A model generated the notes under the pieces. It saw nothing but the letters and a program-made list of their open reading frames with translations. It had not been told where the DNA came from and did not search any database. The position numbers and the translations under genes are program-made. From Lachnospiraceae bacterium (GTDB lineage Bacteria > Bacillota_A > Clostridia > Lachnospirales > Lachnospiraceae): a DNA stretch of 64,000 nucleotides. The first letter of the stretch is position 1. Each line of letters starts with the position of its first letter. The DNA lies in the NCBI GenBank assembly GCA_017416505.1, contig JAFQCI010000060.1, positions 27,762 to 91,761 of the forward strand, in the 5' to 3' direction. Of the stretch, positions 1-64,000 are shown piece by piece.

Positions 1-243
1 ATTAAGAAAGAACGTAGTGATGATTTGGGAAATGAATTATGGTATCCCATGATGCTGCAATATTTCATTCATTCTCCATATGGTGAGAAGCATGGTTATA
101 GTACTTTTGAAGATATGATAAGACACTTTAAGCATAGACAAGAATTAGAGATGCGTATTATAAGGGAAGTGATAGGTGATAAAGCAAAAATTCTTTCGGC
201 TAAGGATTGGAATATGGATGAAATGGAAACGTTAATCAACTAG
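1..243 (+). CDS. 3' end of an unidentified gene
   Basis: The reading frame is open from the first base of the window, so this is the C-terminal 80 residues of a protein that starts upstream. It is hydrophilic and helical-looking, with an Arg/Lys/Glu-rich middle (DMIRHFKHRQELEMR) and no membrane segment. I do not recognise the family. An internal TTG could be read as a start, but it has no convincing ribosome site and the frame continues upstream. It ends 75 bases before the first operator of the next gene and has no clear terminator. Confidence 0.55.
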   Translation: MKKERSDDLGNELWYPMMLQYFIHSPYGEKHGYSTFEDMIRHFKHRQELEMRIIREVIGDKAKILSAKDWNMDEMETLIN

Positions 244-318
244 GATATAAAATGTGCTATCATTTGTTATAAGATTGTACAATTTAAATCTTTAATAATA
301 GTAGAGTTGAAAATAAAA

Positions 319-384
319 ATGAAACTGCATTCATTTTATGTTTGACAAATCAAAAAATTGTCATTAAGATGAATATAGTTTCAT
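319..384 (+). promoter_or_regulatory. Promoter and twin operators of the TetR gene
   Basis: A sigma-A type promoter is visible: TTGACA at 342-347, 17 bases, then TAAGAT at 365-370. Two copies of the palindrome ATGAA-N6-TTCAT flank or overlap it, at 319-334 and 369-384; the second covers the end of the -10 box. Twin palindromes over the promoter of a tetR gene are the usual layout for autorepression, so these are probably the operators of the downstream regulator. Confidence 0.65.
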
Positions 385-410
385 TTTTTTGATTGTTAAG
401 GAGAAATTTT

Positions 411-1076
411 ATGCCAAAGGTAACAGAAGAATATATAAAAAACAAGAAAAAGATGATTGTTCGTGCGGCTTATGATTTATGTATCCAAAAAACTGTCAGC
501 ACTGTAACCATGCAGGATATTATTGATGCGACAGGGTTTAGTCAGGGTGGAATCTATAGATTTTATAAGGATATAGATGAGATTTTCAAAGATATGCTTG
601 TTGATAACAGACAAAGAGTTACTATTAAGCCACAGTTAGATGAGATATTTGCGGATGCAGAATCAGAAGATGTAAAAAGTGTATTGCACAAGGTGTTTGA
701 GTTATTGGCAGACTTTATGACAAGTGAGTTGATGGGAATTGTAAAGATTAATTTTGAATTGTCTGTTCTTTCTATGAATGCTCCATTAAGGGTAGAAAAG
801 ATATTAGGAGAAATAGAGGGAACTGGCAATTTTGAATATCTTTTTATGCTTGTTTCACAGTATTTGCAACAATGCATTATGAGTGGTGTTGTTATGCCTA
901 AGATAAGCAATGAGGAGCTTTTAACCTATCTAAGCACTACATATAACGGTATAGAAATGAGTTGCATTATTAATCATTGTTATAAGAAGCTACCCTTGAT
1001 GGAATGGTATGTGCCGAGAACACAGCTTAAAACCTTGGAAACTACATTATATTATTTATTAGGATTGGAGGATTAA
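411..1076 (+). CDS. TetR/AcrR family transcriptional regulator
   Basis: A 221-residue repressor-type protein. The N-terminal 60 residues form the TetR helix-turn-helix (about residues 27-50, with TMQDIIDATGFSQGGIYRFYKDI); the rest is the variable ligand-binding and dimerisation domain. I chose the ATG at 411 because AAGGAG lies at 398-403, eight bases upstream; a TTG 18 bases earlier would place that site inside the gene. It is followed after only 3 bases by an alpha/beta hydrolase gene, so the two form an operon. The twin ATGAA-N6-TTCAT palindromes over its promoter suggest autoregulation. The ligand cannot be told from sequence. Confidence 0.85.
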   Translation: MPKVTEEYIKNKKKMIVRAAYDLCIQKTVSTVTMQDIIDATGFSQGGIYRFYKDIDEIFKDMLVDNRQRVTIKPQLDEIFADAESEDVKSVLHKVFELLADFMTSELMGIVKINFELSVLSMNAPLRVEKILGEIEGTGNFEYLFMLVSQYLQQCIMSGVVMPKISNEELLTYLSTTYNGIEMSCIINHCYKKLPLMEWYVPRTQLKTLETTLYYLLGLED

Positions 1077-1079
1077 ATT

Positions 1080-1832
1080 ATGTTAGTACATGAATTTGTT
1101 GAGGGAAATAAGCCTAATATGGTTTTGGTACATGGAGTTCTTACACCATGGCAAATATGGATGCCACAGATTACAGTATTTAAAGAACAATACAATATAT
1201 ATGCAATTGCCCTTAATGCACATACAGAGGAGAATGCCAGCGAATTTGTTTCGGTGCCGGCAGAGGCGGAAGAGATTGTGCAGTATTTTCAAACGAAAAA
1301 TATTGATACTATAGATGTTTTATGTGGTATTTCTCTTGGTGGAAAAATTGCTCATGAAATTTGGAAGAGTAACAAGCTAAATATTCATAATCTTATTATG
1401 GACGGCGCACCTTTAGTGTCATGTCCAAGATTTGCAATCAATATTATGATAAGTAATTACAAAGCTATCATTTGCAAATCGAAAATTAGAGATAAGAAAG
1501 TGATAGAAAATTTCAAGAAAAATTTTTTGCCGGAGAAATATCTAGATAACTATCTCAAGATAGCAGATTTTATGACTGATAAATCTATAGAAAATATTGT
1601 AAACTCAGTCTTTGATGGTGGTAAGATAGAGGGTATTAAAAATCAAAGTAAAATACTTTTTATTCATGGAACTAAGGGAAATGAGGTGCTATCCAAGAAA
1701 GCTGCTAAACTTATGAAGAAATATTATCCTGAAACAGAGGTGGTTTGTTTTAAGGGAGATGCACACTGCTATAAGGCAATTTATGAGCCGGAAAAATGGA
1801 TAGAGGTTGTGGAACGGTTTTTGAATCATTGA
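1080..1832 (+). CDS. Alpha/beta hydrolase
   Basis: A 250-residue cytoplasmic alpha/beta-hydrolase-fold protein. It shows the strand beta3 oxyanion HG motif (VLVHG, about residue 15), the nucleophile elbow G-I-S-L-G-G near residue 85, and a late Asp/His region ending in GDAHCYKA, where the His is the probable catalytic base. The family includes esterases, lipases and acyl-transferring enzymes; the substrate is not predictable here. It is co-transcribed with the TetR gene upstream (3-base gap), so the enzyme may modify or detoxify the compound sensed by that regulator. That link is inference from position. Confidence 0.8.
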   Translation: MLVHEFVEGNKPNMVLVHGVLTPWQIWMPQITVFKEQYNIYAIALNAHTEENASEFVSVPAEAEEIVQYFQTKNIDTIDVLCGISLGGKIAHEIWKSNKLNIHNLIMDGAPLVSCPRFAINIMISNYKAIICKSKIRDKKVIENFKKNFLPEKYLDNYLKIADFMTDKSIENIVNSVFDGGKIEGIKNQSKILFIHGTKGNEVLSKKAAKLMKKYYPETEVVCFKGDAHCYKAIYEPEKWIEVVERFLNH

Positions 1833-1932
1833 GGTTTAATGAAACTAAGTTGCAAAATTACCTTAATTTGATTATACTATGATTAAAACTTCGAATGAAA
1901 AATTATCTAACAAATGGAAAAGGAGGTGCAAG

Positions 1933-2394
1933 GTGGACAATAATATTGTATATCATGGTAGTAACATGATTGTGGCAGAGCCTAGGATTGTGATAAATGG
2001 ACATTATAAAGACTTTGGATATGGCTTTTATTGTACCAATATCAAGAAACAGGCAAAGCGTTGGGCATTGACTAGGCGTGGAGCTTCTGTTGTAAATTCT
2101 TATGTATATACTTCGAATGAAAATTTAAAAGTATGCATTTTTTCTGAAATGACAGAGGAATGGTTGCAATTTGTAGTAGATTGTCGTCGGGGGATCGAAC
2201 ACAGTTTTGATATTGTAGAAGGCCCCATGGCAGATGACCAAATATGGGATTATGTAGAAGATTACATGGGAGGAAACATTACGAAAGCGGCCTTTTGGGA
2301 GTTGGTAAAATTCAAGTATCCAACGCATCAAATAGTATTTTGCACAGAAGACGCATTGCAAACATTGCATTTTGAAGGGAGTGAAACATTATGA
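1933..2394 (+). CDS. DUF3990 family protein (ADP-ribosyltransferase-like)
   Basis: A 153-residue protein with the DUF3990 hallmarks: an N-terminal YHGSN (about residue 7), then DFGYGFYCTN followed by KKQAKRWAL. In this family these motifs resemble the H-Y/F-E class of ADP-ribosyltransferase folds, so a NAD-using toxin-like activity is plausible but not shown. I chose the GTG at 1933 because AAGGAGG sits at 1920-1926, six bases upstream; an upstream ATG would put this site inside the gene. Its stop overlaps the next start (ATGA), indicating translational coupling to a probable partner protein. Confidence 0.7.
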   Translation: MDNNIVYHGSNMIVAEPRIVINGHYKDFGYGFYCTNIKKQAKRWALTRRGASVVNSYVYTSNENLKVCIFSEMTEEWLQFVVDCRRGIEHSFDIVEGPMADDQIWDYVEDYMGGNITKAAFWELVKFKYPTHQIVFCTEDALQTLHFEGSETL

Positions 2395-2861
2395 TAAATA
2401 TGTACTTTCCGGATGAAGAAATAAAAAGAAATGATTTATATTTTGTATGTTATATGATTGAACGTGTGGCAAGAAGGCTCAAGCAGAAGAATGTATATGT
2501 GGTAAATGCTATTGGCAAAGAAGGATTGAAGCATTTACTTAGTGTAGCCAATGTATTACATGCAGAAAATCCATTAGATGTAGAGGATGACTGGATAAAA
2601 GAATATTCTTTGGTGCAAGGAGATTTTGATATTACAGTAGTGAACAAAGAATTGGTGGATGAAGTGCCAAGTTTTACACAAATGGGTAAGGTGTATCAGA
2701 GGTTGATTATTGACACAATGCAACCAAAAGAAGATTATGTAGATGGTATAGTTCGGGTATATAATGATGAAATTTGTGACATTATAGATAATTATAATTG
2801 CAGTGCTTATTATGAGCCATCTTATGTAATTGCTCGTGCATATCAGGCTGGTGGATTTTAG
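2391..2861 (+). CDS. Conserved hypothetical protein coupled to DUF3990
   Basis: A 156-residue soluble protein starting inside the stop codon of the DUF3990 gene (ATGA overlap). The N-terminal 70 residues (YFVCYMIERVARRLKQ ... NVLHAENPLDVEDDWIKEY) loosely resemble DUF3791 proteins, small helical partners often encoded beside DUF3990. The C-terminal half, from about residue 80, looks like a second domain. By position it is a candidate antitoxin or regulatory partner of the DUF3990 protein. The family match was judged by eye and is weak; the coupling is seen directly. Confidence 0.55.
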   Translation: MINMYFPDEEIKRNDLYFVCYMIERVARRLKQKNVYVVNAIGKEGLKHLLSVANVLHAENPLDVEDDWIKEYSLVQGDFDITVVNKELVDEVPSFTQMGKVYQRLIIDTMQPKEDYVDGIVRVYNDEICDIIDNYNCSAYYEPSYVIARAYQAGGF

Positions 2862-2875
2862 AAAGGAGAAGGAAT

Positions 2876-2956
2876 ATGCTTAAATTTTTAATGTATATAA
2901 AAAAAGCAAATAGGTCAGCGACTACGCTCTATGCAACACAAAACATGTTTGTGTAG
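2876..2956 (+). CDS. Possible 26-residue small protein
   Basis: An ATG at 2876 is preceded by AAAGGAG seven bases away, as good a ribosome site as those of neighbouring genes, and opens a 26-codon frame ending in TAG. The product is basic and partly hydrophobic (MLKFLMYIKKANRS...). It overlaps the left arm of a 10-bp inverted repeat, so it could instead be a leader peptide or the remains of an eroded gene start. Confidence 0.3.
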   Translation: MLKFLMYIKKANRSATTLYATQNMFV

Positions 2957-2975
2957 CGGTTCGAGGCATAGAGCG
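2925..2975. repeat. Nested inverted repeat
   Basis: CGCTCTATGC at 2925-2934 is perfectly repeated in inverted form at 2966-2975. Inside the loop a second perfect stem occurs (ACACAAA, 5-base loop, TTTGTGT). This predicts a two-tier hairpin in RNA just before the CD3324-type gene. It has no T-run, so it is not an intrinsic terminator. Confidence 0.5.
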
Positions 2976-3077
2976 ATGAAAAGAATCGCTGTAAAATATG
3001 AAATGTGTTGCACTCAAAAGGTAAAGACAATGAATAGCTATTTAGCAGACGCATTTACTTTAGAGGGAGTGATATAC

Positions 3078-3338
3078 ATGTCATATATAAATGGAAAAGA
3101 AGTATTACCGGAGAATGTTTTGGCTGAAATTCGAAAATATTTTAGTGGCGGTTTGATTTATATTCCGAAAGCTGACGAACAAAGATGTAGCTGGGGAAGT
3201 AAGACTGCTACGAAAAGCGAGTTAGAAAAACGAAACCGGGAAATATGTGATAAGAAAAAGAAGGGTGTCAGTATTAAGCAGTTAATGGAGGAGTACCATT
3301 TGGCATATGATACCATAAAAAAGATTCTATATAGGTAA
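3078..3338 (+). CDS. CD3324 family HTH-like protein
   Basis: An 86-residue protein with the pattern of the CD3324 family of Clostridia: an N-terminal YINGKEVLPENVLAEIRKYFSGG, then LIYIPKA, then WGS, and a C-terminal helix-turn-helix-like stretch (GVSIKQLMEEYHLAYDTIKKILY). I chose the ATG at 3078 because GAGGGAGTG lies just upstream; the frame is open further upstream but that part overlaps a hairpin. Such proteins are presumed DNA-binding regulators of unknown targets. A strong terminator follows. It may belong to the DUF3990 operon. Confidence 0.7.
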   Translation: MSYINGKEVLPENVLAEIRKYFSGGLIYIPKADEQRCSWGSKTATKSELEKRNREICDKKKKGVSIKQLMEEYHLAYDTIKKILYR

Positions 3339-3343
3339 GAAAT

Positions 3344-3390
3344 AAAAAGAGATGAACGAAGGAAACAGGTGATTTCGTTCATCTCTTTTT
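3344..3390 (+). terminator. Intrinsic terminator after the CD3324-type gene
   Basis: A long stem (AAAAAGAGATGAACGAA pairing with its complement, about 13-base loop) ends in TTTTT. The A-run on the other side would let it work in both directions, although no convergent gene is present. Confidence 0.8.
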
Positions 3391-3406
3391 GTGTATCATT
3401 TTCTTT

Positions 3407-3448
3407 TATATAAATAAAACACTTTAAGTTTTGTGTTTTATTTATATA
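3407..3448. repeat. Perfect 16-bp inverted repeat
   Basis: TATATAAATAAAACAC at 3407-3422 pairs perfectly with 3433-3448 across a 10-base loop. It is AT-rich and lies between the terminator and the nucleoside phosphorylase-like gene. It could be an operator or an RNA hairpin in that gene's leader. I see no recognised riboswitch in the 190-base leader. Confidence 0.5.
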
Positions 3449-3584
3449 ATGATGTGAGTGGAAAATGCAAATTTTGCACCACAGATTTCGTGTTATAAAA
3501 TAAAAGATATACTGTGAATGCTTCAGAACTTAACTTGTTGGATTACCAACAGAAAAGAAATGATAAGAAAAGGAGAATAAAATT

Positions 3585-4337
3585 ATGAATTTAGACGATG
3601 TACTGACAGACCCTAAAAAATTAGTTCGTCTGGAATTAAAAAATGAGGGATTTGATATAGATAAAATAAATATCCCGAAAAGGGTATATTTACTGGCAGA
3701 CAGCCTTTATGATGCCATGCTTGCAAAAAACTGCGGAACATATAAATATCCTTTGGGTGGAAAGCTTTATGTATTCAATGAAAACGAAAATATTGGATTT
3801 ATAAAAGGTCATATGTGTTCGCCTGCAATTGCAACACAAGCGGAGGATTTAATCGCCGGCGGGGTAAAGGAATTGATACATATAGGATTTGCAGGTGGAT
3901 TACAACCGTATATGAAGCCTGGTGATATTGTTTTGACAGATGGAGCATATAATGACACGGCAGTTGCAAGATTATATGGATTTGATTACGATAGGATTGC
4001 ATCTTCGAAAGAATTAACAGATGAATTAAGCAGCCTGCTTAAAACAAATGAAATCCCATTCAAAAGAGGAATACATTGGACAACAGATGCGGGATACAGA
4101 GAAACCTGGGGACAGGTAGTGGAGCATAGAGAAAAAGGAGCGTTATGTGTGGAAATGGAAGGTGTAGGACTTTTTACAATCGCAAACTACAGAAATTGTG
4201 CTGCTTCCGCAATCTATGTTGTTTCAGATGTATTTGTGGAAAAAGATTGGGACTTAGGATGGGGAGAAAAGAATCTTAATGAGGCAGTGGAAAAAGTGCT
4301 GGATATGATGATCAGTACTGCGACAAAGGAAGGTTAA
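3585..4337 (+). CDS. Nucleoside phosphorylase-like protein (PNP/UDP family)
   Basis: A 250-residue member of the purine/uridine phosphorylase family (PNP_UDP_1). Visible motifs are the phosphate/ribose-binding region GFAGGLQPYMKPGDIVLTDGAYNDTA (about residues 105-130), the ribose-binding VEMEGVGLF near residue 190 and VVSDVF near residue 212. These enzymes cleave the glycosidic bond of nucleosides using phosphate. An N-terminal extension of about 30 residues is not typical of UdP/DeoD. AAAGGAG precedes the ATG. It stands alone; a fragment of repeat A lies just after the stop. The exact nucleoside cannot be assigned. Confidence 0.8.
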   Translation: MNLDDVLTDPKKLVRLELKNEGFDIDKINIPKRVYLLADSLYDAMLAKNCGTYKYPLGGKLYVFNENENIGFIKGHMCSPAIATQAEDLIAGGVKELIHIGFAGGLQPYMKPGDIVLTDGAYNDTAVARLYGFDYDRIASSKELTDELSSLLKTNEIPFKRGIHWTTDAGYRETWGQVVEHREKGALCVEMEGVGLFTIANYRNCAASAIYVVSDVFVEKDWDLGWGEKNLNEAVEKVLDMMISTATKEG

Positions 4338-4340
4338 TAT

Positions 4341-4389
4341 GCTACTTTCTCATGTTTTGTGGGGTCCCAAGGTCATGGTATCATATAAT
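4341..4389 (+). repeat. Repeat A, right-end fragment
   Basis: About 49 bases match the right third of the 195-bp repeat A (CTACTTTCTCATGTTTTG, then GGGTCCCAA, then GGTATCATAT). The left part is missing. It begins 3 bases after the stop codon of the nucleoside phosphorylase-like gene. Confidence 0.7.
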
Positions 4390-4402
4390 ACTATTTTTAA
4401 GT

Positions 4403-4446
4403 AAAAATATCGACTTTAGCCTGTGGTTAAAGCCGATATTTTTTTT
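4403..4446. terminator. Bidirectional terminator
   Basis: An imperfect stem (AAAATATCGACTTTA against TAAAGCCGATATT) is flanked by A-rich and T-rich runs. It lies between two converging genes and can serve both. Confidence 0.75.
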
Positions 4447-4476
4447 GCAGAAGGAACTTATAATAATCTATAACGA

Positions 4477-4995
4477 TTAGAAGGTTTCATAATAGACAAA
4501 ATCATTAACCGCTTTTCTATCCTTTGAATGTCTCTCAGGAGAGGATTTTACTGTATCTGCATATCCTAAAGCGATAATCGCTACCGGTTCAAGATGATCA
4601 GGGATATGAAACTCTTTTCTGATAACTGTTGGCTCAAAATACGTTAACCAGCAGGAACTAAGACCTAAATCCTCAGCCTCTAATACAATATGGTCTGCAA
4701 CGATTGTGGCATCTACGCTTACCATGTCCTTTTTGTCAAAGGGACGTACAAAAACATTGGAATGATCTCCACATACAATAATTGCCAAAGGTGCACCATG
4801 ATAGTTTACACCTCGTGATAACTTCTTTAGTCCTTCGTTACTATTTATTACTAAAAGTCTTTGTGATTGAATATTTGCTGCCGTAGGAGCTATTCGTGCA
4901 GCTTCAAGAATCTTATCTAACTTATCTTTTTCTACTGCATCTACCTTGTACTTCCTTACAGAGCAACGTTGTTTTGCTAATGATAAAAAATCCAT
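4477..4995 (-). CDS. Nitroreductase family protein
   Basis: A 172-residue FMN-dependent nitroreductase-family oxidoreductase. The N-terminus carries RCSVRKYK (FMN phosphate contact) and the middle carries EAARIAPTAANIQSQ, both standard for the family; SSCWLTYFEP and ALGYAD complete the fold. I chose the ATG at 4995, preceded by GAGGAAG; seven residues upstream lack a ribosome site. It is divergent from an HxlR regulator whose operator lies in the shared promoter region, a common pair in which electrophiles or quinones sensed by HxlR induce the reductase. Confidence 0.85.
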   Translation of the reverse strand: MDFLSLAKQRCSVRKYKVDAVEKDKLDKILEAARIAPTAANIQSQRLLVINSNEGLKKLSRGVNYHGAPLAIIVCGDHSNVFVRPFDKKDMVSVDATIVADHIVLEAEDLGLSSCWLTYFEPTVIRKEFHIPDHLEPVAIIALGYADTVKSSPERHSKDRKAVNDFVYYETF

Positions 4996-5094
4996 GATAT
5001 GCTTCCTCACTTTCAATTGGTTTTGTGATGTATTTTTGGTTGCTTTGCTTCATGAAACACGTTATAATATTACAACAATATTTCTTTTTTACAA

Positions 5095-5117
5095 GTACGC
5101 ACTTTAAAGTGATATAC
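5095..5117. promoter_or_regulatory. Candidate HxlR operator
   Basis: The shared nitroreductase/HxlR promoter region contains the perfect 12-bp palindrome CACTTTAAAGTG at 5100-5111 within a longer symmetrical stretch (GTA at one edge, TAC at the other). A half-site GTAAAGTG recurs at about 5133-5140. HxlR proteins typically bind such AT-centred dyads between divergent genes. Confidence 0.5.
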
Positions 5118-5160
5118 TACCCAAAAAGATACTGTAAAGTGGTTAGGAGGTTACTATGTT

Positions 5161-5493
5161 ATGAAACAATGTCAGTCTTTTCAGTGTCCGGTAGAAGCCA
5201 CACTTCAACTGATTGGTGGAAAATATAAATCACTTATTTTGTGGCATCTAATAGGAAAAACACTTAGATTTAATGAATTAAGCAAACTTATTACATCAGC
5301 TACTCCCAAAACGCTCACGCAACAGCTAAGGGAATTAGAAAATGATGGTCTGATTCACAGAATGGTGTACCCTGTTGTTCCCCCAAAGGTGGAATATTCA
5401 CTTACCAATTTTGGAGAAAGCATTATTCCTGTTCTTGAATCTATGTGTTCATGGGGAATGAAATATTTAGAAGAAAAAAAGAGTGGGACATAA
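5161..5493 (+). CDS. HxlR family regulator
   Basis: A 110-residue winged-helix protein: [22 protein letters not shown], then [10 protein letters not shown], the recognition helix region [17 protein letters not shown], and the wing PPKVEYSLT. Cys9, in the CPV motif, matches the redox- or electrophile-sensing cysteine of this family. AGGAGG lies 10 bases before the ATG; an out-of-frame ATG in between stops after two codons. It is divergent from the nitroreductase gene and followed by a shortened DUF4317 gene 14 bases downstream. Confidence 0.85.
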
Positions 5494-5507
5494 TGTTAGG
5501 AGAAAAA

Positions 5508-6131
5508 ATGATTAATCGAGAAGATATGTTGGAATTAACAAGGCGTATGACGCCGGCAAGAAGCTGTTTTGACAGAATTGCAGGAGCATATATCAATGAT
5601 TTAGGGGAAGTGGATGAAAGTTTTAATATTCATTTTGGAAAACTCTCCGGCTCTGAAAAAGCAAGAAATTTAAAATTGGCAAAGGCTATTCCTTTTGCGA
5701 AAACCAATCTACAGCTAAAGGAATATACGTTCCCTGATAAGGTAAAAGGCAAAGACAGTATGTGGCAACTGCTTCGGGGAATTCAGGAATGTGGATTAAA
5801 AAATGATGCATTGATGGAACTATTGTATGAACAGATCGCAGATGGTTACCCTGTTGATAATGAATTTGCTGTATTTGTGTTTCACGGGGTATACGATGTG
5901 CCACTAAAAGGGACAGACAAGGAAGATTTATGGGAATCAGAGGAAGTATACGATTTTATTATTTGTACGGTAAGTCCCATGAAGGCTGCATACGAGCCGG
6001 CGGAACCTGTTTTTGGATTCTTATATCCTGCATTTTGCGATAGAAGTGCAGATAAAGAAAAAATCGATATTTTTCATGCTGATTCTGAAAAGGTTCAGGA
6101 AGGTCTTATGTATAAATTGTTGGGAAAATGA
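5508..6131 (+). CDS. Truncated DUF4317 family protein
   Basis: A 207-residue protein homologous to the N-terminal 220 or so residues of the full-length DUF4317 protein at 20339-21505: RITRICG-like SCFDRIAGAYI, LSG, the EEVYDFIICTVSP motif (EEVYDFILCSICP in the paralogue) and GFLYPAFCDRSAD (GFLFPAFNDRSTD). It stops at the position matching about residue 222 of the 388-residue paralogue, and repeat B begins a few bases later, so the C-terminal half is missing, probably through insertion or deletion. AGGAG precedes the chosen ATG by five bases. DUF4317 function is unknown. Confidence 0.65.
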   Translation: MINREDMLELTRRMTPARSCFDRIAGAYINDLGEVDESFNIHFGKLSGSEKARNLKLAKAIPFAKTNLQLKEYTFPDKVKGKDSMWQLLRGIQECGLKNDALMELLYEQIADGYPVDNEFAVFVFHGVYDVPLKGTDKEDLWESEEVYDFIICTVSPMKAAYEPAEPVFGFLYPAFCDRSADKEKIDIFHADSEKVQEGLMYKLLGK

Positions 6132-6136
6132 AAATT

Positions 6137-6314
6137 TATATTAAGTGATTCAAAAGAAACAAATACATAAGCAGGTGCTTGGTCGGCCGTCGGTACTTAA
6201 TGAGCGGCTTGTCACGAATTTAACCGAGATGATGTCGTGAATTATTGAGGAGTAGTACCGCTGCGAGCCGAACGCAGCGAAAGCGTGCTTGGGTTGTTTT
6301 GTTACTTTTGAATC
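6137..6314 (+). mobile_element. Repeat B copy 1 (MITE-like)
   Basis: About 178 bp. The left end has GATTCAAAAGAAACAAA at 6147-6163 and the right end has its imperfect inverted copy at 6294-6314, so it has terminal inverted repeats. The interior carries GCAGGTGCTT, GGCCGTCGGTACTTAA and GCGAGCCGAACGCAGCGAAAG, shared with copies at 16992 and 61490. It has no coding capacity. It fills most of the 318-base gap between the truncated DUF4317 gene and the methyltransferases. Confidence 0.7.
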
Positions 6315-6320
6315 TTTATG

Positions 6321-6359
6321 AGGCAGATTACTATGAATTAGTAAGGCTGCTTTTTTTAT
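6321..6359 (+). terminator. Terminator-like hairpin
   Basis: An imperfect stem (GGCAGATTACTA against TAGTAAGGCTGC) is followed by TTTTTTT. It sits just after repeat B and would end read-through into the methyltransferase pair. Confidence 0.55.
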
Positions 6360-6368
6360 GAAAAAAGA

Positions 6369-6438
6369 TTGACAAACGATTAAATATATGATTAGATGTT
6401 CATATGATGATAAAAACGATTCGTTAGATATTCATATG
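6369..6438 (+). promoter_or_regulatory. Promoter and direct-repeat operator of methyltransferase pair
   Basis: TTGACA at 6369-6374, 17 bases, TTAGAT at 6392-6397. TTAGATGTTCATATG (6392-6406) recurs as TTAGATATTCATATG (6424-6438), 32 bp apart, about three helical turns, each preceded by ACGATT. The first copy covers the -10 box and the second runs into the ribosome site. This is a likely direct-repeat operator; the regulator is not adjacent. Confidence 0.55.
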
Positions 6439-6449
6439 GAGGGATGATA

Positions 6450-7142
6450 ATGGCTAAGGATACTACAAACAAGGGTTTTTGGGAGAAGTTTGCAAAGATA
6501 TACACCTTATTTATGTCGAAAAATGATAGGGCTTATGAGAAAATCTGTGATGTACTGAAGAATTACATAGATAAGGATAAGAAGGTATTGGAATTAGCTT
6601 GTGGGACAGGACAGATTACATTTCGTATGGCTGAAAAATCACTTTTTTGGGAAGCAACGGACTATTCCGAAAATATGGTGAAAGAAGCTGTGAAAATGAA
6701 TGGAGATAAAAATAAGAGTGAAAAAATTTCCTTCCTTGTTCAAGACGCAACGAATCTGACATATGAAGATGAAACCTTTGATGTGGTTGTAATAGCGAAT
6801 GCCCTGCATATTATGCCGGAACCCAAGAAAGCTCTTGAGGAAATACATAGAGTTCTTAAAAAAGATGGAATACTTTTCGCACCAACATTTGTATACGAAA
6901 AAGGGTATTCAAAGTTACTGATTTGGCTTATGGAAAAGGTTGGATTTAAAACCTATCATAAGTGGCAGAAAAACGAATATACGGAATATATCAGCAAAGC
7001 AGGATTTCATGTTATGGATTCGATATTAGTAAAAGGAAATCCACTTTCGGAATGTATTTTGATTGGAAGAAAAAAGAGTACATTTGACGTTTCGCAATTA
7101 TCTAAAAGTAAAAAGTTAGGAAAGGAAAGGGTAAGAATATGA
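6450..7142 (+). CDS. Class I SAM-dependent methyltransferase
   Basis: A 230-residue Methyltransf_11-type enzyme. Motif I is VLELACGTGQITFRMA (about residues 46-60), motif II is the acidic ATDYSENM, and motif post-III is FDVVVIANALHIM followed by ALEEIHRVLKKDGIL. GGAGGG lies six bases before the chosen ATG. The last 20 residues are a basic tail beyond the usual fold end. It overlaps the next methyltransferase start by ATGA. A decayed copy of its 3' part occurs at 18694-18870. The substrate is unknown; such small enzymes act on diverse metabolites. Confidence 0.85.
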   Translation: MAKDTTNKGFWEKFAKIYTLFMSKNDRAYEKICDVLKNYIDKDKKVLELACGTGQITFRMAEKSLFWEATDYSENMVKEAVKMNGDKNKSEKISFLVQDATNLTYEDETFDVVVIANALHIMPEPKKALEEIHRVLKKDGILFAPTFVYEKGYSKLLIWLMEKVGFKTYHKWQKNEYTEYISKAGFHVMDSILVKGNPLSECILIGRKKSTFDVSQLSKSKKLGKERVRI

Positions 7143-7753
7143 GTAAGTTTGGTGATTATTGGGCATCTCAGTGTGGGAATCCCAGAGGAGTGGTTGGCAG
7201 CATTATGACTTGGGCTATGAATCGTGTAAACAATGTGATGTATCATGGCATGATAGAACATATGAAACTATCAGAAGATGTAAAAATTCTTGATGTGGGT
7301 TTTGGAAATGGATATTTAGAAAAATTAATTTACAAAAAAGTGAAATGTTCCATTTATGGAATTGATATATCAAAAGATATGGTGAAATCCGCTTCCGCAA
7401 AGAATAAAAAAGGGATTGCAAATGGAGATATTCATCTTTCCGTAGGAGATTGTTGCAACTTTACATTTGAAAATAATTCATTTGATATCGTCGCTACTAT
7501 GAATACCATTTATTTCTGGGATGATACGATACAGGGATTACAGGAAATATACAGAGTCTTAAGTGAGCATGGTGTTTTCTATAATGCAGTTCTTACCAAA
7601 GAAAGTCTGGATAAAGTGTTCTATACCAAAAACGGATTTAAAAAATTTGACCAAAAAGAATATGTAGAAATGGGGAAACGGGTTGGATTTAAAAACATTT
7701 CTTTTAAAAATTTAGGGGATAAATATGGTTTACTTGTGATTTATGAAAAGTAA
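7139..7753 (+). CDS. Class I SAM-dependent methyltransferase
   Basis: A 204-residue methyltransferase with motif I ILDVGFGNGYLEKLI (about residues 50-64), acidic motif II YGIDISKDMV, motif IV FDIVATMNTIYFW and a post-motif LQEIYRVLSEHGVFY. It is translationally coupled to the previous methyltransferase (ATGA overlap) yet differs from it in sequence, so this is an operon of two distinct enzymes rather than a recent duplication. An imperfect terminator follows. No transporter or regulator gene is linked that would reveal the substrate. Confidence 0.85.
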   Translation: MSKFGDYWASQCGNPRGVVGSIMTWAMNRVNNVMYHGMIEHMKLSEDVKILDVGFGNGYLEKLIYKKVKCSIYGIDISKDMVKSASAKNKKGIANGDIHLSVGDCCNFTFENNSFDIVATMNTIYFWDDTIQGLQEIYRVLSEHGVFYNAVLTKESLDKVFYTKNGFKKFDQKEYVEMGKRVGFKNISFKNLGDKYGLLVIYEK

Positions 7754-7754
7754 T

Positions 7755-7796
7755 AATGCTTGCAATAGAGGAAAAGAATATTGAGATGCATTTTTT
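7755..7796 (+). terminator. Terminator after methyltransferase operon
   Basis: Interrupted stem (AATGC and CAATA pair with TATTG and TGCATT, small bulges) followed by TTTTTT. It separates the methyltransferases from the ToxIN locus. Confidence 0.55.
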
Positions 7797-7834
7797 ATAA
7801 CAATTAAATACAAATGGATGGAAGAAAAAATCTA

Positions 7835-7863
7835 TTGCTATTTTTAGAAATTCTGCATATAAT
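7835..7863 (+). promoter_or_regulatory. Promoter of the ToxI-like RNA
   Basis: TTGCTA at 7835-7840, 17 bases, perfect TATAAT at 7858-7863. Transcription would begin near 7870, just before the perfect dyad AGATAGA-TAT-TCTATCT (7871-7887), and run into the tandem repeats. Confidence 0.75.
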
Positions 7864-7910
7864 GTATTATAGATAGATATTCTATCTTCCAAACAACTCT
7901 TGTTATTTAG

Positions 7911-8040
7911 GTGGAGAGTTTAACAACCGGAGAGTTCCTGCCGTTTAAGTGGAAGGTTTAACAACCGGAGAGTTCCTGCCGTTTAAGTGGAAGGTTTAAC
8001 AACCGGAGAGCTCCTGCCGTTTAAGTGGAGAGTTTTAACA
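7911..8040 (+). repeat. 38-bp tandem repeat, 3.4 copies
   Basis: Unit begins GTGGAAGGTTTAACAACC and ends CCTGCCGTTTAA. Copies 2 and 3 differ by one base (GTTCC against GCTCC); copy 1 differs at GAGAG against GAAGG; copy 4 stops after 16 bases. Direct adjacency without spacers excludes CRISPR. It is the repeat region of the RNA antitoxin. Confidence 0.95.
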
Positions 8041-8047
8041 GAAAGAG

Positions 8048-8070
8048 GCATCCATATGGATGCTTTTTTT
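8048..8070 (+). terminator. Attenuating terminator between antitoxin and toxin
   Basis: GCATCC at 8048-8053, 4-base loop, GGATGC at 8058-8063, then seven T. A short stem in this place is typical of ToxIN loci, where it sets the excess of antitoxin RNA over toxin mRNA. Confidence 0.85.
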
Positions 8071-8088
8071 ACATATGAGGGAGGTTTT

Positions 8089-8625
8089 ATGCAGTTATAC
8101 AGTATTTCAGATGAGTATATAAACTATCTAAGAAAGAAGTTTCCAAGAGTGTATTCCAATAAAGAAAATACCCGTGTGCATACAAGAAAATATTTAGGTA
8201 CAGTTATTGAAATTGAGTCGCATAAGTACTATATTCCATTATCGTCTCCCCAAAACAATCATGATTACATTATGGTGAATGGAAAAAAGACAATACGAAA
8301 AGATTCACTTATTGTTATGCGAATTGTCTCAGGGAAGGGCGATGGTATGGAATTAAAAGGAACGTTGCAGATTGGTACGATGATTCCGGTTCCAGATACA
8401 GAAATTGAACTGTATGATGTTGAGAATGAACCAGACCAAGCATATAAAGACCTTGTTAATGAAGAAATTATTTATATCCGTAAGCATGAGAAAGCCATCG
8501 TTAAAAATGCGAAGGTCTTATATAGTAAAAGGAAAGCTAAGGATGAAAACAGAGTTGTACAAAATTGCTTGGATTTTATAGCATTAGAAGCAGAATGTGA
8601 TAAATGGGAAGTAAAAACCACTTGA
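8089..8625 (+). CDS. toxN: ToxN/AbiQ family type III toxin endoribonuclease
   Basis: A 178-residue protein matching the ToxN/AbiQ family: N-terminal MQLYSISDEYINYLRKKFPRV, the strands YLGTVIEIESHKYYIPLSSP, then GTLQIGTMIPVPDTEIELYDV, and a helical C-terminus with YIRKHEKAIVKNAKVLY. Family members are sequence-specific RNases related in fold to Kid/MazF and inhibited by their repeat RNA; many abort phage infection. I chose the ATG at 8089 with AGGGAGG at 8078-8084; an upstream frame starting at 7987 runs through the antitoxin repeat and terminator and is spurious. Confidence 0.85.
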   Translation: MQLYSISDEYINYLRKKFPRVYSNKENTRVHTRKYLGTVIEIESHKYYIPLSSPQNNHDYIMVNGKKTIRKDSLIVMRIVSGKGDGMELKGTLQIGTMIPVPDTEIELYDVENEPDQAYKDLVNEEIIYIRKHEKAIVKNAKVLYSKRKAKDENRVVQNCLDFIALEAECDKWEVKTT

Positions 8626-8678
8626 CAAATGCCGTGAAAAAATGATAACATAACAGTGTTATCAAATAACGATGTTAT
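8622..8678 (+). promoter_or_regulatory. Promoter and twin operators of TetR/ABC regulator
   Basis: TTGACA at 8622-8627 with TAACAT 18 bases on (8646-8651). The palindrome ATAAC-N3-GTTAT occurs at 8650-8662 and 8666-8678. The same palindrome recurs at 9368-9380, ahead of the ABC exporter genes, tying the regulator to that operon. Confidence 0.65.
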
Positions 8679-8701
8679 GTTGTGTTATTGAGGTGATACA
8701 A

Positions 8702-9325
8702 TTGAAACAGGACAAAGAAACAAAGATGAAATTACTTGCTAGTGCCAGGGCAGAATTTTTGGACAAAGGATATATGAAAGCCTCTCTGCGTACCATTTGT
8801 AAGAATGCCGGGGTAACGACAGGTGCATTATATTTTTTCTTCCGGGATAAGGCGGATTTGTTTGAGGCATTGACCAAGGATGTGGTAGAAGCTATTTATG
8901 CCGTTATGAATGGACATTTTTCTATTGAACATGACATGGCAAAAAAGGGAGAACTAGGTCATCCGGAGGATGCGGATAATCACATGCATTATGATGATTC
9001 CCAAAGGATTATTCATATGATGTACCAGCATAGAGACGATGTGTTGCTGGTTCTTACCAAAAGTCAGGGTTCTACGATGGAAGGGCTTGTTGATCGATTT
9101 ATTGATACAGCAGAGCAACATTTTAAGAATATGGCTCGTGAAATGGAACAGATGCATCCGGATAAGAAGGTAGATGATGGGTTTATACATTGGCTTGCCC
9201 ATGAGCAGATAGGAGCATTTGTGTATATGATTACACATATTGAGGATGAAGAGCGGGGACTGAAATTTATGGAACAGCTCATCAACTATATGATAGCAGG
9301 ATGGTATGGAGTTTTTATGAATTAG
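8702..9325 (+). CDS. TetR/AcrR family transcriptional regulator
   Basis: A 207-residue regulator with a clear TetR helix-turn-helix (ASLRTICKNAGVTTGALYFFFRDKADLF, about residues 28-55). I chose TTG at 8702 because AGGTGA lies five bases upstream; ATG at 8726 is an alternative that trims eight residues, and the longer frame upstream would overlap both operators. The ligand-binding half is rich in Met and His. It precedes an ABC exporter with a shared operator sequence, so it probably represses both itself and the exporter until an exported compound binds. Confidence 0.85.
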   Translation: MKQDKETKMKLLASARAEFLDKGYMKASLRTICKNAGVTTGALYFFFRDKADLFEALTKDVVEAIYAVMNGHFSIEHDMAKKGELGHPEDADNHMHYDDSQRIIHMMYQHRDDVLLVLTKSQGSTMEGLVDRFIDTAEQHFKNMAREMEQMHPDKKVDDGFIHWLAHEQIGAFVYMITHIEDEERGLKFMEQLINYMIAGWYGVFMN

Positions 9326-9350
9326 AAGGACTAGGTAATTACTTAGTCCT
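9326..9350. repeat. Hairpin after the TetR gene
   Basis: AGGACTA and TAGTCCT pair across a 10-base loop directly after the stop codon. It is followed by A residues, not T, so it is not a normal terminator on the plus strand. Confidence 0.4.
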
Positions 9351-9367
9351 AAAAAAATAACACTTAC

Positions 9368-9380
9368 ATAACATTGTTAT
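9368..9380. promoter_or_regulatory. Third ATAAC-N3-GTTAT operator
   Basis: Same dyad as in the regulator promoter; here the symmetry extends to ACATAAC-ATT-GTTATGT (9366-9382). It lies 160 bases upstream of the ABC ATPase gene and probably lets the TetR protein control that operon. Confidence 0.6.
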
Positions 9381-9541
9381 GTTGCAGGTACAAAGTTATA
9401 GGTAATTGCAAAACTATTCCCAAGATATCTTAGGTGGTGCAATAAACAAATATATTGGCAGGCGTTTTTGTATTATGACTGATACAATATTATGGTTTTG
9501 CAAAGGCCTCAGTATAAGGTTTTGTAGAAAGGAATGAAATT

Positions 9542-10243
9542 ATGTATTTAGAAGTCAAAGACATGAAGAAAAGTTATGGTGAAGGTGGTAGCTATATTCA
9601 GGTATTGAAGGGGATTAGCACAGGAGTGGAAAAAGGTGAAATGTGTGTGATTCAGGGAACAAGTGGCTCTGGTAAGTCCACATTTTTAAATTGTATTGGC
9701 GGGTTGGATTTGTTGGACACCGGCAGCATCAAGGTAGATGGAGTGGAAATCGTAGGTATGAAACCGGATAAGCTTTCAGACTATCGAAGAGATAATTTGG
9801 GATTCATTTTTCAGTTTTATAATTTAATTCCTAATTTAACGGTTCGAGAGAATATTCAGGTGTGTGAATATCTGACAAAAAATCCTTTGGATATGGATGA
9901 ACTGATTGAAACTCTTGGTCTTACGGAGCATCAGAACAAGTTTCCAGCACAGCTTTCCGGTGGACAACAGCAAAGATGCGCCATTGCAAGAGCATTGATA
10001 AAAAATCCAAAGCTTCTTTTATGTGATGAGCCAACGGGTGCCTTGGATTCTAAGACCTCAAGAGATATTCTTGCATTGTTGGAAACCGTAAATGAAAAAT
10101 ATGGAACCACCATGCTTATTGTTACCCATAACAATTCCATCAAGAATATGGTACATAAGGTAATACGGATCAAAGATGGTCAGATCAGCAAGGAGTATCA
10201 CAACGAGACAAGGGTGCCTGCAATGGAACTGGAGGATTTATAA
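9542..10243 (+). CDS. ABC transporter ATP-binding protein (MacB/LolD type)
   Basis: A 233-residue ATPase. Walker A is GTSGSGKST (about residues 39-47), the Q-loop is FIFQFYNL, the signature is LSGGQQQR and Walker B is LLLCDEPTGALD, followed by a switch His in VTHN. These features place it in the MacB/LolD/FtsE subfamily, which powers FtsX-like mechanotransmitting permeases. The permease gene starts 1 base after its stop. GAAAGG precedes the ATG. Control by the upstream TetR is suggested by the shared operator. Confidence 0.92.
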   Translation: MYLEVKDMKKSYGEGGSYIQVLKGISTGVEKGEMCVIQGTSGSGKSTFLNCIGGLDLLDTGSIKVDGVEIVGMKPDKLSDYRRDNLGFIFQFYNLIPNLTVRENIQVCEYLTKNPLDMDELIETLGLTEHQNKFPAQLSGGQQQRCAIARALIKNPKLLLCDEPTGALDSKTSRDILALLETVNEKYGTTMLIVTHNNSIKNMVHKVIRIKDGQISKEYHNETRVPAMELEDL

Positions 10244-10244
10244 G

Positions 10245-12575
10245 ATGCAGAAAGTACTGAGAAAGAGAATATTAAGGGATTTAAAAGAAAATGGTATGCG
10301 TTATCTAGCCTTGAGCGCACTCATTATTCTTTGTATGTATATTATCATTTCGTTGATTGGAACCGCAGATACTATTATTATGGGTTCGGAAAAAGCAGCG
10401 AAACGCAACAATTTAGAGGATGGACAGTTTAGCTTGTTTGTTCCATTACAAGAGTCGGAAAAGAAAGAACTTGAGAAGCAAGGAATTACAATAGAGGAGC
10501 AGTTCTATCTGGAATATGAAATGGAAAATGGCAGCACCATCCGTGTATTTAAAAACAGAGAGGAAATTAACCTCATGGAAACCGTGGAAGGGCAAAGTGC
10601 AGATACGAAAGAGGAAGTAGTGATAGAGCGTCGGTATGCCGAGGAGCATGAAATTAAGGTAGGGGATGACATTACCATTGGCGACAAAGTATTTGAGGTT
10701 GTTGGTATTGGATGTACCCCGGATTATGATGCGGTATACAAGGATTTTACTGACAGTAGTGTTAACAGTGTCCAATTTGGAACAGCATTTGTAACAGAGG
10801 ATGCGTATGTGACATTACTGGATGAAGGAAAAAGCATCAGGGCAGAGGAATATGTGTATGCATATTTGTTAAATAATGCCATGACAAATGAGGAACTAAA
10901 GGAAGCATTAGAGAATTTGAAGGTGAATGCGAATTCTGTTGATAATACTTATTTTAGGGAGTATTTGGAAGAGGCAGATGTTTTTCCTGGGGAGTATTTT
11001 GATATTGAGATATCAAATCTTCAAAGCTTTATTAAAGTGGAGGATAATCCACGAGCAAAGGCAGCAGCTGAAGACCAGGTGATTAATAAATATGGTGGTC
11101 TTATTGCGGGGGCTATCATTTTGGTGTTGTTTGCCTATGTGATTTCAGTTTTTGTAGTATATGGCATTGAGAAGGAAAACACCACCATAGGTGCGTTATA
11201 TGCGTTAGGTGTAAAAAGAAAGGAATTGATTTTGCATTATCTTTGTCTTCCGGTTGTAGTAACATTTATTTCCGGAGCATTAGGTTGTGTAATAGGTTTT
11301 GCGGCCATTGGAGAAAGCACCATTATGGGTAATTGCTATGGTTATTTTTCTATTCCAAATATGCAGAATGTGTATCCTCCATACTTGATTGCCTATGGAT
11401 TGGTGCTACCGCCGGTTCTTTGTATACTGGTTAACTGGCTGATGATACGCAAGAAGTTAAATAAGCCGGCGCTTCAGATGCTTCGAAATGAGCAAAAACA
11501 TAGCCATATGCGCCAGATTAAATTAGGAAAGATGGGATTCGTTACCACCTTCCGCATCCGCCAGATGCTTCGTGAAGCCAGAACCTCACTAACGGTTGTG
11601 GGTGGTATGTTTATATCTTTGTTAATTCTGATGCTTGGTTTGGATTGTTACAGCATGTGCCGACGCATTAGTGAAGATAACAAAGCTGACACTAAGTTTG
11701 AATATTTATATACCTATAAATATCCGGAAAAGGAAGTTCCAAAGGGTGGTTATGAAGCATTTTCTAAGAGTGTGAAAAAGGAAAATCTAGGTTACAACTT
11801 AGATGTGACGATCCTAGGTATTACTGAGGATAATCCGTTTTTTGATGTGGAGCTTACTAACAGCAAGAGTGAGGTGGTTATTTCCTCGGCTATGGCGGAA
11901 AAATATGGCATTGAAGAGGGTGAGATTTTTGTGGTAGAGGATGAGGAAGCGAAGATGTATTATGCCTTTACCGTAAAGGAAATTGCACAGTATTCCACCA
12001 GTTTTTATGTGTTCATGGATATTGATTGCATGCGTGAAATGTTTGGAGAAAGCGATACCTATTATAATCAGGTGTTTGCAGACAAGGAGTTAGATATCGA
12101 CCAGGGACGTCTTTATGGTATTACTACGAAGAAGGATATTGAGAAGGCAGCAGATGTGTTTATTCATGAAATGACACCGATGATTACTATGATGATTGTA
12201 TTTTCATCTTTGATTTTTGCAGTGGTGATGTACCTGATGATGAAAGTGATGATTGACCGTTCGGCATTCCACATTTCTATGGTGAAGGTGTTTGGATATC
12301 GCACGAAAGAGATTAAGAAGCTTTATCTTAATGGGAACTTCTATATCATTGCAGTGGGGGCACTGATTTGTATTCCTCTTGCAAAGAAATGTATGGATTT
12401 GATCTATCCGGCTATGGTTTCTAATGTAGGATGTGGAATGAATGTTGCATTTACACCTGGGCTTTATGCCATCATTTATATAGGGGTTATTCTTGTATAT
12501 CTGGTGATTAACCGGTTGTTGGTAGGAAGATTAAACAAGGTGAATCTGGCAGAGGTTCTTAAAAACAGGGAGTAA
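10245..12575 (+). CDS. FtsX-like ABC transporter permease
   Basis: A 776-residue membrane protein with the two-FtsX-domain layout of Gram-positive antimicrobial-peptide or lipid exporters: a TM segment near residues 20-40, a large extracytoplasmic domain of about 240 residues, three TM helices (around GGLIAGAIILVLFAYVISVF and on), a second TM start at TVVGGMFISLLILMLG, another extracytoplasmic domain and three final TM helices. The ATG at 10245 has GGAGGA eight bases upstream. It pairs with the preceding ATPase. Likely substrates are antimicrobial peptides or lipoproteins, but this is inferred from the family. Confidence 0.88.
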   Translation: MQKVLRKRILRDLKENGMRYLALSALIILCMYIIISLIGTADTIIMGSEKAAKRNNLEDGQFSLFVPLQESEKKELEKQGITIEEQFYLEYEMENGSTIRVFKNREEINLMETVEGQSADTKEEVVIERRYAEEHEIKVGDDITIGDKVFEVVGIGCTPDYDAVYKDFTDSSVNSVQFGTAFVTEDAYVTLLDEGKSIRAEEYVYAYLLNNAMTNEELKEALENLKVNANSVDNTYFREYLEEADVFPGEYFDIEISNLQSFIKVEDNPRAKAAAEDQVINKYGGLIAGAIILVLFAYVISVFVVYGIEKENTTIGALYALGVKRKELILHYLCLPVVVTFISGALGCVIGFAAIGESTIMGNCYGYFSIPNMQNVYPPYLIAYGLVLPPVLCILVNWLMIRKKLNKPALQMLRNEQKHSHMRQIKLGKMGFVTTFRIRQMLREARTSLTVVGGMFISLLILMLGLDCYSMCRRISEDNKADTKFEYLYTYKYPEKEVPKGGYEAFSKSVKKENLGYNLDVTILGITEDNPFFDVELTNSKSEVVISSAMAEKYGIEEGEIFVVEDEEAKMYYAFTVKEIAQYSTSFYVFMDIDCMREMFGESDTYYNQVFADKELDIDQGRLYGITTKKDIEKAADVFIHEMTPMITMMIVFSSLIFAVVMYLMMKVMIDRSAFHISMVKVFGYRTKEIKKLYLNGNFYIIAVGALICIPLAKKCMDLIYPAMVSNVGCGMNVAFTPGLYAIIYIGVILVYLVINRLLVGRLNKVNLAEVLKNRE

Positions 12576-12600
12576 AAACAGGAATAAAAAATCAGGAATA

Positions 12601-12638
12601 AAAAATCAGCAGACACCTAGGTGTGTGCTGATTTTTTG
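12601..12638 (+). terminator. Terminator of the ABC exporter operon
   Basis: AAAATCAGCAGACACC pairs, with one mismatch, with its complement across a 3-base loop and ends in TTTTTT. Two copies of AGGAATAAAAAATCAG lie just before it as a short direct repeat. Confidence 0.8.
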
Positions 12639-12782
12639 CTTATACTAAGGCTGATAGAAATGTAAATTTCGTTATCTCCATTTTGTGGTACATTTCCGGT
12701 TGATTTTTTTTATGTAGCGAGATATGATAAAAATGTAAAGTATAGGGACAAAATAGAATGAAAATATTGAGATTGACAAGTA

Positions 12783-12978
12783 TATTATGATGTTGGGGGC
12801 AAAAGGTATTTTGACCCCATGATACCTACGAATTGCTCCGCACTTTGTGCTCCCGCAATTCTAAAACATTCGAAATCCGCCCTATTCGGGCTACTTTCTC
12901 ATGTTTTGCGGGTCCCAAAGTCATGTTTTTTTCATGCGAGCATGAAAAACATGACCTTTTGACCCTGGTATCATATTA
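12783..12978 (+). mobile_element. Repeat A copy 1 (MITE-like)
   Basis: About 196 bp and non-coding. The two ends are imperfect inverted repeats of about 25 bp (TATTATGAT...GGCAAAAGGT at the left, the complement of TAATATGATACC...GTCAAAAGG at the right). Internal hairpins are formed by CAAAAGGTATTTTG and by TCATGTTTTT...AAAAACATGA. Copy 2 at 18985 is nearly identical. It occupies most of the 443-base gap before the phosphorelay genes; the rest of that gap holds a terminator and no gene. Confidence 0.8.
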
Positions 12979-13018
12979 TACGGGAATAGAAAAAAAAGAA
13001 TGATATGGAGAGTACGTT

Positions 13019-13783
13019 ATGAGTAAAAATGTTGTATTTGTAGGTGAAAACAACAAGATGAACAATGAATTATATCAGTTATTAAACTGGCGTTTTAATG
13101 TAGATTACCATCATCCTAATGATGGGACAGAACTGAGTGATATTAGTGTTTTAGAGACGGTTTTGGTGATTGTCAGTATGGCGGGAGCCAAGGTTGACTA
13201 CAAGGATTTTTTTAGCGGATTAAAGGAGAATTGTCCAAAGCTTTCCGTGGTTACCATAAGCACTGAGTCTGAGAGCGAAGCTTACGAAGAATTTTATACG
13301 TGCAGGCAGTTTCATAAACTTTTACGTCCTGTGACCGGAGGGAGAATTTTGGAGGTTTGTGGGGCTATCATCGAAGGGGAGGATTACCTTGTAAATTATA
13401 ATGCACAGGATAGAAAGGAGCCCTTGCATATCCTTGTTGTGGATGATAACGCAATGGTTTTGCGTAATATCAAAAGTATTTTGGAACAGAATTATTCGGT
13501 GGCAGTGGCACCCTCCGGTGCACATGCCTTTGTCTCTCTTGGCAAAAAGGTTCCGGATTTAATTCTTTTGGATTATGAGATGCCCAAGATGAATGGCAAG
13601 GAAGTACTGCAAAAGTTACAAGAAGCGGAAGAATATGCGGATATTCCGGTTCTCTTTTTGAGCGGTATAGATAGTAGGGAAATTATTTTGGAACTTTTGG
13701 CATTAAAGCCTGCAGGTTATATTTTGAAGCCTGTAGATTCCAAAATGTTACTTGAGAGAATTGAGGATATTATCGGAAAGTAG
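13019..13783 (+). CDS. Response regulator with receiver domain
   Basis: A 254-residue protein. The C-terminal half (from about residue 137, ILVVDDNAMV) is a canonical receiver domain with phospho-acceptor Asp185 in LLDYEMPKMNG, a Thr/Ser position in LFLSG and the conserved Lys in YILKPVD. The N-terminal 125 residues resemble a degenerate receiver lacking the acidic pocket. There is no DNA-binding domain, so it probably signals through protein contact. A hybrid kinase gene follows 8 bases later, and the two should form a phosphorelay. Confidence 0.85.
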   Translation: MSKNVVFVGENNKMNNELYQLLNWRFNVDYHHPNDGTELSDISVLETVLVIVSMAGAKVDYKDFFSGLKENCPKLSVVTISTESESEAYEEFYTCRQFHKLLRPVTGGRILEVCGAIIEGEDYLVNYNAQDRKEPLHILVVDDNAMVLRNIKSILEQNYSVAVAPSGAHAFVSLGKKVPDLILLDYEMPKMNGKEVLQKLQEAEEYADIPVLFLSGIDSREIILELLALKPAGYILKPVDSKMLLERIEDIIGK

Positions 13784-13791
13784 GGATTTAC

Positions 13792-16290
13792 ATGTATAAG
13801 ACACAAGTTGCCTGTGCCATATTTATTTTATATATTGGAATACTTTATTTTCAGTCTTCCGGCAAGAAAAAAGGATCTTCTAAGTGGTTTGTGGCACTTT
13901 TGACCTGTTCCTTTTTACAATTGATATTTGATGCGCTTTCTGTGTATACGGTAAATCATTTGGACATGGTTTCGCCGGTGCTAAACCGTATCATACATAT
14001 TATTTTTCTGGGACTTTTGCAAGTGATGTTCTATCTTGCATACCGCTATCTTGAGAACATCATTGAGGAGGAAATCGGAAGAACTGTCCGAAAATATCGT
14101 TTTACCCTTACACCGCTGTTGCTCACTATGACCGGTAACATTTTTTTGCCACTGTATTATGTCGAGTCTGCCAGAAGTAATTATTCTTACGGACCGGCTG
14201 TATTCACGACGTATATAGGTGTTACCGTATATGTAATTTTCATCATTCATTTAATGGTTCGATACGGGAAACAGATTCCACAGAAAAAGAAAAGGGCAAT
14301 TTATGTGGCTTTGTGGAGTGAAATTCCCGTGACAGTGTATCAGGTTATAATTCCGGATTCTTTGATTACGTGTATCGGAATTGTACTTTTTAATCTTGGT
14401 ATTTATATGACAACAGAGAATCCGGATGCCTTATTGGCGGAACAGCTGGCGGAGGAAAAGCAGCGTGCGGATTCTGCCAATGAGGCCAAGACGAATTTTC
14501 TTGCCAATATGTCCCACGAAATTAGAACGCCTATCACAGCTGTTTTGGGAATGAATGAGCTGATTTTACGAGAGACGAAAGATGGCACCATCAAGCAGTA
14601 TTCCAAAGATATTGAAGGTGCGGCAAAGTCCTTGCTTAGTATCATCAATGATATTTTAGATATCACAAAGATTGAGGCCGGGAAGCTTAGTGTGATTTCG
14701 GTAGAGTATGACTTTGGCATAGTATTGAGGGATGTTGTAAATATGATATCCTTTAAGTCAAAAGTAAAAGGTTTGGAATTTAGAGTGGTGGTAGATGAAA
14801 ACATTCCCCAGAGGATGATGGGGGATGATATTCGTCTGCGGCAGATTTTGGTAAATCTGTTGAATAATGCTGTAAAATATACCCATAAGGGAAGCATTAC
14901 CATGGAAATTACCAGAAAGCAGTCGGAGGAAGGTGTGGCAAAGTTGTTCTTTCAGATAAAGGATACCGGAATCGGTATCAAGGAAGAGGATTTGCAGAAA
15001 CTGTGTCAGCCTTTTGTACGAATTGAGGAGAAACGTAACCGTAATATTGAGGGCACAGGACTTGGTATGAGTATCACCAAGCAGCTTTTGGGGCTGTTAA
15101 ACAGTGAGTTAAAGATAGAAAGTGTTTATGGGGAAGGGTCAGAGTTTGCTTTTGAACTGACACAAAAGATTGTGGAGGATCATCCCATTGGCAGATTGGA
15201 GGATTCGGCAGAGCCTGTTAGTAAGGAATATCAGCATAGATATGAAGCACCTGAGGCACACATTTTGTTTGTAGATGATAATGAGTTGAACCGGAAGGTG
15301 TTTGTAGGGCTTTTGAAAGAAACCAAGATACAGATTGATGAGGCTGGAAACGGCAGAGAATGTCTGGAAAAGGTCAAGCAGAATACCTATGATATTATTT
15401 TTATGGACCATATGATGCCGGAGCTTGATGGTGTGGAGACATTTCGGATTATGAAGGAGATGGAGGATTTTCCTTGTAAAGATACGCCGGTGGTAATTCT
15501 CACCGCCAATGCCTTGGTGGGAGCTAAGGAAAAATATTTGCAGGAAGGATTTCGGGCATTTTTGCAAAAACCCATTGATTATGAGAAGTTGGAATACTTG
15601 ATTTGGGATTTATTGGATGAGGATTTGCTTCAGGAGGCAAGTTTAGTTGTGGCGTCAGAAAAGTTGCAGGAAGAGACAGTCGCTTCATCTGTGCCGGAAC
15701 ATATCGAGCTACCCATGGTGGAGGGCTTGGACTGGAAGTATGCAAGGACTCATTTTAAGGATGAACAGGTAATGTTGGATACAGTGAAATTTTTTGCAGA
15801 AACTGTGGTCTATGAAGGGAAAGAATTGGAGTGTTTGTTCGCTGGGATTGAGACGGATTCTGGAAGAAAAGAATTTTGCACTAAGGTACATAGCATGAAA
15901 AATTCCGCTGCAACCATTGGAATCATTCCTTTAGCCGGAATGGCAAAGGTGTTGGAGGATGCTGCCCGCAATGGTCAGGTGGAGGTATTGCAGGCTATGA
16001 CACCGATTTTCCTGGAATGTTGGTGTGAGTATGATAAGCGATTAGAAGTGTTTGCACCTGTTTCGGTTACGGATAAAAGGCTAGCTGCGGATTGTGTAGA
16101 AGAGATTCAAAAGCTGGTAAAGTCCATGAATCAGGCTGCGGAAGAGATGGATATTGATGCGTTGGATGAGATATGGAAGAAACTTTGTGAATATCAGTTT
16201 AGTGAGGAAAAACAGAGGCTTTTAGAGCGGATTCACAAGGCCATTGTGGAGTTTGATGTGGATTATTTGCAGGGAGTGTCTATTTTTTAA
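13792..16290 (+). CDS. Hybrid sensor histidine kinase with receiver and Hpt domains
   Basis: An 832-residue membrane kinase. About seven hydrophobic segments fill the first 210 residues (an intramembrane sensing domain with no large external loop). The HisKA box NMSHEIRTPI gives phospho-His242; the ATPase domain shows NLLNNAVKY (N box) and GTGLGMSIT (G2 box). A receiver domain carries Asp539 in FMDHMMPELDG and the C-terminal Hpt domain carries His700 in KVHSMKNSAATIG. All elements of a full internal phosphorelay are intact. The partner is the upstream receiver protein. The signal is unknown. Confidence 0.92.
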   Translation: MYKTQVACAIFILYIGILYFQSSGKKKGSSKWFVALLTCSFLQLIFDALSVYTVNHLDMVSPVLNRIIHIIFLGLLQVMFYLAYRYLENIIEEEIGRTVRKYRFTLTPLLLTMTGNIFLPLYYVESARSNYSYGPAVFTTYIGVTVYVIFIIHLMVRYGKQIPQKKKRAIYVALWSEIPVTVYQVIIPDSLITCIGIVLFNLGIYMTTENPDALLAEQLAEEKQRADSANEAKTNFLANMSHEIRTPITAVLGMNELILRETKDGTIKQYSKDIEGAAKSLLSIINDILDITKIEAGKLSVISVEYDFGIVLRDVVNMISFKSKVKGLEFRVVVDENIPQRMMGDDIRLRQILVNLLNNAVKYTHKGSITMEITRKQSEEGVAKLFFQIKDTGIGIKEEDLQKLCQPFVRIEEKRNRNIEGTGLGMSITKQLLGLLNSELKIESVYGEGSEFAFELTQKIVEDHPIGRLEDSAEPVSKEYQHRYEAPEAHILFVDDNELNRKVFVGLLKETKIQIDEAGNGRECLEKVKQNTYDIIFMDHMMPELDGVETFRIMKEMEDFPCKDTPVVILTANALVGAKEKYLQEGFRAFLQKPIDYEKLEYLIWDLLDEDLLQEASLVVASEKLQEETVASSVPEHIELPMVEGLDWKYARTHFKDEQVMLDTVKFFAETVVYEGKELECLFAGIETDSGRKEFCTKVHSMKNSAATIGIIPLAGMAKVLEDAARNGQVEVLQAMTPIFLECWCEYDKRLEVFAPVSVTDKRLAADCVEEIQKLVKSMNQAAEEMDIDALDEIWKKLCEYQFSEEKQRLLERIHKAIVEFDVDYLQGVSIF

Positions 16291-16414
16291 GATTGCGTTT
16301 GTAATTAAAAAATAGTAAAAGTGTGGAATTATGCATTAGCAGATGAAAGGACTGCGATGAGACATTTCGTGTATGAAAGGAGCAGGGAATAGTATAGAAA
16401 GAGGAAGAAGAGAA

Positions 16415-16936
16415 ATGGAAATAAGATTATGTGAAGAGAAGGATATTGAAGAAGTTGGAAAGTTTTACGATAAGGTAGTATTGTATTTGTGCGAAACCAT
16501 AAATTATCCAAAGTGGAGGTATAAATCATATCCTTCCGAAGCATCCGTAAGAGAAAAGGTAACGGTAGGTCAGCAATTTCTTTGTATGGAGAATGAAAAA
16601 ATCGTGGGAGCATTTGTATTAAACGATGACCCTCAAGGAAAGTATGAAAATACTGACTGGACAGTGGAAATTCCACAAGGGGAATATATGGTATGTCATA
16701 CTTTAGCGACAGATCCGAGTCTACCAGGCAAAGGAATTGGAAGGGAAATGGTAAAATATTGCATCGAGTATGCAAGAAACAATGGATACAAAGCGATTCG
16801 TCTAGATGTAGTCCCTGATAATCAACCAGCGAAACGACTATATGAAAAATGTGGATTTCAGTATGTTGGTGATGTAGATTTAGAAAGAGGGATAGAAGAG
16901 ATTCCGTTCTTTTCTATGTATGAGTTGGTTTTTTAG
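16415..16936 (+). CDS. GNAT family N-acetyltransferase
   Basis: A 173-residue acetyltransferase. The acetyl-CoA pyrophosphate loop is visible as LPGKGIGREMVKYCIEYA (Q/RxxGxG/A type, about residues 109-126), followed by YKAIRLDVVPDNQPAKRLYEKCGFQYVG, the usual motif B. I chose ATG at 16415, after AGAGGAAGAAG, because the GNAT fold begins at MEIRLCEEKD; an upstream in-frame ATG adds 14 unlikely residues. The substrate cannot be inferred. It stands alone; repeat B copy 2 lies downstream. Confidence 0.8.
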   Translation: MEIRLCEEKDIEEVGKFYDKVVLYLCETINYPKWRYKSYPSEASVREKVTVGQQFLCMENEKIVGAFVLNDDPQGKYENTDWTVEIPQGEYMVCHTLATDPSLPGKGIGREMVKYCIEYARNNGYKAIRLDVVPDNQPAKRLYEKCGFQYVGDVDLERGIEEIPFFSMYELVF

Positions 16937-16991
16937 TGATTCTTTTCAAAATAGAAGCCTGTCCAAATTTCGCATTTTTATACGAAAATAG

Positions 16992-17118
16992 GGCACGCTT
17001 TCGCTGCGTTCGGCTCGTAGCGGTACTAAACTCAAGGCTTTGCCTTTCGTTAAGTACCGACGGCCGCCCAAGCACCTGCGTATGTATTTGTTTCTTTTGA
17101 ATCACTTAATATAAGTTT
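16992..17118 (-). mobile_element. Repeat B copy 2 (MITE-like)
   Basis: The reverse complement matches copy 1 from ACTTATATTAAGTGATTCAA through GCAGGTGCTTGG, GGCCGTCGGTACTTAA and CGAGCCGAACGCAGCGAAAG. A weaker end-like sequence (AGTGATTCTTTTCAAA) near 16935 may be its other terminus. It ends about 20 bases before the start region of a broken toxin gene, whose ribosome site it may have displaced. Confidence 0.65.
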
Positions 17119-17141
17119 TGTTCGTTTCGCAATCACCTAAA

Positions 17142-17582
17142 ATGGCAGAAGAAACAAAGGAGAGAATTGAAAGTGAGCTAGAGGTTAAAGCATATATTTA
17201 GAATTTGAGGTTTGCTCTTGATAATGGCGCAAAGATTACATTTCAGGCAAAAAGGCTTGTTGATGAAGAAAGAAAAGAGGAATATACAAATCGATATACA
17301 GTAAATACACTATTTCCTGATGAGAATCCTGAAGAAGCTTTAAAAAGAGAAATAAGAACATTAACAGTGGAAGAATATATGAGAACGGTGAAAGATCTTA
17401 GGTTTCCGAAGAAAAGTGAGATGAGAGAATTTGGTAGGGGATATAACAGTACAGAGAATGTGTATATTAAGATAAGAGTAGAAGTGTTGGGAATGTATGG
17501 AAGTGCAACTGTGTTTATAATGTCATTTCATTTTGCAGAGAGAGCGTTTACATCAGATATGTTTCCATATAGGAATAATTAG
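17142..17582 (+). pseudogene. MqsR-like toxin gene broken by an amber codon
   Basis: One frame from ATG 17142 to the TAA ending at 17582 is interrupted by a single TAG at 17199-17201 (codon 20). Residues on both sides look like one protein: VKAYI, stop, NLRFALDNG. The later part has LTVEEYMRTVKDL and VYIKIRVEV...FIMSFHF, the helix and strand pattern of MqsR/HigB-type mRNA interferases. There is no ribosome site at the ATG, and downstream TTG 17205 also lacks one. It lies 12 bases before a Panacea antitoxin gene, as toxins of this class do. It is probably inactive. The toxin family assignment is inference by pattern and position. Confidence 0.6.
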
Positions 17583-17594
17583 GGAGGTGTTTCC

Positions 17595-18617
17595 ATGAAA
17601 ATATTATACAGGGAAAATCGTTTATGCACTTGTTGTATGGAAGAGCACGAAGTAAAAACGGTTCACGTAATGGAACATGCCAGTTTAAAGAATGTATGTG
17701 TGGAGTATAAGGCGACTTATTTTTATTGCGATGTTGCACAAAAACTGTATATGGATGAATACCAGATGAGGGAGAATGATATCACTCTCAAGGATGCATA
17801 TAGAAAGGCGCAGGGACTTTTGACATCAGTAGAAATGATTGAAATTCGATCAAAATATGGAATGAGTCAGAAAGATCTTTCTATTCTCTTAGGATGGGGT
17901 GGTAAAACGATTACTAGATATGAGACTCATCAAGTGCAGGATAAAGCGCACGATACTATTCTAAAAAAGCTTGACCAGGATCCGGAATGGTTCTTACATT
18001 TACTACACGGGTCAAAGAACAACTTATCTGCAGAAGCATATAGAAAGTATTTTGATATTGCTACCGTTCTTTATGAGAAGGAACAGGATTTATATCTAAG
18101 GAAAGCTATTGAAGCAAAATATGCAAGATTTCAAGGAAATCAGATGTTTCACGGAAATACAGAACTATCCTTAGATAAGGTGGTAGATGTAATTCGTTAT
18201 TTTGCTACATCTGTTAAAGTTACCAATCTATATATGGCGAAACTTATGAGGTTGATGTGGTATTCTGATGCTCTTTCTTATAAGAAAAGAGAGCGGGCAA
18301 TTACCGGACTGGTTTATCAGGCATTACCCATGGGAACTGTGCCTATCGGGCATGATTCTATCATAGACTTAAAAGATGTACCATGTGAGGAAGTGGATGT
18401 GGGTGAAACATACGCATATCATTTCAACTTGATGGAAGAAACAGAATATCCAGCATTATCTGAAGAAGACAAAGATATCTTAAATATTGTCATAGATAAA
18501 CTTGGAAAAATGAGCAAATATGAGATAGTGAATTTTATGAATAAGGAACAGGCATGTGTAGAAACCGCCTCGAGAGATATTATTTTATTTAAATATGCAG
18601 AAAGTTTGCAGATATAA
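17595..18617 (+). CDS. Panacea (SocA-like) domain antitoxin with HTH
   Basis: A 340-residue protein. The N-terminus is an MqsA/YgiT-like zinc-finger remnant (CTCC at about 11-14, YCDVA near 45). Next comes an HTH of the MqsA type (TSVEMIEIRSKYGMSQKDLSILLGWGGKTITRYE, about 78-112), then a C-terminal Panacea/SocA-like domain (KVTNLYMAKLMRLMWYSDALSYKKRERAITGLVYQALPMGTVP, about 208-250). Panacea proteins are antitoxins that neutralise diverse toxins, with the HTH providing autoregulation. GGGAGGTG precedes the ATG. The partner gene upstream carries a nonsense codon, so this antitoxin may be an orphan. Confidence 0.8.
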   Translation: MKILYRENRLCTCCMEEHEVKTVHVMEHASLKNVCVEYKATYFYCDVAQKLYMDEYQMRENDITLKDAYRKAQGLLTSVEMIEIRSKYGMSQKDLSILLGWGGKTITRYETHQVQDKAHDTILKKLDQDPEWFLHLLHGSKNNLSAEAYRKYFDIATVLYEKEQDLYLRKAIEAKYARFQGNQMFHGNTELSLDKVVDVIRYFATSVKVTNLYMAKLMRLMWYSDALSYKKRERAITGLVYQALPMGTVPIGHDSIIDLKDVPCEEVDVGETYAYHFNLMEETEYPALSEEDKDILNIVIDKLGKMSKYEIVNFMNKEQACVETASRDIILFKYAESLQI

Positions 18618-18693
18618 ACGTGAGTACTCTATTACAGAATACTTTTATGTCAGCGATATGGGACGGGATTTGTTGTCGTAAGAAAGTAGCCCT

Positions 18694-18870
18694 TTTTATG
18701 AAAAAGAGCTACTCAAAGTTATTGATTTGGTTTATGGAAAAGATTGGATTTAAAACCTATCATAAGTGGCAGAAAAACGAATATACGGAATATGTCTGCC
18801 AGGAAGGTTTTCATGTTGTTGATTCGATATTGGTAAAAGGAAATCCACTTTCGGAATTACCTGTCAGTTG
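18694..18870 (+). pseudogene. Remnant of a duplicated methyltransferase
   Basis: About 170 bases closely match positions 6896-7062, the 3' part of the first methyltransferase (KLLIWLMEKVGFKTYHKWQ there, KLLIWFMEKIGFKTYHKWQ here). The catalytic SAM-binding half is absent, and after GNPLSE the frame drifts into a repeat C copy. No start or ribosome site fits. It is a decayed partial duplicate, or the remnant of a second locus of the same kind. Confidence 0.75.
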
Positions 18871-18896
18871 CTTAGATTCTTTTAAGTTAATTTCAT

Positions 18897-18984
18897 ATGA
18901 AATATTATAGTTTCGCAATTAGCCATCAGTTGTCCGGTTTCTTTTGAGTTACTGCCATATGAAATTTATACTTTCACAATTACT
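18897..18984. repeat. Two repeat C copies
   Basis: AAATATTATAGTTTCGCAATTA (with one interruption removed, at about 18898-18920) and a diverged ATATGAAATTTATACTTTCACAATTA-like copy at about 18957-18982 lie 60 bases apart between the pseudogene and repeat A copy 2. Confidence 0.45.
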
Positions 18985-19179
18985 TATTATGATGTTGGGG
19001 TCAAAAGGTATTTTGACCCCATGATACCTACGAATTGCTCCGCACTTTGTGCTCCCGCAATTCTAAAACATTTGAAATCCGCCCTATTCGGGCTACTTTC
19101 TCATGTTTTGCGGGTCCCAAAGTCATGTTTTTTCATGCGAGCATGAAAAACATGACCTTTTGACCATGGTATCTTATTA
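18985..19179 (+). mobile_element. Repeat A copy 2 (MITE-like)
   Basis: 195 bp, nearly identical to the copy at 12783. The left hairpin is perfect here (GGGGTCAAAA, 4-base loop, TTTTGACCCC) and the right hairpin is TCATGTTTTTTCATGC with its near-perfect complement. The right edge lies 6 bases from the stop codon of the minus-strand methyltransferase, so its hairpins may act as that gene's terminator. Confidence 0.8.
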
Positions 19180-19185
19180 TTTGAT

Positions 19186-20022
19186 TTACACTTTTATAAT
19201 ATCCAGTGTATGGGTGCTTGCCCCAATTAAATCCTGTCTTTCACAGGTAGACAGGTGGTATTTTAAGAATAATTGGAAGGTTTCTTCGTCCATGGAATTT
19301 AAGGTTTGTCGGATATAGTGGGCGGCACCGTCCGTGGCAATCAGTTTTACACGGTTTAGTCCAAGACGTTCATTTAGTTCCTGGATATCCTCCGTCCGGA
19401 CTCTTTCATATAAATCCTCCGGTTCTGCGATGCAATGAAAATCTTCTGTCAGTTTACCACCTGCAAGGCTTTCTTTGATTTGTCCATCAATGAAACCATG
19501 GGTCAGGACACCATATTCATTCATATAATAGGCAATTAAAAGATAGCCCCCCTTCTTTGTAACCCGTTTGGCTTCACTTAGGGCTTTCAGTTTATCCTCC
19601 AAGGTGTAAAGGTGATACATAGGACCAAATACTAAAGTAATATCAAAGGATTCATCGGCAAAACGGGATAGGTTCAAGGCAGTACCCTGGTAGGCTTTTA
19701 CATTGCTGCCTTTAGATTTTAAGATACCTAAGTTGTACTTTACCAGTTCAATGGCAGTGACATCATAGCCTTCTTCTGAAAGTTGAATGGAGTATCTTCC
19801 GGTTCCGGCCCCCACATCTAAGATTTTAATGTCTGGATTTGCACTTTCTTTTTTTGTTTCTGCTTGTGATTCTGAAAGCATATCAATGCATTCATGAATA
19901 TATTTTAACGAGGTGATAAATTCCACCTGTCCCCGGCGACGGGTAAGGCGTTTGTCTTCGTTGAATTTGTTGTAGTGTTTTTCTAATTCTGTCATCATAA
20001 TAACTGTTTCATCCTTTTTCAT
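19186..20022 (-). CDS. Class I SAM-dependent methyltransferase
   Basis: A 278-residue methyltransferase. Motif I is IKILDVGAGTGRYSIQLSEEGY (about residues 65-86), followed by the acidic VTAIELV, then the motif IV region FDITLVFGPMYHLYT and EAKRVTKKGGYLLIAYYMNE. It matches the S-adenosylmethionine enzymes often annotated as methyltransferase type 11 or 12. The exact start is uncertain: ATG at 20022 or the MMTELEKHYNKF start nine to ten codons in; neither has a strong ribosome site. It is unlike the methyltransferase pair at 6.4-7.8 kb. Target unknown. Confidence 0.8.
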   Translation of the reverse strand: MKKDETVIMMTELEKHYNKFNEDKRLTRRRGQVEFITSLKYIHECIDMLSESQAETKKESANPDIKILDVGAGTGRYSIQLSEEGYDVTAIELVKYNLGILKSKGSNVKAYQGTALNLSRFADESFDITLVFGPMYHLYTLEDKLKALSEAKRVTKKGGYLLIAYYMNEYGVLTHGFIDGQIKESLAGGKLTEDFHCIAEPEDLYERVRTEDIQELNERLGLNRVKLIATDGAAHYIRQTLNSMDEETFQLFLKYHLSTCERQDLIGASTHTLDIIKV

Positions 20023-20338
20023 AAAATAAGGTTACTGATTTTGTAAGGCTCCATAACAAATCCGTTATTGGGGCATACAGATGAACCATAATAAATCCAC
20101 TTCAGTATACCATAAAAATCTGGACTTGGATATTGCGAAAAAAACAAAATAAAGGTAAGATAGTAGAAGAAAAAAGTTCAGATAAAAGCAAATGGATTGT
20201 AATAATCGATAATATTAGCAGTTGAGCATGTTTTATTGTAATGTGACTTGATAAAACGACATTAAGAAAATAGGAAATATTTTGAGAGTGAAGTGTGAAG
20301 ATGGATGAATAGAACATAGACTCGAAATGGAGAAAAGT
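20023..20338. other. Intergenic region, nothing recognised
   Basis: A 316-base AT-rich gap between divergent genes. I see only a weak promoter possibility for the DUF4317 gene (TTGATA near 20250 with TAGGAA 17 bases on) and no repeat family copy, hairpin with T-run or RNA gene. Confidence 0.4.
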
Positions 20339-21505
20339 ATGAATAAGAAAGAAATTGCAGAAATTAAGAAACAATTTATACCGGAACGTTCCACTATTAC
20401 CAGAATTTGCGGTTGTTACGTAGATGGAGAAAAGAATAAAAAGGCAGAATTAGCACAGACATTTTTAACAATGTCGGAAGAGGAGAATTTTAAGTATTAT
20501 ACCATTTTTCGTTCTACCCTCTCCGGAACCATTGGGAAAAATCTATTAAATATGGAATTTCCTATGGAGGCAGAATTTACCGGTGGAACACAGGAATTTT
20601 TATTAAAGCTTAAGAATTCGAACCTAAAAGACGATGCACTCTTAGAAGAATTTTATGATAAGGTAATTGAAACTTATGATTATCCACAAAATTATTATAT
20701 TATTTTAATTTATGCCGCCTATGATGTTCCGGGAAAGACTACAGATGAGATTGAAAATGAAGATGCTTCCGAAGAAGTGTACGATTTTATTTTGTGTAGC
20801 ATTTGTCCTGTGGAGCTTTCCGATGCCGGACTTTGCTATAATGAACTTACCAATAACATTGAAAGCAGGGTGAGAGATTGGGTGGTGGGAGCACCGAATC
20901 ATGGATTTTTATTCCCGGCATTTAATGATAGAAGTACTGATATACATAGCCTTTTGTATTATACGAAAAATTCAGAAAAGATGCAGGACGAATTTATCCA
21001 GCAGACCTTAGGTTGTTATATTCCAATGTCCTTTAAGGGACAAAAAGAAGTGTTTCAGGAGATTGTAAAAGAAACTCTTGGGGAACAGTGTGATTTTGAA
21101 ACCGTTAAGACCATTCATGAAAATTTAAATGAATATGTGGAAGAGCGGAAAGATGCGAAAGAACCACCAGCACTGGATAAAATGGATATGAAAAGATTGT
21201 TGGAAAACAGCGGTGTGAAGACAGAGGCATTAAAGGAGTTCGACCAGCATTTTGAAGAAATGGCACCAAAAGAAACCAAGCCTTTGTTTATGGCAGCCTC
21301 TGTGGCAAGTACCAGAAGTTTTGAAATCAAGACTCCGGATGTAGTAGTGAAGGTAAATCCGGAAAGAACCGATTTAGTGGAAACAAGAGTGATTGATGGA
21401 AGAGAGTACTTGATGATTGAAGTAAATGACAGCGTTGAAATTAATGGGATTCAGGTGAAAACTTCCAATGGGTATACAGAGGAAGAAGAACCTATGGAAT
21501 CATAG
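20339..21505 (+). CDS. DUF4317 family protein
   Basis: A 388-residue soluble protein of a family common in Clostridia with unknown function. Conserved blocks seen here and in the truncated paralogue at 5508-6131 are RITRICGCYV-like, ASEEVYDFILCSICP and NHGFLFPAFNDRSTD. The C-terminal third holds an acidic linker and a strand-rich end (VKVNPERTDLVETRVIDGREYLMIEV). GGAG lies six bases before the chosen ATG; the ATG 12 bases earlier overlaps that site. It stands alone upstream of proS. Confidence 0.75.
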   Translation: MNKKEIAEIKKQFIPERSTITRICGCYVDGEKNKKAELAQTFLTMSEEENFKYYTIFRSTLSGTIGKNLLNMEFPMEAEFTGGTQEFLLKLKNSNLKDDALLEEFYDKVIETYDYPQNYYIILIYAAYDVPGKTTDEIENEDASEEVYDFILCSICPVELSDAGLCYNELTNNIESRVRDWVVGAPNHGFLFPAFNDRSTDIHSLLYYTKNSEKMQDEFIQQTLGCYIPMSFKGQKEVFQEIVKETLGEQCDFETVKTIHENLNEYVEERKDAKEPPALDKMDMKRLLENSGVKTEALKEFDQHFEEMAPKETKPLFMAASVASTRSFEIKTPDVVVKVNPERTDLVETRVIDGREYLMIEVNDSVEINGIQVKTSNGYTEEEEPMES

Positions 21506-21551
21506 CAGCTACTGGTTTTTGTTGATACAATACGCATAGCAAGAATTTTAT

Positions 21552-21580
21552 TGACGAAATTCCTAGGATGATTTATCATA
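21552..21580 (+). promoter_or_regulatory. Candidate proS promoter
   Basis: TTGACG followed 17 bases later by TATCAT. It lies 60 bases before the chosen proS start. No T-box leader is visible. Confidence 0.4.
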
Positions 21581-21639
21581 TATGCGAGATGATTTGTGAA
21601 CAGAACATAACTTATTACGATAGAAATGGAGATACGAAA

Positions 21640-23370
21640 ATGAGAATTAAGAATTTAATCGGAGACAGATTTAAAGAAAGACCATCGGATTGTGTAATTG
21701 ACAGCCATGCACTTATGGTTCGTGGCGGATATATGAAATATGTGGCAAATGGTATTTATTCTTTATATCCACCAGCAAAAAGAATTACAAAGAAGATTGA
21801 AAATATCATTCGTGAAGAAATGGATGCCATTGATGGACAAGAAGTTATGTTTCCTGTTGTATTGCCGGGAAGTCTTTGGGACAAGTCTGGAAGATATGAC
21901 AGCGTAGGAGATGAATTGTTACGTTTTAAGGATAGAACCGGTTCCAGAATGGTACTTGGTATGACCCATGAAGAAGCAGCAGTACATCTGGTAAAGGAAT
22001 ACGCAAACAGCTATGCCAAATATCCATTTATGATTTACCAGATTCAGACTAAATTCAGAGATGAGGCAAGACCAAGAGCAGGTTTGATTCGTGTTCGTGA
22101 ATTTACTATGAAGGATGCTTATTCTTTCCATACTTCTCAGGAAGATTTAGAGGATTATTACGATAAATGTTATAAAGCATATCACCGTATTTTTGCAAGA
22201 TGTGGTGTGCCGGAAGTAGTTGCAGTTGCTTCCGATTCCGGTATGATGGGTGGAAATGTATCCCATGAATATATGCTTTTAACTCCAGTAGGAGAAGATT
22301 CTATTGCGATTTGTAAAGAATGTGATTACAGAGCCAATATGGAAGCAGCAGAAAGCATTATTCAAAATGAGCCAAAGATTGGTTTAGCAGAATTAACAGA
22401 AGTAGAAACTAAGGGTGTTACTTCCATTGAAGAAGTAAGTGCTTTCTTAAAGGTGCCAACAGAACATACTTGTAAGGCAGTGGTGTACCAGAAGAATTCT
22501 GATGATAGTTATGTAGTGGTATTTATTCGTGGAGATTTGGACATCAATGAAGCTAAGTTGACAAAACTTATCGGGGATAATATTCATCCAGCAGTCATTA
22601 CAGAAGATTGTGGTTTGGTAGCAGGATTCATCGGTCCTAAGGGAATTACTGAAAATGCCAAGGTGATTTTCGATGCTTCCTTAAAGGGAATTGATAATTT
22701 TGTGGTAGGTGCCAATAAAGTAGATTATCATATGACCGGATTTAATATGGAACGCGATTATGGCACTGTTGGATATGTAGATGTTGCTAAAATCATAGAA
22801 GGTGGAATCTGTCCTTGTTGTGGTAAGAAGTCTATTACTATTTCCAGAGGTATTGAAGTAGGTAATATCTTCCAATTAGGTACCAAATATTCTAAGTCCA
22901 TGGATTTGACTTATCTTGATGAAAAGGGCGAGTCCCAATATGCAATTATGGGATGCTACGGAATCGGTGTAGGACGTCTGGCAGCAAGTGTCTGCGAAGT
23001 GAGAAGAGATGATTTTGGACCAATCTGGCCAATTACCATTGCACCATGGGAAGTACATTTATGCCTGCTTCGTGTGGATGATGAAGAAGCAAAAGCATTT
23101 GCAGATGATTTGTATGAAAAGATGCAACAGTCAGGATTGGAAGTTATCTATGATGACCGTAATGTAAGACCTGGGGCAATGTTTGCAGATGCCGACTTAC
23201 TTGGTGCACCAATTCGTGTTATTGTAGGACCTAAGAATTTAAAGGAAAATTTAGTTGAAATCGTAACCAGAGATAAGAGCATTTCCCTAAAAGTAAATAA
23301 AGAGGAAACCATTGCAAAGGTAATGGAAATTAAGGCTCAACTTATGACAGAAATTAATGAAAAAGTGTAA
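21640..23370 (+). CDS. proS: Prolyl-tRNA synthetase (bacterial type)
   Basis: A 576-residue class II synthetase that charges tRNA-Pro. Class II motif 2 is visible as FRDEARPRAGLIRVREFTMKDAYSFH (about residues 138-163); motif 1 lies in the region around VMFPVVLPGSLWDKSGRY, and motif 3 in GCYGIGVGRLAASV. The insertion (editing, YbaK-like) domain between about residues 225 and 395 marks the long bacterial type. I chose ATG at 21640 after GGAGAT; an upstream in-frame ATG adds 24 residues with no family match. Confidence 0.95.
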   Translation: MRIKNLIGDRFKERPSDCVIDSHALMVRGGYMKYVANGIYSLYPPAKRITKKIENIIREEMDAIDGQEVMFPVVLPGSLWDKSGRYDSVGDELLRFKDRTGSRMVLGMTHEEAAVHLVKEYANSYAKYPFMIYQIQTKFRDEARPRAGLIRVREFTMKDAYSFHTSQEDLEDYYDKCYKAYHRIFARCGVPEVVAVASDSGMMGGNVSHEYMLLTPVGEDSIAICKECDYRANMEAAESIIQNEPKIGLAELTEVETKGVTSIEEVSAFLKVPTEHTCKAVVYQKNSDDSYVVVFIRGDLDINEAKLTKLIGDNIHPAVITEDCGLVAGFIGPKGITENAKVIFDASLKGIDNFVVGANKVDYHMTGFNMERDYGTVGYVDVAKIIEGGICPCCGKKSITISRGIEVGNIFQLGTKYSKSMDLTYLDEKGESQYAIMGCYGIGVGRLAASVCEVRRDDFGPIWPITIAPWEVHLCLLRVDDEEAKAFADDLYEKMQQSGLEVIYDDRNVRPGAMFADADLLGAPIRVIVGPKNLKENLVEIVTRDKSISLKVNKEETIAKVMEIKAQLMTEINEKV

Positions 23371-23398
23371 ACTGAGATAAACTATGACAGAAAGTGTC

Positions 23399-23428
23399 GG
23401 GGTACTGTTCACACGTGAACAGTACCCC
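23399..23428 (+). terminator. proS terminator formed by a repeat D palindrome
   Basis: A 14-bp perfect stem (GGGGTACTGTTCAC, 2-base loop, complement) followed by CTTTATTCTTT. The core TACTGTTCAC is the repeat D consensus. With its GC-rich base and T-rich tail this copy probably works as an intrinsic terminator. Confidence 0.7.
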
Positions 23429-23457
23429 CTTTATTCTTTATTCGGAAAGGAAAAATT

Positions 23458-24357
23458 ATGTTAGGATGGTTAATTATAAATGCTTATTTAAAAAAGCAAA
23501 AATTCAATGAATTATTTGCAATGCTTGAAGAGGCAGCTGATGAATTAGAAATAAAATTAAAAATTATGACCAATGAAGAGAGCTGGCTGTATTTTGCAAA
23601 GGATGAGAGGGAAGAAAAGCCGGACTTTATTTTGTTTTGGGATAAAGATATTCGTTTGGCACAGATGTTTGAGAAAAATGGTTTCCGGGTATTTAATTCG
23701 GCAGAGGGAATCAGTGTTTGCGATGATAAATCAAAGACCTTCTTTGCCTTATATGATTCCGGTATCAGAATGCCAAGAACCATTGTAGCACCTAAAATAT
23801 TTCAGCCGGAAGGCTTTAGCGAAACCACTTTTTTTGAAGAAGTAGCAAAGGAATGGGGTTATCCGCTTATTTTTAAGGAGTGCAATGGTTCTTTTGGAGC
23901 CCAGGTCTATCTGGTGCATGACCAGGAGGAAATGATAAAAGTGATAAAACATATTGGGAACCGACCTTTTTTAATTCAGGAATACATCGAAACTTCTTAT
24001 GGACGGGATGTAAGAATCCAGGTAGTAGGAGGGAAAGTGGTGGCTTCCATGCTTCGAACCAATGAGAATGATTTTCGCGCTAATATCACCAATGGAGGAA
24101 GTATGCAATCTTATACTCCGACCAAGGAACAGGAAGAAATGGCAATTCAGGTCTGTGAAAAACTAAAGCTGGATTTTGCAGGGGTGGATATTATGTTTGG
24201 AAATGAGGGTGAACCGGTACTCTGCGAGGTAAATTCCAATGCCCATTTCAAGAATCTATACGATTGTACGGGAGTAAATACGGCGAAAGAGATACTAAAA
24301 TATATAAAGGAAAAAATGAAGGAAAGAGGGAATGTGATTCACTTTCAGAAAAAGTAA
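23458..24357 (+). CDS. RimK-like ATP-grasp protein
   Basis: A 299-residue ATP-grasp ligase. The pre-ATP-grasp domain covers about residues 1-95. The ATP-grasp core shows PLIFKECNGSFGAQVYLV (nucleotide-binding loop), FLIQEYIETSYGRDVRIQVVGGKVVASMLRTNENDFRANITNGG (RimK-type core, quoted from about residue 175 on) and the metal ligands in VLCEVNSNAHF. RimK-type enzymes join an amino acid to a carboxylate through an acyl phosphate. A paralogue lies at 28728, on the far side of an ABC exporter. The substrate is unknown. Confidence 0.8.
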   Translation: MLGWLIINAYLKKQKFNELFAMLEEAADELEIKLKIMTNEESWLYFAKDEREEKPDFILFWDKDIRLAQMFEKNGFRVFNSAEGISVCDDKSKTFFALYDSGIRMPRTIVAPKIFQPEGFSETTFFEEVAKEWGYPLIFKECNGSFGAQVYLVHDQEEMIKVIKHIGNRPFLIQEYIETSYGRDVRIQVVGGKVVASMLRTNENDFRANITNGGSMQSYTPTKEQEEMAIQVCEKLKLDFAGVDIMFGNEGEPVLCEVNSNAHFKNLYDCTGVNTAKEILKYIKEKMKERGNVIHFQKK

Positions 24358-24429
24358 TGGTGATTGTGAAAAGGATGTTACTTATAACTTTAGGTATTTG
24401 TGAAACTAGCAAAAACATATGTTGAGTGA

Positions 24430-24478
24430 TGAAAATCGTATAGAATATTATAGTTTCTCAAATGCTTGATTTTTAACG
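24430..24478. repeat. Possible degenerate repeat C
   Basis: Contains AGAATATTATAGTTTCTCAAATGC, related to the repeat C consensus (AATATTTTAGTTTCGCAATT), here 20 bases before the HxlR gene. Confidence 0.3.
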
Positions 24479-24490
24479 AGGAGAAAAGTA

Positions 24491-24865
24491 ATGAAAACAA
24501 GAAAAGAATACACCTGCCCTTTGGAACTAACCCATGATGTCATAAAAGGAAAGTGGAAACCGATTATTATGTGGCAGTTATGGCAACATCAATCCTTATC
24601 AGAGTTAAAGGAAGGGATTGCGGGCATTTCACAAAAAATGCTTATTGAGCAATTAAAAGAGTTAATGGAATATGGAATGGTAGATAAAAAGTCCTATGAG
24701 GGGTATCCCTTAAGAGTGGAATATTTTCTAACGGAACGTGGTCAGAAAATGCGAAAGGCAGTAGAAATTATGCAGAGCATTGGAATCGAAATGATGGTTG
24801 AGCAGGATAATACGGACTTTTTAAAAGAAAAGGGACTAATATCAGAAGAAGACGAGAGAGGATAG
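24491..24865 (+). CDS. HxlR family regulator
   Basis: A 124-residue winged-helix regulator: CPLELTHDVIKGKWKPIIMWQL, then LSELKEGIAGISQKMLIEQLKELMEYGMV and the wing YPLRVEYFLTERG. The N-terminal Cys-Pro motif matches the redox-sensitive site of the family. It is about 38% alike by eye to the HxlR protein at 5161, mainly in the wing helices. It is followed by a strong terminator and lies between an ATP-grasp gene and an ABC exporter, which it may regulate. Confidence 0.85.
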   Translation: MKTRKEYTCPLELTHDVIKGKWKPIIMWQLWQHQSLSELKEGIAGISQKMLIEQLKELMEYGMVDKKSYEGYPLRVEYFLTERGQKMRKAVEIMQSIGIEMMVEQDNTDFLKEKGLISEEDERG

Positions 24866-24890
24866 TACTTATCCTTATCTCGTCTTTTTC
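24851..24890 (+). terminator. Terminator after HxlR gene
   Basis: GACGAGAGAGGATA pairs, with small bulges, with TATCCTTATCTCGTC and is followed by TTTTT. The stem includes the end of the coding region. Confidence 0.8.
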
Positions 24891-25044
24891 ATAGTTACAA
24901 AAAAGTGGGTAATATACAAGGAACAAGAATTAAGGTAGAATCGGTGTTAGAAATATATCAAGTTGGTTCGTGGATTTTAATATGAAATGCCATGGAGCAA
25001 TAAGGATAAAATATGTGAGCTTTATTGCAGGAAGGAGAAAAACA

Positions 25045-26019
25045 TTGGTAATTGAGTTAGAACACGTAACAAAAGAGTATAAAGTGCCTTGTAAGGGTAA
25101 AAATTTTTTCACCGATTTGTTTTCCACCAAGTATAAATATATTACGGCGGTGGATGATGTTTCTTTGAAGATAGAGAAAGGGGAAACAGTTGGATATATT
25201 GGGCTAAACGGGGCGGGAAAATCCACTACCATAAAGATGATGACAGGGATATTGACCCCTACTAAGGGAAATGTTTTTATGTTTGGGGATTCTGTCAGAC
25301 ATAATCGCATTCAGAAGAATAAAAGGTTCAGTGTAGTTTTTGGACAACGTAGCAATCTATGGTATGACCTGCCTGTCATTGACAGTTATAAGTATTTTGA
25401 AGTTTTGTATGAAGTACCTAAGCTACGGTTTGAAGAAAATTTAAAGAGGATTTCGGCATTATTGGAAATTGAGGACCTGCTCAATACTCCGGTAAGAAAG
25501 TTGAGTTTGGGACAAAAAATGAAGTGTGAACTGGGTGGAGCCTTGTTACATGACCCGGAAATTTTGTTTTTAGATGAGCCTACCATAGGACTTGATATTT
25601 TTGCAAAGGATAATTTCCTGCGATGTATCCGCCAAATCAATGAGGAGCTGAACACTACTATTTTTCTTACTTCACATGATATGGAAGAAATCGAGAAGTT
25701 GTGTAACCGGATTATTGTATTGGATAAAGGGAAAATTCTGTTTGATGGTAAGATAGAAGAAATAAAGAAAAATGTAGGAGATTACCACAAGGTAAAATTT
25801 TATATTGAGGATTATGATGCAAGCAGGGATATTTATAAGGAGTATCAGAAAAAAGAGAGTAATGATGGAATTCTTGAATTAATCATTGATAAGAATAAGT
25901 TAAGCCTTGCAGAGATTGTAAACTATTATTTCCAGAATTTTAAGGTTAAGGATATTGCTATGGAGAATAATGGATTAGAGCAATTGATTAAGGAACTATA
26001 CGAAGACAAGGGAAAGTAA
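25045..26019 (+). CDS. ABC transporter ATP-binding protein (PF06182-associated exporter)
   Basis: A 324-residue ATPase with Walker A IGLNGAGKSTT (about residues 52-62), signature KLSLGQKMKCE, Walker B EILFLDEPTIGLD and switch TSHD. A C-terminal extension of about 85 residues is typical of the exporters paired with ABC-2/DUF990 permeases. I chose TTG at 25045 because AAGGAG lies seven bases upstream and homology begins at ELEHVTKEYKV; an upstream frame has no site. Two permease genes follow, forming a three-gene transporter operon. Confidence 0.88.
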   Translation: MVIELEHVTKEYKVPCKGKNFFTDLFSTKYKYITAVDDVSLKIEKGETVGYIGLNGAGKSTTIKMMTGILTPTKGNVFMFGDSVRHNRIQKNKRFSVVFGQRSNLWYDLPVIDSYKYFEVLYEVPKLRFEENLKRISALLEIEDLLNTPVRKLSLGQKMKCELGGALLHDPEILFLDEPTIGLDIFAKDNFLRCIRQINEELNTTIFLTSHDMEEIEKLCNRIIVLDKGKILFDGKIEEIKKNVGDYHKVKFYIEDYDASRDIYKEYQKKESNDGILELIIDKNKLSLAEIVNYYFQNFKVKDIAMENNGLEQLIKELYEDKGK

Positions 26020-26061
26020 ATTGAACATGATAAAAGAAAGGAAAGTTGCAGGTGTAAAAGA

Positions 26062-26850
26062 ATGAAAAAGTATTTTGCTTTAATAAAAATACAATTTAAA
26101 GATAACTTTGCCTATCGAATGAGTACGGCTGCCAGTATTATTGTAGGGATTCTGCAAATTTACATATTCTATTTTATCTGGTGCAGAGTGTACGATGGCA
26201 CAGACATATTAAATCAATTTTCACTAGCCCAGATGAGTACCTATGTTATATTTAGTAATGCGATTTATAAATTGATGGAATTTGGAATTACACTGCGGAT
26301 TGCTGATATGGTAAAGAGTGGGGAAATCGCTACAAAGCTGACGAAACCTATTGGTTTTATTCCAAGTCTGTTTTTTGAGAGCATTGGTTCTTTAACGGCA
26401 AGTATATTTACTATGATTTTGCCGATTCTGATTTTTTGCATTATTTTTCTTGATATTTTCGTACAAACGAACCCGTTGGCAAACCTCATGTTTATAGGAA
26501 GTGTGATTCTGGCAATTTTAATATCTATTTATGTGGATATTATTTTTGGTCTTTTGACCTTTTGGACAGAAAATGGCTGGGGACTTAGGGTAATCCGTCA
26601 GGCTTTAGTGAAATTGTTTTCCGGTGCAGTGGTTCCACTGGCATTTTTGCCAGAATGGTTTAACAGAATCTGCGATGCACTTCCATTTAAAACCTTAATT
26701 GACGTACCGATTAAAATTTATTTGTTTGGTGTTGACAATGAAGCTATCGGGAATATGTTGATTCAGGTTTTATGGGTGGTGGTATTAATGTTGTTTACGA
26801 AGGTGTTGTTTAAAGTAATCATGAAAAAAATTCAAATAAATGGTGGTTGA
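26062..26850 (+). CDS. ABC-2 family permease (PF06182 type), subunit 1
   Basis: A 262-residue six-helix membrane protein. The N-terminus MKKYFALIKIQFKDNFAYR leads into a first helix, followed by FYFIWCRVYDG and an FSLAQMSTYVIFSNAIYKLM segment, the pattern of the DUF990/PF06182 permeases. A cytoplasmic loop carries IADMVKSGEIATKLTKPIGF, the likely contact with the ATPase. It is followed 2 bases later by a second, related permease, so the channel is probably a heterodimer. Confidence 0.82.
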   Translation: MKKYFALIKIQFKDNFAYRMSTAASIIVGILQIYIFYFIWCRVYDGTDILNQFSLAQMSTYVIFSNAIYKLMEFGITLRIADMVKSGEIATKLTKPIGFIPSLFFESIGSLTASIFTMILPILIFCIIFLDIFVQTNPLANLMFIGSVILAILISIYVDIIFGLLTFWTENGWGLRVIRQALVKLFSGAVVPLAFLPEWFNRICDALPFKTLIDVPIKIYLFGVDNEAIGNMLIQVLWVVVLMLFTKVLFKVIMKKIQINGG

Positions 26851-26852
26851 TT

Positions 26853-27641
26853 ATGGCGAAATATATGAAATTATATCTATGTATGGCGAAAATGAATTTT
26901 AAGGTGATGAAACAATATAAATTTGATATGATAGTAGGGGCTCTTTCTACTTTATTGATGCAGATTTCATCTATTATTTTTTTATGGACCATTTTTGACA
27001 ATGTAAAAGTGTTTGCAGGATGGACTTATAGTGAAGTGCTTTTGGTTTATGGAATCTTTACTTTGTGTCGTGGACTGAATCATATTTTCTTTGATAATCT
27101 ATGGATTATAGGAAAGGAATTTATCCGAAGGGGAACTTTTGATATCTTACTGGTTCGGCCTGCCAATGAATTGTTTCAGATTGTGGGACAAAAAATACAG
27201 ATTGACGGGGTTGGAACCTTTATTCTGGGAATTGCCATTACGAAGGTTGCAGCAGATGGACTTGATTTGAAATTAGGCTTTGCCAATGCCTGTTTATGGC
27301 TTCTTATTATATTAATGGGAACCCTTATCATAGCTACCATAAACCTGATTTTCGCAGTATCCTCTTTTTGGGTGGTGAAGTCTAATAATATCATATGGAT
27401 GATTTTTTCTTTTGCTGATTTTGCACAGTATCCATTAGAGGTATTTGGCATAGGAATTAAATTTATACTTACATTAGTGATTCCTTATGGGTTTGTAAGT
27501 TATTATCCTGTTAGCTGTATGTTGGGAAAGGAATCCTTTTTGTACATACTGTTTGAAATGGGAATTTTGCTTGTTATGATAGTGGTTGCAATGAAATTAT
27601 GGAAGTTCGGAATGAAAAAGTATGAAAGTGCAGGAAATTAG
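26853..27641 (+). CDS. ABC-2 family permease (PF06182 type), subunit 2
   Basis: A 262-residue six-helix permease with the same architecture as its upstream partner: MAKYMKLYLCMAKMNFKVMKQYKFD, FLWTIFDNVKVFAGWTYSEVLLVYGI, and the coupling-helix region FIRRGTFDILLVRPANELFQIVGQKI. GGTGG lies six bases before the chosen ATG; a TTG overlapping the previous stop is the alternative start. Known PF06182 transporters export bacteriocins, antibiotics or polysaccharide precursors; nothing here fixes the substrate. Confidence 0.82.
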   Translation: MAKYMKLYLCMAKMNFKVMKQYKFDMIVGALSTLLMQISSIIFLWTIFDNVKVFAGWTYSEVLLVYGIFTLCRGLNHIFFDNLWIIGKEFIRRGTFDILLVRPANELFQIVGQKIQIDGVGTFILGIAITKVAADGLDLKLGFANACLWLLIILMGTLIIATINLIFAVSSFWVVKSNNIIWMIFSFADFAQYPLEVFGIGIKFILTLVIPYGFVSYYPVSCMLGKESFLYILFEMGILLVMIVVAMKLWKFGMKKYESAGN

Positions 27642-27750
27642 AACAGAACGGGATTTTGTGGTATAATATGTCATAAGATTTTTAATTGTATGAGGGAAGG
27701 AAGATTTTAGATGAAGTCACTAATTAATGATGATGAGGGGGCGAAAAATT

Positions 27751-28638
27751 ATGAAGAAGAAAACAATATGTGGAATTCTTATAATTGTATTTGTGCTTGC
27801 TATTGTTCTTGTAAAAGAGCTGGGTTTAGATGCTAATATTAACAATACAAATAAGAATGACTTTATCAATGCATTAGAAGATTCTTTCATTGACCCAGCT
27901 GGCATGACATTGGAAACAAGGATAATGGTACCGGAGGGATACACGAGAACTTTAGAAGAAGAGGGCAGTCTTGGAACATTCATTAGAAATTATGAAATGA
28001 AAGAGGATGGCAGTAAGGTTCTTTTATATGATGGCTCAAAAAAGAAAAATCAGAATGCACATATTGCAGTCTTTGCACTGCCAATAGAAGAAAGTGATTT
28101 ACAACAGTGTGCGGATTCTGTGATGCGGATGTATGCAGAATATTTCTTAAGTACCGGGCAATATGAAAGGATTGCGTTTCATTTTACCAATGGATTTTTA
28201 ACGGAGTATATAAAATGGAGAGATGGATATCGAATCATTGTCGAAGGGAATGATACATATTGGTCAAAGACGAAAGAATATGATGATTCCTACGAATGCT
28301 TTCAAAGTTACATGAGAATGGTGTTTACCTATGCAGGAACAATGTCTATGCAAAGTGAGACTACGGAGATTGAACTTTCACAATTACAAATAGGGGACGT
28401 ATTTTTGTATAGTGGAAGTCCAGGACACGTGGTTATGGTAGTAGATGTCTGCGAGGATGCCAATGGAAAGAAGGCATTTTTATTGGCACAGGGTTTCATG
28501 CCGGCACAAGAATTCCATGTATTAAAAAATCCAAAGCATAAAAATGACCCATGGTACTATGAGGAAGAAGTGGTGTATCCTTTTGTTACCCCACAATATA
28601 CTTTTTATGAAGGTAGTTTAAGACGATTGGAGTATTAG
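27751..28638 (+). CDS. DUF4846 family membrane-anchored protein
   Basis: A 295-residue protein with one N-terminal membrane helix (ICGILIIVFVLAIVLVK, about residues 6-22) and an extracytoplasmic DUF4846 domain. Diagnostic blocks are IRNYEMKEDGSKVLLYDG, then IGDVFLYSGSPGHVVMVVDV and AFLLAQGFMPAQEFHVLKN, whose Gly-His pair and strand order recall papain-like (NlpC/P60-type) folds. No enzymatic function is established for the family. GAGGGGG precedes the ATG. It lies between an exporter and a second ATP-grasp gene. Confidence 0.75.
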   Translation: MKKKTICGILIIVFVLAIVLVKELGLDANINNTNKNDFINALEDSFIDPAGMTLETRIMVPEGYTRTLEEEGSLGTFIRNYEMKEDGSKVLLYDGSKKKNQNAHIAVFALPIEESDLQQCADSVMRMYAEYFLSTGQYERIAFHFTNGFLTEYIKWRDGYRIIVEGNDTYWSKTKEYDDSYECFQSYMRMVFTYAGTMSMQSETTEIELSQLQIGDVFLYSGSPGHVVMVVDVCEDANGKKAFLLAQGFMPAQEFHVLKNPKHKNDPWYYEEEVVYPFVTPQYTFYEGSLRRLEY

Positions 28639-28678
28639 AATATAGATATTTCGAAACTATCAAAAACTGATATTTAGT

Positions 28679-28709
28679 GATACAATATTTTAGTCTCGCA
28701 ATTACTTAA
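28679..28709 (+). repeat. Repeat C copy
   Basis: TGATACAATATTTTAGTCTCGCAATTACTT-like sequence, 20 bases ahead of the second ATP-grasp gene and in the same orientation. Confidence 0.5.
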
Positions 28710-28727
28710 TTAAAATAAGAGGTAGCT

Positions 28728-29570
28728 ATGAACTGGTGGATTTTGTACGAAAAAGAAGATTATTTAAAAAATAGGGAATATGTGAATTTATATTTTAGAG
28801 AATGTGAAAAATATGGTATTCCTTTAACTTTGGTATTGAAGGAAGAATTGGGACTGGTAATAAAAAATTCAGAAACAGAATTTTATATCAAGGAAGAAAA
28901 GTGTCATAAGCCGACTTTGGTAATTAACCGTAGTAGAGATTATTTTCTGGCGAAACACTTTGAGATGGCTGGAGTCGAAGTGTGGAATGATTCCTTTGTG
29001 ACCCTGATTGGGAATGATAAGGCATTAGCATATAGTTACGCTGTGCAAAAAGGAATTCCGGTACTTGCCAGTTATTATGGTAAGGTAGAACCTCCCAAAT
29101 ATCCCTATGTATTAAAGTCCTTAAATGGACATGGTGGGGGAGAGGTATTTCTGATTCGAACTCCGAATGAAAAGAGAAAAAAGGAAGATTTACAAAATAA
29201 ATACTTCCTATGTCAGGAATTTGCCTCGGAACCGGGAAAAGACGTAAGAGTTTATGTGGTAGGCAATCGAATTGTAAAAGCTATGCTGCGAACCAATGAA
29301 AACGACTTTAAAAGTAATTACAGTCTAGGGGGAAAAGTAGCAGAATATGAATTAAACCCGGAAGAAGAAGCATTGGTAAATAAGGTAATAGAAGGCTTAA
29401 ATATTGGTCTGGCTGGAATCGACTTTGTATTTCATCAGGGAATGTTATATTTTAATGAAATAGAAGATGTGGTAGGAGCAAGAATGTTATATGCCAATAC
29501 GGATATTGACATTGTAGCAGAATATGTTTCTTATCTTGTGAAAAATAGTGTAAAAATAGTGAAAATTTAA
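28728..29570 (+). CDS. RimK-like ATP-grasp protein, variant metal site
   Basis: A 280-residue ATP-grasp paralogue of the protein at 23458. Shared blocks are YPYVLKSLNGHGGGEVFLI (nucleotide loop), FLCQEF...GKDVRVYVVGNRIVKAMLRTNENDFKSN and the end strand. The usual metal ligand E-x-N is replaced: the sequence reads FNEIEDVVGARMLY, with Glu at the Asn position. This may mark a distinct subfamily rather than a dead enzyme, since the rest is conserved. AGGTAG precedes the ATG. It could act with the first ATP-grasp enzyme on one product. Confidence 0.75.
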   Translation: MNWWILYEKEDYLKNREYVNLYFRECEKYGIPLTLVLKEELGLVIKNSETEFYIKEEKCHKPTLVINRSRDYFLAKHFEMAGVEVWNDSFVTLIGNDKALAYSYAVQKGIPVLASYYGKVEPPKYPYVLKSLNGHGGGEVFLIRTPNEKRKKEDLQNKYFLCQEFASEPGKDVRVYVVGNRIVKAMLRTNENDFKSNYSLGGKVAEYELNPEEEALVNKVIEGLNIGLAGIDFVFHQGMLYFNEIEDVVGARMLYANTDIDIVAEYVSYLVKNSVKIVKI

Positions 29571-29631
29571 TGGAATTTTTAACGCGAATGGGATATACTA
29601 TTTTAAGAATAGTTTCGAAGAGGTAATGTCC

Positions 29632-30732
29632 ATGATAAAAGTTACATTAACTAACGACATATTAAAGAAAATATCATCCATTGACGAAAACCGTTTTTCG
29701 TTAAATACAATAGAGTTGCCACCTATGACAAAGAATAGATTGCGCAAGAATTCTAAGAAAAAGAGTTCTTATGCATCAAATAAGATTGAGGGCAATCCGC
29801 TTACGGAGAAACAGGCGGATGATGCTATTGAAAGAGACGAGCATAAGCACTTTTTGAAACCAGAGCAGGAGATTCGGAATTATTTTCTTGCATTAAATCT
29901 GCTTGAGGAAAAGTTGAAAAGAAAAGAGGCTTTTTCAAAAGAAATGATTCTTGAAGTACAGGGGATAGTCGAAAAAGGTGCATCAAAAGAAAAGATAGGC
30001 CTAAGAGGACCGATGCCTCCGGGTGTGTTGTTTGCGGTATATGATGCAGCTACAGGAACGCCAGATTATATTCCTCCTGAATATTCGGATATTCCTGAAC
30101 TGTTGGATGAATTGGTCGATTATGTAAACACAACAGATGATCATCCGCTCATCATTGCAGCGGTAGTTCATTATCAATTGGTTACGATTCATCCTTTTGA
30201 AGATGGAAATGGAAGAACTGCGAGACTTATGTCTGGATATATTTTAGATTTTTATGGTTATGGATTTAATGGAATTGGTTCCTTGGAAGAATACTTTGCT
30301 TATGACCCGGATGAGTATTACGAATCGCTTCAGATGGGTCTTCCGGCATTATATTATTCAGGAAGAGAAAATCCGCCACATCCTGAAATCTGGGTAAATT
30401 ATTTTCTGCGTATGGTGGAATTGTATTCGCAAAGAGTATATGAATTGTCAAAGGGTGTTCAGGAAGATGATTTAGATGGCAGTTTGTCCTACTTGAATGC
30501 AAAGGAGAAGGACTTATTGGTATTTCTTTTGAAAAAGAAAATGCTGGAGTTTACGCCGATTGATGTAAGTAAGATGCTTGGTGTGACAAATAAAACCATT
30601 ATCAATCGATGCGTAAAGCTGACTAATAATGGATTTTTGGTTCCCAATATCGTAAGTCAAAGAATTCGTTCGTATTCGTTAAGTGAGTTTGCAAAGCGAA
30701 ATGATAAGAAGATTCTTTCGAAGATTGGATAA
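29632..30732 (+). CDS. Fic family protein (class II AMP-transferase)
   Basis: A 366-residue Fic protein. The catalytic loop is complete, HPFEDGNGRTAR, with catalytic His187 and the anion-binding GNGR. An inhibitory helix motif, S-x-x-x-E-G (Ser49 to Gly54, in YASNKIEGN), lies N-terminal to the Fic core, making it class II and self-inhibited. The C-terminal 80 residues form a winged helix (LEFTPIDVSKMLGVTNKTIINRCVKL), as in many Fic-wHTH proteins. They transfer AMP to Ser/Thr/Tyr of target proteins. GAGG precedes the chosen ATG by eight bases. The target is unknown. Confidence 0.9.
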   Translation: MIKVTLTNDILKKISSIDENRFSLNTIELPPMTKNRLRKNSKKKSSYASNKIEGNPLTEKQADDAIERDEHKHFLKPEQEIRNYFLALNLLEEKLKRKEAFSKEMILEVQGIVEKGASKEKIGLRGPMPPGVLFAVYDAATGTPDYIPPEYSDIPELLDELVDYVNTTDDHPLIIAAVVHYQLVTIHPFEDGNGRTARLMSGYILDFYGYGFNGIGSLEEYFAYDPDEYYESLQMGLPALYYSGRENPPHPEIWVNYFLRMVELYSQRVYELSKGVQEDDLDGSLSYLNAKEKDLLVFLLKKKMLEFTPIDVSKMLGVTNKTIINRCVKLTNNGFLVPNIVSQRIRSYSLSEFAKRNDKKILSKIG

Positions 30733-30790
30733 CAGTGTGAAAGAATCTGGATTTTCAAGCATGACTGCTACAAATGATAAGATGAAAATT

Positions 30791-30889
30791 GAAAATTCGT
30801 GAAAAAGTGAATATAAACATTTTGAAAATTCGTTAAATAATGAATATAAACATTTTGAAAATTCGTGAATAAATGAATGTAAACATTTA
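30791..30889. repeat. 33-bp tandem repeat, three copies
   Basis: GAAAATTCGT begins copies at 30791, 30824 and 30857, each followed by GAATATAAACATTTT or close variants, exactly 33 bp apart. It lies between the Fic gene and its terminator. The minus strand would read an 11-residue periodic peptide (NVYIHLFTNFQ), but this frame lacks a ribosome site. Confidence 0.9.
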
Positions 30890-30901
30890 AAGAAAAGTTA
30901 A

Positions 30902-30933
30902 GCCTGAGCCTAACAGCCCAGGCATTTTTTTTG
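30902..30933 (+). terminator. Terminator after Fic gene and tandem repeats
   Basis: GCCTG...CAGGC stem, in which AGCC/GGCT-like inner pairs are possible, followed by eight T. It serves the plus-strand Fic transcript; trkH ends just beyond on the other strand. Confidence 0.8.
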
Positions 30934-30952
30934 GAACCAGGTATCATGTTCA

Positions 30953-32416
30953 TTAATGCATTTTTCTCTTTGAATGAATCATTTCCGTCCAGAGACTTGG
31001 ATGGAATAAAATAAGGAGTGGGAACAGTTCCAATCTTCCTGCCAGCATGTCAAACATTAGCACATACTTGGAAAATGGACTGAAAAATCCGAAATTACCG
31101 GTAGGCCCTACCAGTTCCAGTCCCGGACCGATATTATTCAGTGTGGCAATGACAGCTGTAAAATTCGTTATCAAATCATGCCCTTCAAAAGAAAGTGCAA
31201 AAACAGATAAAGTAAACAGGATAATAAAGGTAATAAAATATACGTTAATGGCTCTTACCACTTCGTGTTCTACCGGTTTTCCATCCATCTTAATTTTCTT
31301 AATACTCTTTGGATGAATGTAGGAATGCAGTTCCTTAAATACCGTCTTTATCATAATTACGATACGGGAAACCTTAATACCACCTCCGGTACTTCCGGCA
31401 CAGGCACCAATAAACATTAAAAGTACAAGAATGGTTCTGGAGGTTTCCGGCCAAAGGTTAAAATCTGCAGTAGCAAATCCCGTAGAAGTAAAAATGGAAC
31501 CAACCTGAAAGGCTGCGTGCCTGAAACAGTCACCGACTTTCATACCAGTCTGAAGGATGTTAAGGAAGATTATGGCGGTGGAAATAAAAATAATGAGAAA
31601 ATAGCAACGTACTTCTTCAATGCTAAATGCCTTCTTAAATTCCTTCAGAAAGATAAAGTAATAAGCATTAAAATTGACACCGAACAAAATCATAAAGATG
31701 GTGACTACCCATTGAATGTATGGGGAATATCCCATTATGCTGTCGTTTTTTATACCAAAACCACCAGTACCGGCAGTACCAAAAGATGTAGTTATGGCAT
31801 CAAATAGTGGCATTTTGCCAAATAAAAGGAACACCATTTCAATTAAAGTTAAAATAATATAAATGATATATAAAAGCCGTGCAGTATATCGAATCTTTGG
31901 AACCAATTTACCTACGGAAGGACCGGGACTTTCCGCTCTCATAAGATTAATATTTGAGCCGCCACTTAAAGGAATGATTGCCAAAAGGAAAACCAAAACT
32001 CCCATACCACCAATCCAGTGGGTAAAACTTCTCCAAAACATCGTACAATGAGACAAAGCCTCTACATCGCTTAAAATGCTGGCACCGGTGGTAGTGAAAC
32101 CGGAAATGGTTTCAAATAATGCGTCATGAAAGGCACGAATTTCCCCGGTAAGCATAAATGGCAGACAGCCGAACAAACTAAGAAAAATCCAGCTTAGAGC
32201 AGTGGCAACACAACCCTCTTTTAAGTAAAAAATGGTACTTTCCGGTTTTTTTAGGGTAAGGATGGTGCCAAGCACTCCACAGACTGCAAATGCAATCAGA
32301 TAGGAAAAAGCTTCTTTCTCACCGTAAATGATACCAACAACAAAGGGAAGCAGCATAAGAACTGCTTCGATTTTCAGAACCCATCCTAACACATAACGTA
32401 TAATTGAAGTATTCAT
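30953..32416 (-). CDS. trkH: TrkH potassium uptake channel subunit
   Basis: A 487-residue polytopic protein. Four pore-loop selectivity signatures are seen: GFTTTGAS (about residue 105), TAGTGGFG (about 220), TSTGFAT (about 318) and NNIGPG (about 440), as in TrkH/KtrB superfamily K+ transporters. The HWIGGMGVLVF block is typical of TrkH. It imports K+ when bound to the RCK protein TrkA, whose gene lies just upstream in the same direction, separated by a 37-bp tandem repeat. Confidence 0.93.
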   Translation of the reverse strand: MNTSIIRYVLGWVLKIEAVLMLLPFVVGIIYGEKEAFSYLIAFAVCGVLGTILTLKKPESTIFYLKEGCVATALSWIFLSLFGCLPFMLTGEIRAFHDALFETISGFTTTGASILSDVEALSHCTMFWRSFTHWIGGMGVLVFLLAIIPLSGGSNINLMRAESPGPSVGKLVPKIRYTARLLYIIYIILTLIEMVFLLFGKMPLFDAITTSFGTAGTGGFGIKNDSIMGYSPYIQWVVTIFMILFGVNFNAYYFIFLKEFKKAFSIEEVRCYFLIIFISTAIIFLNILQTGMKVGDCFRHAAFQVGSIFTSTGFATADFNLWPETSRTILVLLMFIGACAGSTGGGIKVSRIVIMIKTVFKELHSYIHPKSIKKIKMDGKPVEHEVVRAINVYFITFIILFTLSVFALSFEGHDLITNFTAVIATLNNIGPGLELVGPTGNFGFFSPFSKYVLMFDMLAGRLELFPLLILFHPSLWTEMIHSKRKMH

Positions 32417-32444
32417 GTCAAAATCCTTTCGTAAGATATCGAGT

Positions 32445-32548
32445 ATTTTATCATAGTCTTTTCGTATTATTTAAAAGATAGATTTTATCAAGTCTTTTTC
32501 GTGTTATTCAAAAGATAGATTTTATCAAAGTCTTTTCATATTATTTTA
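32445..32548 (-). repeat. 37-bp tandem repeat in the trkA-trkH gap
   Basis: ATTTTATCA recurs at 32445, 32482 and 32519, exactly 37 bp apart, each followed by AGTC, CTTTT and a TTATT/AAAGATAGA stretch; the third copy is partial. Read on the minus strand, each unit offers a TAAAAT -10-like box with an upstream TTGAAT or TTTAAA. The array may provide iterated promoters for trkH. Confidence 0.8.
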
Positions 32549-32574
32549 AATATTTATTTCCTAATTTTTCTTTC

Positions 32575-33963
32575 CTATTTTAAGATATCCTGTATTTTAT
32601 CAAATCCTGTATGTGAGGTTACAATCATAACGGTATCTCCCGTTAAAATACAGTCCTGGCCACTTGGAATAAATATCTTTCCATTTCGATTGATAAAACA
32701 AATAAGCAGATTATTTTTTAAAGACAAATCCATAAGTGGGATATCTGTCACCTCAGATTTTTCGGTTACCTTAAATTCAATAGCTTCTACCCGGGAATCA
32801 AACATATGGTAAAGGGTTTCAATGTTACTGTTCATGGAATTCTTCTTTGCACGAACATAAGCAATGATAGCTTCTGAAGTAATAAAACGAGGATATACCA
32901 CACTTCCTAAATCCAGGGTATTAATGACCTCACGGAAATTGATACGGTTTAATTTGGTGATGACTTTGGCATTTGAAATCTGTCTTGCATAAAGGGTAAG
33001 CATGATGTTTTCCTCATCAATTCCGGTTAGAGGAACAAAGGATTCTGCGTAGGTAATACCTTCTTCCTTTAATAGTTCTTCGTCGGTACCATCTCCATTG
33101 ATGATAATAGCTTTTGGAAGGAGAATACTTAACTCTTCACAACGTTCCTTGTTTTGTTCAATGATTCTTACCCCCATTCCAATAGAAAGCAGTTGTTTGG
33201 CCAGATAATAGGCCACCTTTCCGCCGCCGATAATCATGGTGTCTTTTGCCTGATTGGTTTTAAAGCCGATATTTTTTAGGAATTCCCTGGCATTTTTTCT
33301 AGAAGCCACAAAGGAAATTACATCGCCACCCCTTAAGATAAAACTACCGGAAGGAATAAAAACTTCCCCATTTCGTTCAATGGCACAAATTAGAAAACTG
33401 AAAGAAAAGGTCTTGCTTATTTCAGAAATGGCACTGCCATCCAGCATATTTTTCTCTGGAATTTTCACTTTAATTAATTCCGCCTGTCCGTGGGCAAAGG
33501 TGTTTACTTCTAGAGCAGTTGGCAGATATAAAATTCTGGAGATTTCTTTTGCTGCCTCAAGTTCAGGGTTAATGATCATGGCAAGTCCTAATTTTTCCTG
33601 TAGATAATTAACTTCGTCACTATAATCCGGAGTACGGACTCTGGCAATGGCAGCACAGTTACCGACGCGACTTGCTACGGTACAGCATAGAAGATTCAAC
33701 TCGTCAGACTCTGTTACTGCAATAATTAAGTCTGCATTTTGAATGCCGGCTTCCATTTGGACACTGTAGCTTGCTCCATTCCCTACAATCCCCATAATAT
33801 CATATAAATTGGTGATGTTTTGAATGTTTTCGGGGCTTTTATCTATAATAGTGATATCATGTCCTTCTTTTGATAATTGGTCAATAAGAGTAGTTCCAAC
33901 CTTTCCGCAACCTACAATTATAATATTCAAACCACTTTTTTTCGTATCGTGGGATGTTTTCAT
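32575..33963 (-). CDS. trkA: TrkA potassium uptake regulatory protein
   Basis: A 462-residue cytoplasmic protein with two tandem RCK units. Each begins with a Rossmann nucleotide site: IIIVGCGKVGTTLIDQLSKEG (about residues 14-34) and TMIIGGGKVAYYLAKQLLSIG (about 243-263). Each ends with a TrkA_C subdomain (FIPSGSFILRGGDVI and FIPSGQDCILTGDTVMIV). It gates TrkH in response to bound nucleotides. GGAGG lies seven bases before the ATG. It is co-directional with trkH. Confidence 0.93.
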   Translation of the reverse strand: MKTSHDTKKSGLNIIIVGCGKVGTTLIDQLSKEGHDITIIDKSPENIQNITNLYDIMGIVGNGASYSVQMEAGIQNADLIIAVTESDELNLLCCTVASRVGNCAAIARVRTPDYSDEVNYLQEKLGLAMIINPELEAAKEISRILYLPTALEVNTFAHGQAELIKVKIPEKNMLDGSAISEISKTFSFSFLICAIERNGEVFIPSGSFILRGGDVISFVASRKNAREFLKNIGFKTNQAKDTMIIGGGKVAYYLAKQLLSIGMGVRIIEQNKERCEELSILLPKAIIINGDGTDEELLKEEGITYAESFVPLTGIDEENIMLTLYARQISNAKVITKLNRINFREVINTLDLGSVVYPRFITSEAIIAYVRAKKNSMNSNIETLYHMFDSRVEAIEFKVTEKSEVTDIPLMDLSLKNNLLICFINRNGKIFIPSGQDCILTGDTVMIVTSHTGFDKIQDILK

Positions 33964-34137
33964 TTAAATCCTCCATTCTGGCTGATTATGATTCCGCCGT
34001 AAGTCATTGGGTATATTTTTTCGTATCTTACTATTATACCACCGAAAAAATAAAAAAGCACTAAATAGTTATATATTTTTTAATGGTTATGGACAAACAT
34101 AAGGAAATCAGATATGATGGTACTAGCACAAAGTACG

Positions 34138-34250
34138 TAGTAGCCCGAATGGGGCGGATTTCGAATATTTTAGAATTGTGGGAGAACAATGTGCGAAGCA
34201 ATTCGCAAGTATCATGGAGTCAAAATACCTTTTGACCCAACATCATAATA
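34138..34250 (-). mobile_element. Repeat A copy 3, truncated
   Basis: In reverse orientation it matches the left 113 bases of repeat A: the TATTATGATGTTGGG end, the CAAAAGGTATTTTG hairpin, GAATTGCTTCGCAC, then CCGCCCCATTCGGGCTAC. The right third, with the second hairpin and right end, is missing. The remaining 306-base trkA/channel gap holds no gene. Confidence 0.75.
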
Positions 34251-34269
34251 TAAAAGGATAGAGTGTGGG

Positions 34270-35433
34270 ATGGAGAAAATAAAGCGAAGAATTTTTGATA
34301 TTATACAGATCGGAAATAAACAGGATTTACCAAGTGCAGCTTTTGACTTGTTTATTGTATTTGTGATATTTTTAAATCTGTTTGTAACCTTATTTGATAC
34401 TTTTGATGAGGCGATACCATATAGAGGTTTATTAAAAACCATTGAACTGATTACGATACTTATTTTTACTGTTGAATATTGTTTAAGGCTTTGGACAGCT
34501 GAGTATGCTTTTCCGGAAGAAAGTAAATGGAAGGCAAAACTTTCTTTTATGATTTCCTTTTATGGAATCATTGATTTAGCTACATTTTTGCCCTATTTTT
34601 TACCTTTGTTTTTCCCGAAAGGTGCCGTCGCCTTCCGAATCTTCCGTGTGATGAGAATTTTTCGTTTGTTCAAGATTAATTCCCGGTACGATGCTTTTAA
34701 TGTTATTGTGAATGTATTGAATGAAAAGAAAAATCAGATATTTTCTTCGGTATGTATGGTTTTAATCTTAATGGTGGCTTCTTCCTTGTGTATGTATGGT
34801 CTGGAACATGAGGCACAACCGGACAAGTTCAAGAATGCTTTTTCCGGTATCTGGTGGTCAGTATCTACTTTGTTGACGGTAGGGTATGGTGATATTTATC
34901 CTGTCACTACACTTGGAAAGCTGATGGCCATTGTGATTTCTTTTTTAGGGGTTGGGATGGTGGCGATTCCTACGGGTATTATTTCTGCCGGATTTGTGGA
35001 GAATTATACAAAGCTGGCTTTGACTTCCCACACAGAAGAACGGGAACTGAAGTTTGTCACTTCTGTGATAAATCCGAATCATCCATGGTGTAACGAGCTG
35101 ATTCGAAATATTATTTTTCCACCTCAATTATTATTGGTTATGGTTATCAGGGAGGAAGAAATTCTTCTGCCGAAAGGGGATACTCAGATTAAATCCAGAG
35201 ATACCCTGGTGATTGCTGCAAAGAATTTCAAAGATGAGGAAGAAATTAATTTAAAAGAATTATTGATTAAAGAAGAACATCCGTGGATTGGAATGCAAGT
35301 AAAAGAATTAGATATTTCTCGTCAGGAATTGATTGTAATGATTCAAAGAAGGAATAAGGTGATTATTCCAAATGGTGCTACCATGATTAGAAAAGATGAT
35401 AAAGTCGTGATGTATTCTCATTTGAAAAAATAA
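34270..35433 (+). CDS. Voltage-gated-type potassium channel with RCK C domain
   Basis: A 387-residue six-helix cation channel. S4 carries regularly spaced arginines (RIFRVMRIFRLFKI, about 125-138), the pore has the K+ filter LTVGYGD (about 201-207) and S6 follows. The cytosolic tail ends in a TrkA_C-like domain with two sub-blocks (ILLPKGDTQIKSRDTLVIAA and VIIPNGATMIRKDDKVVMY). It lies beside trkA and trkH but divergently from trkA, making a K+ homeostasis block. GGGATGGAG overlaps the start. Confidence 0.9.
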   Translation: MEKIKRRIFDIIQIGNKQDLPSAAFDLFIVFVIFLNLFVTLFDTFDEAIPYRGLLKTIELITILIFTVEYCLRLWTAEYAFPEESKWKAKLSFMISFYGIIDLATFLPYFLPLFFPKGAVAFRIFRVMRIFRLFKINSRYDAFNVIVNVLNEKKNQIFSSVCMVLILMVASSLCMYGLEHEAQPDKFKNAFSGIWWSVSTLLTVGYGDIYPVTTLGKLMAIVISFLGVGMVAIPTGIISAGFVENYTKLALTSHTEERELKFVTSVINPNHPWCNELIRNIIFPPQLLLVMVIREEEILLPKGDTQIKSRDTLVIAAKNFKDEEEINLKELLIKEEHPWIGMQVKELDISRQELIVMIQRRNKVIIPNGATMIRKDDKVVMYSHLKK

Positions 35434-35511
35434 TCATCGAAAGAACCCAACACGTCCCTCAAACATGAGGACCTCGTTGCGTCTTTTAATATAGTATTGT
35501 AAAAATATCGT

Positions 35512-35565
35512 AAGAACCATAGGAGCTGTTGTTTTTTTGTTATAGCTTTTATGGTTCTTTTTTTG
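35512..35565 (+). terminator. Terminator after the potassium channel gene
   Basis: AAGAACCATAGGAGCT pairs with AGCTTTTATGGTTC across a T-rich loop and is followed by TTTTTTT. A smaller hairpin (CCTCA, 4-base loop, TGAGG) lies about 40 bases earlier. The 323-base gap otherwise contains only the promoter and operator of the next gene. Confidence 0.75.
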
Positions 35566-35682
35566 AGGAGAAAGGAAAGACGCAAGAATGTTTTTGCTAT
35601 GGATACGTTGGTACTTAATAAGAAAATGTTATGGTTTGAATTGTATCAGTGTTCTGTTATATAAAATTACATAAAAACAGTA

Positions 35683-35732
35683 TTGACAAAACACAAGGAT
35701 AAGTTTATATTGTGTATAAAGTATATACACAA
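35683..35732 (+). promoter_or_regulatory. Promoter and operator of first YtrA module
   Basis: TTGACA at 35683-35688, 17 bases, TATATT at 35706-35711. A perfect 9-bp dyad (TTGTGTATA, 5 bases, TATACACAA) at 35710-35732 overlaps the start site. This is a fitting GntR/YtrA operator for autorepression. Confidence 0.75.
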
Positions 35733-35756
35733 TATTTTGAGACTCGCGAGGTACAT

Positions 35757-36131
35757 ATGGATATTATTATTTCAAATTCAGACAAAATACCGATTTATGA
35801 ACAGATTACAAAGCAAATAAAAGATATGATTCTAAATGGTACGTTGAAGGAGGGGGAGCCCTTACCTTCTATGCGTTTTTTAGCAAAAGAACTGCGTATC
35901 AGTATGATTACCACAAAACGGGCCTATGAGGAATTGGAACGAGAAGGATTTATTGAATCTTATGTAGGAAAAGGAAGTTTTGTAAAAGCGGTAAATCAGG
36001 AGTATATCCGGGAAAAAATTCAAAAAGAAATGGAAGATGCTATCAGCATCGCCGTAGAAAAAGCTAAGCTTTCTGGGATTTCCAAGGAAGAATTTTTGGA
36101 AGTAGTGCAGTGGATATATGAAGAGTCATAA
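35757..36131 (+). CDS. GntR family regulator, YtrA type
   Basis: A 124-residue repressor: a GntR winged helix (IPIYEQITKQIKDMILNGTLKEGEPLPSMRFLAKELRISMITTKRAYEELEREGFI) with a short C-terminal helical tail instead of an effector domain, the YtrA subfamily plan. The ATG at 35757 lies after GCGAGG; the upstream frame covers the operator and is not coding. Its end overlaps the region just before an ABC ATPase gene; in this family the regulator usually represses the following ABC operon, often induced by cell-wall stress. Confidence 0.85.
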   Translation: MDIIISNSDKIPIYEQITKQIKDMILNGTLKEGEPLPSMRFLAKELRISMITTKRAYEELEREGFIESYVGKGSFVKAVNQEYIREKIQKEMEDAISIAVEKAKLSGISKEEFLEVVQWIYEES

Positions 36132-36147
36132 AAAGAGGAGGACGAAA

Positions 36148-37038
36148 ATGGAGGATACCATGAGAGAATATGAAAATGCCATTGAAATTTCACACCTATC
36201 AAAAAAATACGATGGATTTGCATTGCAGGATATAAGTCTTACCGTACCGAAGGGATGTATTATGGGATTTATTGGACAAAATGGAGCCGGAAAGACCACT
36301 ACCATCCGTTCCATCCTGAATATGATGCCATTGGACTCCGGAATCATTCATGTTTTAGGATATGACCATGAAAAAGAAGAATGTAAAGCAAAGGAACACA
36401 TTGGATTTGTATTTGATGAAATGGGATTTCATAAGATTTTAAATGCAACAGACTTAAATAAGATGTTTCGTAACATTTATAAAAACTGGGATGAAACCAT
36501 ATTTTTTAAAAACCTTGAGCGTTTTGGACTGCCGAAAAAGAAAGCAGTAGGAAAATTCTCTCGTGGTATGCAGATGAAGCTACAGATTGCAGTTGCTTTG
36601 TCACATCATGCGAAGCTTTTGATTATGGATGAACCAACCAGTGGCTTAGACCCTGTTGTCCGAAATGAAATATTGGACATTTTTTTGGAGTTTGTACAAA
36701 ATGAAGAACATACCATTTTACTATCTTCCCATATTACCAGTGACTTAGAACGGATTGCAGATTACATTACTTTTATTGACCAGGGTAAAATTCTGCTTTC
36801 CGGAGAACGCATCAGTATTTTAGAAGACCATGGGATGATTAAGTGTAAAAAAGAAGAAGTTGCAAAAATACCTTCTGAGTATATTGTAGGAAAAAGAGTA
36901 TCCCAGTTTTCTGTAGAGGTACTGGTAAAAGAGAAAAAACGTTGCATTCAGGAATGTCCGGAATTTCTTATGGAGGAAGTAGGTCTGGATGAAATTATGA
37001 TTTTTTATATTTCCGGAAGTAAGGGGGCATCGGCATGA
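36148..37038 (+). CDS. ABC transporter ATP-binding protein (YtrB-like)
   Basis: A 296-residue ATPase with Walker A GQNGAGKTTT (about residues 42-51), signature KFSRGMQMKLQ, Walker B LLIMDEPTSGLDP and switch SSHI. AGGAGG precedes the ATG by six bases; an earlier ATG inside the regulator's end has no site. It has four-base overlap with the following permease (ATG within its stop region), indicating coupling. It belongs to a GntR-ATPase-permease-permease operon. Confidence 0.9.
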   Translation: MEDTMREYENAIEISHLSKKYDGFALQDISLTVPKGCIMGFIGQNGAGKTTTIRSILNMMPLDSGIIHVLGYDHEKEECKAKEHIGFVFDEMGFHKILNATDLNKMFRNIYKNWDETIFFKNLERFGLPKKKAVGKFSRGMQMKLQIAVALSHHAKLLIMDEPTSGLDPVVRNEILDIFLEFVQNEEHTILLSSHITSDLERIADYITFIDQGKILLSGERISILEDHGMIKCKKEEVAKIPSEYIVGKRVSQFSVEVLVKEKKRCIQECPEFLMEEVGLDEIMIFYISGSKGASA

Positions 37039-37787
37039 AAGGATTGTTTTTAAAAGACATTCTGACCCAGAAGAAACAAATAATCAGAAGTATAATGGGA
37101 ATCATAGGAATAGCGGCATTTATGATTTTGGTGATACTTAGTATTTATTATGGTAATTTTAGAACTGCTCTTTTAAATGGAGGATTTCTTGAGGGAAATG
37201 CCCTACGCAATATGATTTGGATTTTTTCTTTTGGTTTTGCAGCATTTGGGGGAATTATGGTCAATGGAGTAATTTCAGCATCTTTTGAAGAGGATGAAAA
37301 TGCGGATTTTGATAAGGTGTGTGTATCTTTGCCTGTCAGTAGGAAAGAAAGGGTAATTACAAAGTACCTTTATTATTTAAGCTTTCTTACCTTAAGTTTT
37401 TTTCTTAACTATGGATTACAGCGAATCATGTTTGCAGTAGCAAAAACAGATTATACTTTGGAGTGTTTTCTTATCCTGTTAGCCGGATTTTCCTGTTTCG
37501 TTCTGATTACATTGTTAGATATACCATTCATTTACCGTTTTGGTGTAAAATCAAGAATTGTTTTTTGGGAACATATTGTATTAGTTGTGATTCTATCCGT
37601 TTTGATTTTAGTGGGAATGAATTTTTGTATGGAACATGATGTAAGTGTCGGGCAACTTTTGGGTGTGATTTCCGGAATGATAAATATTTTGGCAGTTTTA
37701 TTTCCACTTTCCCTTTTTGTGGGAGTTCCTATATCTGCCCTTTGTTCGATACAAATTCAGAAAAAAGGGAGGAACTGTATATGGTAG
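37035..37787 (+). CDS. ABC-2 type permease
   Basis: A 250-residue membrane protein with about six hydrophobic helices (for example IMGIIGIAAFMILVILSIYYG and MIWIFSFGFAAFGGIMVNGV) and a cytosolic loop EEDENADFDKVCVSLPVSRKERVITKYLYYL, the ABC2_membrane_5-like signature in which a phrase such as LPVSRKERV contacts the ATPase. It overlaps the ATPase gene by 4 bases and the next permease by 7. Probably one half of a heterodimeric exporter. Confidence 0.8.
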   Translation: MKGLFLKDILTQKKQIIRSIMGIIGIAAFMILVILSIYYGNFRTALLNGGFLEGNALRNMIWIFSFGFAAFGGIMVNGVISASFEEDENADFDKVCVSLPVSRKERVITKYLYYLSFLTLSFFLNYGLQRIMFAVAKTDYTLECFLILLAGFSCFVLITLLDIPFIYRFGVKSRIVFWEHIVLVVILSVLILVGMNFCMEHDVSVGQLLGVISGMINILAVLFPLSLFVGVPISALCSIQIQKKGRNCIW

Positions 37788-38500
37788 GAAATATTTATAA
37801 AGATTTTAAGGTTTCGAAATGGGCTCTTTTGGGGATGGCTTGGCTCCCGGTATTCTTTCTTGGGACAATTTTGTATAGTAGAGATACTATGGAGTTTATG
37901 GAAGTGGTCATGGACTTTTCTGGCGGACTTTTTCTTCTTAATATCACAATGGCTTGGTCGGGAATGCTGATTACAGTTGATGCAGACGAGAAGGAAAAAT
38001 GGATGGTGTATGCCATTGCTTTGCCAGGAGGAATTAAGGGATATGTCAAAGGAAAATATGCTTTTGTTGCTGTGATGATGGTCCTTTGTGCGTTGTTTAC
38101 ATTGGTTTCATCGGTGGTTTTTGATATTATGGTCGGAGAAAACATAATGATTTTTGCGAGCTTGATGATTCTTATGATTTCCGGTGGAATCTCTATGTTG
38201 TTCTGTTCTTTGCAGTTCCCATTATTTTTTCGTTTTGGCTCAAAGAAAGGCAATGCGGTGATTGGAGGGGTGTTCTTAGTTGTAATGTGTGCTTTTGTTA
38301 TCTGGCTTATGTTTGGAGATTTGTCTGTTTTAGATAAGTTAAGTCAAAATTTTATGGAACTTTTCCTATGGGTACAACAACATGTTGCAGCAGTTCGTGT
38401 GATTGTGTTCCTGTTTTTTATGGTAGGAGTCGCAGCGATGATGATATCTTATAAGGTGTCAGTTTGTGCAATGCGAAAAGCAGTGGAAGTTCGCGAATAA
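37781..38500 (+). CDS. ABC-2 type permease
   Basis: A 239-residue partner permease with the same layout: six hydrophobic helices and a loop DADEKEKWMVYAIALPGGIKGYVKGKYAF analogous to the ATPase-contact loop of the first permease. I chose the ATG at 37781, after AGGGAGG; it overlaps the previous stop (ATGGTAG). It ends the operon and converges on an ABC importer gene 12 bases away with no visible terminator between. Confidence 0.8.
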   Translation: MVGNIYKDFKVSKWALLGMAWLPVFFLGTILYSRDTMEFMEVVMDFSGGLFLLNITMAWSGMLITVDADEKEKWMVYAIALPGGIKGYVKGKYAFVAVMMVLCALFTLVSSVVFDIMVGENIMIFASLMILMISGGISMLFCSLQFPLFFRFGSKKGNAVIGGVFLVVMCAFVIWLMFGDLSVLDKLSQNFMELFLWVQQHVAAVRVIVFLFFMVGVAAMMISYKVSVCAMRKAVEVRE

Positions 38501-38512
38501 TTGAGGAATTAC

Positions 38513-39109
38513 CTATACAGCAAGGTCTTTTAGTAATTCAATCCGGCTGGAAAAGAATTCAGTTTCTTCCTTGCTGTGAGTCACTAGAAGAACGGTTTTT
38601 CCCTTTGTCTTATCTTTTAAGCATTTCATAACCTTATATTTGGTCTCTTCATCCAGTCCTGTGAAAGGTTCATCTAAGAGAAGAATATCATATTGGCAGG
38701 CTAAGGCTCTTGCGATAGCAAGTCTTCTGGCCTGTCCTCCACTTAAATTTCCTGCTTTTTTGGAATAACAATCCTCAAGTTCCAATGAGGATAAGAGGGC
38801 TGTTATTTCCTCTTTAGAAAGACTAGGATTTACTAGTTTTATATTTTGAAATACACGTGCGGATTCCACCAGACGATTTTCCTGAAAAACCATGGAAATT
38901 CGTGGGTTTGGTTTTGAAAATACAACCCTTCCTTCCAGGGGAGTAAGGAGTCCTGCGATTAGGTGTAAAAGGGTGGTTTTTCCTTTTCCGGAGGGTGCCA
39001 TAATAGCTGTGGTTTCACCTTCCGGAAACCGTATAGAAAAACCATCCAATATTTTTTTCTCTTCATAGGCATAAGAGATATTTTTTAGTTCAATGCAAGC
39101 AGAATTCAT
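38513..39109 (-). CDS. ABC importer ATP-binding protein (SsuB/TauB-like)
   Basis: A 198-residue ATPase with Walker A APSGKGKTT (about residues 36-44; Lys replaces the common Ser/Gly), signature LSGGQARR and Walker B ILLLDEPFTGLD. It is shorter than the 240-260 residues usual for this family, lacking the C-terminal tail. Start overlaps closely with the permease end (1-base gap). It energises the importer encoded by the next two upstream genes. The ligand could be a sulfonate, a pyrimidine or another small molecule. Confidence 0.85.
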   Translation of the reverse strand: MNSACIELKNISYAYEEKKILDGFSIRFPEGETTAIMAPSGKGKTTLLHLIAGLLTPLEGRVVFSKPNPRISMVFQENRLVESARVFQNIKLVNPSLSKEEITALLSSLELEDCYSKKAGNLSGGQARRLAIARALACQYDILLLDEPFTGLDEETKYKVMKCLKDKTKGKTVLLVTHSKEETEFFSSRIELLKDLAV

Positions 39110-39110
39110 G

Positions 39111-39896
39111 TTATTCCTTCCCTTTCTTTCCGAGTATTAAAAAGGTGATGCCTCTTACAAGCTGTTCGCAGGCAATGCTTAATACTACAATGACAATGGT
39201 CCAGGCGAACAATTCCGGTGTCATAAGGTATATTTTGGACTGATAAAGCTGGTTTCCGATGGAATCTTTGGAAAGTCCAATGATTTCTGCGGCAATTCCG
39301 GATTTCCATGCCATACCAATGGCAAGGGAACTTGCAGAACATACATAAGGCAATATCTGTGGAAGATAAATATACCGAATCTTCTTTAATATGGATATAC
39401 GAAAAACCTGTCCCATCTCTAACATCTTTTTATCTGTCTGCTGTAATCCTTCTAAAGTATGAATGTATAAAACAGGCAAAACCATTAAAAATGAGATAAA
39501 AATGGAAAGGTTTCTTGAGGGACACCATAATAAAGTTAGGATTACAAAAGATGCAACAGGGATGGATTTCACAATTTTTATAGGAAACCAGAGAAATATC
39601 CGGATGGCTTCGCTTACATAAGAAAGGATTGCCAATAATATCCCTAAAGCTGAACCTAAGAAAAATCCGGTTCCAATGTGTAGAAAAGACGTTTTCACAC
39701 TGAGCCAGAATTCTTTGGAAGGCAGGAGTTCCTTAAAAAGTACCAGAAACACCCTGCCTGGAGTTGGAAGAAATACTTCTTTGGAAAGAATGGTGGCTGT
39801 GATATGCCAGATAGCAATCCATAATAAGATACAAAATAAATATATGAGTGGTGTTTTTACCACTATTTTTTTCTTAGTATGGGTTCTATTTGTCAT
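39111..39896 (-). CDS. ABC importer permease (SsuC-like)
   Basis: A 261-residue permease with a BPD_transp_1 core of five to six helices and the EAA-type loop (LEGLQQTDKKMLEMGQVFRISILKKIRYIYLPQILPYV, about residues 140-178), where Glu is replaced in part. I chose the ATG at 39896, which overlaps the stop region of the substrate-binding gene; an upstream ATG lies deep inside that gene. Together with its neighbours it forms a binding protein, permease, ATPase operon on the minus strand. Confidence 0.82.
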   Translation of the reverse strand: MTNRTHTKKKIVVKTPLIYLFCILLWIAIWHITATILSKEVFLPTPGRVFLVLFKELLPSKEFWLSVKTSFLHIGTGFFLGSALGILLAILSYVSEAIRIFLWFPIKIVKSIPVASFVILTLLWCPSRNLSIFISFLMVLPVLYIHTLEGLQQTDKKMLEMGQVFRISILKKIRYIYLPQILPYVCSASSLAIGMAWKSGIAAEIIGLSKDSIGNQLYQSKIYLMTPELFAWTIVIVVLSIACEQLVRGITFLILGKKGKE

Positions 39897-40923
39897 TCTG
39901 ATAGAACATTCCTTCCTCTGGTAAACTTCCACCTATGGATGATGGATTTTGTTCGTATAACACGTTTAAATATGCAGTAACATTGTTTATCATTTCTTCG
40001 TTGTCCATATAGGTTACATTGCAATAAGGAATGGCTTTTTTTGCGATGGCAGCCTTGAAAATATCGTACTGTTCAAGAAGTTCTGCGGTTTCGTCAATGT
40101 TAGAATTTGCATATGTAGTAGAATCTTTGTATTCAGCTAAAAAGTTTTCAAATGCTTCCGAATTGGCTTCAATAAAGGATTTGCGGGCTACAATAACACC
40201 TGTAACCACAGTACTGTCAGAACTTTCTTCCCATTCTTTGGTAACATCAAGGGCAATGCGTAAATTTTCATTGTTGTTCAGCGCCACAGTAACATAAGGC
40301 TGAGGAAGCATTGCTACAGCATCCGGATTTTGGCTTAAGACTGCTACGACTTCAGAAGCCTCGGACTTATATTCTATGGTAACATCTTTGTCAGGGTCTA
40401 AGCCTGCGAAAGTTAATAAAAATCTTAAGGTATATTCCGGGGTGGTTCCCTGACCGGTAGAATAAATGGTTTTTCCTTTTAAATCACTGACACTTTGAAT
40501 GGAGTCGCCGGATTCTACAATGTAAAGAACACCTAAGGTGTTTACTGCAACGGTTACTACTTCGCCTTCTGTTTTATGGTATAAGACGCTGGCAAGGTTG
40601 CAAGGAACTGCCGCAATGTCTAAAGTCCCATTTACCAGGCCTACACTAATTTCATCTGCAGTTCCTGCAATGGTGTAGATATAGTTGTTCTTGCTGGTTT
40701 CTGAATCAGAATCAGAAAGTAACTTTATCATACCTATGGCTGTAGGACCTTTCATACATCCAATGTTAATGTCTTTCTTCGTTTCCTGATTTTCCTCTGG
40801 AAGTGATTCCGAAGAGTTGGTTTTGGTATCGGTTTTCGTAGATTCTTTGTTTTCGGAACATCCTGTCAGCATACACAACATTAAGGTCGCAACAAGGAGT
40901 ACCGATGTTATTTTTTTTAACAT
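39886..40923 (-). CDS. ABC importer substrate-binding lipoprotein (SsuA/THI5-like)
   Basis: A 345-residue secreted lipoprotein. Signal peptide MLKKITSVLLVATLMLCMLTGC with lipobox L-T-G-C; Cys22 would be lipidated. A Ser/Thr/Glu-rich linker follows. The binding domain shows GTADEISVGLVNGTLDIAAVPCNLASVLY, DLKGKTIYSTGQGTTPEYTLRFLL and AMLPQPYV, as in NMT1/SsuA-type receptors for sulfonates, taurine or thiamine precursors. The ligand is not determinable here. It heads the operon; no riboswitch is visible in its leader. Confidence 0.88.
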   Translation of the reverse strand: MLKKITSVLLVATLMLCMLTGCSENKESTKTDTKTNSSESLPEENQETKKDINIGCMKGPTAIGMIKLLSDSDSETSKNNYIYTIAGTADEISVGLVNGTLDIAAVPCNLASVLYHKTEGEVVTVAVNTLGVLYIVESGDSIQSVSDLKGKTIYSTGQGTTPEYTLRFLLTFAGLDPDKDVTIEYKSEASEVVAVLSQNPDAVAMLPQPYVTVALNNNENLRIALDVTKEWEESSDSTVVTGVIVARKSFIEANSEAFENFLAEYKDSTTYANSNIDETAELLEQYDIFKAAIAKKAIPYCNVTYMDNEEMINNVTAYLNVLYEQNPSSIGGSLPEEGMFYQNDK

Positions 40924-41056
40924 AATAATGCCTTCTTTCTATTGTGGAAATTTTATGCGGGATTTTCCGCTTTCTCCCGAAGGAAGTATAGCAAAATTTT
41001 ATTTTTTTCGCAAGGGAAGGACGGAATTCTATATGAAAAATAAATTTTCAAGTTTA

Positions 41057-41203
41057 AAGTTGTTACTGTACACACAGCACCAAAACATTTACTGTTTTGG
41101 TGCGTAAGAATATGATTCAGGTGTTCGCAGGCTCCTTTTGCGAAGCAAAATTTTAAATAGCCTGCGAATCGTTACTGTTCACGAGGTACGAGTGTACAGT
41201 AAC
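41057..41203. repeat. Compound palindrome block (repeat D related)
   Basis: Three stems lie in 150 bases: GCACCAAAACA with its complement (41078-41105); TTCGCAGGCT with AGCCTGCGAA (41124-41168), enclosing TTTTGC-GAA-GCAAAA; and GTTACTGT with ACAGTAAC (41171-41203). GTTACTGTACAC at the left is a repeat D half. The block fills much of the 450-base gap before the hydrogenase-like gene; the remainder holds its promoter only. Confidence 0.7.
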
Positions 41204-41242
41204 TTAAAATTAACAAATTTCTACACAATTCTGGAGTCTTTA

Positions 41243-41271
41243 TTGAAAAAATGTATCAATAATGGTAAACT
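41243..41271 (+). promoter_or_regulatory. Promoter of the hydrogenase-like gene
   Basis: TTGAAA at 41243-41248, 17 bases, TAAACT at 41266-41271. The gene starts about 100 bases on. Confidence 0.5.
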
Positions 41272-41373
41272 AAAAAGAAGCAGATGAATGGAGAACGTAA
41301 GAGAAAAGGGACATTGTATGGAGAGAGGGAGTCTGATTTCATGTCCCATGCGTTCTTAGAATGGAGGATAAGT

Positions 41374-43323
41374 ATGGAAGTAAAAAAGGGATTGGTGTAT
41401 ACCAATGAAAAATGCATCGGATGTAACAAATGTATTTCCGTATGTCCGGTGGCTACTGCCAATCATGCAGTGGAAACCCCGGATGGAAAAACTCAGATTT
41501 TTGTAGATGGGGATGCTTGTATTGCTTGTGGAGCTTGTTTTGGTGCCTGTAGACATGGTGCGAGATCTTTTAATGATGATACAGAGCGTTTCTTTGAAGA
41601 TTAAAAAAATGGAGCGAAGATATCGATTTTAGTTGCACCGGCATTTATGGCGAATTATCCGAAAGAATATGAGAAGTATTTAGGCATTTTAAAGGCTGCC
41701 GGGGTAAATCATATTATTAGCGTTTCTTTTGGTGCAGACATTACGACTTGGGCATATTTGAATTATATTACTTCTCATAATTTTCTAGGTGGAATTTCCC
41801 AGCCATGTCCTGCGGTAGTAGGATATATTGAGAAATATCTTCCAGAATTATTACCGAAGTTAATGCCGGTACATAGTCCTATGATGTGTAGTGCCATCTA
41901 TGCAAAGAAACATATGGGAATAAATGATAAACTTGCTTTTATCAGTCCTTGTATTGCGAAAAAGAATGAAATTGATGACCCGAACTGTGGAGGTTATATT
42001 TCTTATAATGTGACCTTTGCACATTTAGTTGAGTACATAAAAAAACATAATCTTTCCGGCGGAGAAGTTGCGAAGGATGAAATTGAATATGGTCTTGGTT
42101 CGGTGTATCCAATGCCAGGTGGTTTAAAGGAGAATGTATATTGGTTCCTTGGTGAGGATATTTTTATTCGTCAGGCGGAAGGCGAAAAGCATATGTATGA
42201 ATATCTGCATCAATATCAGGAGAGAGTGGAAAAAGGAAAGAAACTTCCATTTATGGTGGATGCCTTAAATTGTTCCCAAGGTTGTTTGTATGGTACAGGT
42301 GTAGAAGAGTCCAAGGCTGTAGGCGATGATACTCTTATGAATCTTTTTGATATTCGGGAAAGCAGAATGAAGAAAAAAGGTGCATGGGGTAAGAATATGA
42401 CTCCGAAAAAGAGACTGGTTGCATTAAATGCCCAGTTTAAGAGTCTGAATTTAGATGATTATATCCGCCATTATACAGACCGCTCTATGCAAATGAAGAA
42501 CCAGAAAGCATCAGAGAAGGATATCGAAAAAATCTTCCTGGATATGGGTAAGGATACGAAGGAAAAACGCCATATTGACTGTTCTGCCTGTGGTTATGCG
42601 AATTGTAGTGCCATGGCAGAAGCTATTTATCGTGGTGTAAACAATAAAGATAACTGTGTGCATTATGCTAAGGATTTAGCGATGGAAGAAACCATCCTTG
42701 CAAAAGAATTGAACGAGCAGGTTCAAAGACAGGCTGAGGATAAATTAAAGCAGGCAGAAGAAGTAGCTAAGATTTTAGCAGATATTGCGGCTCATTTTGA
42801 TGATATGATGCATTCTTTAGAGGAAATTACTGCAGGAAATGATTCCAATGCTGGAGAGAGTACAGAGATTGCACATGATATGCAGGATGTCAGCAAGTTT
42901 ACCAGTGATATGATGGAAATATTCCAAAATATCACAGAATTCTTAGGAAGTATTGAAAATAATAATGCTGCTATTTCCGGTATTGCAGCCCAAACCAATC
43001 TTCTTTCCTTAAATGCTTCCATTGAAGCTGCCAGAGCCGGAGAGGCAGGAAGAGGATTTAACATTGTTGCCAGTGAAATTAAAAATCTTTCCAACTCCAG
43101 TAAAGAGGCTGCAGAGGAATCAAATTATAATTCCACTGAAGTTCGAAGATTTATGCAGACATTGATAGAACAGGCAGAAAATTTATCCAAACATATTCTG
43201 CAGGTGGATGAACGTATTTCTAATCTGGCAGCATCCACAGAAGAGATTTCTGCCAGCACAAGAATGGTAGAAACATTGTCAAGACAGATTCAGGAAAAAT
43301 TAGAAGAGATTAAAAAGCTATAG
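41374..43323 (+). pseudogene. [FeFe]-hydrogenase/chemotaxis-signalling fusion with in-frame TAA
   Basis: A 649-codon gene with one in-frame TAA at codon 77 (41602-41604), where family members have a residue such as Leu ([22 protein letters not shown]). Order: two [4Fe-4S] motifs (CIGCNKCISVCP, CIACGACFGACRHG), hydrogenase large-subunit C-terminal domain with H-cluster motifs [17 protein letters not shown] and NCSQGCLYG, a [11 protein letters not shown]e-S domain, a coiled coil, and an MCP signalling domain ([26 protein letters not shown]). The proton-relay Cys of catalytic enzymes is Pro here, as expected for sensory-type proteins. GGAGG lies six bases before ATG 41374. Either a recent pseudogene or two split polypeptides (second start ATG 41647). 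Confidence 0.8.
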
Positions 43324-43408
43324 GTGACTTGTAAACAGGAAATGCACTAATGTGATATTACCATGTTGGTGGCGGGTTACAAGATATGTAGAGAATTAAT
43401 ATGGTGAA

Positions 43409-43446
43409 AAGGTATGTTTTCTTAACAGGGAAACATACCTTTTTTT
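43409..43446 (+). terminator. Terminator after the hydrogenase-like gene
   Basis: AGGTATGTTT pairs with AAACATACCT across an 11-base loop and is followed by TTTTTTT. Confidence 0.85.
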
Positions 43447-43456
43447 AATCTTAGAC

Positions 43457-43524
43457 TTGACAAAGAGAAATTAAGGTGTTATTATCGGTTCGTAGGTCAG
43501 TTAGTTAAGTAATTAACCTATGAA
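43457..43524 (+). promoter_or_regulatory. Promoter and operator of second YtrA module
   Basis: TTGACA at 43457-43462, 17 bases, TATTAT at 43480-43485. A spaced dyad TTCGTAGGT...ACCTATGAA covers 43489-43524 downstream of the -10 box, a plausible site for the following GntR protein. It differs from the operator of the first module. Confidence 0.65.
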
Positions 43525-43567
43525 CTTGCAGGATAAACACTACATATTGAGAAGGGAGTGAGGGAAC

Positions 43568-43936
43568 GTGAGTCAGTTTTTATCTCAGGAAAAATCCATT
43601 TACATTCAAATCAGTGAAATGATAGAGAACGATATACTAAGAGATATTATTTTAGAAGAGGAACGGATACCCAGTACCAATGAAATGGCGAAGCTTTACT
43701 CTATTAATCCGGCTACTGCGGCGAAGGGAATTAATATTTTAGTGGATGAAGGGATTGTATATAAGAAAAGGGGGATTGGAATGTTTGTAACAAAAGGAGC
43801 CAAAGAAACGATTCAAAAAAGAAGAAAAGCAGAATTTTATGATCATTATATCCGTTCCATTATCAAAGAAGCGGAAAGTTTAAATATCAGCAGACAGGAA
43901 CTGGTAAACATGATACTTGAGAGTGAGGATTGTTAG
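43568..43936 (+). CDS. GntR family regulator, YtrA type
   Basis: A 122-residue regulator with an N-terminal winged helix (IYIQISEMIENDILRDIILEEERIPSTNEMAKLYSINPATAAKGINILVDEGIVYKKRGIGMFV) and a short helical tail, the YtrA plan. GTG start with AAGGGAG 8-14 bases upstream. The ABC ATPase gene follows 12 bases later, so this is a second, independent regulator-exporter module. It shares family but little direct identity with the regulator at 35757. Confidence 0.85.
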   Translation: MSQFLSQEKSIYIQISEMIENDILRDIILEEERIPSTNEMAKLYSINPATAAKGINILVDEGIVYKKRGIGMFVTKGAKETIQKRRKAEFYDHYIRSIIKEAESLNISRQELVNMILESEDC

Positions 43937-43948
43937 GGAGGACAGGGT

Positions 43949-44806
43949 ATGGAATCAATTATTTGTAACAATGTAAGTAAAAAATATAAAAAGAAAGTAG
44001 TATTAGAACATGTGAATCTAGAGTTAGAACCGGGGAAGATATATGGATTGATTGGCAGAAATGGAGCAGGAAAAACTACTTTACTATCTATGGTAGCTGC
44101 CCATGCCCCAGTAAGTGAGGGAGAAATCCGCTTAGGAAAAGAAGAAATCTGGGAAAACCCAAAGGCATTAGAACACATTTGTTTTTCAAGACAGTTAAAT
44201 CCTGCCATGATAATGGTGGTGAAAGACTATTTTAAATTAGCATCTATGTATTATCCTTATTGGGATGAAAACTATGCGAAGGAACTGATTCAAAAGTTTG
44301 AACTAGAGACAAACAAACCTATTTCGAAATTATCCAAGGGAATGCAGAGTATGGTAACTATCGTAGCAGCCTTGGCAAGCAAGGCAGATTACACCTTTAT
44401 TGATGAGCCGGTGGCTGGTCTTGATGTAATATCCAGAGATTTATTTTATAAGCTTTTGATAGAAGAATATACGGAAACAGGAAGAACTTTCGTGGTTTCT
44501 ACGCATATTATTGATGAGGCCTCTGATATTTTTGAAGAAGTAATAGTGTTAAATAAAAATCAAATCATGATAAAAGAAAATACCCAGGAACTATTGGAGA
44601 GGGCAGTATTTGTTTCCGGAAAAGCAGAAGAGGTAGATAAGGCAGTGGAGAATTTAAAGTGTTACCATCCGGATACCGTAGGAAGAAGCAAAAGTGTTAC
44701 CGTTTTATTGGAAGAAGGACAAAAGATAAAGGATTCTTCGGAAATTACCACCCGTACCGTTACCTTGCAGAACCTTTTTGTAGCATTGTGTGGGAAAGAA
44801 GATTAG
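43949..44806 (+). CDS. ABC transporter ATP-binding protein
   Basis: A 285-residue ATPase: Walker A GRNGAGKTT (about residues 35-43), signature KLSKGMQSMV, Walker B YTFIDEPVAGLD and switch STHI. The region VVKDYFKLASMYYPYWDENYAKELIQKFEL matches the YtrB/EcsA-like exporter ATPases found after YtrA regulators. GGAGG precedes the ATG. The C-terminal 70 residues form an extra domain. Two membrane proteins follow as likely permeases. Confidence 0.88.
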   Translation: MESIICNNVSKKYKKKVVLEHVNLELEPGKIYGLIGRNGAGKTTLLSMVAAHAPVSEGEIRLGKEEIWENPKALEHICFSRQLNPAMIMVVKDYFKLASMYYPYWDENYAKELIQKFELETNKPISKLSKGMQSMVTIVAALASKADYTFIDEPVAGLDVISRDLFYKLLIEEYTETGRTFVVSTHIIDEASDIFEEVIVLNKNQIMIKENTQELLERAVFVSGKAEEVDKAVENLKCYHPDTVGRSKSVTVLLEEGQKIKDSSEITTRTVTLQNLFVALCGKED

Positions 44807-44817
44807 GGGTGGATAGC

Positions 44818-45570
44818 ATGAGTGAAAAGAAAAGAATAAGGCCATACACATTGAAATATTGGATGGGTAAAATCTTAAAAAATATGTTTTTGATTGCATT
44901 TTTCAGTAGTTATTTCCTAATGGCATTTTATTATATTATCAGCAAATTTGGGGGTGGGGAAAACGTTTCTCTATTTCAGGATATTCTTGTATTGGGAGAC
45001 TTGGAAAAAAATAGATTGATAAGTGAAGTACTTGTACTCGGAAGTCAATGGTGCTATTACATATCTATTCTATTAAGTGTGCAAATTGTTTGTAATTATC
45101 CTTCCATGGTTATGTTGCCACTTTCCATGGGCAGTACAAGGAGAGAGGCATATGTGGGGTATGAACTGGGAGGAATGTATATGTTGCTATTGCTAAATTT
45201 ACATTCTTTACTTTTAGCTTATATTTCAAAGGCAATTGTAGGAGAGAGCCTGTTTTTTAGTCTTTATCCGGCTTATCTTGCAGTGTTGATATCTATTAGT
45301 GGAATGGTAAAATTATTATATGGAATTCAATTTTATAACCATAGCAAATTGGGAGCTTTGGTAAAAGTCATGCTTGCATGTTATGTTTGTTTGGTGGCTG
45401 TGGGTATGATTGTTCATCATATGTTTTTTGTTTCAGGAGAGGGTAAGATGGAGGGCCTGGAATGGCTATATGTTCTGATGGCTTTCATAGGGGTATTGAC
45501 CTGGTTTATTGGAGGAAAAATCACCTTGAAGAAGAGTAAAAATATAGAGGTTACTATGTTGTTTTCCTAA
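44818..45570 (+). CDS. Membrane protein, probable ABC permease
   Basis: A 250-residue protein with about six hydrophobic helices, starting at ATG 44818 after AGGGGTGG (five-base spacing). The motif MLPLSMGSTRREAYVGYELGGMYM (about residues 98-121) mirrors the permease-to-ATPase loop found in the next gene (AITMGKTRKEFLRCEI) and in other ABC-2 permeases. A longer upstream reading of this frame overlaps the ATPase gene and is not coding. Confidence 0.7.
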   Translation: MSEKKRIRPYTLKYWMGKILKNMFLIAFFSSYFLMAFYYIISKFGGGENVSLFQDILVLGDLEKNRLISEVLVLGSQWCYYISILLSVQIVCNYPSMVMLPLSMGSTRREAYVGYELGGMYMLLLLNLHSLLLAYISKAIVGESLFFSLYPAYLAVLISISGMVKLLYGIQFYNHSKLGALVKVMLACYVCLVAVGMIVHHMFFVSGEGKMEGLEWLYVLMAFIGVLTWFIGGKITLKKSKNIEVTMLFS

Positions 45571-45635
45571 ATACGGATTTGAAACAAAATAACGCAGACA
45601 CGCTTAGTTTTGTTCATTTTGTATCACATTCACAT

Positions 45636-45664
45636 AGAATATTTTAGTTTGGCAATTGCCTATA
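45636..45664 (+). repeat. Repeat C copy
   Basis: AGAATATTTTAGTTTGGCAATTGCC-like sequence, 30 bases ahead of the next permease start and in the same orientation. The 120-base gap otherwise shows no terminator. Confidence 0.5.
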
Positions 45665-45693
45665 TAGGCTTAGAAAGAGAGGTTGGAGAGAAT

Positions 45694-46389
45694 ATGCAAA
45701 GAATTATATTTAAAAGAAGAAAAGTGGAATTTGTGCTTATGTTCGCATTTGTAACAGCAGTCATTTTCTTCATTTTCTTTTTGGATGGATATTTGTTAGC
45801 AAAAAATAAAATGATATTAAACATGGATGCCATATATCTTGGAACTTTTGTGGGGTTGTTGGGAGAAGTTTTTTATGGTATGCTTTGTATGCCGAATGAA
45901 TTTCGACTTGCCATTACGATGGGAAAAACAAGAAAGGAATTTTTAAGATGTGAAATCTTAGTTACCATGACCTGGCTTTTACTTCTTTACCTTACGATTG
46001 GTGTGATTTTTGGTGTGGGAATATTGATTGGAAGCATAGTACAAAAAGAAAATAATAATATGGCTCTATTGGAATCAGTGGAAATAGGAAAGTACATTTT
46101 ATATGTAGTTTTGACCATAGTAGTAATAACTATACTACAGCTTACGCTTTTCCTGACAACAGAAAGTAATGGAAATTTGGTAAGGATAGGTTATATAATT
46201 CTTTGGTCAGGAAGTGTGCTTTTGGAAAAGTTTAGAAAGTATTATGAATATATAGTGGACAGTTTATCCGGTGTTTTTGTTGGAAACTATTTACCGTTGA
46301 TAATTTTGATTAGTATATTTGTTATTTTGTATTTTTGGGGAAGATTTGTGATAAAAAAACTATTACGATTGCAGGTTAAAATGCCTTAA
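45694..46389 (+). CDS. Membrane protein, probable ABC permease
   Basis: A 231-residue protein with six hydrophobic helices (VEFVLMFAFVTAVIFFIFFLDGYLL first) and the loop FRLAITMGKTRKEFLRCEILV, related to that of the preceding permease. ATG 45694 follows GGAGAGAAT. The earlier in-frame ATG would read through a repeat C copy. It completes the GntR-ATPase-permease-permease module, although the 123-base gap may hold its own promoter. Confidence 0.7.
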   Translation: MQRIIFKRRKVEFVLMFAFVTAVIFFIFFLDGYLLAKNKMILNMDAIYLGTFVGLLGEVFYGMLCMPNEFRLAITMGKTRKEFLRCEILVTMTWLLLLYLTIGVIFGVGILIGSIVQKENNNMALLESVEIGKYILYVVLTIVVITILQLTLFLTTESNGNLVRIGYIILWSGSVLLEKFRKYYEYIVDSLSGVFVGNYLPLIILISIFVILYFWGRFVIKKLLRLQVKMP

Positions 46390-46407
46390 AAGATGGAGGA
46401 ATGGAAC

Positions 46408-47193
46408 ATGAGGGGAAAACAGACTCCTATTGAAAAAGAATGGTTAAAGTTAGAGAAGCAGGAACAGACCTATTTGCAAAAACGTAAAAATAAGGAAGAT
46501 TCTAAATTCAATCAGTTTTTAGAGAAAAAAGTACCTGAGAAATTACAAAGTACTTTGGATGCAGCATTTTCTAAGGCATTTTTTATTGTGTTTGAAAAAG
46601 GGACGGAAGTAATTGAAAAGACTTATAAAAAAGAAGAATTAGAAAAGACCTATCAAATCAATGAATATGCGGCAAAAGTAAGAGGAAATCGAAAATCTTT
46701 AACCTCTTTTTCTAAAAAGGCAACAGGGACTGGAACGATAAATTTACTGGTATCTGGTGTGTCTGGCGTGGGTCTTGGCATTCTGGGGATTGGAATACCG
46801 GATATAGTACTGTTTACCGGCTTAATGTTAAGAAGCATTTATGAGATAGCTTTAAGCTTTGGATTTGATTATCAGGAGGAAAAAGAGAAACGCTTTATTC
46901 TGCTTTTAATTCGGGGGGCATTGTCCTATGGCGAAGAGTTGCAGGAAGTCAATGAAGAATTGAATTTTTATATGGAAACAGGGCAATATCATAAGGAATT
47001 GAATTTAAAGGAAAGCATCGATGTTACAGCAGGATGTTTGTCAAAGGAGCTTTTATACATGAAGTTTTTACAGGGCATTCCCATTGTAGGAGCAGCAGGG
47101 GGAATATATGATGCCATTTACATGAAGCAGGTGGTAAAGTATGCAGAGATGAAATATCGACGCAGGTTTTATAGGAAAAAGAAAGAACTTTGA
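46408..47193 (+). CDS. EcsC family protein
   Basis: A 261-residue protein of the EcsC family. The hallmark glycine-rich hydrophobic block INLLVSGVSGVGLGILGIGIPDIVLFTGLMLRSIYEIALSFGFDY is at about residues 110-155, and IPIVGAAGGIYDAIYMKQVVKYAEMKYRRRF closes the family domain. The first 60 residues are charged and may form a coiled coil. In Bacillus, EcsC is encoded with the EcsAB ABC exporter. Here too it follows an ABC module by 18 bases. The molecular role is unclear. ATG 46408 follows GGAGG by eight bases. Confidence 0.8.
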   Translation: MRGKQTPIEKEWLKLEKQEQTYLQKRKNKEDSKFNQFLEKKVPEKLQSTLDAAFSKAFFIVFEKGTEVIEKTYKKEELEKTYQINEYAAKVRGNRKSLTSFSKKATGTGTINLLVSGVSGVGLGILGIGIPDIVLFTGLMLRSIYEIALSFGFDYQEEKEKRFILLLIRGALSYGEELQEVNEELNFYMETGQYHKELNLKESIDVTAGCLSKELLYMKFLQGIPIVGAAGGIYDAIYMKQVVKYAEMKYRRRFYRKKKEL

Positions 47194-47256
47194 GATAAAA
47201 ATACCAGGGAAGGTAAGAAGAAATTTTTAAGAAGTCTAAGAAATGATTTTATTTAA

Positions 47257-47286
47257 GGTATAAAATCCCTTCACTTACAAATACTA
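47257..47286 (+). promoter_or_regulatory. Possible forespore promoter of spoVT
   Basis: GGTATAAA at 47257-47264 and AATACTA at 47280-47286, spaced 15, resemble sigma-G/F boxes (GNATA-type and CATACTA-type). No better sigma-A pair is evident. In Bacillus spoVT is sigma-G dependent. Confidence 0.35.
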
Positions 47287-47325
47287 CTACCAAACAGTAG
47301 AAAAATAAATGGAGGGTCTTTTATT

Positions 47326-47871
47326 ATGAAAGCAACAGGAATTGTTAGAAGGATAGATGAGTTAGGAAGAATTGTAATTCCAAAAGAAATCCGAAGAACA
47401 CTAGGTATCAGGGAAGGAACACCCATAGAAATCTTTACGGATAGAGAAGGAGAAGTGATATTGAAAAAGTATTCTCCTATGGGTGAACTTTCCAGCTTTG
47501 CAAATCAATATGCAGAAAGTTTAGGTCAGATTACCGGTTTTGCAGTATTGATTTCAGACCGGGAACAAATTATAGCCTGCTATGGAGTAGGAAAGGCAGA
47601 TGTATTAAATAAACCGGTAGCGAAAGAAATAGAAGAAAGATTAAATGAAAGAGAATTTATTTTTGCAAAAGAAGGGGAAAAAGGTTTTGCAGAAATAGTA
47701 GAAGGCTATGGGGATTATAAAGAAGAGATGGCAGCGCCGATTATCGCAGGGGGAGATTACATTGGTGGAGTATTTTTACTTTCAAAAACAGAAAAAGGAA
47801 AACTTACTTTAACAGAAAAGAAATTATTATTAACGGCTGCCAGCTTTTTAGCAAAACAAATGGAAGAATAA
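47326..47871 (+). CDS. spoVT: Stage V sporulation regulator SpoVT
   Basis: A 181-residue regulator. The N-terminal AbrB-type swapped-hairpin domain reads MKATGIVRRIDELGRIVIPKEIRRTLGIREG, nearly canonical for SpoVT, and the C-terminal domain (about residues 56-181) is GAF-like (SFANQYAESLGQITGFAVLISD...GGDYIGGVFLLS). Length matches the 178 of Bacillus. It modulates sigma-G-dependent genes in the forespore. AGGGTC-type ribosome site GGAGGG precedes the ATG. A terminator follows. Confidence 0.93.
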   Translation: MKATGIVRRIDELGRIVIPKEIRRTLGIREGTPIEIFTDREGEVILKKYSPMGELSSFANQYAESLGQITGFAVLISDREQIIACYGVGKADVLNKPVAKEIEERLNEREFIFAKEGEKGFAEIVEGYGDYKEEMAAPIIAGGDYIGGVFLLSKTEKGKLTLTEKKLLLTAASFLAKQMEE

Positions 47872-47881
47872 AGAAAAAATA

Positions 47882-47905
47882 GTTACTGTTCACGTGTGAG
47901 CAGTA
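47882..47905. repeat. Repeat D palindrome
   Basis: TTACTGTTCAC followed by GTG(A)GCAGTAA, one mismatch in the arms, directly after spoVT and before its terminator. Confidence 0.7.
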
Positions 47906-47910
47906 ATAAA

Positions 47911-47948
47911 AAATACACCGAAGCATAATAACTTCGGTGTATTTTTTT
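47911..47948. terminator. Bidirectional terminator between spoVT and purF-like gene
   Basis: AATACACCGAAG pairs with CTTCGGTGTATT across an 8-base loop, flanked by A and T runs. It serves both convergent genes. Confidence 0.88.
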
Positions 47949-47950
47949 CT

Positions 47951-49363
47951 TTATTCTTTTCCGTTCCAACAATAAGTGCAAAGATTTTCTTTTGGGATGC
48001 CAATAGATTCTAACATATCGTCTAAACGGTTAAACTGAAGAGTAGTAAAGTTTAATTCTTTACGGATTTCTTCTACCATTTGTTCATATTTTGGAGATTC
48101 TGGGTCTACATATTCCTGTAATACTTCATCAGACACATCTTCCGTTCCTTCCAGTCTGGCAATGACTCTTCTGGTGATTAAGTCCATTTCTGAACTGGAA
48201 CGAGAGAAATTTAAATACTTACAACCATATAGCAATGGTGGACAGGCAGGACGGATATGAACTTCCTTCGCACCACTTTGATATAAAAATTCTGTAGTTT
48301 CTCTTAACTGTGTACCACGGACAATGGAATCATCAATTAATAATAAACTCTTATCCTTGATTAAATCATGGACAGGGATTAACTTCATTTTCGCAATTAA
48401 ATTACGCTTACTTTGGATGGTTGGCATAAAAGAACGTGGCCAGGTAGGCGTATATTTGATAAATGGTCTGGAAAATGGAATGCCGGATTCATTGGAATAA
48501 CCAATGGCATGGGCAGTACCAGAGTCCGGTACACCGGCAACAATATCCGGTTTTACGGTATCTCTTTTTGCAAGATAAGTACCACAATTATAACGCATCT
48601 GTTCTACACTGATACCTTCGTAAGAAGTAGAAGGATATCCATAATAAACCCAAAGGAAGGTACAGATTTTCATGTCTTTTCCAGGGGCAACTAAAGTACG
48701 GATGCCATCCGGGGTAGCAACGACAATTTCTCCAGGACCTAACTCCTTATAATCTTCATAACCTAAATTTCTATAAGCAAAATTTTCAAAGGTAAGACAG
48801 TAAGAGCCTTCCTTCTTTCCGATGATAACAGGAGTTCTTCCGTATTTATCACGGGCAGCATAGATTCCTTTTGGAGTTAAGAGCATAAGGCTCAAAGAAC
48901 CTTCGATTAATTCTTGTGCGTAACGGATTCCTTCGATTAAATTTTCTTTCTGGTTAATGATAGCGGCTACCAATTCAGTAGGGTTAATATCTCCGCCACT
49001 CATCTCTAAAAAGTGGGAATTACCTTGTTGAAAGATGGTATTTACAATTTCATCGGTATTGTTGATTTTACTGATGGTTGTAATTGCATAAGTTCCATGA
49101 TGGGAACGTACAATCAAAGGTTGTGGCTCATAATCGGAAATACAGCCAATTCCCATGTTTCCTTTCATTTCATGAAAATCTTTATCAAATTTGGTACGGA
49201 ATGGAGCATTTTCAATATTATGAATCGCACGGTCAAAGCCTTTTTCTGTATCATAAACTGCAAGACCGCCGCGTCTTGTACCGAGATGTGAATGGTAATC
49301 GGTTCCAAAATACAAATCAAACATACAATCTTCTTTTGCTACTACGCCAAAAAATCCACTCAT
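47951..49363 (-). CDS. Amidophosphoribosyltransferase-like protein lacking Cys nucleophile
   Basis: A 470-residue PurF homologue. The N-terminal Ntn (class II glutaminase) domain begins MSGFFGVVAKEDC, with Ser where PurF has the catalytic Cys after Met or a propeptide. The fold residues (RRGGLAVYD, GNMGIGCISDYEPQPL) remain. The C-terminal phosphoribosyltransferase domain has the PRPP motif LLLIDDSIVRGTQLRE and VAGVPDSGTAHAIGYS. The end CTYCWNGKE resembles PurF. It may use free ammonia or do a different reaction. AAGGAG precedes the ATG by eight bases. No other pur gene is nearby. Confidence 0.8.
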   Translation of the reverse strand: MSGFFGVVAKEDCMFDLYFGTDYHSHLGTRRGGLAVYDTEKGFDRAIHNIENAPFRTKFDKDFHEMKGNMGIGCISDYEPQPLIVRSHHGTYAITTISKINNTDEIVNTIFQQGNSHFLEMSGGDINPTELVAAIINQKENLIEGIRYAQELIEGSLSLMLLTPKGIYAARDKYGRTPVIIGKKEGSYCLTFENFAYRNLGYEDYKELGPGEIVVATPDGIRTLVAPGKDMKICTFLWVYYGYPSTSYEGISVEQMRYNCGTYLAKRDTVKPDIVAGVPDSGTAHAIGYSNESGIPFSRPFIKYTPTWPRSFMPTIQSKRNLIAKMKLIPVHDLIKDKSLLLIDDSIVRGTQLRETTEFLYQSGAKEVHIRPACPPLLYGCKYLNFSRSSSEMDLITRRVIARLEGTEDVSDEVLQEYVDPESPKYEQMVEEIRKELNFTTLQFNRLDDMLESIGIPKENLCTYCWNGKE

Positions 49364-49550
49364 TGTTGTTCTCCTTTTCGTCAGTTATATTCTCATTCTT
49401 TACAATATCACATGGATATTGTAACTCGCATTCGAAAATGTGGCAAGGATATTTCTAAAAAAAGTCGAAACTAATAAAAAAAGCTTGAAGGATATGGCAG
49501 GGTATAGTAATATTGTGAAAAATAAAATAGGCAATTTTTATCGCTGTTTC

Positions 49551-49580
49551 ATAAAATATTTTAGTTTCGCAATTGCCTAT
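49551..49580 (+). repeat. Repeat C copy
   Basis: ATAAAATATTTTAGTTTCGC followed by AATTGCCTAT, the best match to the family consensus, 26 bases before the HAD gene and in the same orientation. Confidence 0.6.
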
Positions 49581-49605
49581 GAAAAAAAGATGAAAGGAAA
49601 AGTGC

Positions 49606-50265
49606 ATGGGTAAAAAAGTGATAAAGGCTGTTATTTTTGATATGGATGGTCTTATGATAGATACGGAAAAGTTGTTACAAAGGTTTTGGTGTGAGGCGGC
49701 AAATGAATTTGGTTATCCTATGAAGCCGGAACATAGCCTGAAAATACGAAGTTTAAGCGCAAAATTGGCAGAACCTATGCTAAAACAGTTAGTTTCAGAG
49801 GATTTCGATTATCAGAAAGTCAGGAAAAGAAGAATCGAACTTATGAATGAGTACATAAGGGAACATGGTGTGGAAGAAAAGGAAGGGTTAAAGGAACTTC
49901 TTTCTTATTTGAAAAAAGAAAAGTATGAAATGGCAGTAGCTACCGCAACAGATTACGAAAGAACCAAGTTATATTTAAGTTCTATTGGTGTATTTTCTTA
50001 TTTTTCACAGGTGGTTTGTGGAAATATGGTAAAAAACGGGAAACCGGAGCCGGATATCTACCAACTGGCAGCTCAAAAACTAGGTTATGCACCGGAGGAA
50101 TGTATGGCATTGGAAGATTCTCCGAATGGAATTTTAGCAGCTTACCGGGCAGGTGTGTTACCGGTTATGGTACCGGATTTAGATTCTCCGGGGGAAGAAA
50201 CTAAAAAGATAGCATACCAGGTGGTGGAAAATTTAAGGGAAGTGATACCGGTTTTGAAAAAATAA
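49606..50265 (+). CDS. HAD family hydrolase (beta-phosphoglucomutase-like)
   Basis: A 219-residue HAD phosphatase. Motif I is VIFDMDGLMIDTE (nucleophile Asp12, acid Asp14), motif II is VATATDYERT, motif III is the Lys in NGKPEPDIY and motif IV is ALEDSPNGILAAYRAG. The cap is the alpha-helical type of subfamily IA, as in beta-phosphoglucomutase and 2-deoxyglucose-6-phosphatase. The substrate is likely a sugar or nucleotide phosphate but not fixed. AAAGGAAAAG precedes the ATG. Confidence 0.88.
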   Translation: MGKKVIKAVIFDMDGLMIDTEKLLQRFWCEAANEFGYPMKPEHSLKIRSLSAKLAEPMLKQLVSEDFDYQKVRKRRIELMNEYIREHGVEEKEGLKELLSYLKKEKYEMAVATATDYERTKLYLSSIGVFSYFSQVVCGNMVKNGKPEPDIYQLAAQKLGYAPEECMALEDSPNGILAAYRAGVLPVMVPDLDSPGEETKKIAYQVVENLREVIPVLKK

Positions 50266-50298
50266 GAGCCGAAAGAGCATGATTTTAGAGGAAAGTTT

Positions 50299-50331
50299 GT
50301 TACTGTTCACTCGTACCTCGTAAACAGTAAC
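50299..50331. repeat. Repeat D palindrome with CTCGTACCTCGT loop
   Basis: GTTACTGTT pairs with AACAGTAAC. The loop (ACTCGTACCTCGTA) is the reverse complement of the loop of the copy at 41171-41203, so the same sequence occurs here inverted. The 286-base gap ahead of hup holds this and the hup promoter. Confidence 0.7.
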
Positions 50332-50453
50332 GAAAGTTTCTTTTCTTTTGGCGAAAACCACCAATATTTCGATGTTTTTCAAGCTGAAATTCCATTTTCT
50401 TTATGAAAAATGCAAAAAATGTGATATTTGTTTAGAGAAATGTAGAAATTTTC

Positions 50454-50482
50454 TTGACAAACAAGGGAGAACAAGGTATAAC
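50454..50482 (+). promoter_or_regulatory. hup promoter
   Basis: TTGACA at 50454-50459, 17 bases, TATAAC at 50477-50482, 70 bases before the HU gene. A near-consensus promoter fits its abundant product. Confidence 0.8.
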
Positions 50483-50551
50483 TAGTACTAGGCATTTTGT
50501 GCTTAATATATTGAAAACAAAACATTCCAGATTAGAGGAGGAGTTCCTAAA

Positions 50552-50827
50552 ATGAACAAGGCAGAATTAGTTGCAGCAATTGCAGAAAAGACAGAATTAT
50601 CTAAGAAAGATGCAGAAAAGGCTTTAAAGGCTTTCACTGACGTAGTTTCAGAAGAATTAGCAAAAGGAGAAAAAATCCAATTAGTTGGATTCGGTACTTT
50701 TGAAGTTTCTGAAAGAGCTGAAAGACAAGGAAGAAATCCTAAGAACGGTGAACCTATGACTATCGCAGCTTGTAAGTCACCTAAGTTCAAAGCAGGTAAG
50801 GCTTTAAAGGACGTTGTTAACGCTTAA
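50552..50827 (+). CDS. hup: HU family DNA-binding protein
   Basis: A 91-residue nucleoid protein. Canonical HU sequence: MNKAELVAAIAEKTELSKKDAEKAL, the core EKIQLVGFGTFEVSERAERQGRNPKNGEPMTI with the Pro-tipped DNA-binding arm, and the C-terminal FKAGKALKDVV. It bends and wraps DNA as a homodimer. Strong AGGAGG-type ribosome site. A terminator follows, so it is a single-gene unit ahead of rqcP. Confidence 0.96.
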   Translation: MNKAELVAAIAEKTELSKKDAEKALKAFTDVVSEELAKGEKIQLVGFGTFEVSERAERQGRNPKNGEPMTIAACKSPKFKAGKALKDVVNA

Positions 50828-50843
50828 TTCGCTGAAATGAAGT

Positions 50844-50875
50844 GAGTGTCTGCATGAGTGCAGGCACTTTTTTCG
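50844..50875 (+). terminator. hup terminator
   Basis: AGTGTCTGCA pairs with TGCAGGCACT (one mismatch) across a 4-base loop, then TTTTTT. Confidence 0.85.
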
Positions 50876-50958
50876 TTATATAGGGTTTTTTCTCTATCCA
50901 AAGTAGAAAGGAGGAAGGTTGGAATCCGTTTCTTATATGGAGATTCTGACAAGACTTT

Positions 50959-51198
50959 ATGAGATTAGATAAATATTTAAAGGTATCCCGTATTATTAAA
51001 AGACGTACTGTTGCCAATGAAGCTTGTGATGCCGGAAGAATTATGGTAAATGGCAAGGTTGCAAAGGCATCCCATAATGTAAAAGAAGGGGATGTTTTAG
51101 AAATTCAGTTTGGAAATAAAACAGTAAAAGCAGAAATTTTATCAGTACAGGAAACCGTAAAGAAGGACGAAGCCAAGGAAATGTTCCGTTACCTGTAA
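50959..51198 (+). CDS. rqcP: RqcP-like S4 domain protein
   Basis: A 79-residue S4 RNA-binding protein: MRLDKYLKVSRIIKRRTVANEACDAGRIMVNGKVAKASHNVKEGDVLEI covers the S4 fold. In Firmicutes the orthologue YabO (RqcP) binds the stalled 50S subunit with peptidyl-tRNA and helps RqcH add Ala tails in ribosome quality control. Its position just before yabP-yabQ-divIC is conserved in spore formers. GGAG lies rather far upstream (about 16 bases), so expression may be modest. Confidence 0.88.
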   Translation: MRLDKYLKVSRIIKRRTVANEACDAGRIMVNGKVAKASHNVKEGDVLEIQFGNKTVKAEILSVQETVKKDEAKEMFRYL

Positions 51199-51304
51199 TT
51201 CGATAGATGAATCCTTACTGTTTTGGCATGGACAGTAAGGATGAATACTTTTTCTATCATCTTCATATATTCTTATAACGAAACTTTGGAAGGTAGTATA
51301 GAAA

Positions 51305-51589
51305 ATGGATGAGAGATATTTGCCCAAAAACCATAGAGTAAGCATTAACCGAAGAGAAACCGGGAATATTAGTGGTGTGTTGGAAGTAGTAAGTTTTGAT
51401 ACAGCACAGATAGTGTTAAGTACAGAAGAAGGCGGACTGATGATTAAGGGAAGTGGTTTGCACGTAACAAAGCTTACTCTGGAAAAGGGTGAAATTGAGA
51501 TTGACGGACATATTGACAGTTTGACATATACCGATAAAAAACAGGAAGATAAGTCCCAGGAAGGATTGTTTGGGAGATTGTTCAGATGA
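51305..51589 (+). CDS. yabP: Sporulation protein YabP
   Basis: A 94-residue protein of the YabP family: HRVSINRRETGNISGVLEVVSFDTAQIVLSTEEGGLMIKGSGLHVTKLTLEKGEIEIDGHIDSLTY forms the whole domain. Required for normal spore formation in Bacillus; the biochemical role is unknown. The stop overlaps the yabQ start by 4 bases, so the two are translationally coupled. Confidence 0.92.
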   Translation: MDERYLPKNHRVSINRRETGNISGVLEVVSFDTAQIVLSTEEGGLMIKGSGLHVTKLTLEKGEIEIDGHIDSLTYTDKKQEDKSQEGLFGRLFR

Positions 51590-51969
51590 TACTTGCATTG
51601 CATCAGACAGTATATGAGGAATGGAACTTAATTTTTATCAGTCTTTTCTTAGGGGCATTTTTAGTAGCGGTATATGATGTGTTTCGGATATTACGAATTC
51701 TGATAAAACATAAGAATATCTTTGTACATATTCAGGATTTTTTGTTTTGGATTTTTGCAGCAATTTTTATTTATTATGTTTACTATCAATATTATTATGG
51801 ACAAATCAGAGGCTTCTTTCTTATTTTTATGTTGTTAGGGGCTTTCCTCTATGCAAATACCTTGAGTCGTTTTTTGCTGTTTTTCATAGATATGTTGAAA
51901 AATAGATTGAAAAAAGCGGCAAAAAAGGGTAAAATGAAAAGAAACGAAAAGTTTCAAAATAGAAGGTGA
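51586..51969 (+). CDS. yabQ: Spore cortex biosynthesis protein YabQ
   Basis: A 127-residue membrane protein with about four hydrophobic helices (WNLIFISLFLGAFLVAVYDVFRIL, FLFWIFAAIFIYYVYYQYYYG, GFFLIFMLLGAFLYANTL) and a basic tail. The YDVFRILRI and DFLFW motifs are typical of YabQ, which localises to the forespore membrane and is needed for cortex formation. It follows yabP directly and precedes divIC by 4 bases. Confidence 0.92.
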   Translation: MILALHQTVYEEWNLIFISLFLGAFLVAVYDVFRILRILIKHKNIFVHIQDFLFWIFAAIFIYYVYYQYYYGQIRGFFLIFMLLGAFLYANTLSRFLLFFIDMLKNRLKKAAKKGKMKRNEKFQNRR

Positions 51970-51973
51970 AAGA

Positions 51974-52273
51974 ATGAGATTGGAAAGAAGAAAAGTAGGA
52001 AAACAGTTTAAAATCAGTGCATTTGCCTCTTTGTTTGTTGCACTTTTATTGACTGTTTTATTAGGCATAAAAGGAAAACAGCTGACAGAGGAAAGCGAGG
52101 CATATGCTGCTACGAAGGAAAAGCTGGAGGCTGAGATTTTAGAACAGGAAGAAGAGGCCAAAGAAATAGAAGAATTAGAAAAATATGTTCAGACGAAAAA
52201 ATATATAGAGGAAGCAGCCAGGGAAAAATTAGGGCTGGTATATCCCGATGAAATTATTATCAAGTCGAAATAA
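51974..52273 (+). CDS. divIC: Septum protein DivIC/FtsB-like
   Basis: A 99-residue bitopic protein: a basic N-terminus, one membrane helix (ASLFVALLLTVLLGI, about residues 18-32), a coiled coil (residues 36-75) and the family end EEAAREKLGLVYPDEIIIK. It fits the FtsB/DivIC family, which forms the FtsQLB-type complex that activates septal peptidoglycan synthesis. AAGGTG precedes the ATG. Position in the yabPQ-divIC-spoIIE order supports the assignment. Confidence 0.9.
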   Translation: MRLERRKVGKQFKISAFASLFVALLLTVLLGIKGKQLTEESEAYAATKEKLEAEILEQEEEAKEIEELEKYVQTKKYIEEAAREKLGLVYPDEIIIKSK

Positions 52274-52329
52274 GACGAGGTTTCACAATGGAATCCGACA
52301 GAATTCCTATCATGGGAGTAATATAATCA

Positions 52330-52376
52330 AGAGAATTTCACATCTTGCATAGCAAAATGTGGGATTCTCTTTTTAT
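52330..52376 (+). terminator. Terminator after divIC
   Basis: AAGAGAAT and CACAT pair with ATGTG and ATTCTC, with a two-base bulge, followed by TTTTTATTT. A further 7-bp dyad GTGATTG...CAATCAC lies at 52380-52413, just before spoIIE. Confidence 0.75.
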
Positions 52377-52462
52377 TTGGTGATTGTGGGAGTGCAAGGC
52401 ATGAAGCAATCACTTTTAGTGATAATATTAGTATGAGTTGCATGAGAGGAAGGAAGGTTAAA

Positions 52463-54727
52463 GTGAAATCAGGAAAAAAAGATTTATGTTTCAATGCACT
52501 TTTAGCGGGATTGCTTTCCACCATTGAAGTGGTTGGTATGAATCCATTTGGTATCGGGTTTATGGCGGCGTTGATGATGGAACGGGACTTGTCAGTGCTT
52601 AGTTTTATTGCGTTTTTGATAGGTATGGGATACCGGCAGGGGATTGTTATGGTATGTCTTCAAAGCATGGCAATGCTGGCATTTTTCTTTTTAGGAGAAT
52701 TAATAAGAGGAAAACAGATAAAATCTTATTTGCTTTTATCGTTTCTGACGTTTTTTGTTCAGATTGCCGCAAAGATTTTTCTTGGAACAGAAAAAATATC
52801 TCTGTTAGATATTCTTTTTGGCACGGTTCTTACCAGTGTAGTCTGCATGATGTTAAAGGAAAGCATGGAAGGCAGAAGACAGGAAAAAAATCTCTTGGAA
52901 ATGGGTGCCAGGGAATTAACAGGAAATTTAATTCTTTTAAGCTGTATCTTAAGTGCATTGCCGGGGAAAATAGGTGAAATATACATATTAACTGCAGTTG
53001 GATTTTATCTGATACTGGTCTTTGGATATCGTTATGGAGTACGGGAAGGAGCATTGATAGGAGCCGTTTGTGGTATGGTAATCTCTTACCGTTATGGAGA
53101 AATTGGATTATTAGGGGCCTTTGTATTATTGGCAATCGCTTCAGGAATTGGACGAGAGTTAAAAAAGGGCGGAAGTATATTAGCTACCTTGACTGTATTT
53201 TTGCTGTTGGGGATGTATTATGATGAATCCATCTTTCAAGTGGGGATGATTCGAGGAGCGTTTAGTGGACTGATGGTGTTTTTGTTCACGCCAAAGGCGT
53301 GGATAGAAAAAGTAAATTATGATGGTTTCCAGGTGGACAATGTCATTACCAATGAAATGAACCGGATGCAGCAGATTCGGATGGAGGAGCTGGCAGAAGG
53401 CTTTTTAGCATTAGGAAAAAGTATTTCGGCGAAGCAGCAGCGAAGGAATCGTTTAAAACAACAGGAATTCGTTTCTGTGATGGAGGAGGTTTCCAGTGGG
53501 CTTTGTGCTTCCTGTGAAAATTATACAGAATGCTGGAGTGAAAATTCTTTTGATACTTATCGTGCAGGATACAGTATTTTAGGTGCTTTAGAGGAAAATG
53601 GAGATATCAAAGAAGAAGACATACCGAAAGATTTTATGGAACAATGCCAGCATTTGGATTATTTTATCATAGAAACAAACAGAAATTATGAAACCGCCAA
53701 AAAAGAATTATGGTGGAAAAACAGGATGCTGGAGGGGCAGGAAGCCATTGCTACGGAAATAACAAAAGTGGGACAAATGATGGAAGAAATCGGGAGTACC
53801 ATGTATGTTCCCATGAAACAAAAAAGAGGTTTGGAGCGAAAAGTGGTACAAGCCTTAAAAAAAGAAGGTATCAGCATTCGAAAAATTATGATTGGAGAAA
53901 AAAAAGGAAGAAAGGAAGTTTATTTTGAAGGAAAGACTCTTTTTGACGGAATTATTATGGCAAAGGATGTTAAGAAACTGCTTTCAAAGGTTATGAATGT
54001 GCCAATGAAGGAAAGCAATTATTCTAACCGTATGATAACCAAGGAATACCAGCTTTTCCGTTTTTGTCAGGATGCTAATTATTATTATTTAAGAGGAATT
54101 GCGAAAAAGACCAAAGAAGGAGAAGGGGTATCCGGGGACAATTTCTCTATCGTAGACAGTGAAAATGGAAAAACTTATTTATTGCTTTCGGATGGTATGG
54201 GCAGCGGCTTGGAGGCATCTTTAGAAAGCGGAAAAGTCATTGAGGTTATGGAAAGACTGTTAGAAGCGGGGTTTTACGTTCCTTCTGCCTTAGGACTTAT
54301 GAATTGTCTTGCAGGAGTGGGAAACAAAGAGGATATGTTTACTACTTTGGATTTTTGTGAAATTGATTTATTTACCGGAATGATATCCATTATCAAAGCC
54401 GGGGCAGCATCAACCTTTATTAAACGGGAAAATCTGGTGGAACTGATTCAGTCTACAAATTTTCCTTTGGGGGTCATGGAGGAAAATGAACTGGAGCAGG
54501 TAGAAAAAAAGCTTTATCATGGGGATATGCTTATTTTCATCAGCGACGGAATTACGGACTGCATTGAGGCAGACAAAGAAAATTGGATGAAGGATGCTAT
54601 TTTAAAAATCCAAAGTAAAAATCCGCAGGAAATGGCAGATGCGTTAATGGAGCAGGTATTGGAACAGGGAAACCAGAAGGTGAGAGATGATATGACCATT
54701 TTAGTAGTAGGCATTTGGAAAAAGTAA
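52463..54727 (+). CDS. spoIIE: Stage II sporulation phosphatase SpoIIE
   Basis: A 754-residue membrane phosphatase that dephosphorylates SpoIIAA to release sigma-F in the forespore. About ten hydrophobic helices fill residues 10-290; a central regulatory/oligomerisation region with Cys motif CASCENYTECW follows; the C-terminal PP2C domain shows NGKTYLLLSDGMGSGLEA, then CEIDLFTGMISIIKAGAASTFI and MLIFISDGITDC with metal-binding Asp residues. I chose GTG at 52463 because AGGAAGG lies six bases upstream; ATG at 52433 or 52442 are alternatives without a ribosome site. Confidence 0.95.
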   Translation: MKSGKKDLCFNALLAGLLSTIEVVGMNPFGIGFMAALMMERDLSVLSFIAFLIGMGYRQGIVMVCLQSMAMLAFFFLGELIRGKQIKSYLLLSFLTFFVQIAAKIFLGTEKISLLDILFGTVLTSVVCMMLKESMEGRRQEKNLLEMGARELTGNLILLSCILSALPGKIGEIYILTAVGFYLILVFGYRYGVREGALIGAVCGMVISYRYGEIGLLGAFVLLAIASGIGRELKKGGSILATLTVFLLLGMYYDESIFQVGMIRGAFSGLMVFLFTPKAWIEKVNYDGFQVDNVITNEMNRMQQIRMEELAEGFLALGKSISAKQQRRNRLKQQEFVSVMEEVSSGLCASCENYTECWSENSFDTYRAGYSILGALEENGDIKEEDIPKDFMEQCQHLDYFIIETNRNYETAKKELWWKNRMLEGQEAIATEITKVGQMMEEIGSTMYVPMKQKRGLERKVVQALKKEGISIRKIMIGEKKGRKEVYFEGKTLFDGIIMAKDVKKLLSKVMNVPMKESNYSNRMITKEYQLFRFCQDANYYYLRGIAKKTKEGEGVSGDNFSIVDSENGKTYLLLSDGMGSGLEASLESGKVIEVMERLLEAGFYVPSALGLMNCLAGVGNKEDMFTTLDFCEIDLFTGMISIIKAGAASTFIKRENLVELIQSTNFPLGVMEENELEQVEKKLYHGDMLIFISDGITDCIEADKENWMKDAILKIQSKNPQEMADALMEQVLEQGNQKVRDDMTILVVGIWKK

Positions 54728-54747
54728 CAAAAAGGTTGAAAATCATC

Positions 54748-54773
54748 GTAACTGTTCACGTGTGAACAGTTAC
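54748..54773. repeat. Repeat D palindrome, perfect
   Basis: 26 bp with 12-bp perfect arms (GTAACTGTTCAC) and a 2-base centre, between spoIIE and tilS. No T-run follows, so it is not an obvious terminator. Confidence 0.85.
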
Positions 54774-54864
54774 AAATCATCTTGGCAAAAGATTGGCTTG
54801 TATCTAAAAAATATTTGTTGTATGATATATCAGACGAGAAATGATATCGAAGAAGGATACAATT

Positions 54865-56253
54865 ATGATAACGAGGGTTGAAGAGTATATCAGGAATCAT
54901 GAGTTGATTCAAAAAGGGGATAAGGTTGTAATAGGCATATCGGGAGGAGCAGACTCCATATGCCTTTTTCAAATGCTGTTTTCTTTAAAAGATAAATGGG
55001 ATTTAACCTTGATTCCGGTTCATATCAACCATAATCTTAGGGAAACTGCAATAAGGGATGAAAGTTTTGTAAGAGAATTTTGTAAACAAAGGGGATATCA
55101 GGTACAGGTTTTTTCAAAAGAGATAGAAGATTATGCCAAAGAAAAGAAACTTTCTTTAGAAGAAGCGGGAAGAGAATATCGTTATCAGGTGTTTCGGGAA
55201 ACCGTAAGGAAGGAACAGGCTGATAAGATTGCAGTAGCCCATCATGAAAATGATGTGGCAGAAACCTTCCTTTTTCATAGTTTAAGGGGAAGCAGTATTC
55301 AGGGTTTAGGGGCAATACAGCCGAAAAATCAGGAAATCATCCGTCCCCTTTTATGCTTAACGAAAAAAGAAATTGAAACTTATTTAAAACAGAACCAACT
55401 GGAATGGATGGAAGATGAAACAAACAGGGACAATCATTACAGCCGGAATAAATTAAGAAATCAGGTCATTCCTTTGTTGGAAGAAATGAATCCAAAGGCA
55501 GTTCAACATATTGCAGATTGTGCCAGTGATTTACGGGAAATAAACGAATATATAAAATCCGAAGCAAAGAAGGCATTTAAACTTTGTGTAAAGGAAAGTG
55601 GTGAGGGACTTTTGCTTTTAGAAGAACCTTTTTTCCTTTTTCCGGATGTGATAAAAAGGGAAGTAATTAAATTAATTTATGAAAATTTTGTGAAATCCTT
55701 GAAAAACATAGGCAGAATACATTATGATATGGTATTAGATACTTTTTCTTATCAGACTGGTGGGAAAAGAGAGCTGCCAGGCAAAATGACATGGGTTCGG
55801 GAGCCGCTTGGTATATATTTTACGAAAGCAGGCAATACTCCAAGAAAAATGAGTAAAGTATGGCTTGAGGTGGAAGAATCGAAACCTTTACGACTCGATT
55901 TTAATGGAATTCAGGTTAAAATAGAGTTGAAAAAAAATAAGAATGAAGAAATTTTAAAAAAAACGTATACGAAAATGTTCGATTATGATAAAATAGTAGG
56001 CAAACTTTGTTTTCGAAGTTTTGAGGATGGAGATTTTTTTATTTTGAATGCCACAGGAAATAAAAAAAGCCTAAGAAGATATTTTATTGATGAAAAGATA
56101 CCTGGAAAAGACAGAGCCATGATACCACTGCTTGCAGAAGGCAGTCATATTTTATGGGTGATAGGAAAGCGAATCAGTGAGTATTATAAAGTATCAAAGG
56201 ATACGAAACGGATTTTGCAGGTGGAGATTTTCGGGTTAGAACACGATGAATAG
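54865..56253 (+). CDS. tilS: tRNA(Ile)-lysidine synthetase
   Basis: A 462-residue enzyme that converts the wobble C34 of tRNA-Ile(CAU) to lysidine. The PP-loop motif VVIGISGGADSICLF lies at about residues 22-36; later markers are PVHINHNLRE, AHHENDVAETFLFHSLRGS and RPLL; a TilS C-terminal domain ends near FIDEKIPGKDRAMIPLL...ILWVIGKRISEYYKV. AAGGA precedes the chosen ATG by eight bases. It is in the conserved spoIIE-tilS-hpt-ftsH order. Confidence 0.95.
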   Translation: MITRVEEYIRNHELIQKGDKVVIGISGGADSICLFQMLFSLKDKWDLTLIPVHINHNLRETAIRDESFVREFCKQRGYQVQVFSKEIEDYAKEKKLSLEEAGREYRYQVFRETVRKEQADKIAVAHHENDVAETFLFHSLRGSSIQGLGAIQPKNQEIIRPLLCLTKKEIETYLKQNQLEWMEDETNRDNHYSRNKLRNQVIPLLEEMNPKAVQHIADCASDLREINEYIKSEAKKAFKLCVKESGEGLLLLEEPFFLFPDVIKREVIKLIYENFVKSLKNIGRIHYDMVLDTFSYQTGGKRELPGKMTWVREPLGIYFTKAGNTPRKMSKVWLEVEESKPLRLDFNGIQVKIELKKNKNEEILKKTYTKMFDYDKIVGKLCFRSFEDGDFFILNATGNKKSLRRYFIDEKIPGKDRAMIPLLAEGSHILWVIGKRISEYYKVSKDTKRILQVEIFGLEHDE

Positions 56254-56286
56254 CAGCAAAGGACAAAGAGTGAAAGAGGAAAAAGT

Positions 56287-56811
56287 ATGAGTGAAACAAT
56301 CAAAGTATTGATATCAGAAGAGGAAGTAAATAAAAGAATTAAAGAAGTAGCAGACCAGATTTCTAAGGATTACGAAGGAAAACAAGTCCATTTGATTTGT
56401 GTATTAAAGGGTGGAGTTTTCTTTACCTGTGAACTGGCAAAACGAATGACCATTCCGGTTAGTATGGATTTTATGGCAGTTTCCAGTTATGGAGATTCTA
56501 TGCAGTCTTCAGGAAATATCGTAATTAAGAAGGATTTGGATGAATCCATAGAAGGAAAAGATGTATTGTTAGTGGAGGATATCATTGATTCAGGAAATAC
56601 ACTGAGCAGATTGATTCCGGAATTATTAAAGAGAAATCCAAACTCATTTAAGGTTTGTACTTTATTAGATAAGCCAGAACGTAGGGAAAAGCAGGTGGAT
56701 GTAAGTTATACCTGTTTCGAAGTTCCGGATGAGTTTATAGTTGGATATGGATTAGATTACGCTCAAAAGTATCGTAATCTTGCATATATAGGTGTGGTGA
56801 CAAAGGAATAG
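56287..56811 (+). CDS. hpt: Hypoxanthine phosphoribosyltransferase
   Basis: A 174-residue purine salvage enzyme, PRPP plus hypoxanthine or guanine to IMP or GMP. The PRPP-binding motif is VLLVEDIIDSGNTLSRL (about residues 95-111); the N-terminal CVLKGGVFFTCELAKRM and the base-contacting FIVGYGLDYAQKYRNLAYIGVV are both present. Length matches the family. Between tilS and ftsH as in most Firmicutes. Confidence 0.96.
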   Translation: MSETIKVLISEEEVNKRIKEVADQISKDYEGKQVHLICVLKGGVFFTCELAKRMTIPVSMDFMAVSSYGDSMQSSGNIVIKKDLDESIEGKDVLLVEDIIDSGNTLSRLIPELLKRNPNSFKVCTLLDKPERREKQVDVSYTCFEVPDEFIVGYGLDYAQKYRNLAYIGVVTKE

Positions 56812-56878
56812 TTGCTATTGTTATGAATGGTAACGAATCATTTTCTTAGAGCCAAATGGAAGTGAAAGGAGAAAAAAA

Positions 56879-58732
56879 TTGAATAAAAACATGAAATCAA
56901 GTCTTGTGTTTTGGTTGTTTATGTTTGGAATCATTGCATTTGCAATCTGGGGTGCTGAAAAGGCAGCCGGTGTCAGTGATGAAACTTACACATATCAGAA
57001 TTTCCAGGATGACTTAGCACAAGATAGAATTAAAACAGTAGTTGTGAGTCAGAACAGTGAAGTGCCGACAGGTGTTGTTCAGGTAACAATGAAAAATGGA
57101 ACGAAGCATAGTTTTTATACTTCTGATGTAAATGATGTTTATAATATTTATCTGACTACGGGGGACCAAGCGGCAGAGTTCCATATGGATGATGTTAAGC
57201 GGGCAGGATTATTGTCTAAAATCCTTCCATACTTGATTGCTATTTTTGCAATGTTGCTTATTTTTATGTTGTTAAGCGGACAAAATAGCGGCGGTGGCGG
57301 AAGTAAGATGATGAATTTCGGTAAAAGCCGTGCTAAATTGGAAAATGACCCTAAAAAACGCGTTACTTTTGATAAGGTAGCAGGTTTGCAGGAAGAGAAA
57401 GAAGAATTACAGGAAATCGTAGAATTCCTTAAAAATCCACAAAAATTCATTGAAGCTGGTGCCAGAATACCAAAGGGTGTTTTATTAGAAGGCCCTCCGG
57501 GAACAGGTAAGACCTTGCTTGCAAAAGCGGTTGCAGGAGAAGCAGGAGTTCCATTCTTCACCATTTCAGGTTCTGATTTCGTTGAAATGTTTGTAGGTGT
57601 TGGTGCTTCCCGTGTAAGAGATTTATTCGAGGAAGGTAAGAGAAATGCTCCTAGTATTATTTTTATCGATGAAATTGATGCCGTAGCAAGACGAAGAGGT
57701 TCTGGTCTTGGTGGTGGACACGATGAAAGAGAACAGACATTAAATCAGATGTTGGTAGAAATGGATGGTTTCGGTGTAAACGAAGGAGTCATCGTAATTG
57801 CAGCAACCAACCGTGTAGATATTTTAGACCCTGCGATTTTAAGACCAGGTAGATTTGACCGTAAGGTTTATGTAGGCCGTCCGGATGTTAAGGGAAGAGA
57901 AGAAATCCTTAATGTCCATATTAAGGATAAGTCTTTAAGTGAAGATATTGATTTAAAAGAAATTGCAAGAATTACCACAGGATTTTCCGGTGCAGACCTT
58001 GAAAATTTAATGAATGAAGCTGCAATTTTAGCAGCGAGGGATGACCGTAAGTTTATCAAGAAGGAAGATGTGGATGCTGCTTTGATTAAGGTAGGTATTG
58101 GTACAGAAAAGAAGAGCCGTCTGGTTTCAGAAAAAGAAAGAAAAATTACTGCATATCATGAAACCGGTCACGCTATTTTAACCCATGTATTACCAGACGC
58201 AGGAGCGGTTATGGCGGTATCAATTATTCCAACGGGACAGGGAGCAGCTGGTTATACCATGCCAATTCCAAACGATAATATTTTTAATACAAAGGGAAAA
58301 ATGTTGCAGGATATTAAGGTTGATTTAGGTGGAAGAATTGCAGAAGAAATTATTTTTGATGATATTACCACCGGGGCTTCAGCAGATATTCGTAATGCAA
58401 CAGCAACAGCCCGTTCTATGATTATGGATTATGGTATGTCTGAGGAATTAGGTTTAATTCACTATTCCAACGGAGAAAGTGATGAAGTTTTCTTAGGAAG
58501 AGATTTAGGTCAGCAAAGAAGTTATGGTGAAAATGTACAAAGCATTATTGACCGGGAAATAAAAAGAATTATCGATGAATGTTATCAGGATGCCAAGAGA
58601 ATTATCTTGGAACATATGGATATCATGCATCGTTGCGTAGAGTTATTATTAGAAAAAGACAGAATTGACGGACCTGAATTTGAAGCTTTGTTTGAAAACA
58701 GGGATGAAGTGGCAGAAAACGATTGTCAATAA
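56879..58732 (+). CDS. ftsH: ATP-dependent zinc metalloprotease FtsH
   Basis: A 617-residue membrane AAA+ protease. Two membrane helices (about residues 8-25 and 109-130) flank an extracytoplasmic domain. The AAA module has Walker A GPPGTGKT, Walker [10 protein letters not shown] and the second region of homology [20 protein letters not shown]; the zinc site is HETGH (His427-His431). It degrades membrane and regulatory proteins. TTG start chosen: AAAGGAG lies eight bases before it, whereas the next ATG is 20 bases away. Confidence 0.96.
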
Positions 58733-58740
58733 AAATGTTC

Positions 58741-58780
58741 AAAAAAGCGATGTGGTTAGACAAAATCACATCGCTTTTTT
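58741..58780 (+). terminator. ftsH terminator
   Basis: AAAAAAGCGATGTG pairs with CACATCGCTTTTTT across a 12-base loop, then T. Confidence 0.88.
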
Positions 58781-58867
58781 TATCTCGGAAAAGTTTTATT
58801 GTATTTATGCACAAGAAAATTTAAGAAATTTTTTATTGTTTATGCACACTTTTCGATAGACTTCGTA

Positions 58868-58978
58868 TATAATAATACTCGTAACCCCCCAATACATTAT
58901 ATAGTTTTTTGCTACACCCCATAAGTAACAAAAATACCTTCTCCAAAAAAGGACAGCGATCGGTAGCTGTCCTTTTTT
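58868..58978 (+). ncRNA. Candidate small RNA with C-rich motifs
   Basis: TATAAT at 58868-58873 is followed by about 100 bases that end at a strong intrinsic terminator (GGACAGC, 8-base loop, GCTGTCC, T6 at 58951-58978) although ftsH already has its own. The segment carries CCCCCC and CACCCC in otherwise AT-rich sequence and has no reading frame with a ribosome site. C-rich loops are typical of sRNAs that pair with ribosome sites. The -35 box is poor, so this is a suggestion only. Confidence 0.4.
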
Positions 58979-59258
58979 ACTGCGATGGAAAGTTGTTACG
59001 GTTCAAATAATGACAAAAAATGTTACATTCATGCGTAAATAGTAACAAGAAAACTTTATAAACCGTATCACTTTGTTCTTGCACATTTTACATTTCTGTT
59101 ATAAGATGATAGTATATGTTTTGTAGTAAGGAAAAGGTTTCTTGATATAGGGAGTTTACTGTTCATATATGAACAGTAGCATAGGGAATACACTTTGTTC
59201 GGTTACGAAGAACAGACCAGAAAGAACAGGAGGAAAAGGTCGATAGCCTAAACGAAAT
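58979..59258. other. Leader/intergenic region before the GH13 gene
   Basis: Contains a degenerate repeat D (59019-59047, GTTAC...AGTAAC) and a repeat D palindrome at 59157-59178 (TACTGTTCATA with its complement). No other feature recognised; no clear promoter. Confidence 0.5.
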
Positions 59259-61376
59259 ATGAACCTGAATTATTATTTTAACCAGCTTACAAAAGCAGAA
59301 AAAAATACAATTTATGCATTTACCACAAAACCACTTTTAAATAAGCATGCTTTGTTTTCAGATAATTCAAAGTATTATATGAATCCAAGCGAACCTGAAT
59401 TGGGTGAAGATGTAACAGTAAAGTTCCGTACTGCCAAGGATAATGTGGATGCTGTATATGTCGTGCATTCCGGTCAAAAGGACTTAATGAAGAGATGTGC
59501 ATCAGATAAATTGTTTGATTATTACGAAAGTGTGATTCCGGCGAAAGAAGGAATTACAGAATATTATTTTGAAATCCACTCTGGAAGACTGGTATGTTTT
59601 TATAATAAAAAGGGTGTTTTAAAAGACTTAGAACCATTTTACAATTTCAAGATTTCTCCTGGATATAAGACCCCGGATTGGGCGAAGGGTGCTGTATTTT
59701 ATCAGATTTATGTAGACCGTTTTTATAATGGTGATCCGTCCAACGATGTGGTGGACCGAGAATATATTTATATCGATGAACCGGTAAATAAGGTAAAGGA
59801 TTGGAATAAGTACCCTGCTACTATGGGTGTCCGTGAATTTTATGGTGGAGATTTGCAGGGTGTTTTGGATAAGTTAGATTATCTGGAAGATTTGGGCGTA
59901 GATGTTATTTATTTTAACCCTATTTTTGTTTCTCCATCGAATCATAAGTATGATATACAGGATTATGATTATATTGACCCTCATTTTGGTGTACTTTTAT
60001 ATGATGAAGGGGAACCATTGGCTGAGGGTGTGAAAGAAAATAAACATGCCACGAAATATATTTCCAGAGTAACGGATAAGAGAAACTTAGAGGCTAGTAA
60101 TGAGTTTTTCGTAAAAGTGGTAGAAGAAATCCACAAGCGTGGAATGAAAGTCATTCTGGATGGTGTATTCAATCATTGTGGTTCTTTTAATAAGTGGTTG
60201 GATAAAGAGTTGATTTATGAAAATCAAAAGGGATATGATAAAGGTGCTTATGTAGACCCGGAAAGTCCATATCGTAGTTTCTTCCGTTTCCACAGTGGTG
60301 AAAACAAGGTTCCTTATGACAATTCTTATGATGGCTGGTGGGGACATGACACCTTGCCTAAGTTAAATTATGAAGAATCACCAAAGCTTTATGAATATAT
60401 TATGCGTATCGCCAGAAAGTGGGTATCTCCACCATATAATGTGGATGGATGGCGTTTAGACGTAGCTGCAGATTTAGGTCATTCACCGGAATACAATCAT
60501 CAGTTCTGGAGAGATTTTAGAAAGAATGTAAAAGAAGCAAATCCGAATGCTATTATTCTTGCAGAACATTACGGAGATGCAGGAGCTTGGTTGGAAGGTG
60601 ACCAGTGGGATACCGTTATGAATTATGATGCATTTATGGAACCACTTACCTGGTTTTTAACCGGTGTGGAAAAGCATAGTGATGAGTTTAGAGGAGATTT
60701 GTTAGGAAATGATGCCTCTTTCTTCTCAGCAATGCGTCACCATATGTCACGTTTTTATGAACAGTCCTTGTTAGTGGCTATGAATGAACTTTCTAATCAT
60801 GACCATTCCAGATTTTTAACCAGAACCAATCGTAGAGTAGGACGTACTCATAATCTAGGTCCGGAGGCTGCCAATGAAAATGTAAATAAGGGTATTTTAA
60901 GAGAGGCAGTTATGGTTCAGATGACCTGGCCTGGAGCACCAACGATTTATTATGGTGATGAAGCCGGTGTTTGTGGCTGGACTGACCCAGATAATCGTAG
61001 AACTTACCCATGGGGTAGAGAAGATAAGGATTTGATTGCTTTCCATAAGGATATTATAAAGATTCACAAAGCAAGTGAAGCTTTGAAATATGGTAGTATT
61101 AAATTCCTATTAGGAAGTTTTAAAGTTATCAGCTATGGTAGATTTGCAAACAATGATAAATATGTTGTAGCATTAAATAATAATTATGAAGAAGTGGAAT
61201 TAGAATTGCCAGTATGGAAGATTGGTATTACTTCTGATGAAAAAGTAGTACAGTTAATGATGACGACAGAAGACGGATATACGATGGAATCAGTAGAGTA
61301 CGAAGTAGTCGATAACAGCATTAAAGTGAAAATGCCGAAGATTTCTTCTGTGGTATTAAAGGCAGTAAAGAAATAG
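59259..61376 (+). CDS. GH13 cyclomaltodextrinase/neopullulanase-like enzyme
   Basis: A 705-residue glycoside hydrolase family 13 protein without a signal peptide, so cytoplasmic. The first 125 residues resemble a CBM34-type N-domain. Catalytic triad: nucleophile Asp401 in DGWRLDVA, acid/base Glu436 in ILAEHYGD and Asp515 in NELSNHDHSRF; the MPD-region phrase VDVIYFNPIFVSPSNHKYDIQDYDYIDPHFG supports the neopullulanase/cyclomaltodextrinase group. It would hydrolyse imported maltodextrins. The AGGAGG lies 24 bases before the ATG, with a stop between, so translation initiation looks weak. Confidence 0.88.
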   Translation: MNLNYYFNQLTKAEKNTIYAFTTKPLLNKHALFSDNSKYYMNPSEPELGEDVTVKFRTAKDNVDAVYVVHSGQKDLMKRCASDKLFDYYESVIPAKEGITEYYFEIHSGRLVCFYNKKGVLKDLEPFYNFKISPGYKTPDWAKGAVFYQIYVDRFYNGDPSNDVVDREYIYIDEPVNKVKDWNKYPATMGVREFYGGDLQGVLDKLDYLEDLGVDVIYFNPIFVSPSNHKYDIQDYDYIDPHFGVLLYDEGEPLAEGVKENKHATKYISRVTDKRNLEASNEFFVKVVEEIHKRGMKVILDGVFNHCGSFNKWLDKELIYENQKGYDKGAYVDPESPYRSFFRFHSGENKVPYDNSYDGWWGHDTLPKLNYEESPKLYEYIMRIARKWVSPPYNVDGWRLDVAADLGHSPEYNHQFWRDFRKNVKEANPNAIILAEHYGDAGAWLEGDQWDTVMNYDAFMEPLTWFLTGVEKHSDEFRGDLLGNDASFFSAMRHHMSRFYEQSLLVAMNELSNHDHSRFLTRTNRRVGRTHNLGPEAANENVNKGILREAVMVQMTWPGAPTIYYGDEAGVCGWTDPDNRRTYPWGREDKDLIAFHKDIIKIHKASEALKYGSIKFLLGSFKVISYGRFANNDKYVVALNNNYEEVELELPVWKIGITSDEKVVQLMMTTEDGYTMESVEYEVVDNSIKVKMPKISSVVLKAVKK

Positions 61377-61387
61377 AATTAAAATGG

Positions 61388-61426
61388 AAAGATTCAAGGA
61401 TGCTTTTGGGCAACTTGAATCTTTTT
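61388..61426 (+). terminator. Terminator of GH13 gene
   Basis: AAGATTCAAG pairs with CTTGAATCTT across a 14-base loop and is followed by TTTT. Confidence 0.8.
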
Positions 61427-61433
61427 GTATTAG

Positions 61434-61462
61434 GGAATTGCGAAACTAAAATATTTTATGTG
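61434..61462 (-). repeat. Repeat C copy (reverse)
   Basis: The reverse complement of ATAAAATATTTTAGTTTCGC followed by AATT, located right after the GH13 terminator. Confidence 0.55.
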
Positions 61463-61489
61463 AAAGTGATACAAAATGAACAAAACATC

Positions 61490-61758
61490 GTAGGCTCGCT
61501 TTCGTTGCGTCCGGCTCGTAGCGGATTACTGTTCATGTGAACAGTAATCTATTGGTTTCTGCATGCAAATTCGCTTCGCGAAGCAGAAACCAACCCCTGA
61601 ATCATACTATTACGTAACCTGACAGCAAGTGTCAGATTACTGTACAAACAGTAGCATTAATAATAACAGATTCGAGGCAAGTCGCTTATTAAGTACCGAC
61701 GGCCGTCCAAGCACCTGCTTATGTATTTGTTTATTTTGAATCACTTAATATAAGTTTT
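61490..61758 (-). mobile_element. Repeat B copy 3 with nested D block
   Basis: Outer parts match repeat B in reverse (GCTTTCGTTGCGTCCGGCTC at the left; AAGTACCGACGGCCGTCC through ATTTTGAATCACTTAATATA at the right). Between them, at about 61524-61669, lie a perfect repeat D palindrome (GATTACTGTTCA arms), a GGTTTCTGC...GCAGAAACC stem enclosing TTCGCTTCGCGAAGC, and a GATTACTGTACA half. This block replaces the part of B seen in the other copies. The 556-base gap also has a terminator, two repeat C copies and the tRNA promoter. Confidence 0.65.
61524..61549. repeat. Repeat D palindrome inside repeat B
   Basis: 26 bp with 12-bp perfect arms (GATTACTGTTCA) and 2-base centre. Confidence 0.85.
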
Positions 61759-61762
61759 TAAT

Positions 61763-61781
61763 AGTTTCGCAATTACCTAAC
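61763..61781 (+). repeat. Repeat C partial copy
   Basis: AGTTTCGCAATTACCTAAC, the right half of the family consensus, immediately after repeat B copy 3. Confidence 0.5.
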
Positions 61782-61881
61782 TTTTTATATTTTGCAAAGG
61801 AGTTTTTGAAATATGCTTGTTTGTTACTTTTCGTTGAATCGTTTTAATTTTTTAAAAAGTTTAAAAAATTAAAAAAAATAC

Positions 61882-61910
61882 TTGCATTTTGGAGTGATAT
61901 CGTATATAAT
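61882..61910 (+). promoter_or_regulatory. tRNA operon promoter
   Basis: TTGCAT at 61882-61887, 17 bases, TATAAT at 61905-61910. The first tRNA begins 22 bases downstream. Confidence 0.8.
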
Positions 61911-61932
61911 CTATAGATGTCAGATATGACAT

Positions 61933-62014
61933 GGATGGATTCCCGAGCGGCCAAAGGGGGCAGACTGTAAATCTGTTGTCGACGACTTCGAAGGTTCGAA
62001 TCCTTCTCCATCCA
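61933..62014 (+). tRNA. tRNA-Tyr (GTA anticodon)
   Basis: 82 nt. Acceptor stem GGATGGA (61933-61939) pairs with TCCATCC (62007-62013), discriminator A. Anticodon loop CTGTAAA between CAGA and TCTG, anticodon GTA at 61967-61969. A long variable arm and a T-arm GGTTCGAATCC are present, as expected for the class II tRNA-Tyr of bacteria. CCA is not encoded. Confidence 0.95.
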
Positions 62015-62047
62015 TTCGTACATAATAAATGTACGAGATACATACTT

Positions 62048-62131
62048 GCCGGCGTGGCGGAACTGGCAGACGCGCAGGACTTAAAATCCTGTGGTGGCAA
62101 CATCGTACCGGTTCGATTCCGGTCGCCGGCA
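62048..62131 (+). tRNA. tRNA-Leu (TAA anticodon)
   Basis: 84 nt. Acceptor stem GCCGGCG pairs with CGCCGGC (62124-62130), discriminator A. Anticodon stem CAGGA/TCCTG with loop CTTAAAA, anticodon TAA at 62082-62084. Long variable arm and T-arm CCGGTTCGATTCCGG. It reads UUA codons, common in this AT-rich genome. Confidence 0.95.
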
Positions 62132-62141
62132 TAAATTTTAG

Positions 62142-62182
62142 TAAAGGAAATGTTGAGAAATCGATGTTTCCTTTATTTTTTT
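62142..62182 (+). terminator. tRNA operon terminator
   Basis: TAAAGGAAA pairs with TTTCCTTTA across a 16-base loop and is followed by TTTTTTT. Confidence 0.82.
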
Positions 62183-62189
62183 ATGCTAA

Positions 62190-62255
62190 TTTTGGCTAAT
62201 ATATTAGCCAAAACGCCTTGTTTTTCTTGAAAATAGCTAATATATTGGCTATAAT
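62190..62255 (+). promoter_or_regulatory. hipBA promoter and twin operators
   Basis: A 24-bp perfect palindrome (arms TTTTGGCTAATA) occupies 62190-62213. A second, slightly imperfect one (ATAGCTAATA, TATTGGCTAT) at 62233-62252 lies exactly between -35 TTGAAA (62227-62232) and -10 TATAAT (62250-62255), spacer 17. This is an ideal layout for tight autorepression by the HTH antitoxin. Confidence 0.8.
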
Positions 62256-62292
62256 GATATATATGGTATTTAAGAATAGGAGAAGGAAATGT

Positions 62293-62571
62293 ATGCAAAA
62301 ATATATATGGGAAACTCCGGAAGAGATAAATTTGTCCGTAGCTGGGAATGCAAAAAGATTGCGGAAAAGATTAGGTATATCCCAACAGAAATTAAGCGAG
62401 ATATCTGGAGTCAGTTATGGGTCAATTAAAAGGTTTGAAGCAACTGGGAATATAAGTTTTTTGTCATTAACCAAAATAGCCATTGCACTTGATGCAGAAA
62501 ATGGCATAAAGAAAATTTTTTCCGACGTTCCATATAAATCAATTCAGGAGGTAATAAATGAGCAAAGATAG
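62293..62571 (+). CDS. hipB: HipB-like XRE family antitoxin
   Basis: A 92-residue helix-turn-helix protein: NAKRLRKRLGISQQKLSEISGVSYGSIKRFEATGNISFLSLTKIAIAL forms the XRE domain (about residues 18-65). The phrase SYGSIKRFEATGNISFLSLTKIA is characteristic of the antitoxins next to HipA kinases. ATG 62293 follows AGAAGGAAATGT; an upstream frame covers the promoter. It overlaps the HipA-like gene by 14 bases. It probably binds the palindromes in its promoter and restrains the kinase. Confidence 0.87.
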   Translation: MQKYIWETPEEINLSVAGNAKRLRKRLGISQQKLSEISGVSYGSIKRFEATGNISFLSLTKIAIALDAENGIKKIFSDVPYKSIQEVINEQR

Positions 62572-63706
62572 GATAAAATTAGGAATAAAATCTTTAAAAG
62601 TGAAATATCACAATCGTAACGTGGGGATATTAGCTGTTACCAATAGTGGCGAAATTGCCTTTTCGTATGATAACGAATGGTTGGAAAATGGTTTTTCTAT
62701 CAGTCCTTTCTCCTTGCCTCTTGAGTCTAAGGTTTTTGTTCCTAAAAATTATTATTTTGATGGATTATTTGGAATCTTTGGAGATAGTCTTCCTGATGCA
62801 TGGGGAAAACTTTTATTAGACAGAACATTAAAAAAGCATGGAATAAGTCGTGAAATTACAGTTCTTGACAGGTTGGCACTGGTAGGAAAAAATGGTATGG
62901 GAGCTTTGGAATATGAGCCGGATTATGAATTGGTGGAAATGAAAGAAACACAGGATTTGGATTATCTTTCGGAACAATGTCAAAAGGTATTGCAGGCGGA
63001 ATATTCAGAAGATTTAGATATGTTATATAAAATGGCAGGTAGCAGTGGTGGAGCCAGACCTAAAGTTTTAACCAGATTTGATCATAAAGATTGGATTATT
63101 AAATTTCCCGCGCATGTGGATGCGGCAAATATTGGAGAGCAAGAGTATATGTATTCACGATGTGCCAGAAGATGTGGCATAGAGATGTCAGAAACGAAAT
63201 TATATTCATCAAAGTTATGTAAGGGGTATTTTGGTACGGTACGATTTGACCGTATAGCGGGTAATGATAAGGAATGTAAAGTTCATATGGCGACGGCAGC
63301 GGCGTTGTTAGAAGCGGATTTTCATGCACCATGTATGGATTACCATACACTTATGAAGTTGACACGAATTCTTACGAGAGAAAATAAAAAGGATTTAGAA
63401 AATATGTTTCGTAGAATGTGTTTTAATGTGTTTGCCCATAATAGGGACGACCATGCGAAGAATTTTAGCTTTTTATATGATGAAGATATGGATATGTGGC
63501 GATTAAGCCCGGCGTATGATTTGACTTATAGTAATACTTATTTTGGTGAACATACTACTTCGGTTGACGGGAATGGGGCAAATCCGGGAGAGAAAGAAAT
63601 TTTGAATGTAGGAATGCAGGCAGGGATGAAAAAACAAGACTGTCTTGAAATTATGAATCAAATAAAGAAAATAGTGGAAGAGGATTTGGAAGAATATTTG
63701 GAATAG
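62558..63706 (+). CDS. hipA: HipA-like serine/threonine kinase toxin
   Basis: A 382-residue kinase. The N-terminal HipA_N region has ISPFSLPL and FDGLFGIFGDSLPDAWGKLL. The kinase core has the Ser-containing loop MAGSSGGARPKVL (site of regulatory phosphorylation in HipA), the invariant Lys in WIIKFP, the catalytic NVFAHNRDDHAKNFSFL and the metal-binding LSPAYDLTYS. In Escherichia coli HipA phosphorylates glutamyl-tRNA synthetase; other HipA kinases have other targets. AGGAGG lies six bases before the ATG. All catalytic residues are present, so it is likely active. Confidence 0.9.
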   Translation: MSKDRIKLGIKSLKVKYHNRNVGILAVTNSGEIAFSYDNEWLENGFSISPFSLPLESKVFVPKNYYFDGLFGIFGDSLPDAWGKLLLDRTLKKHGISREITVLDRLALVGKNGMGALEYEPDYELVEMKETQDLDYLSEQCQKVLQAEYSEDLDMLYKMAGSSGGARPKVLTRFDHKDWIIKFPAHVDAANIGEQEYMYSRCARRCGIEMSETKLYSSKLCKGYFGTVRFDRIAGNDKECKVHMATAAALLEADFHAPCMDYHTLMKLTRILTRENKKDLENMFRRMCFNVFAHNRDDHAKNFSFLYDEDMDMWRLSPAYDLTYSNTYFGEHTTSVDGNGANPGEKEILNVGMQAGMKKQDCLEIMNQIKKIVEEDLEEYLE

Positions 63707-64000
63707 GGTGCGATTAACTATATTGGATTTAGATAAAAAATGCAGATTAAGATAGTATTTTTTGCTTGTATTAGGAAATTGAATATGGTAAAATATTCTA
63801 TGAGAAATTCAAGGACCAAATGGTGTACCACCCGACACTGCGCCAACAGTGCCGGGCAAGGAATGGTAGTACTATTACCACACAATACAGACAGAATCTG
63901 CGATACACGCAAGATTATTATACGTTAAATTTTATGTGTTTACAATCATAATTTTAACTCTAGTTTTCTGTAATGGATTCATTGTTATAGTTTAATCAGC
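63707..64000. other. Right-end intergenic region with two hairpins
   Basis: No credible gene. CCCGACACTG pairs with CAGTGCCGGG (63831-63856), and GGTAGTACTATTACC at about 63866-63880 is a second dyad. The 62-codon frame across them has no ribosome site. Confidence 0.45.

What the first reader, a model, noticed from the sequence alone, without database searches (positions are those of the whole stretch)
7835..8625. Complete type III (ToxIN-like) toxin-antitoxin locus with a 38-bp RNA repeat
Seen directly: a consensus promoter, three and a half 38-bp tandem repeats, a short terminator and a 178-residue gene. Established: the gene matches the ToxN/AbiQ family, whose members are RNases held in check by their repeat RNA and often block phage. 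Inference: the array is processed to 38-nt antitoxins by this toxin. The repeat sequence itself is unlike the ToxI examples I know, so the pair may be a new specificity. A 17-bp dyad near the predicted RNA 5' end is an extra feature worth folding.
Basis: partly seen in the sequence, partly recalled or inferred. Interest (0 to 1): 0.85.

Follow-up and report, generated by a model that had tools for sequence, protein, structure and literature searches.

The report
ToxIN-type RNA antitoxin with altered toxin
This is a bacterial toxin-antitoxin locus of the known ToxIN kind, in which repeated RNA knots normally hold an RNA-cutting toxin in check; here the RNA part looks intact while the toxin lacks a lysine that a well-studied relative needs to be toxic, and the same RNA part turns up elsewhere without a toxin.

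Summary
Window 7835-8625 holds a promoter-like site, a 38-nt repeat array, a terminator and a 178-residue ToxN/AbiQ toxin gene: a type III toxin-antitoxin locus of the ToxIN subfamily. Three corrections. (1) The array has three clean units plus a diverged full-length first unit. (2) The repeat is not alien: its pseudoknot core matches a Pectobacterium plasmid ToxI in register, and stem 2 covaries within and between arrays. (3) The 17-nt dyad is a hairpin at the predicted RNA 5' end, present in 12 of 15 loci examined. The unexpected result is in the toxin. Of 72 columns conserved at 97% or more in 120 close sequences it departs at one: Gln where the other 119 have Lys55, a residue whose loss abolishes toxicity in E. 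coli ToxN. In an array-first census, 6 of 19 array sites had an intact toxin of this type, 6 a broken or partly unrecognisable one and 7 none. One toxin-free unit, identical over 45 nt to this array, lies in a conjugative element. Identity as ToxIN is near certain; impairment is likely but untested.

The parts
7835..7863 (+). promoter-like -35/-10 (TTGCTA, 17 nt, TATAAT)
   Evidence: similar placement in relatives, (by eye)
7871..7887 (+). hairpin at the predicted RNA 5' end, 7 pairs, 3-nt loop
   Evidence: hairpin in 12 of 15 loci examined
7889..7926 (+). unit 0: diverged full-length ToxI unit (12 of 38 positions differ, 11 of them transitions)
7927..7964 (+). ToxI unit 1
7965..8002 (+). ToxI unit 2
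8003..8040 (+). ToxI unit 3; its second stem differs from units 1-2 on both sides
8042..8070 (+). intrinsic terminator between array and toxin gene
8089..8625 (+). toxN, 178 aa; ribosome-binding AGGGAGG at 8078-8084 (read by eye); Gln at residue 55 where close relatives have Lys

Best explanation
A type III toxin-antitoxin locus of the ToxIN subfamily. One promoter drives an RNA that begins with a hairpin and carries a diverged and three clean ToxI units; most transcripts stop at the terminator and some read through into toxN (inferred from relatives). Each clean unit can fold as an H-type pseudoknot (supported by covariation) that binds ToxN and blocks its active site (inferred from solved relatives), and in relatives ToxN cuts the array into single units. 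In this copy the toxin lacks the catalytic lysine 55, so it is most likely weakly active or inactive, and the locus is probably a defused ToxIN whose antitoxin half is intact.
For: Identity: Pfam ToxN_toxin E 3.3e-38, PADLOC AbiQ E 1.9e-41, PDB 7d8o, 2xd0, 4glk, 4ato by sequence, AlphaFold2 model (best pLDDT 88.9) nearest to 4ato, 2xd0, 7d8o, 4glk with TM 0.70-0.76. RNA: stem 2 fully paired in 34 of 34 units of 15 loci, 0 of 10,000 shuffles as good; covariation score higher than 500 of 500 shuffles and than every slid version in both unit-length classes. Toxin: Lys55 in 119 of 120 listed homologues, the exception being P0001, the window's own protein; the window's only departure among 72 columns conserved at 97% or more; Lys55Ala abolishes E. 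coli ToxN toxicity (PMC8860590, passages), and ToxN(K55A) is called nuclease-inactive (PMC10853763, passages). Lineage: 13 of 19 array sites have a broken, partly unrecognisable or missing toxin.
Against: Lys55 is not universal in the wider family: among 49 locus sequences, near and far and some of them the same place twice, it is K in 39, V in 5, E in 3, D in 1 and a gap in 1. A review says that in AbiQ only Ser51Leu removed RNase activity (PMC5086642, section read). The rest of the protein shows no decay. The published change is to alanine, not glutamine. I could read the codon in one sequence only; P0001 stands for 32 sequences on 7 contigs whose residue 55 I have not seen.
Confidence: 0.6

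Rival explanations
1. A fully working ToxIN locus in which Gln55 is tolerated; the toxin cuts RNA and its own array into units as in relatives.
For: Array and terminator intact, promoter-like site present; protein otherwise conserved; other residues occur at this position in distant members; AbiQ lost activity only on Ser51Leu.
Against: Lys55 in the other 119 close homologues; Lys55Ala kills toxicity in E. coli ToxN; the usual Lys57 is also absent (K in 114 of 120).
Confidence: 0.3
2. The Gln55 codon is a sequencing or assembly error and the real toxin has Lys.
For: The codon lies in a run of C and A; no second DNA sequence of the locus could be read.
Against: The frame is intact, and residues 55-57 all differ from the usual ones, which one base error would not explain.
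Confidence: 0.07
3. A CptIN-type or other type III system rather than ToxIN.
For: CptIN is known from Eubacterium rectale (PMC4627078, start of abstract).
Against: Fold match to CptN 4rmo is poor (TM 0.35, E 0.021) against 0.70-0.76 for ToxN/AbiQ; the PDB sequence search lists ToxN/AbiQ chains and no CptN; pseudoknot core in ToxI register.
Confidence: 0.02

Closest known systems
ToxIN of Pectobacterium atrosepticum (2xd0; plasmid pPA21A, L038)
   Same: toxin homology and fold; tandem repeats (36-37 nt in L038) with the same core in register; array before toxin
   Different: 32.7% toxin identity for L038; 13 units matched in L038 against 3+1 here; Lys where the window has Gln55; its leader was not examined for a hairpin
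ToxIN of E. coli (7d8o; PMC8860590, passages)
   Same: fold, Ser53, pseudoknot type; the paper's conserved G5 and A6 have counterparts in units 1-3 (my mapping)
   Different: Lys33 and Thr52 are Arg and Ser here, Lys55 is Gln here; the repeat tails lack its GAAAU cleavage site
AbiQ of Lactococcus (4glk)
   Same: fold; serine at the Thr52-type position (review)
   Different: TM-aligned identity 24%; its repeat was not compared here
pseudo-ToxI of phage PhiTE (PMC3475682, abstract part and passages)
   Same: ToxI-like RNA units without a toxin gene, as in relatives L109, L085, L094
   Different: phage-borne and tested; the relatives found here lie in a conjugative element or in bacterial contigs and are untested

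Membership tests
ToxIN (type III TA) | toxin homologous to ToxN | tested here: met
ToxIN (type III TA) | fold of the ToxN branch | tested here: met
   predicted model
ToxIN (type III TA) | tandem nucleotide repeats just upstream of the toxin | tested here: met
ToxIN (type III TA) | Rho-independent terminator between repeats and toxin | tested here: met
ToxIN (type III TA) | single promoter upstream of the array | tested here: inconclusive
   consensus match and similar place in relatives only
ToxIN (type III TA) | antitoxin units fold as H-type pseudoknots | tested here: met
   covariation of stem 2; no structure solved; stem 1 has only two dependable pairs
ToxIN (type III TA) | active-site residues Lys/Arg33, Thr/Ser52, Ser53, Lys55 (not among the locus criteria given in PMC5086642) | tested here: not met
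   Arg33, Ser52, Ser53 present; residue 55 is Gln
ToxIN (type III TA) | toxin cleaves the array into monomers and is neutralised by them | not testable with these tools
   needs expression
ToxIN (type III TA) | abortive infection of phage | not testable with these tools
   needs phage assay
CptIN | CptN-like fold | tested here: not met
   4rmo TM 0.35, E 0.021

The most novel reading that the evidence does not exclude
In this ToxI lineage it is the RNA antitoxin that is kept, not the toxin. Toxin-free ToxI units circulate as small anti-ToxN RNAs, one of them inside a conjugative element and identical over 45 nt to the window's array. Loci such as the window's, with an intact array and a disarmed toxin, serve as RNA shields (anti-addiction or anti-defence) against related active ToxN.
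Probability: 0.25. Interest if true: 0.72.

Novelty: new member of a known kind. Interest (0 to 1): 0.45.

Why it matters
ToxIN is a well-studied phage-defence module, but how such loci die or are disarmed is little studied as far as I know (recall). A natural toxin changed at its catalytic lysine beside an intact RNA array, together with a toxin-free copy of the same RNA in a conjugative element, makes a testable case that RNA antitoxins outlive their toxins and may be used against them, extending the phage PhiTE mimic to bacterial mobile elements.

Tried and rejected
Rfam: no ToxI match in 7700-8200 at E<=1; the only hit was a microRNA match far under its cut-off. NCBIfam: no match. Viral contigs: no relative of the toxin by tblastn; the repeat pattern matched 14 stretches, one of which (L078) also held a ToxN-like frame. 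Phage records: 3 of 50,697 hold a distant ToxN. Plasmid records: 180 of 72,556, all under 60% identity. The window's other tandem repeats at 30789-30888 and 32445-32550 were read; I saw no ToxN-like gene beside them in the ORF list (by eye). Unit 0 as a working pseudoknot: 6 of 7 pairs kept, 3 doubly compensated, but random substitutions of the same kinds keep as many pairs in 32% of trials and as many double compensations in 3%; with positions held fixed the figures are 42% and 50%, so the pairing evidence is weak. That it is a diverged unit at all rests on exact 38-nt spacing and on 11 of 12 differences being transitions (tested after the fact). Minimum-energy folding, which cannot show pseudoknots, found nothing unusual in unit 0, 1 or 3 (z -0.27, 0.93, -0.88). 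A mixed-length unit alignment (A3) misplaced gaps and was not used. probably picked a wrong -10 for L010 and L078, so those two leaders are not informative. Paper search was useless because 'ToxIN' matches 'toxin'.

Full report
What is there. The tandem repeat is real: 7906-8040, period 38, score 226. Ahead of it lies a TTGCTA-17-TATAAT promoter-like site at 7835-7863, and after it a hairpin with a run of T that folds at -16.1 kcal/mol (z -6.39). The gene at 8089-8625 has 178 codons plus stop, after AGGGAGG. A database copy (P0001) starts 11 codons earlier, but that start lies inside the terminator, and the 11 homologues aligned begin at the Met of 8089.

The toxin. Pfam ToxN_toxin E 3.3e-38 over residues 1-173; PADLOC AbiQ E 1.9e-41; PDB matches to 7d8o, 2xd0, 4glk and 4ato, E 4e-15 to 1e-10 (a fifth, unrelated, at E 0.73). 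The AlphaFold2 model (32-row alignment A2; pLDDT 88.9 for the best of five models, the other four 44-54) matches 4ato, 2xd0, 7d8o and 4glk at TM 0.70-0.76, and CptN 4rmo at 0.35. 414 of 427 candidate proteins match at E<=0.001; the best 120 are listed and used below.

The RNA. Read as GG-A-GAG-[4]-UG-CC-...-AGU-[4], the units have the H-type pseudoknot order stem 1, stem 2, stem 1, loop, stem 2. In units 1-2 stem 2 is UUCC/GGAA; in unit 3 it is CUCC/GGAG. Of 58 locus stretches scanned, 19 held such units. I dropped L058 (same place as L043) and L050 (one unit, of the same kind as L046). In the remaining 17 loci, 47 of 49 units pair stem 2 fully, counting wobble; the two that do not are both in L046, and the dropped L050 unit would be a third. 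With L038 and L046 set aside, 34 of 34 units in 15 loci pair by Watson-Crick, against a mean of 10.5 in 10,000 shuffles with none as good; 8 loci hold more than one version of the stem, each matched on both sides (in L024 these include two neighbouring arrays). The expression fixes the GG and CC of stem 1 and one G of stem 2, so it cannot test stem 1. For pair counting I took 31 distinct units (30 plus unit 0), dropped two of odd length (one each of L038 and L086) and kept two gapless classes: 13 units (unit 0 included) with covariation score 0.388 against 0.209 in shuffles, and 16 units with 0.352 against 0.164; 0 of 500 shuffles were as high and every slide scored lower. Two measures were not impressive: further pair types (316 and 382 of 500 shuffles as high) and, in the second class, pairs changed on both sides (35 of 500). 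Stem 2 was paired in 100% of cells. The outermost stem 1 pair (2-17) was unpaired in 9 of 13 and 10 of 16 units, so stem 1 has only two dependable pairs in this lineage. The Pectobacterium plasmid array (L038, 13 units matched) shares the core in register.

Unit 0. Between the hairpin and unit 1 lie 38 nt in register, 26 identical to unit 1; 11 of 12 differences are transitions. Stem 1 GG/CC is AA/UU there and one stem 2 pair is swapped, but chance reaches this often enough that pairing is unproven, and the position that I map to the conserved G5 is changed. Folded alone it prefers a simple hairpin. I take it as a decayed unit whose tail still gives unit 1 a normal upstream junction (inference).

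The 5' hairpin. Leaders between -10 and the first unit hold a hairpin of at least 5 pairs in 12 of 15 loci; L038, L046, L050 and L058 were not examined. In 10 of these 12, at most 12 of 500 letter shuffles fold as well; the exceptions are L043 (23) and L001 (83). L009 and L013 have the same leader. Stems differ in sequence (AGATAG/CTATCT, GATGG/CCATC, GAAAACAC/GTGTTTTC), several with a GAAA loop, so structure rather than sequence is kept. L011 has none, and L010 and L078 could not be judged. I infer a cap that protects the antitoxin RNA or fixes the 5' end of the first unit. The listing (10 of 16 papers shown, titles and abstract starts only) names no such leader, which is not proof that it is unreported.

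The changed lysine. In E. coli ToxN, Lys33, Thr52, Ser53 and Lys55 form the active site, and Lys33Ala, Thr52Val and Lys55Ala among others lose toxicity (PMC8860590, passages). The window has Arg33, Ser52 and Ser53, as do all 120 listed homologues, but Gln55. Position 55 is Lys in 119 of 120; the exception P0001 is this very protein. Across 72 columns conserved at 97% or more this is the window's only departure; of 120 sequences (window in place of P0001) 67 have no departure, 34 have one (the window among them) and 19 have two to four. So the protein is not decaying at large; what changed is a catalytic position. Against this: 9 of 49 locus sequences have another residue there and 1 a gap, and AbiQ lost activity only on Ser51Leu (PMC5086642, section read). 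Toxin-first, 56 of 397 genomes of the family of L001 hold a protein match at E<=0.001.

Array-first census. The core pattern was sought without regard to toxins: 14 of 397 genomes of the family of L001 (15 sites; reversed-pattern control zero in every row) and 4 of 37 in the genus of L002 (4 sites; at least one genome without a match is in both sets). Of these 19 sites, 6 have an intact ToxN of this type (L002, L006, L007, L010, L011, L012). Six have a broken or partly unrecognisable one: L009 two stops; L013 frame change with residues missing; L028 only residues 1-16 and 62-108; L043 one-base frame change; L014 and L044 match only to residue 104 and about 95, within open frames of 134 and 195 codons. 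Seven have none detectable: L085, L086, L087, L091, L094 and L109 (no tblastn hit at E<=1 in 2.9-3.0 kb, save for L109 two hits at E 0.045 and 0.21, the better being the repeat itself translated), and L089, where a second array with a 32% identical toxin follows. Some single frame changes may be assembly errors. Since losing the toxin is harmless and losing the antitoxin is not, a surplus of arrays is expected on simple grounds; it does not prove a use.

Two sites go further. L109 is one unit, identical over 45 of 45 nt to window 7921-7965, with a promoter-like AT-rich stretch just before it (by eye) and a strong terminator after it (-22.5 kcal/mol). Around it lie a T4SS coupling protein (PF02534, TraG-D_C) and a MobA/MobL relaxase read as two separate ORFs. 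In these 10.5 kb the best ToxN-like hit is again the repeat itself (E 0.048), then E 0.23 and 0.88. L086 has three ToxI-like units of two kinds within about 320 nt, in a contig with a ParA-type ATPase and no tblastn ToxN hit at E<=1 in 6.7 kb; the loose expression used there also gives chance matches, and the third unit was not tested for pairing. Phage PhiTE is known to escape ToxIN by expanding pseudo-ToxI repeats (PMC3475682, part of abstract and passages), so toxin-free ToxI as a weapon has a precedent in phage. The listings of one search (10 of 10 papers) and 74 (20 of 67) show no title on toxin-free ToxI in bacterial elements; this is a narrow check of an open-licence library.

Verdict. 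Ordinary as a locus (ToxIN, new member); unusual in carrying Gln at the catalytic lysine beside an intact, structure-conserving antitoxin array; suggestive, with its relatives, of an antitoxin that persists without its toxin.

Noticed in passing
L109 1488-1532; L113 about 5180-5225, - strand: Toxin-free ToxI unit identical over 45 nt to the window array, with terminator, in a conjugative element next to a MobA relaxase read as two ORFs.
   Followed up: partly
L086 / L114: Cluster of at least three ToxI-like units of two kinds with no detectable toxin, near a ParA-type ATPase; a HEPN protein lies on the other side.
   Followed up: partly
L089 (same place as L024): A window-type array without its toxin stands directly before a different ToxIN locus (32% toxin) with its own array.
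   Followed up: partly
window 1879-2861: Pair matching PADLOC phage-defence candidates PDC-M10A (DUF3990) and PDC-M10B, about 5 kb from ToxIN.
   Followed up: no
window 17205-18617: SocA/Panacea-domain antitoxin preceded by a small ORF without Pfam match: possible second toxin-antitoxin pair.
   Followed up: no
window 12820-12973 and 19022-19174, - strand: Two Clostridiales-1 RNAs (RF01699) 6 kb apart.
   Followed up: no
window 18620-18910: ORF repeating the C-terminal part of the methyltransferase at 6444-7142: partial duplication (read by eye).
   Followed up: no
window 30789-30888 and 32445-32550: Intergenic tandem repeats of 33 and 37 bp beside what look like Trk potassium uptake genes (names by recall).
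   Followed up: no
L039: Fusobacterium phage phiFN37 carries a ToxN with Glu at the Lys55 position.
   Followed up: no
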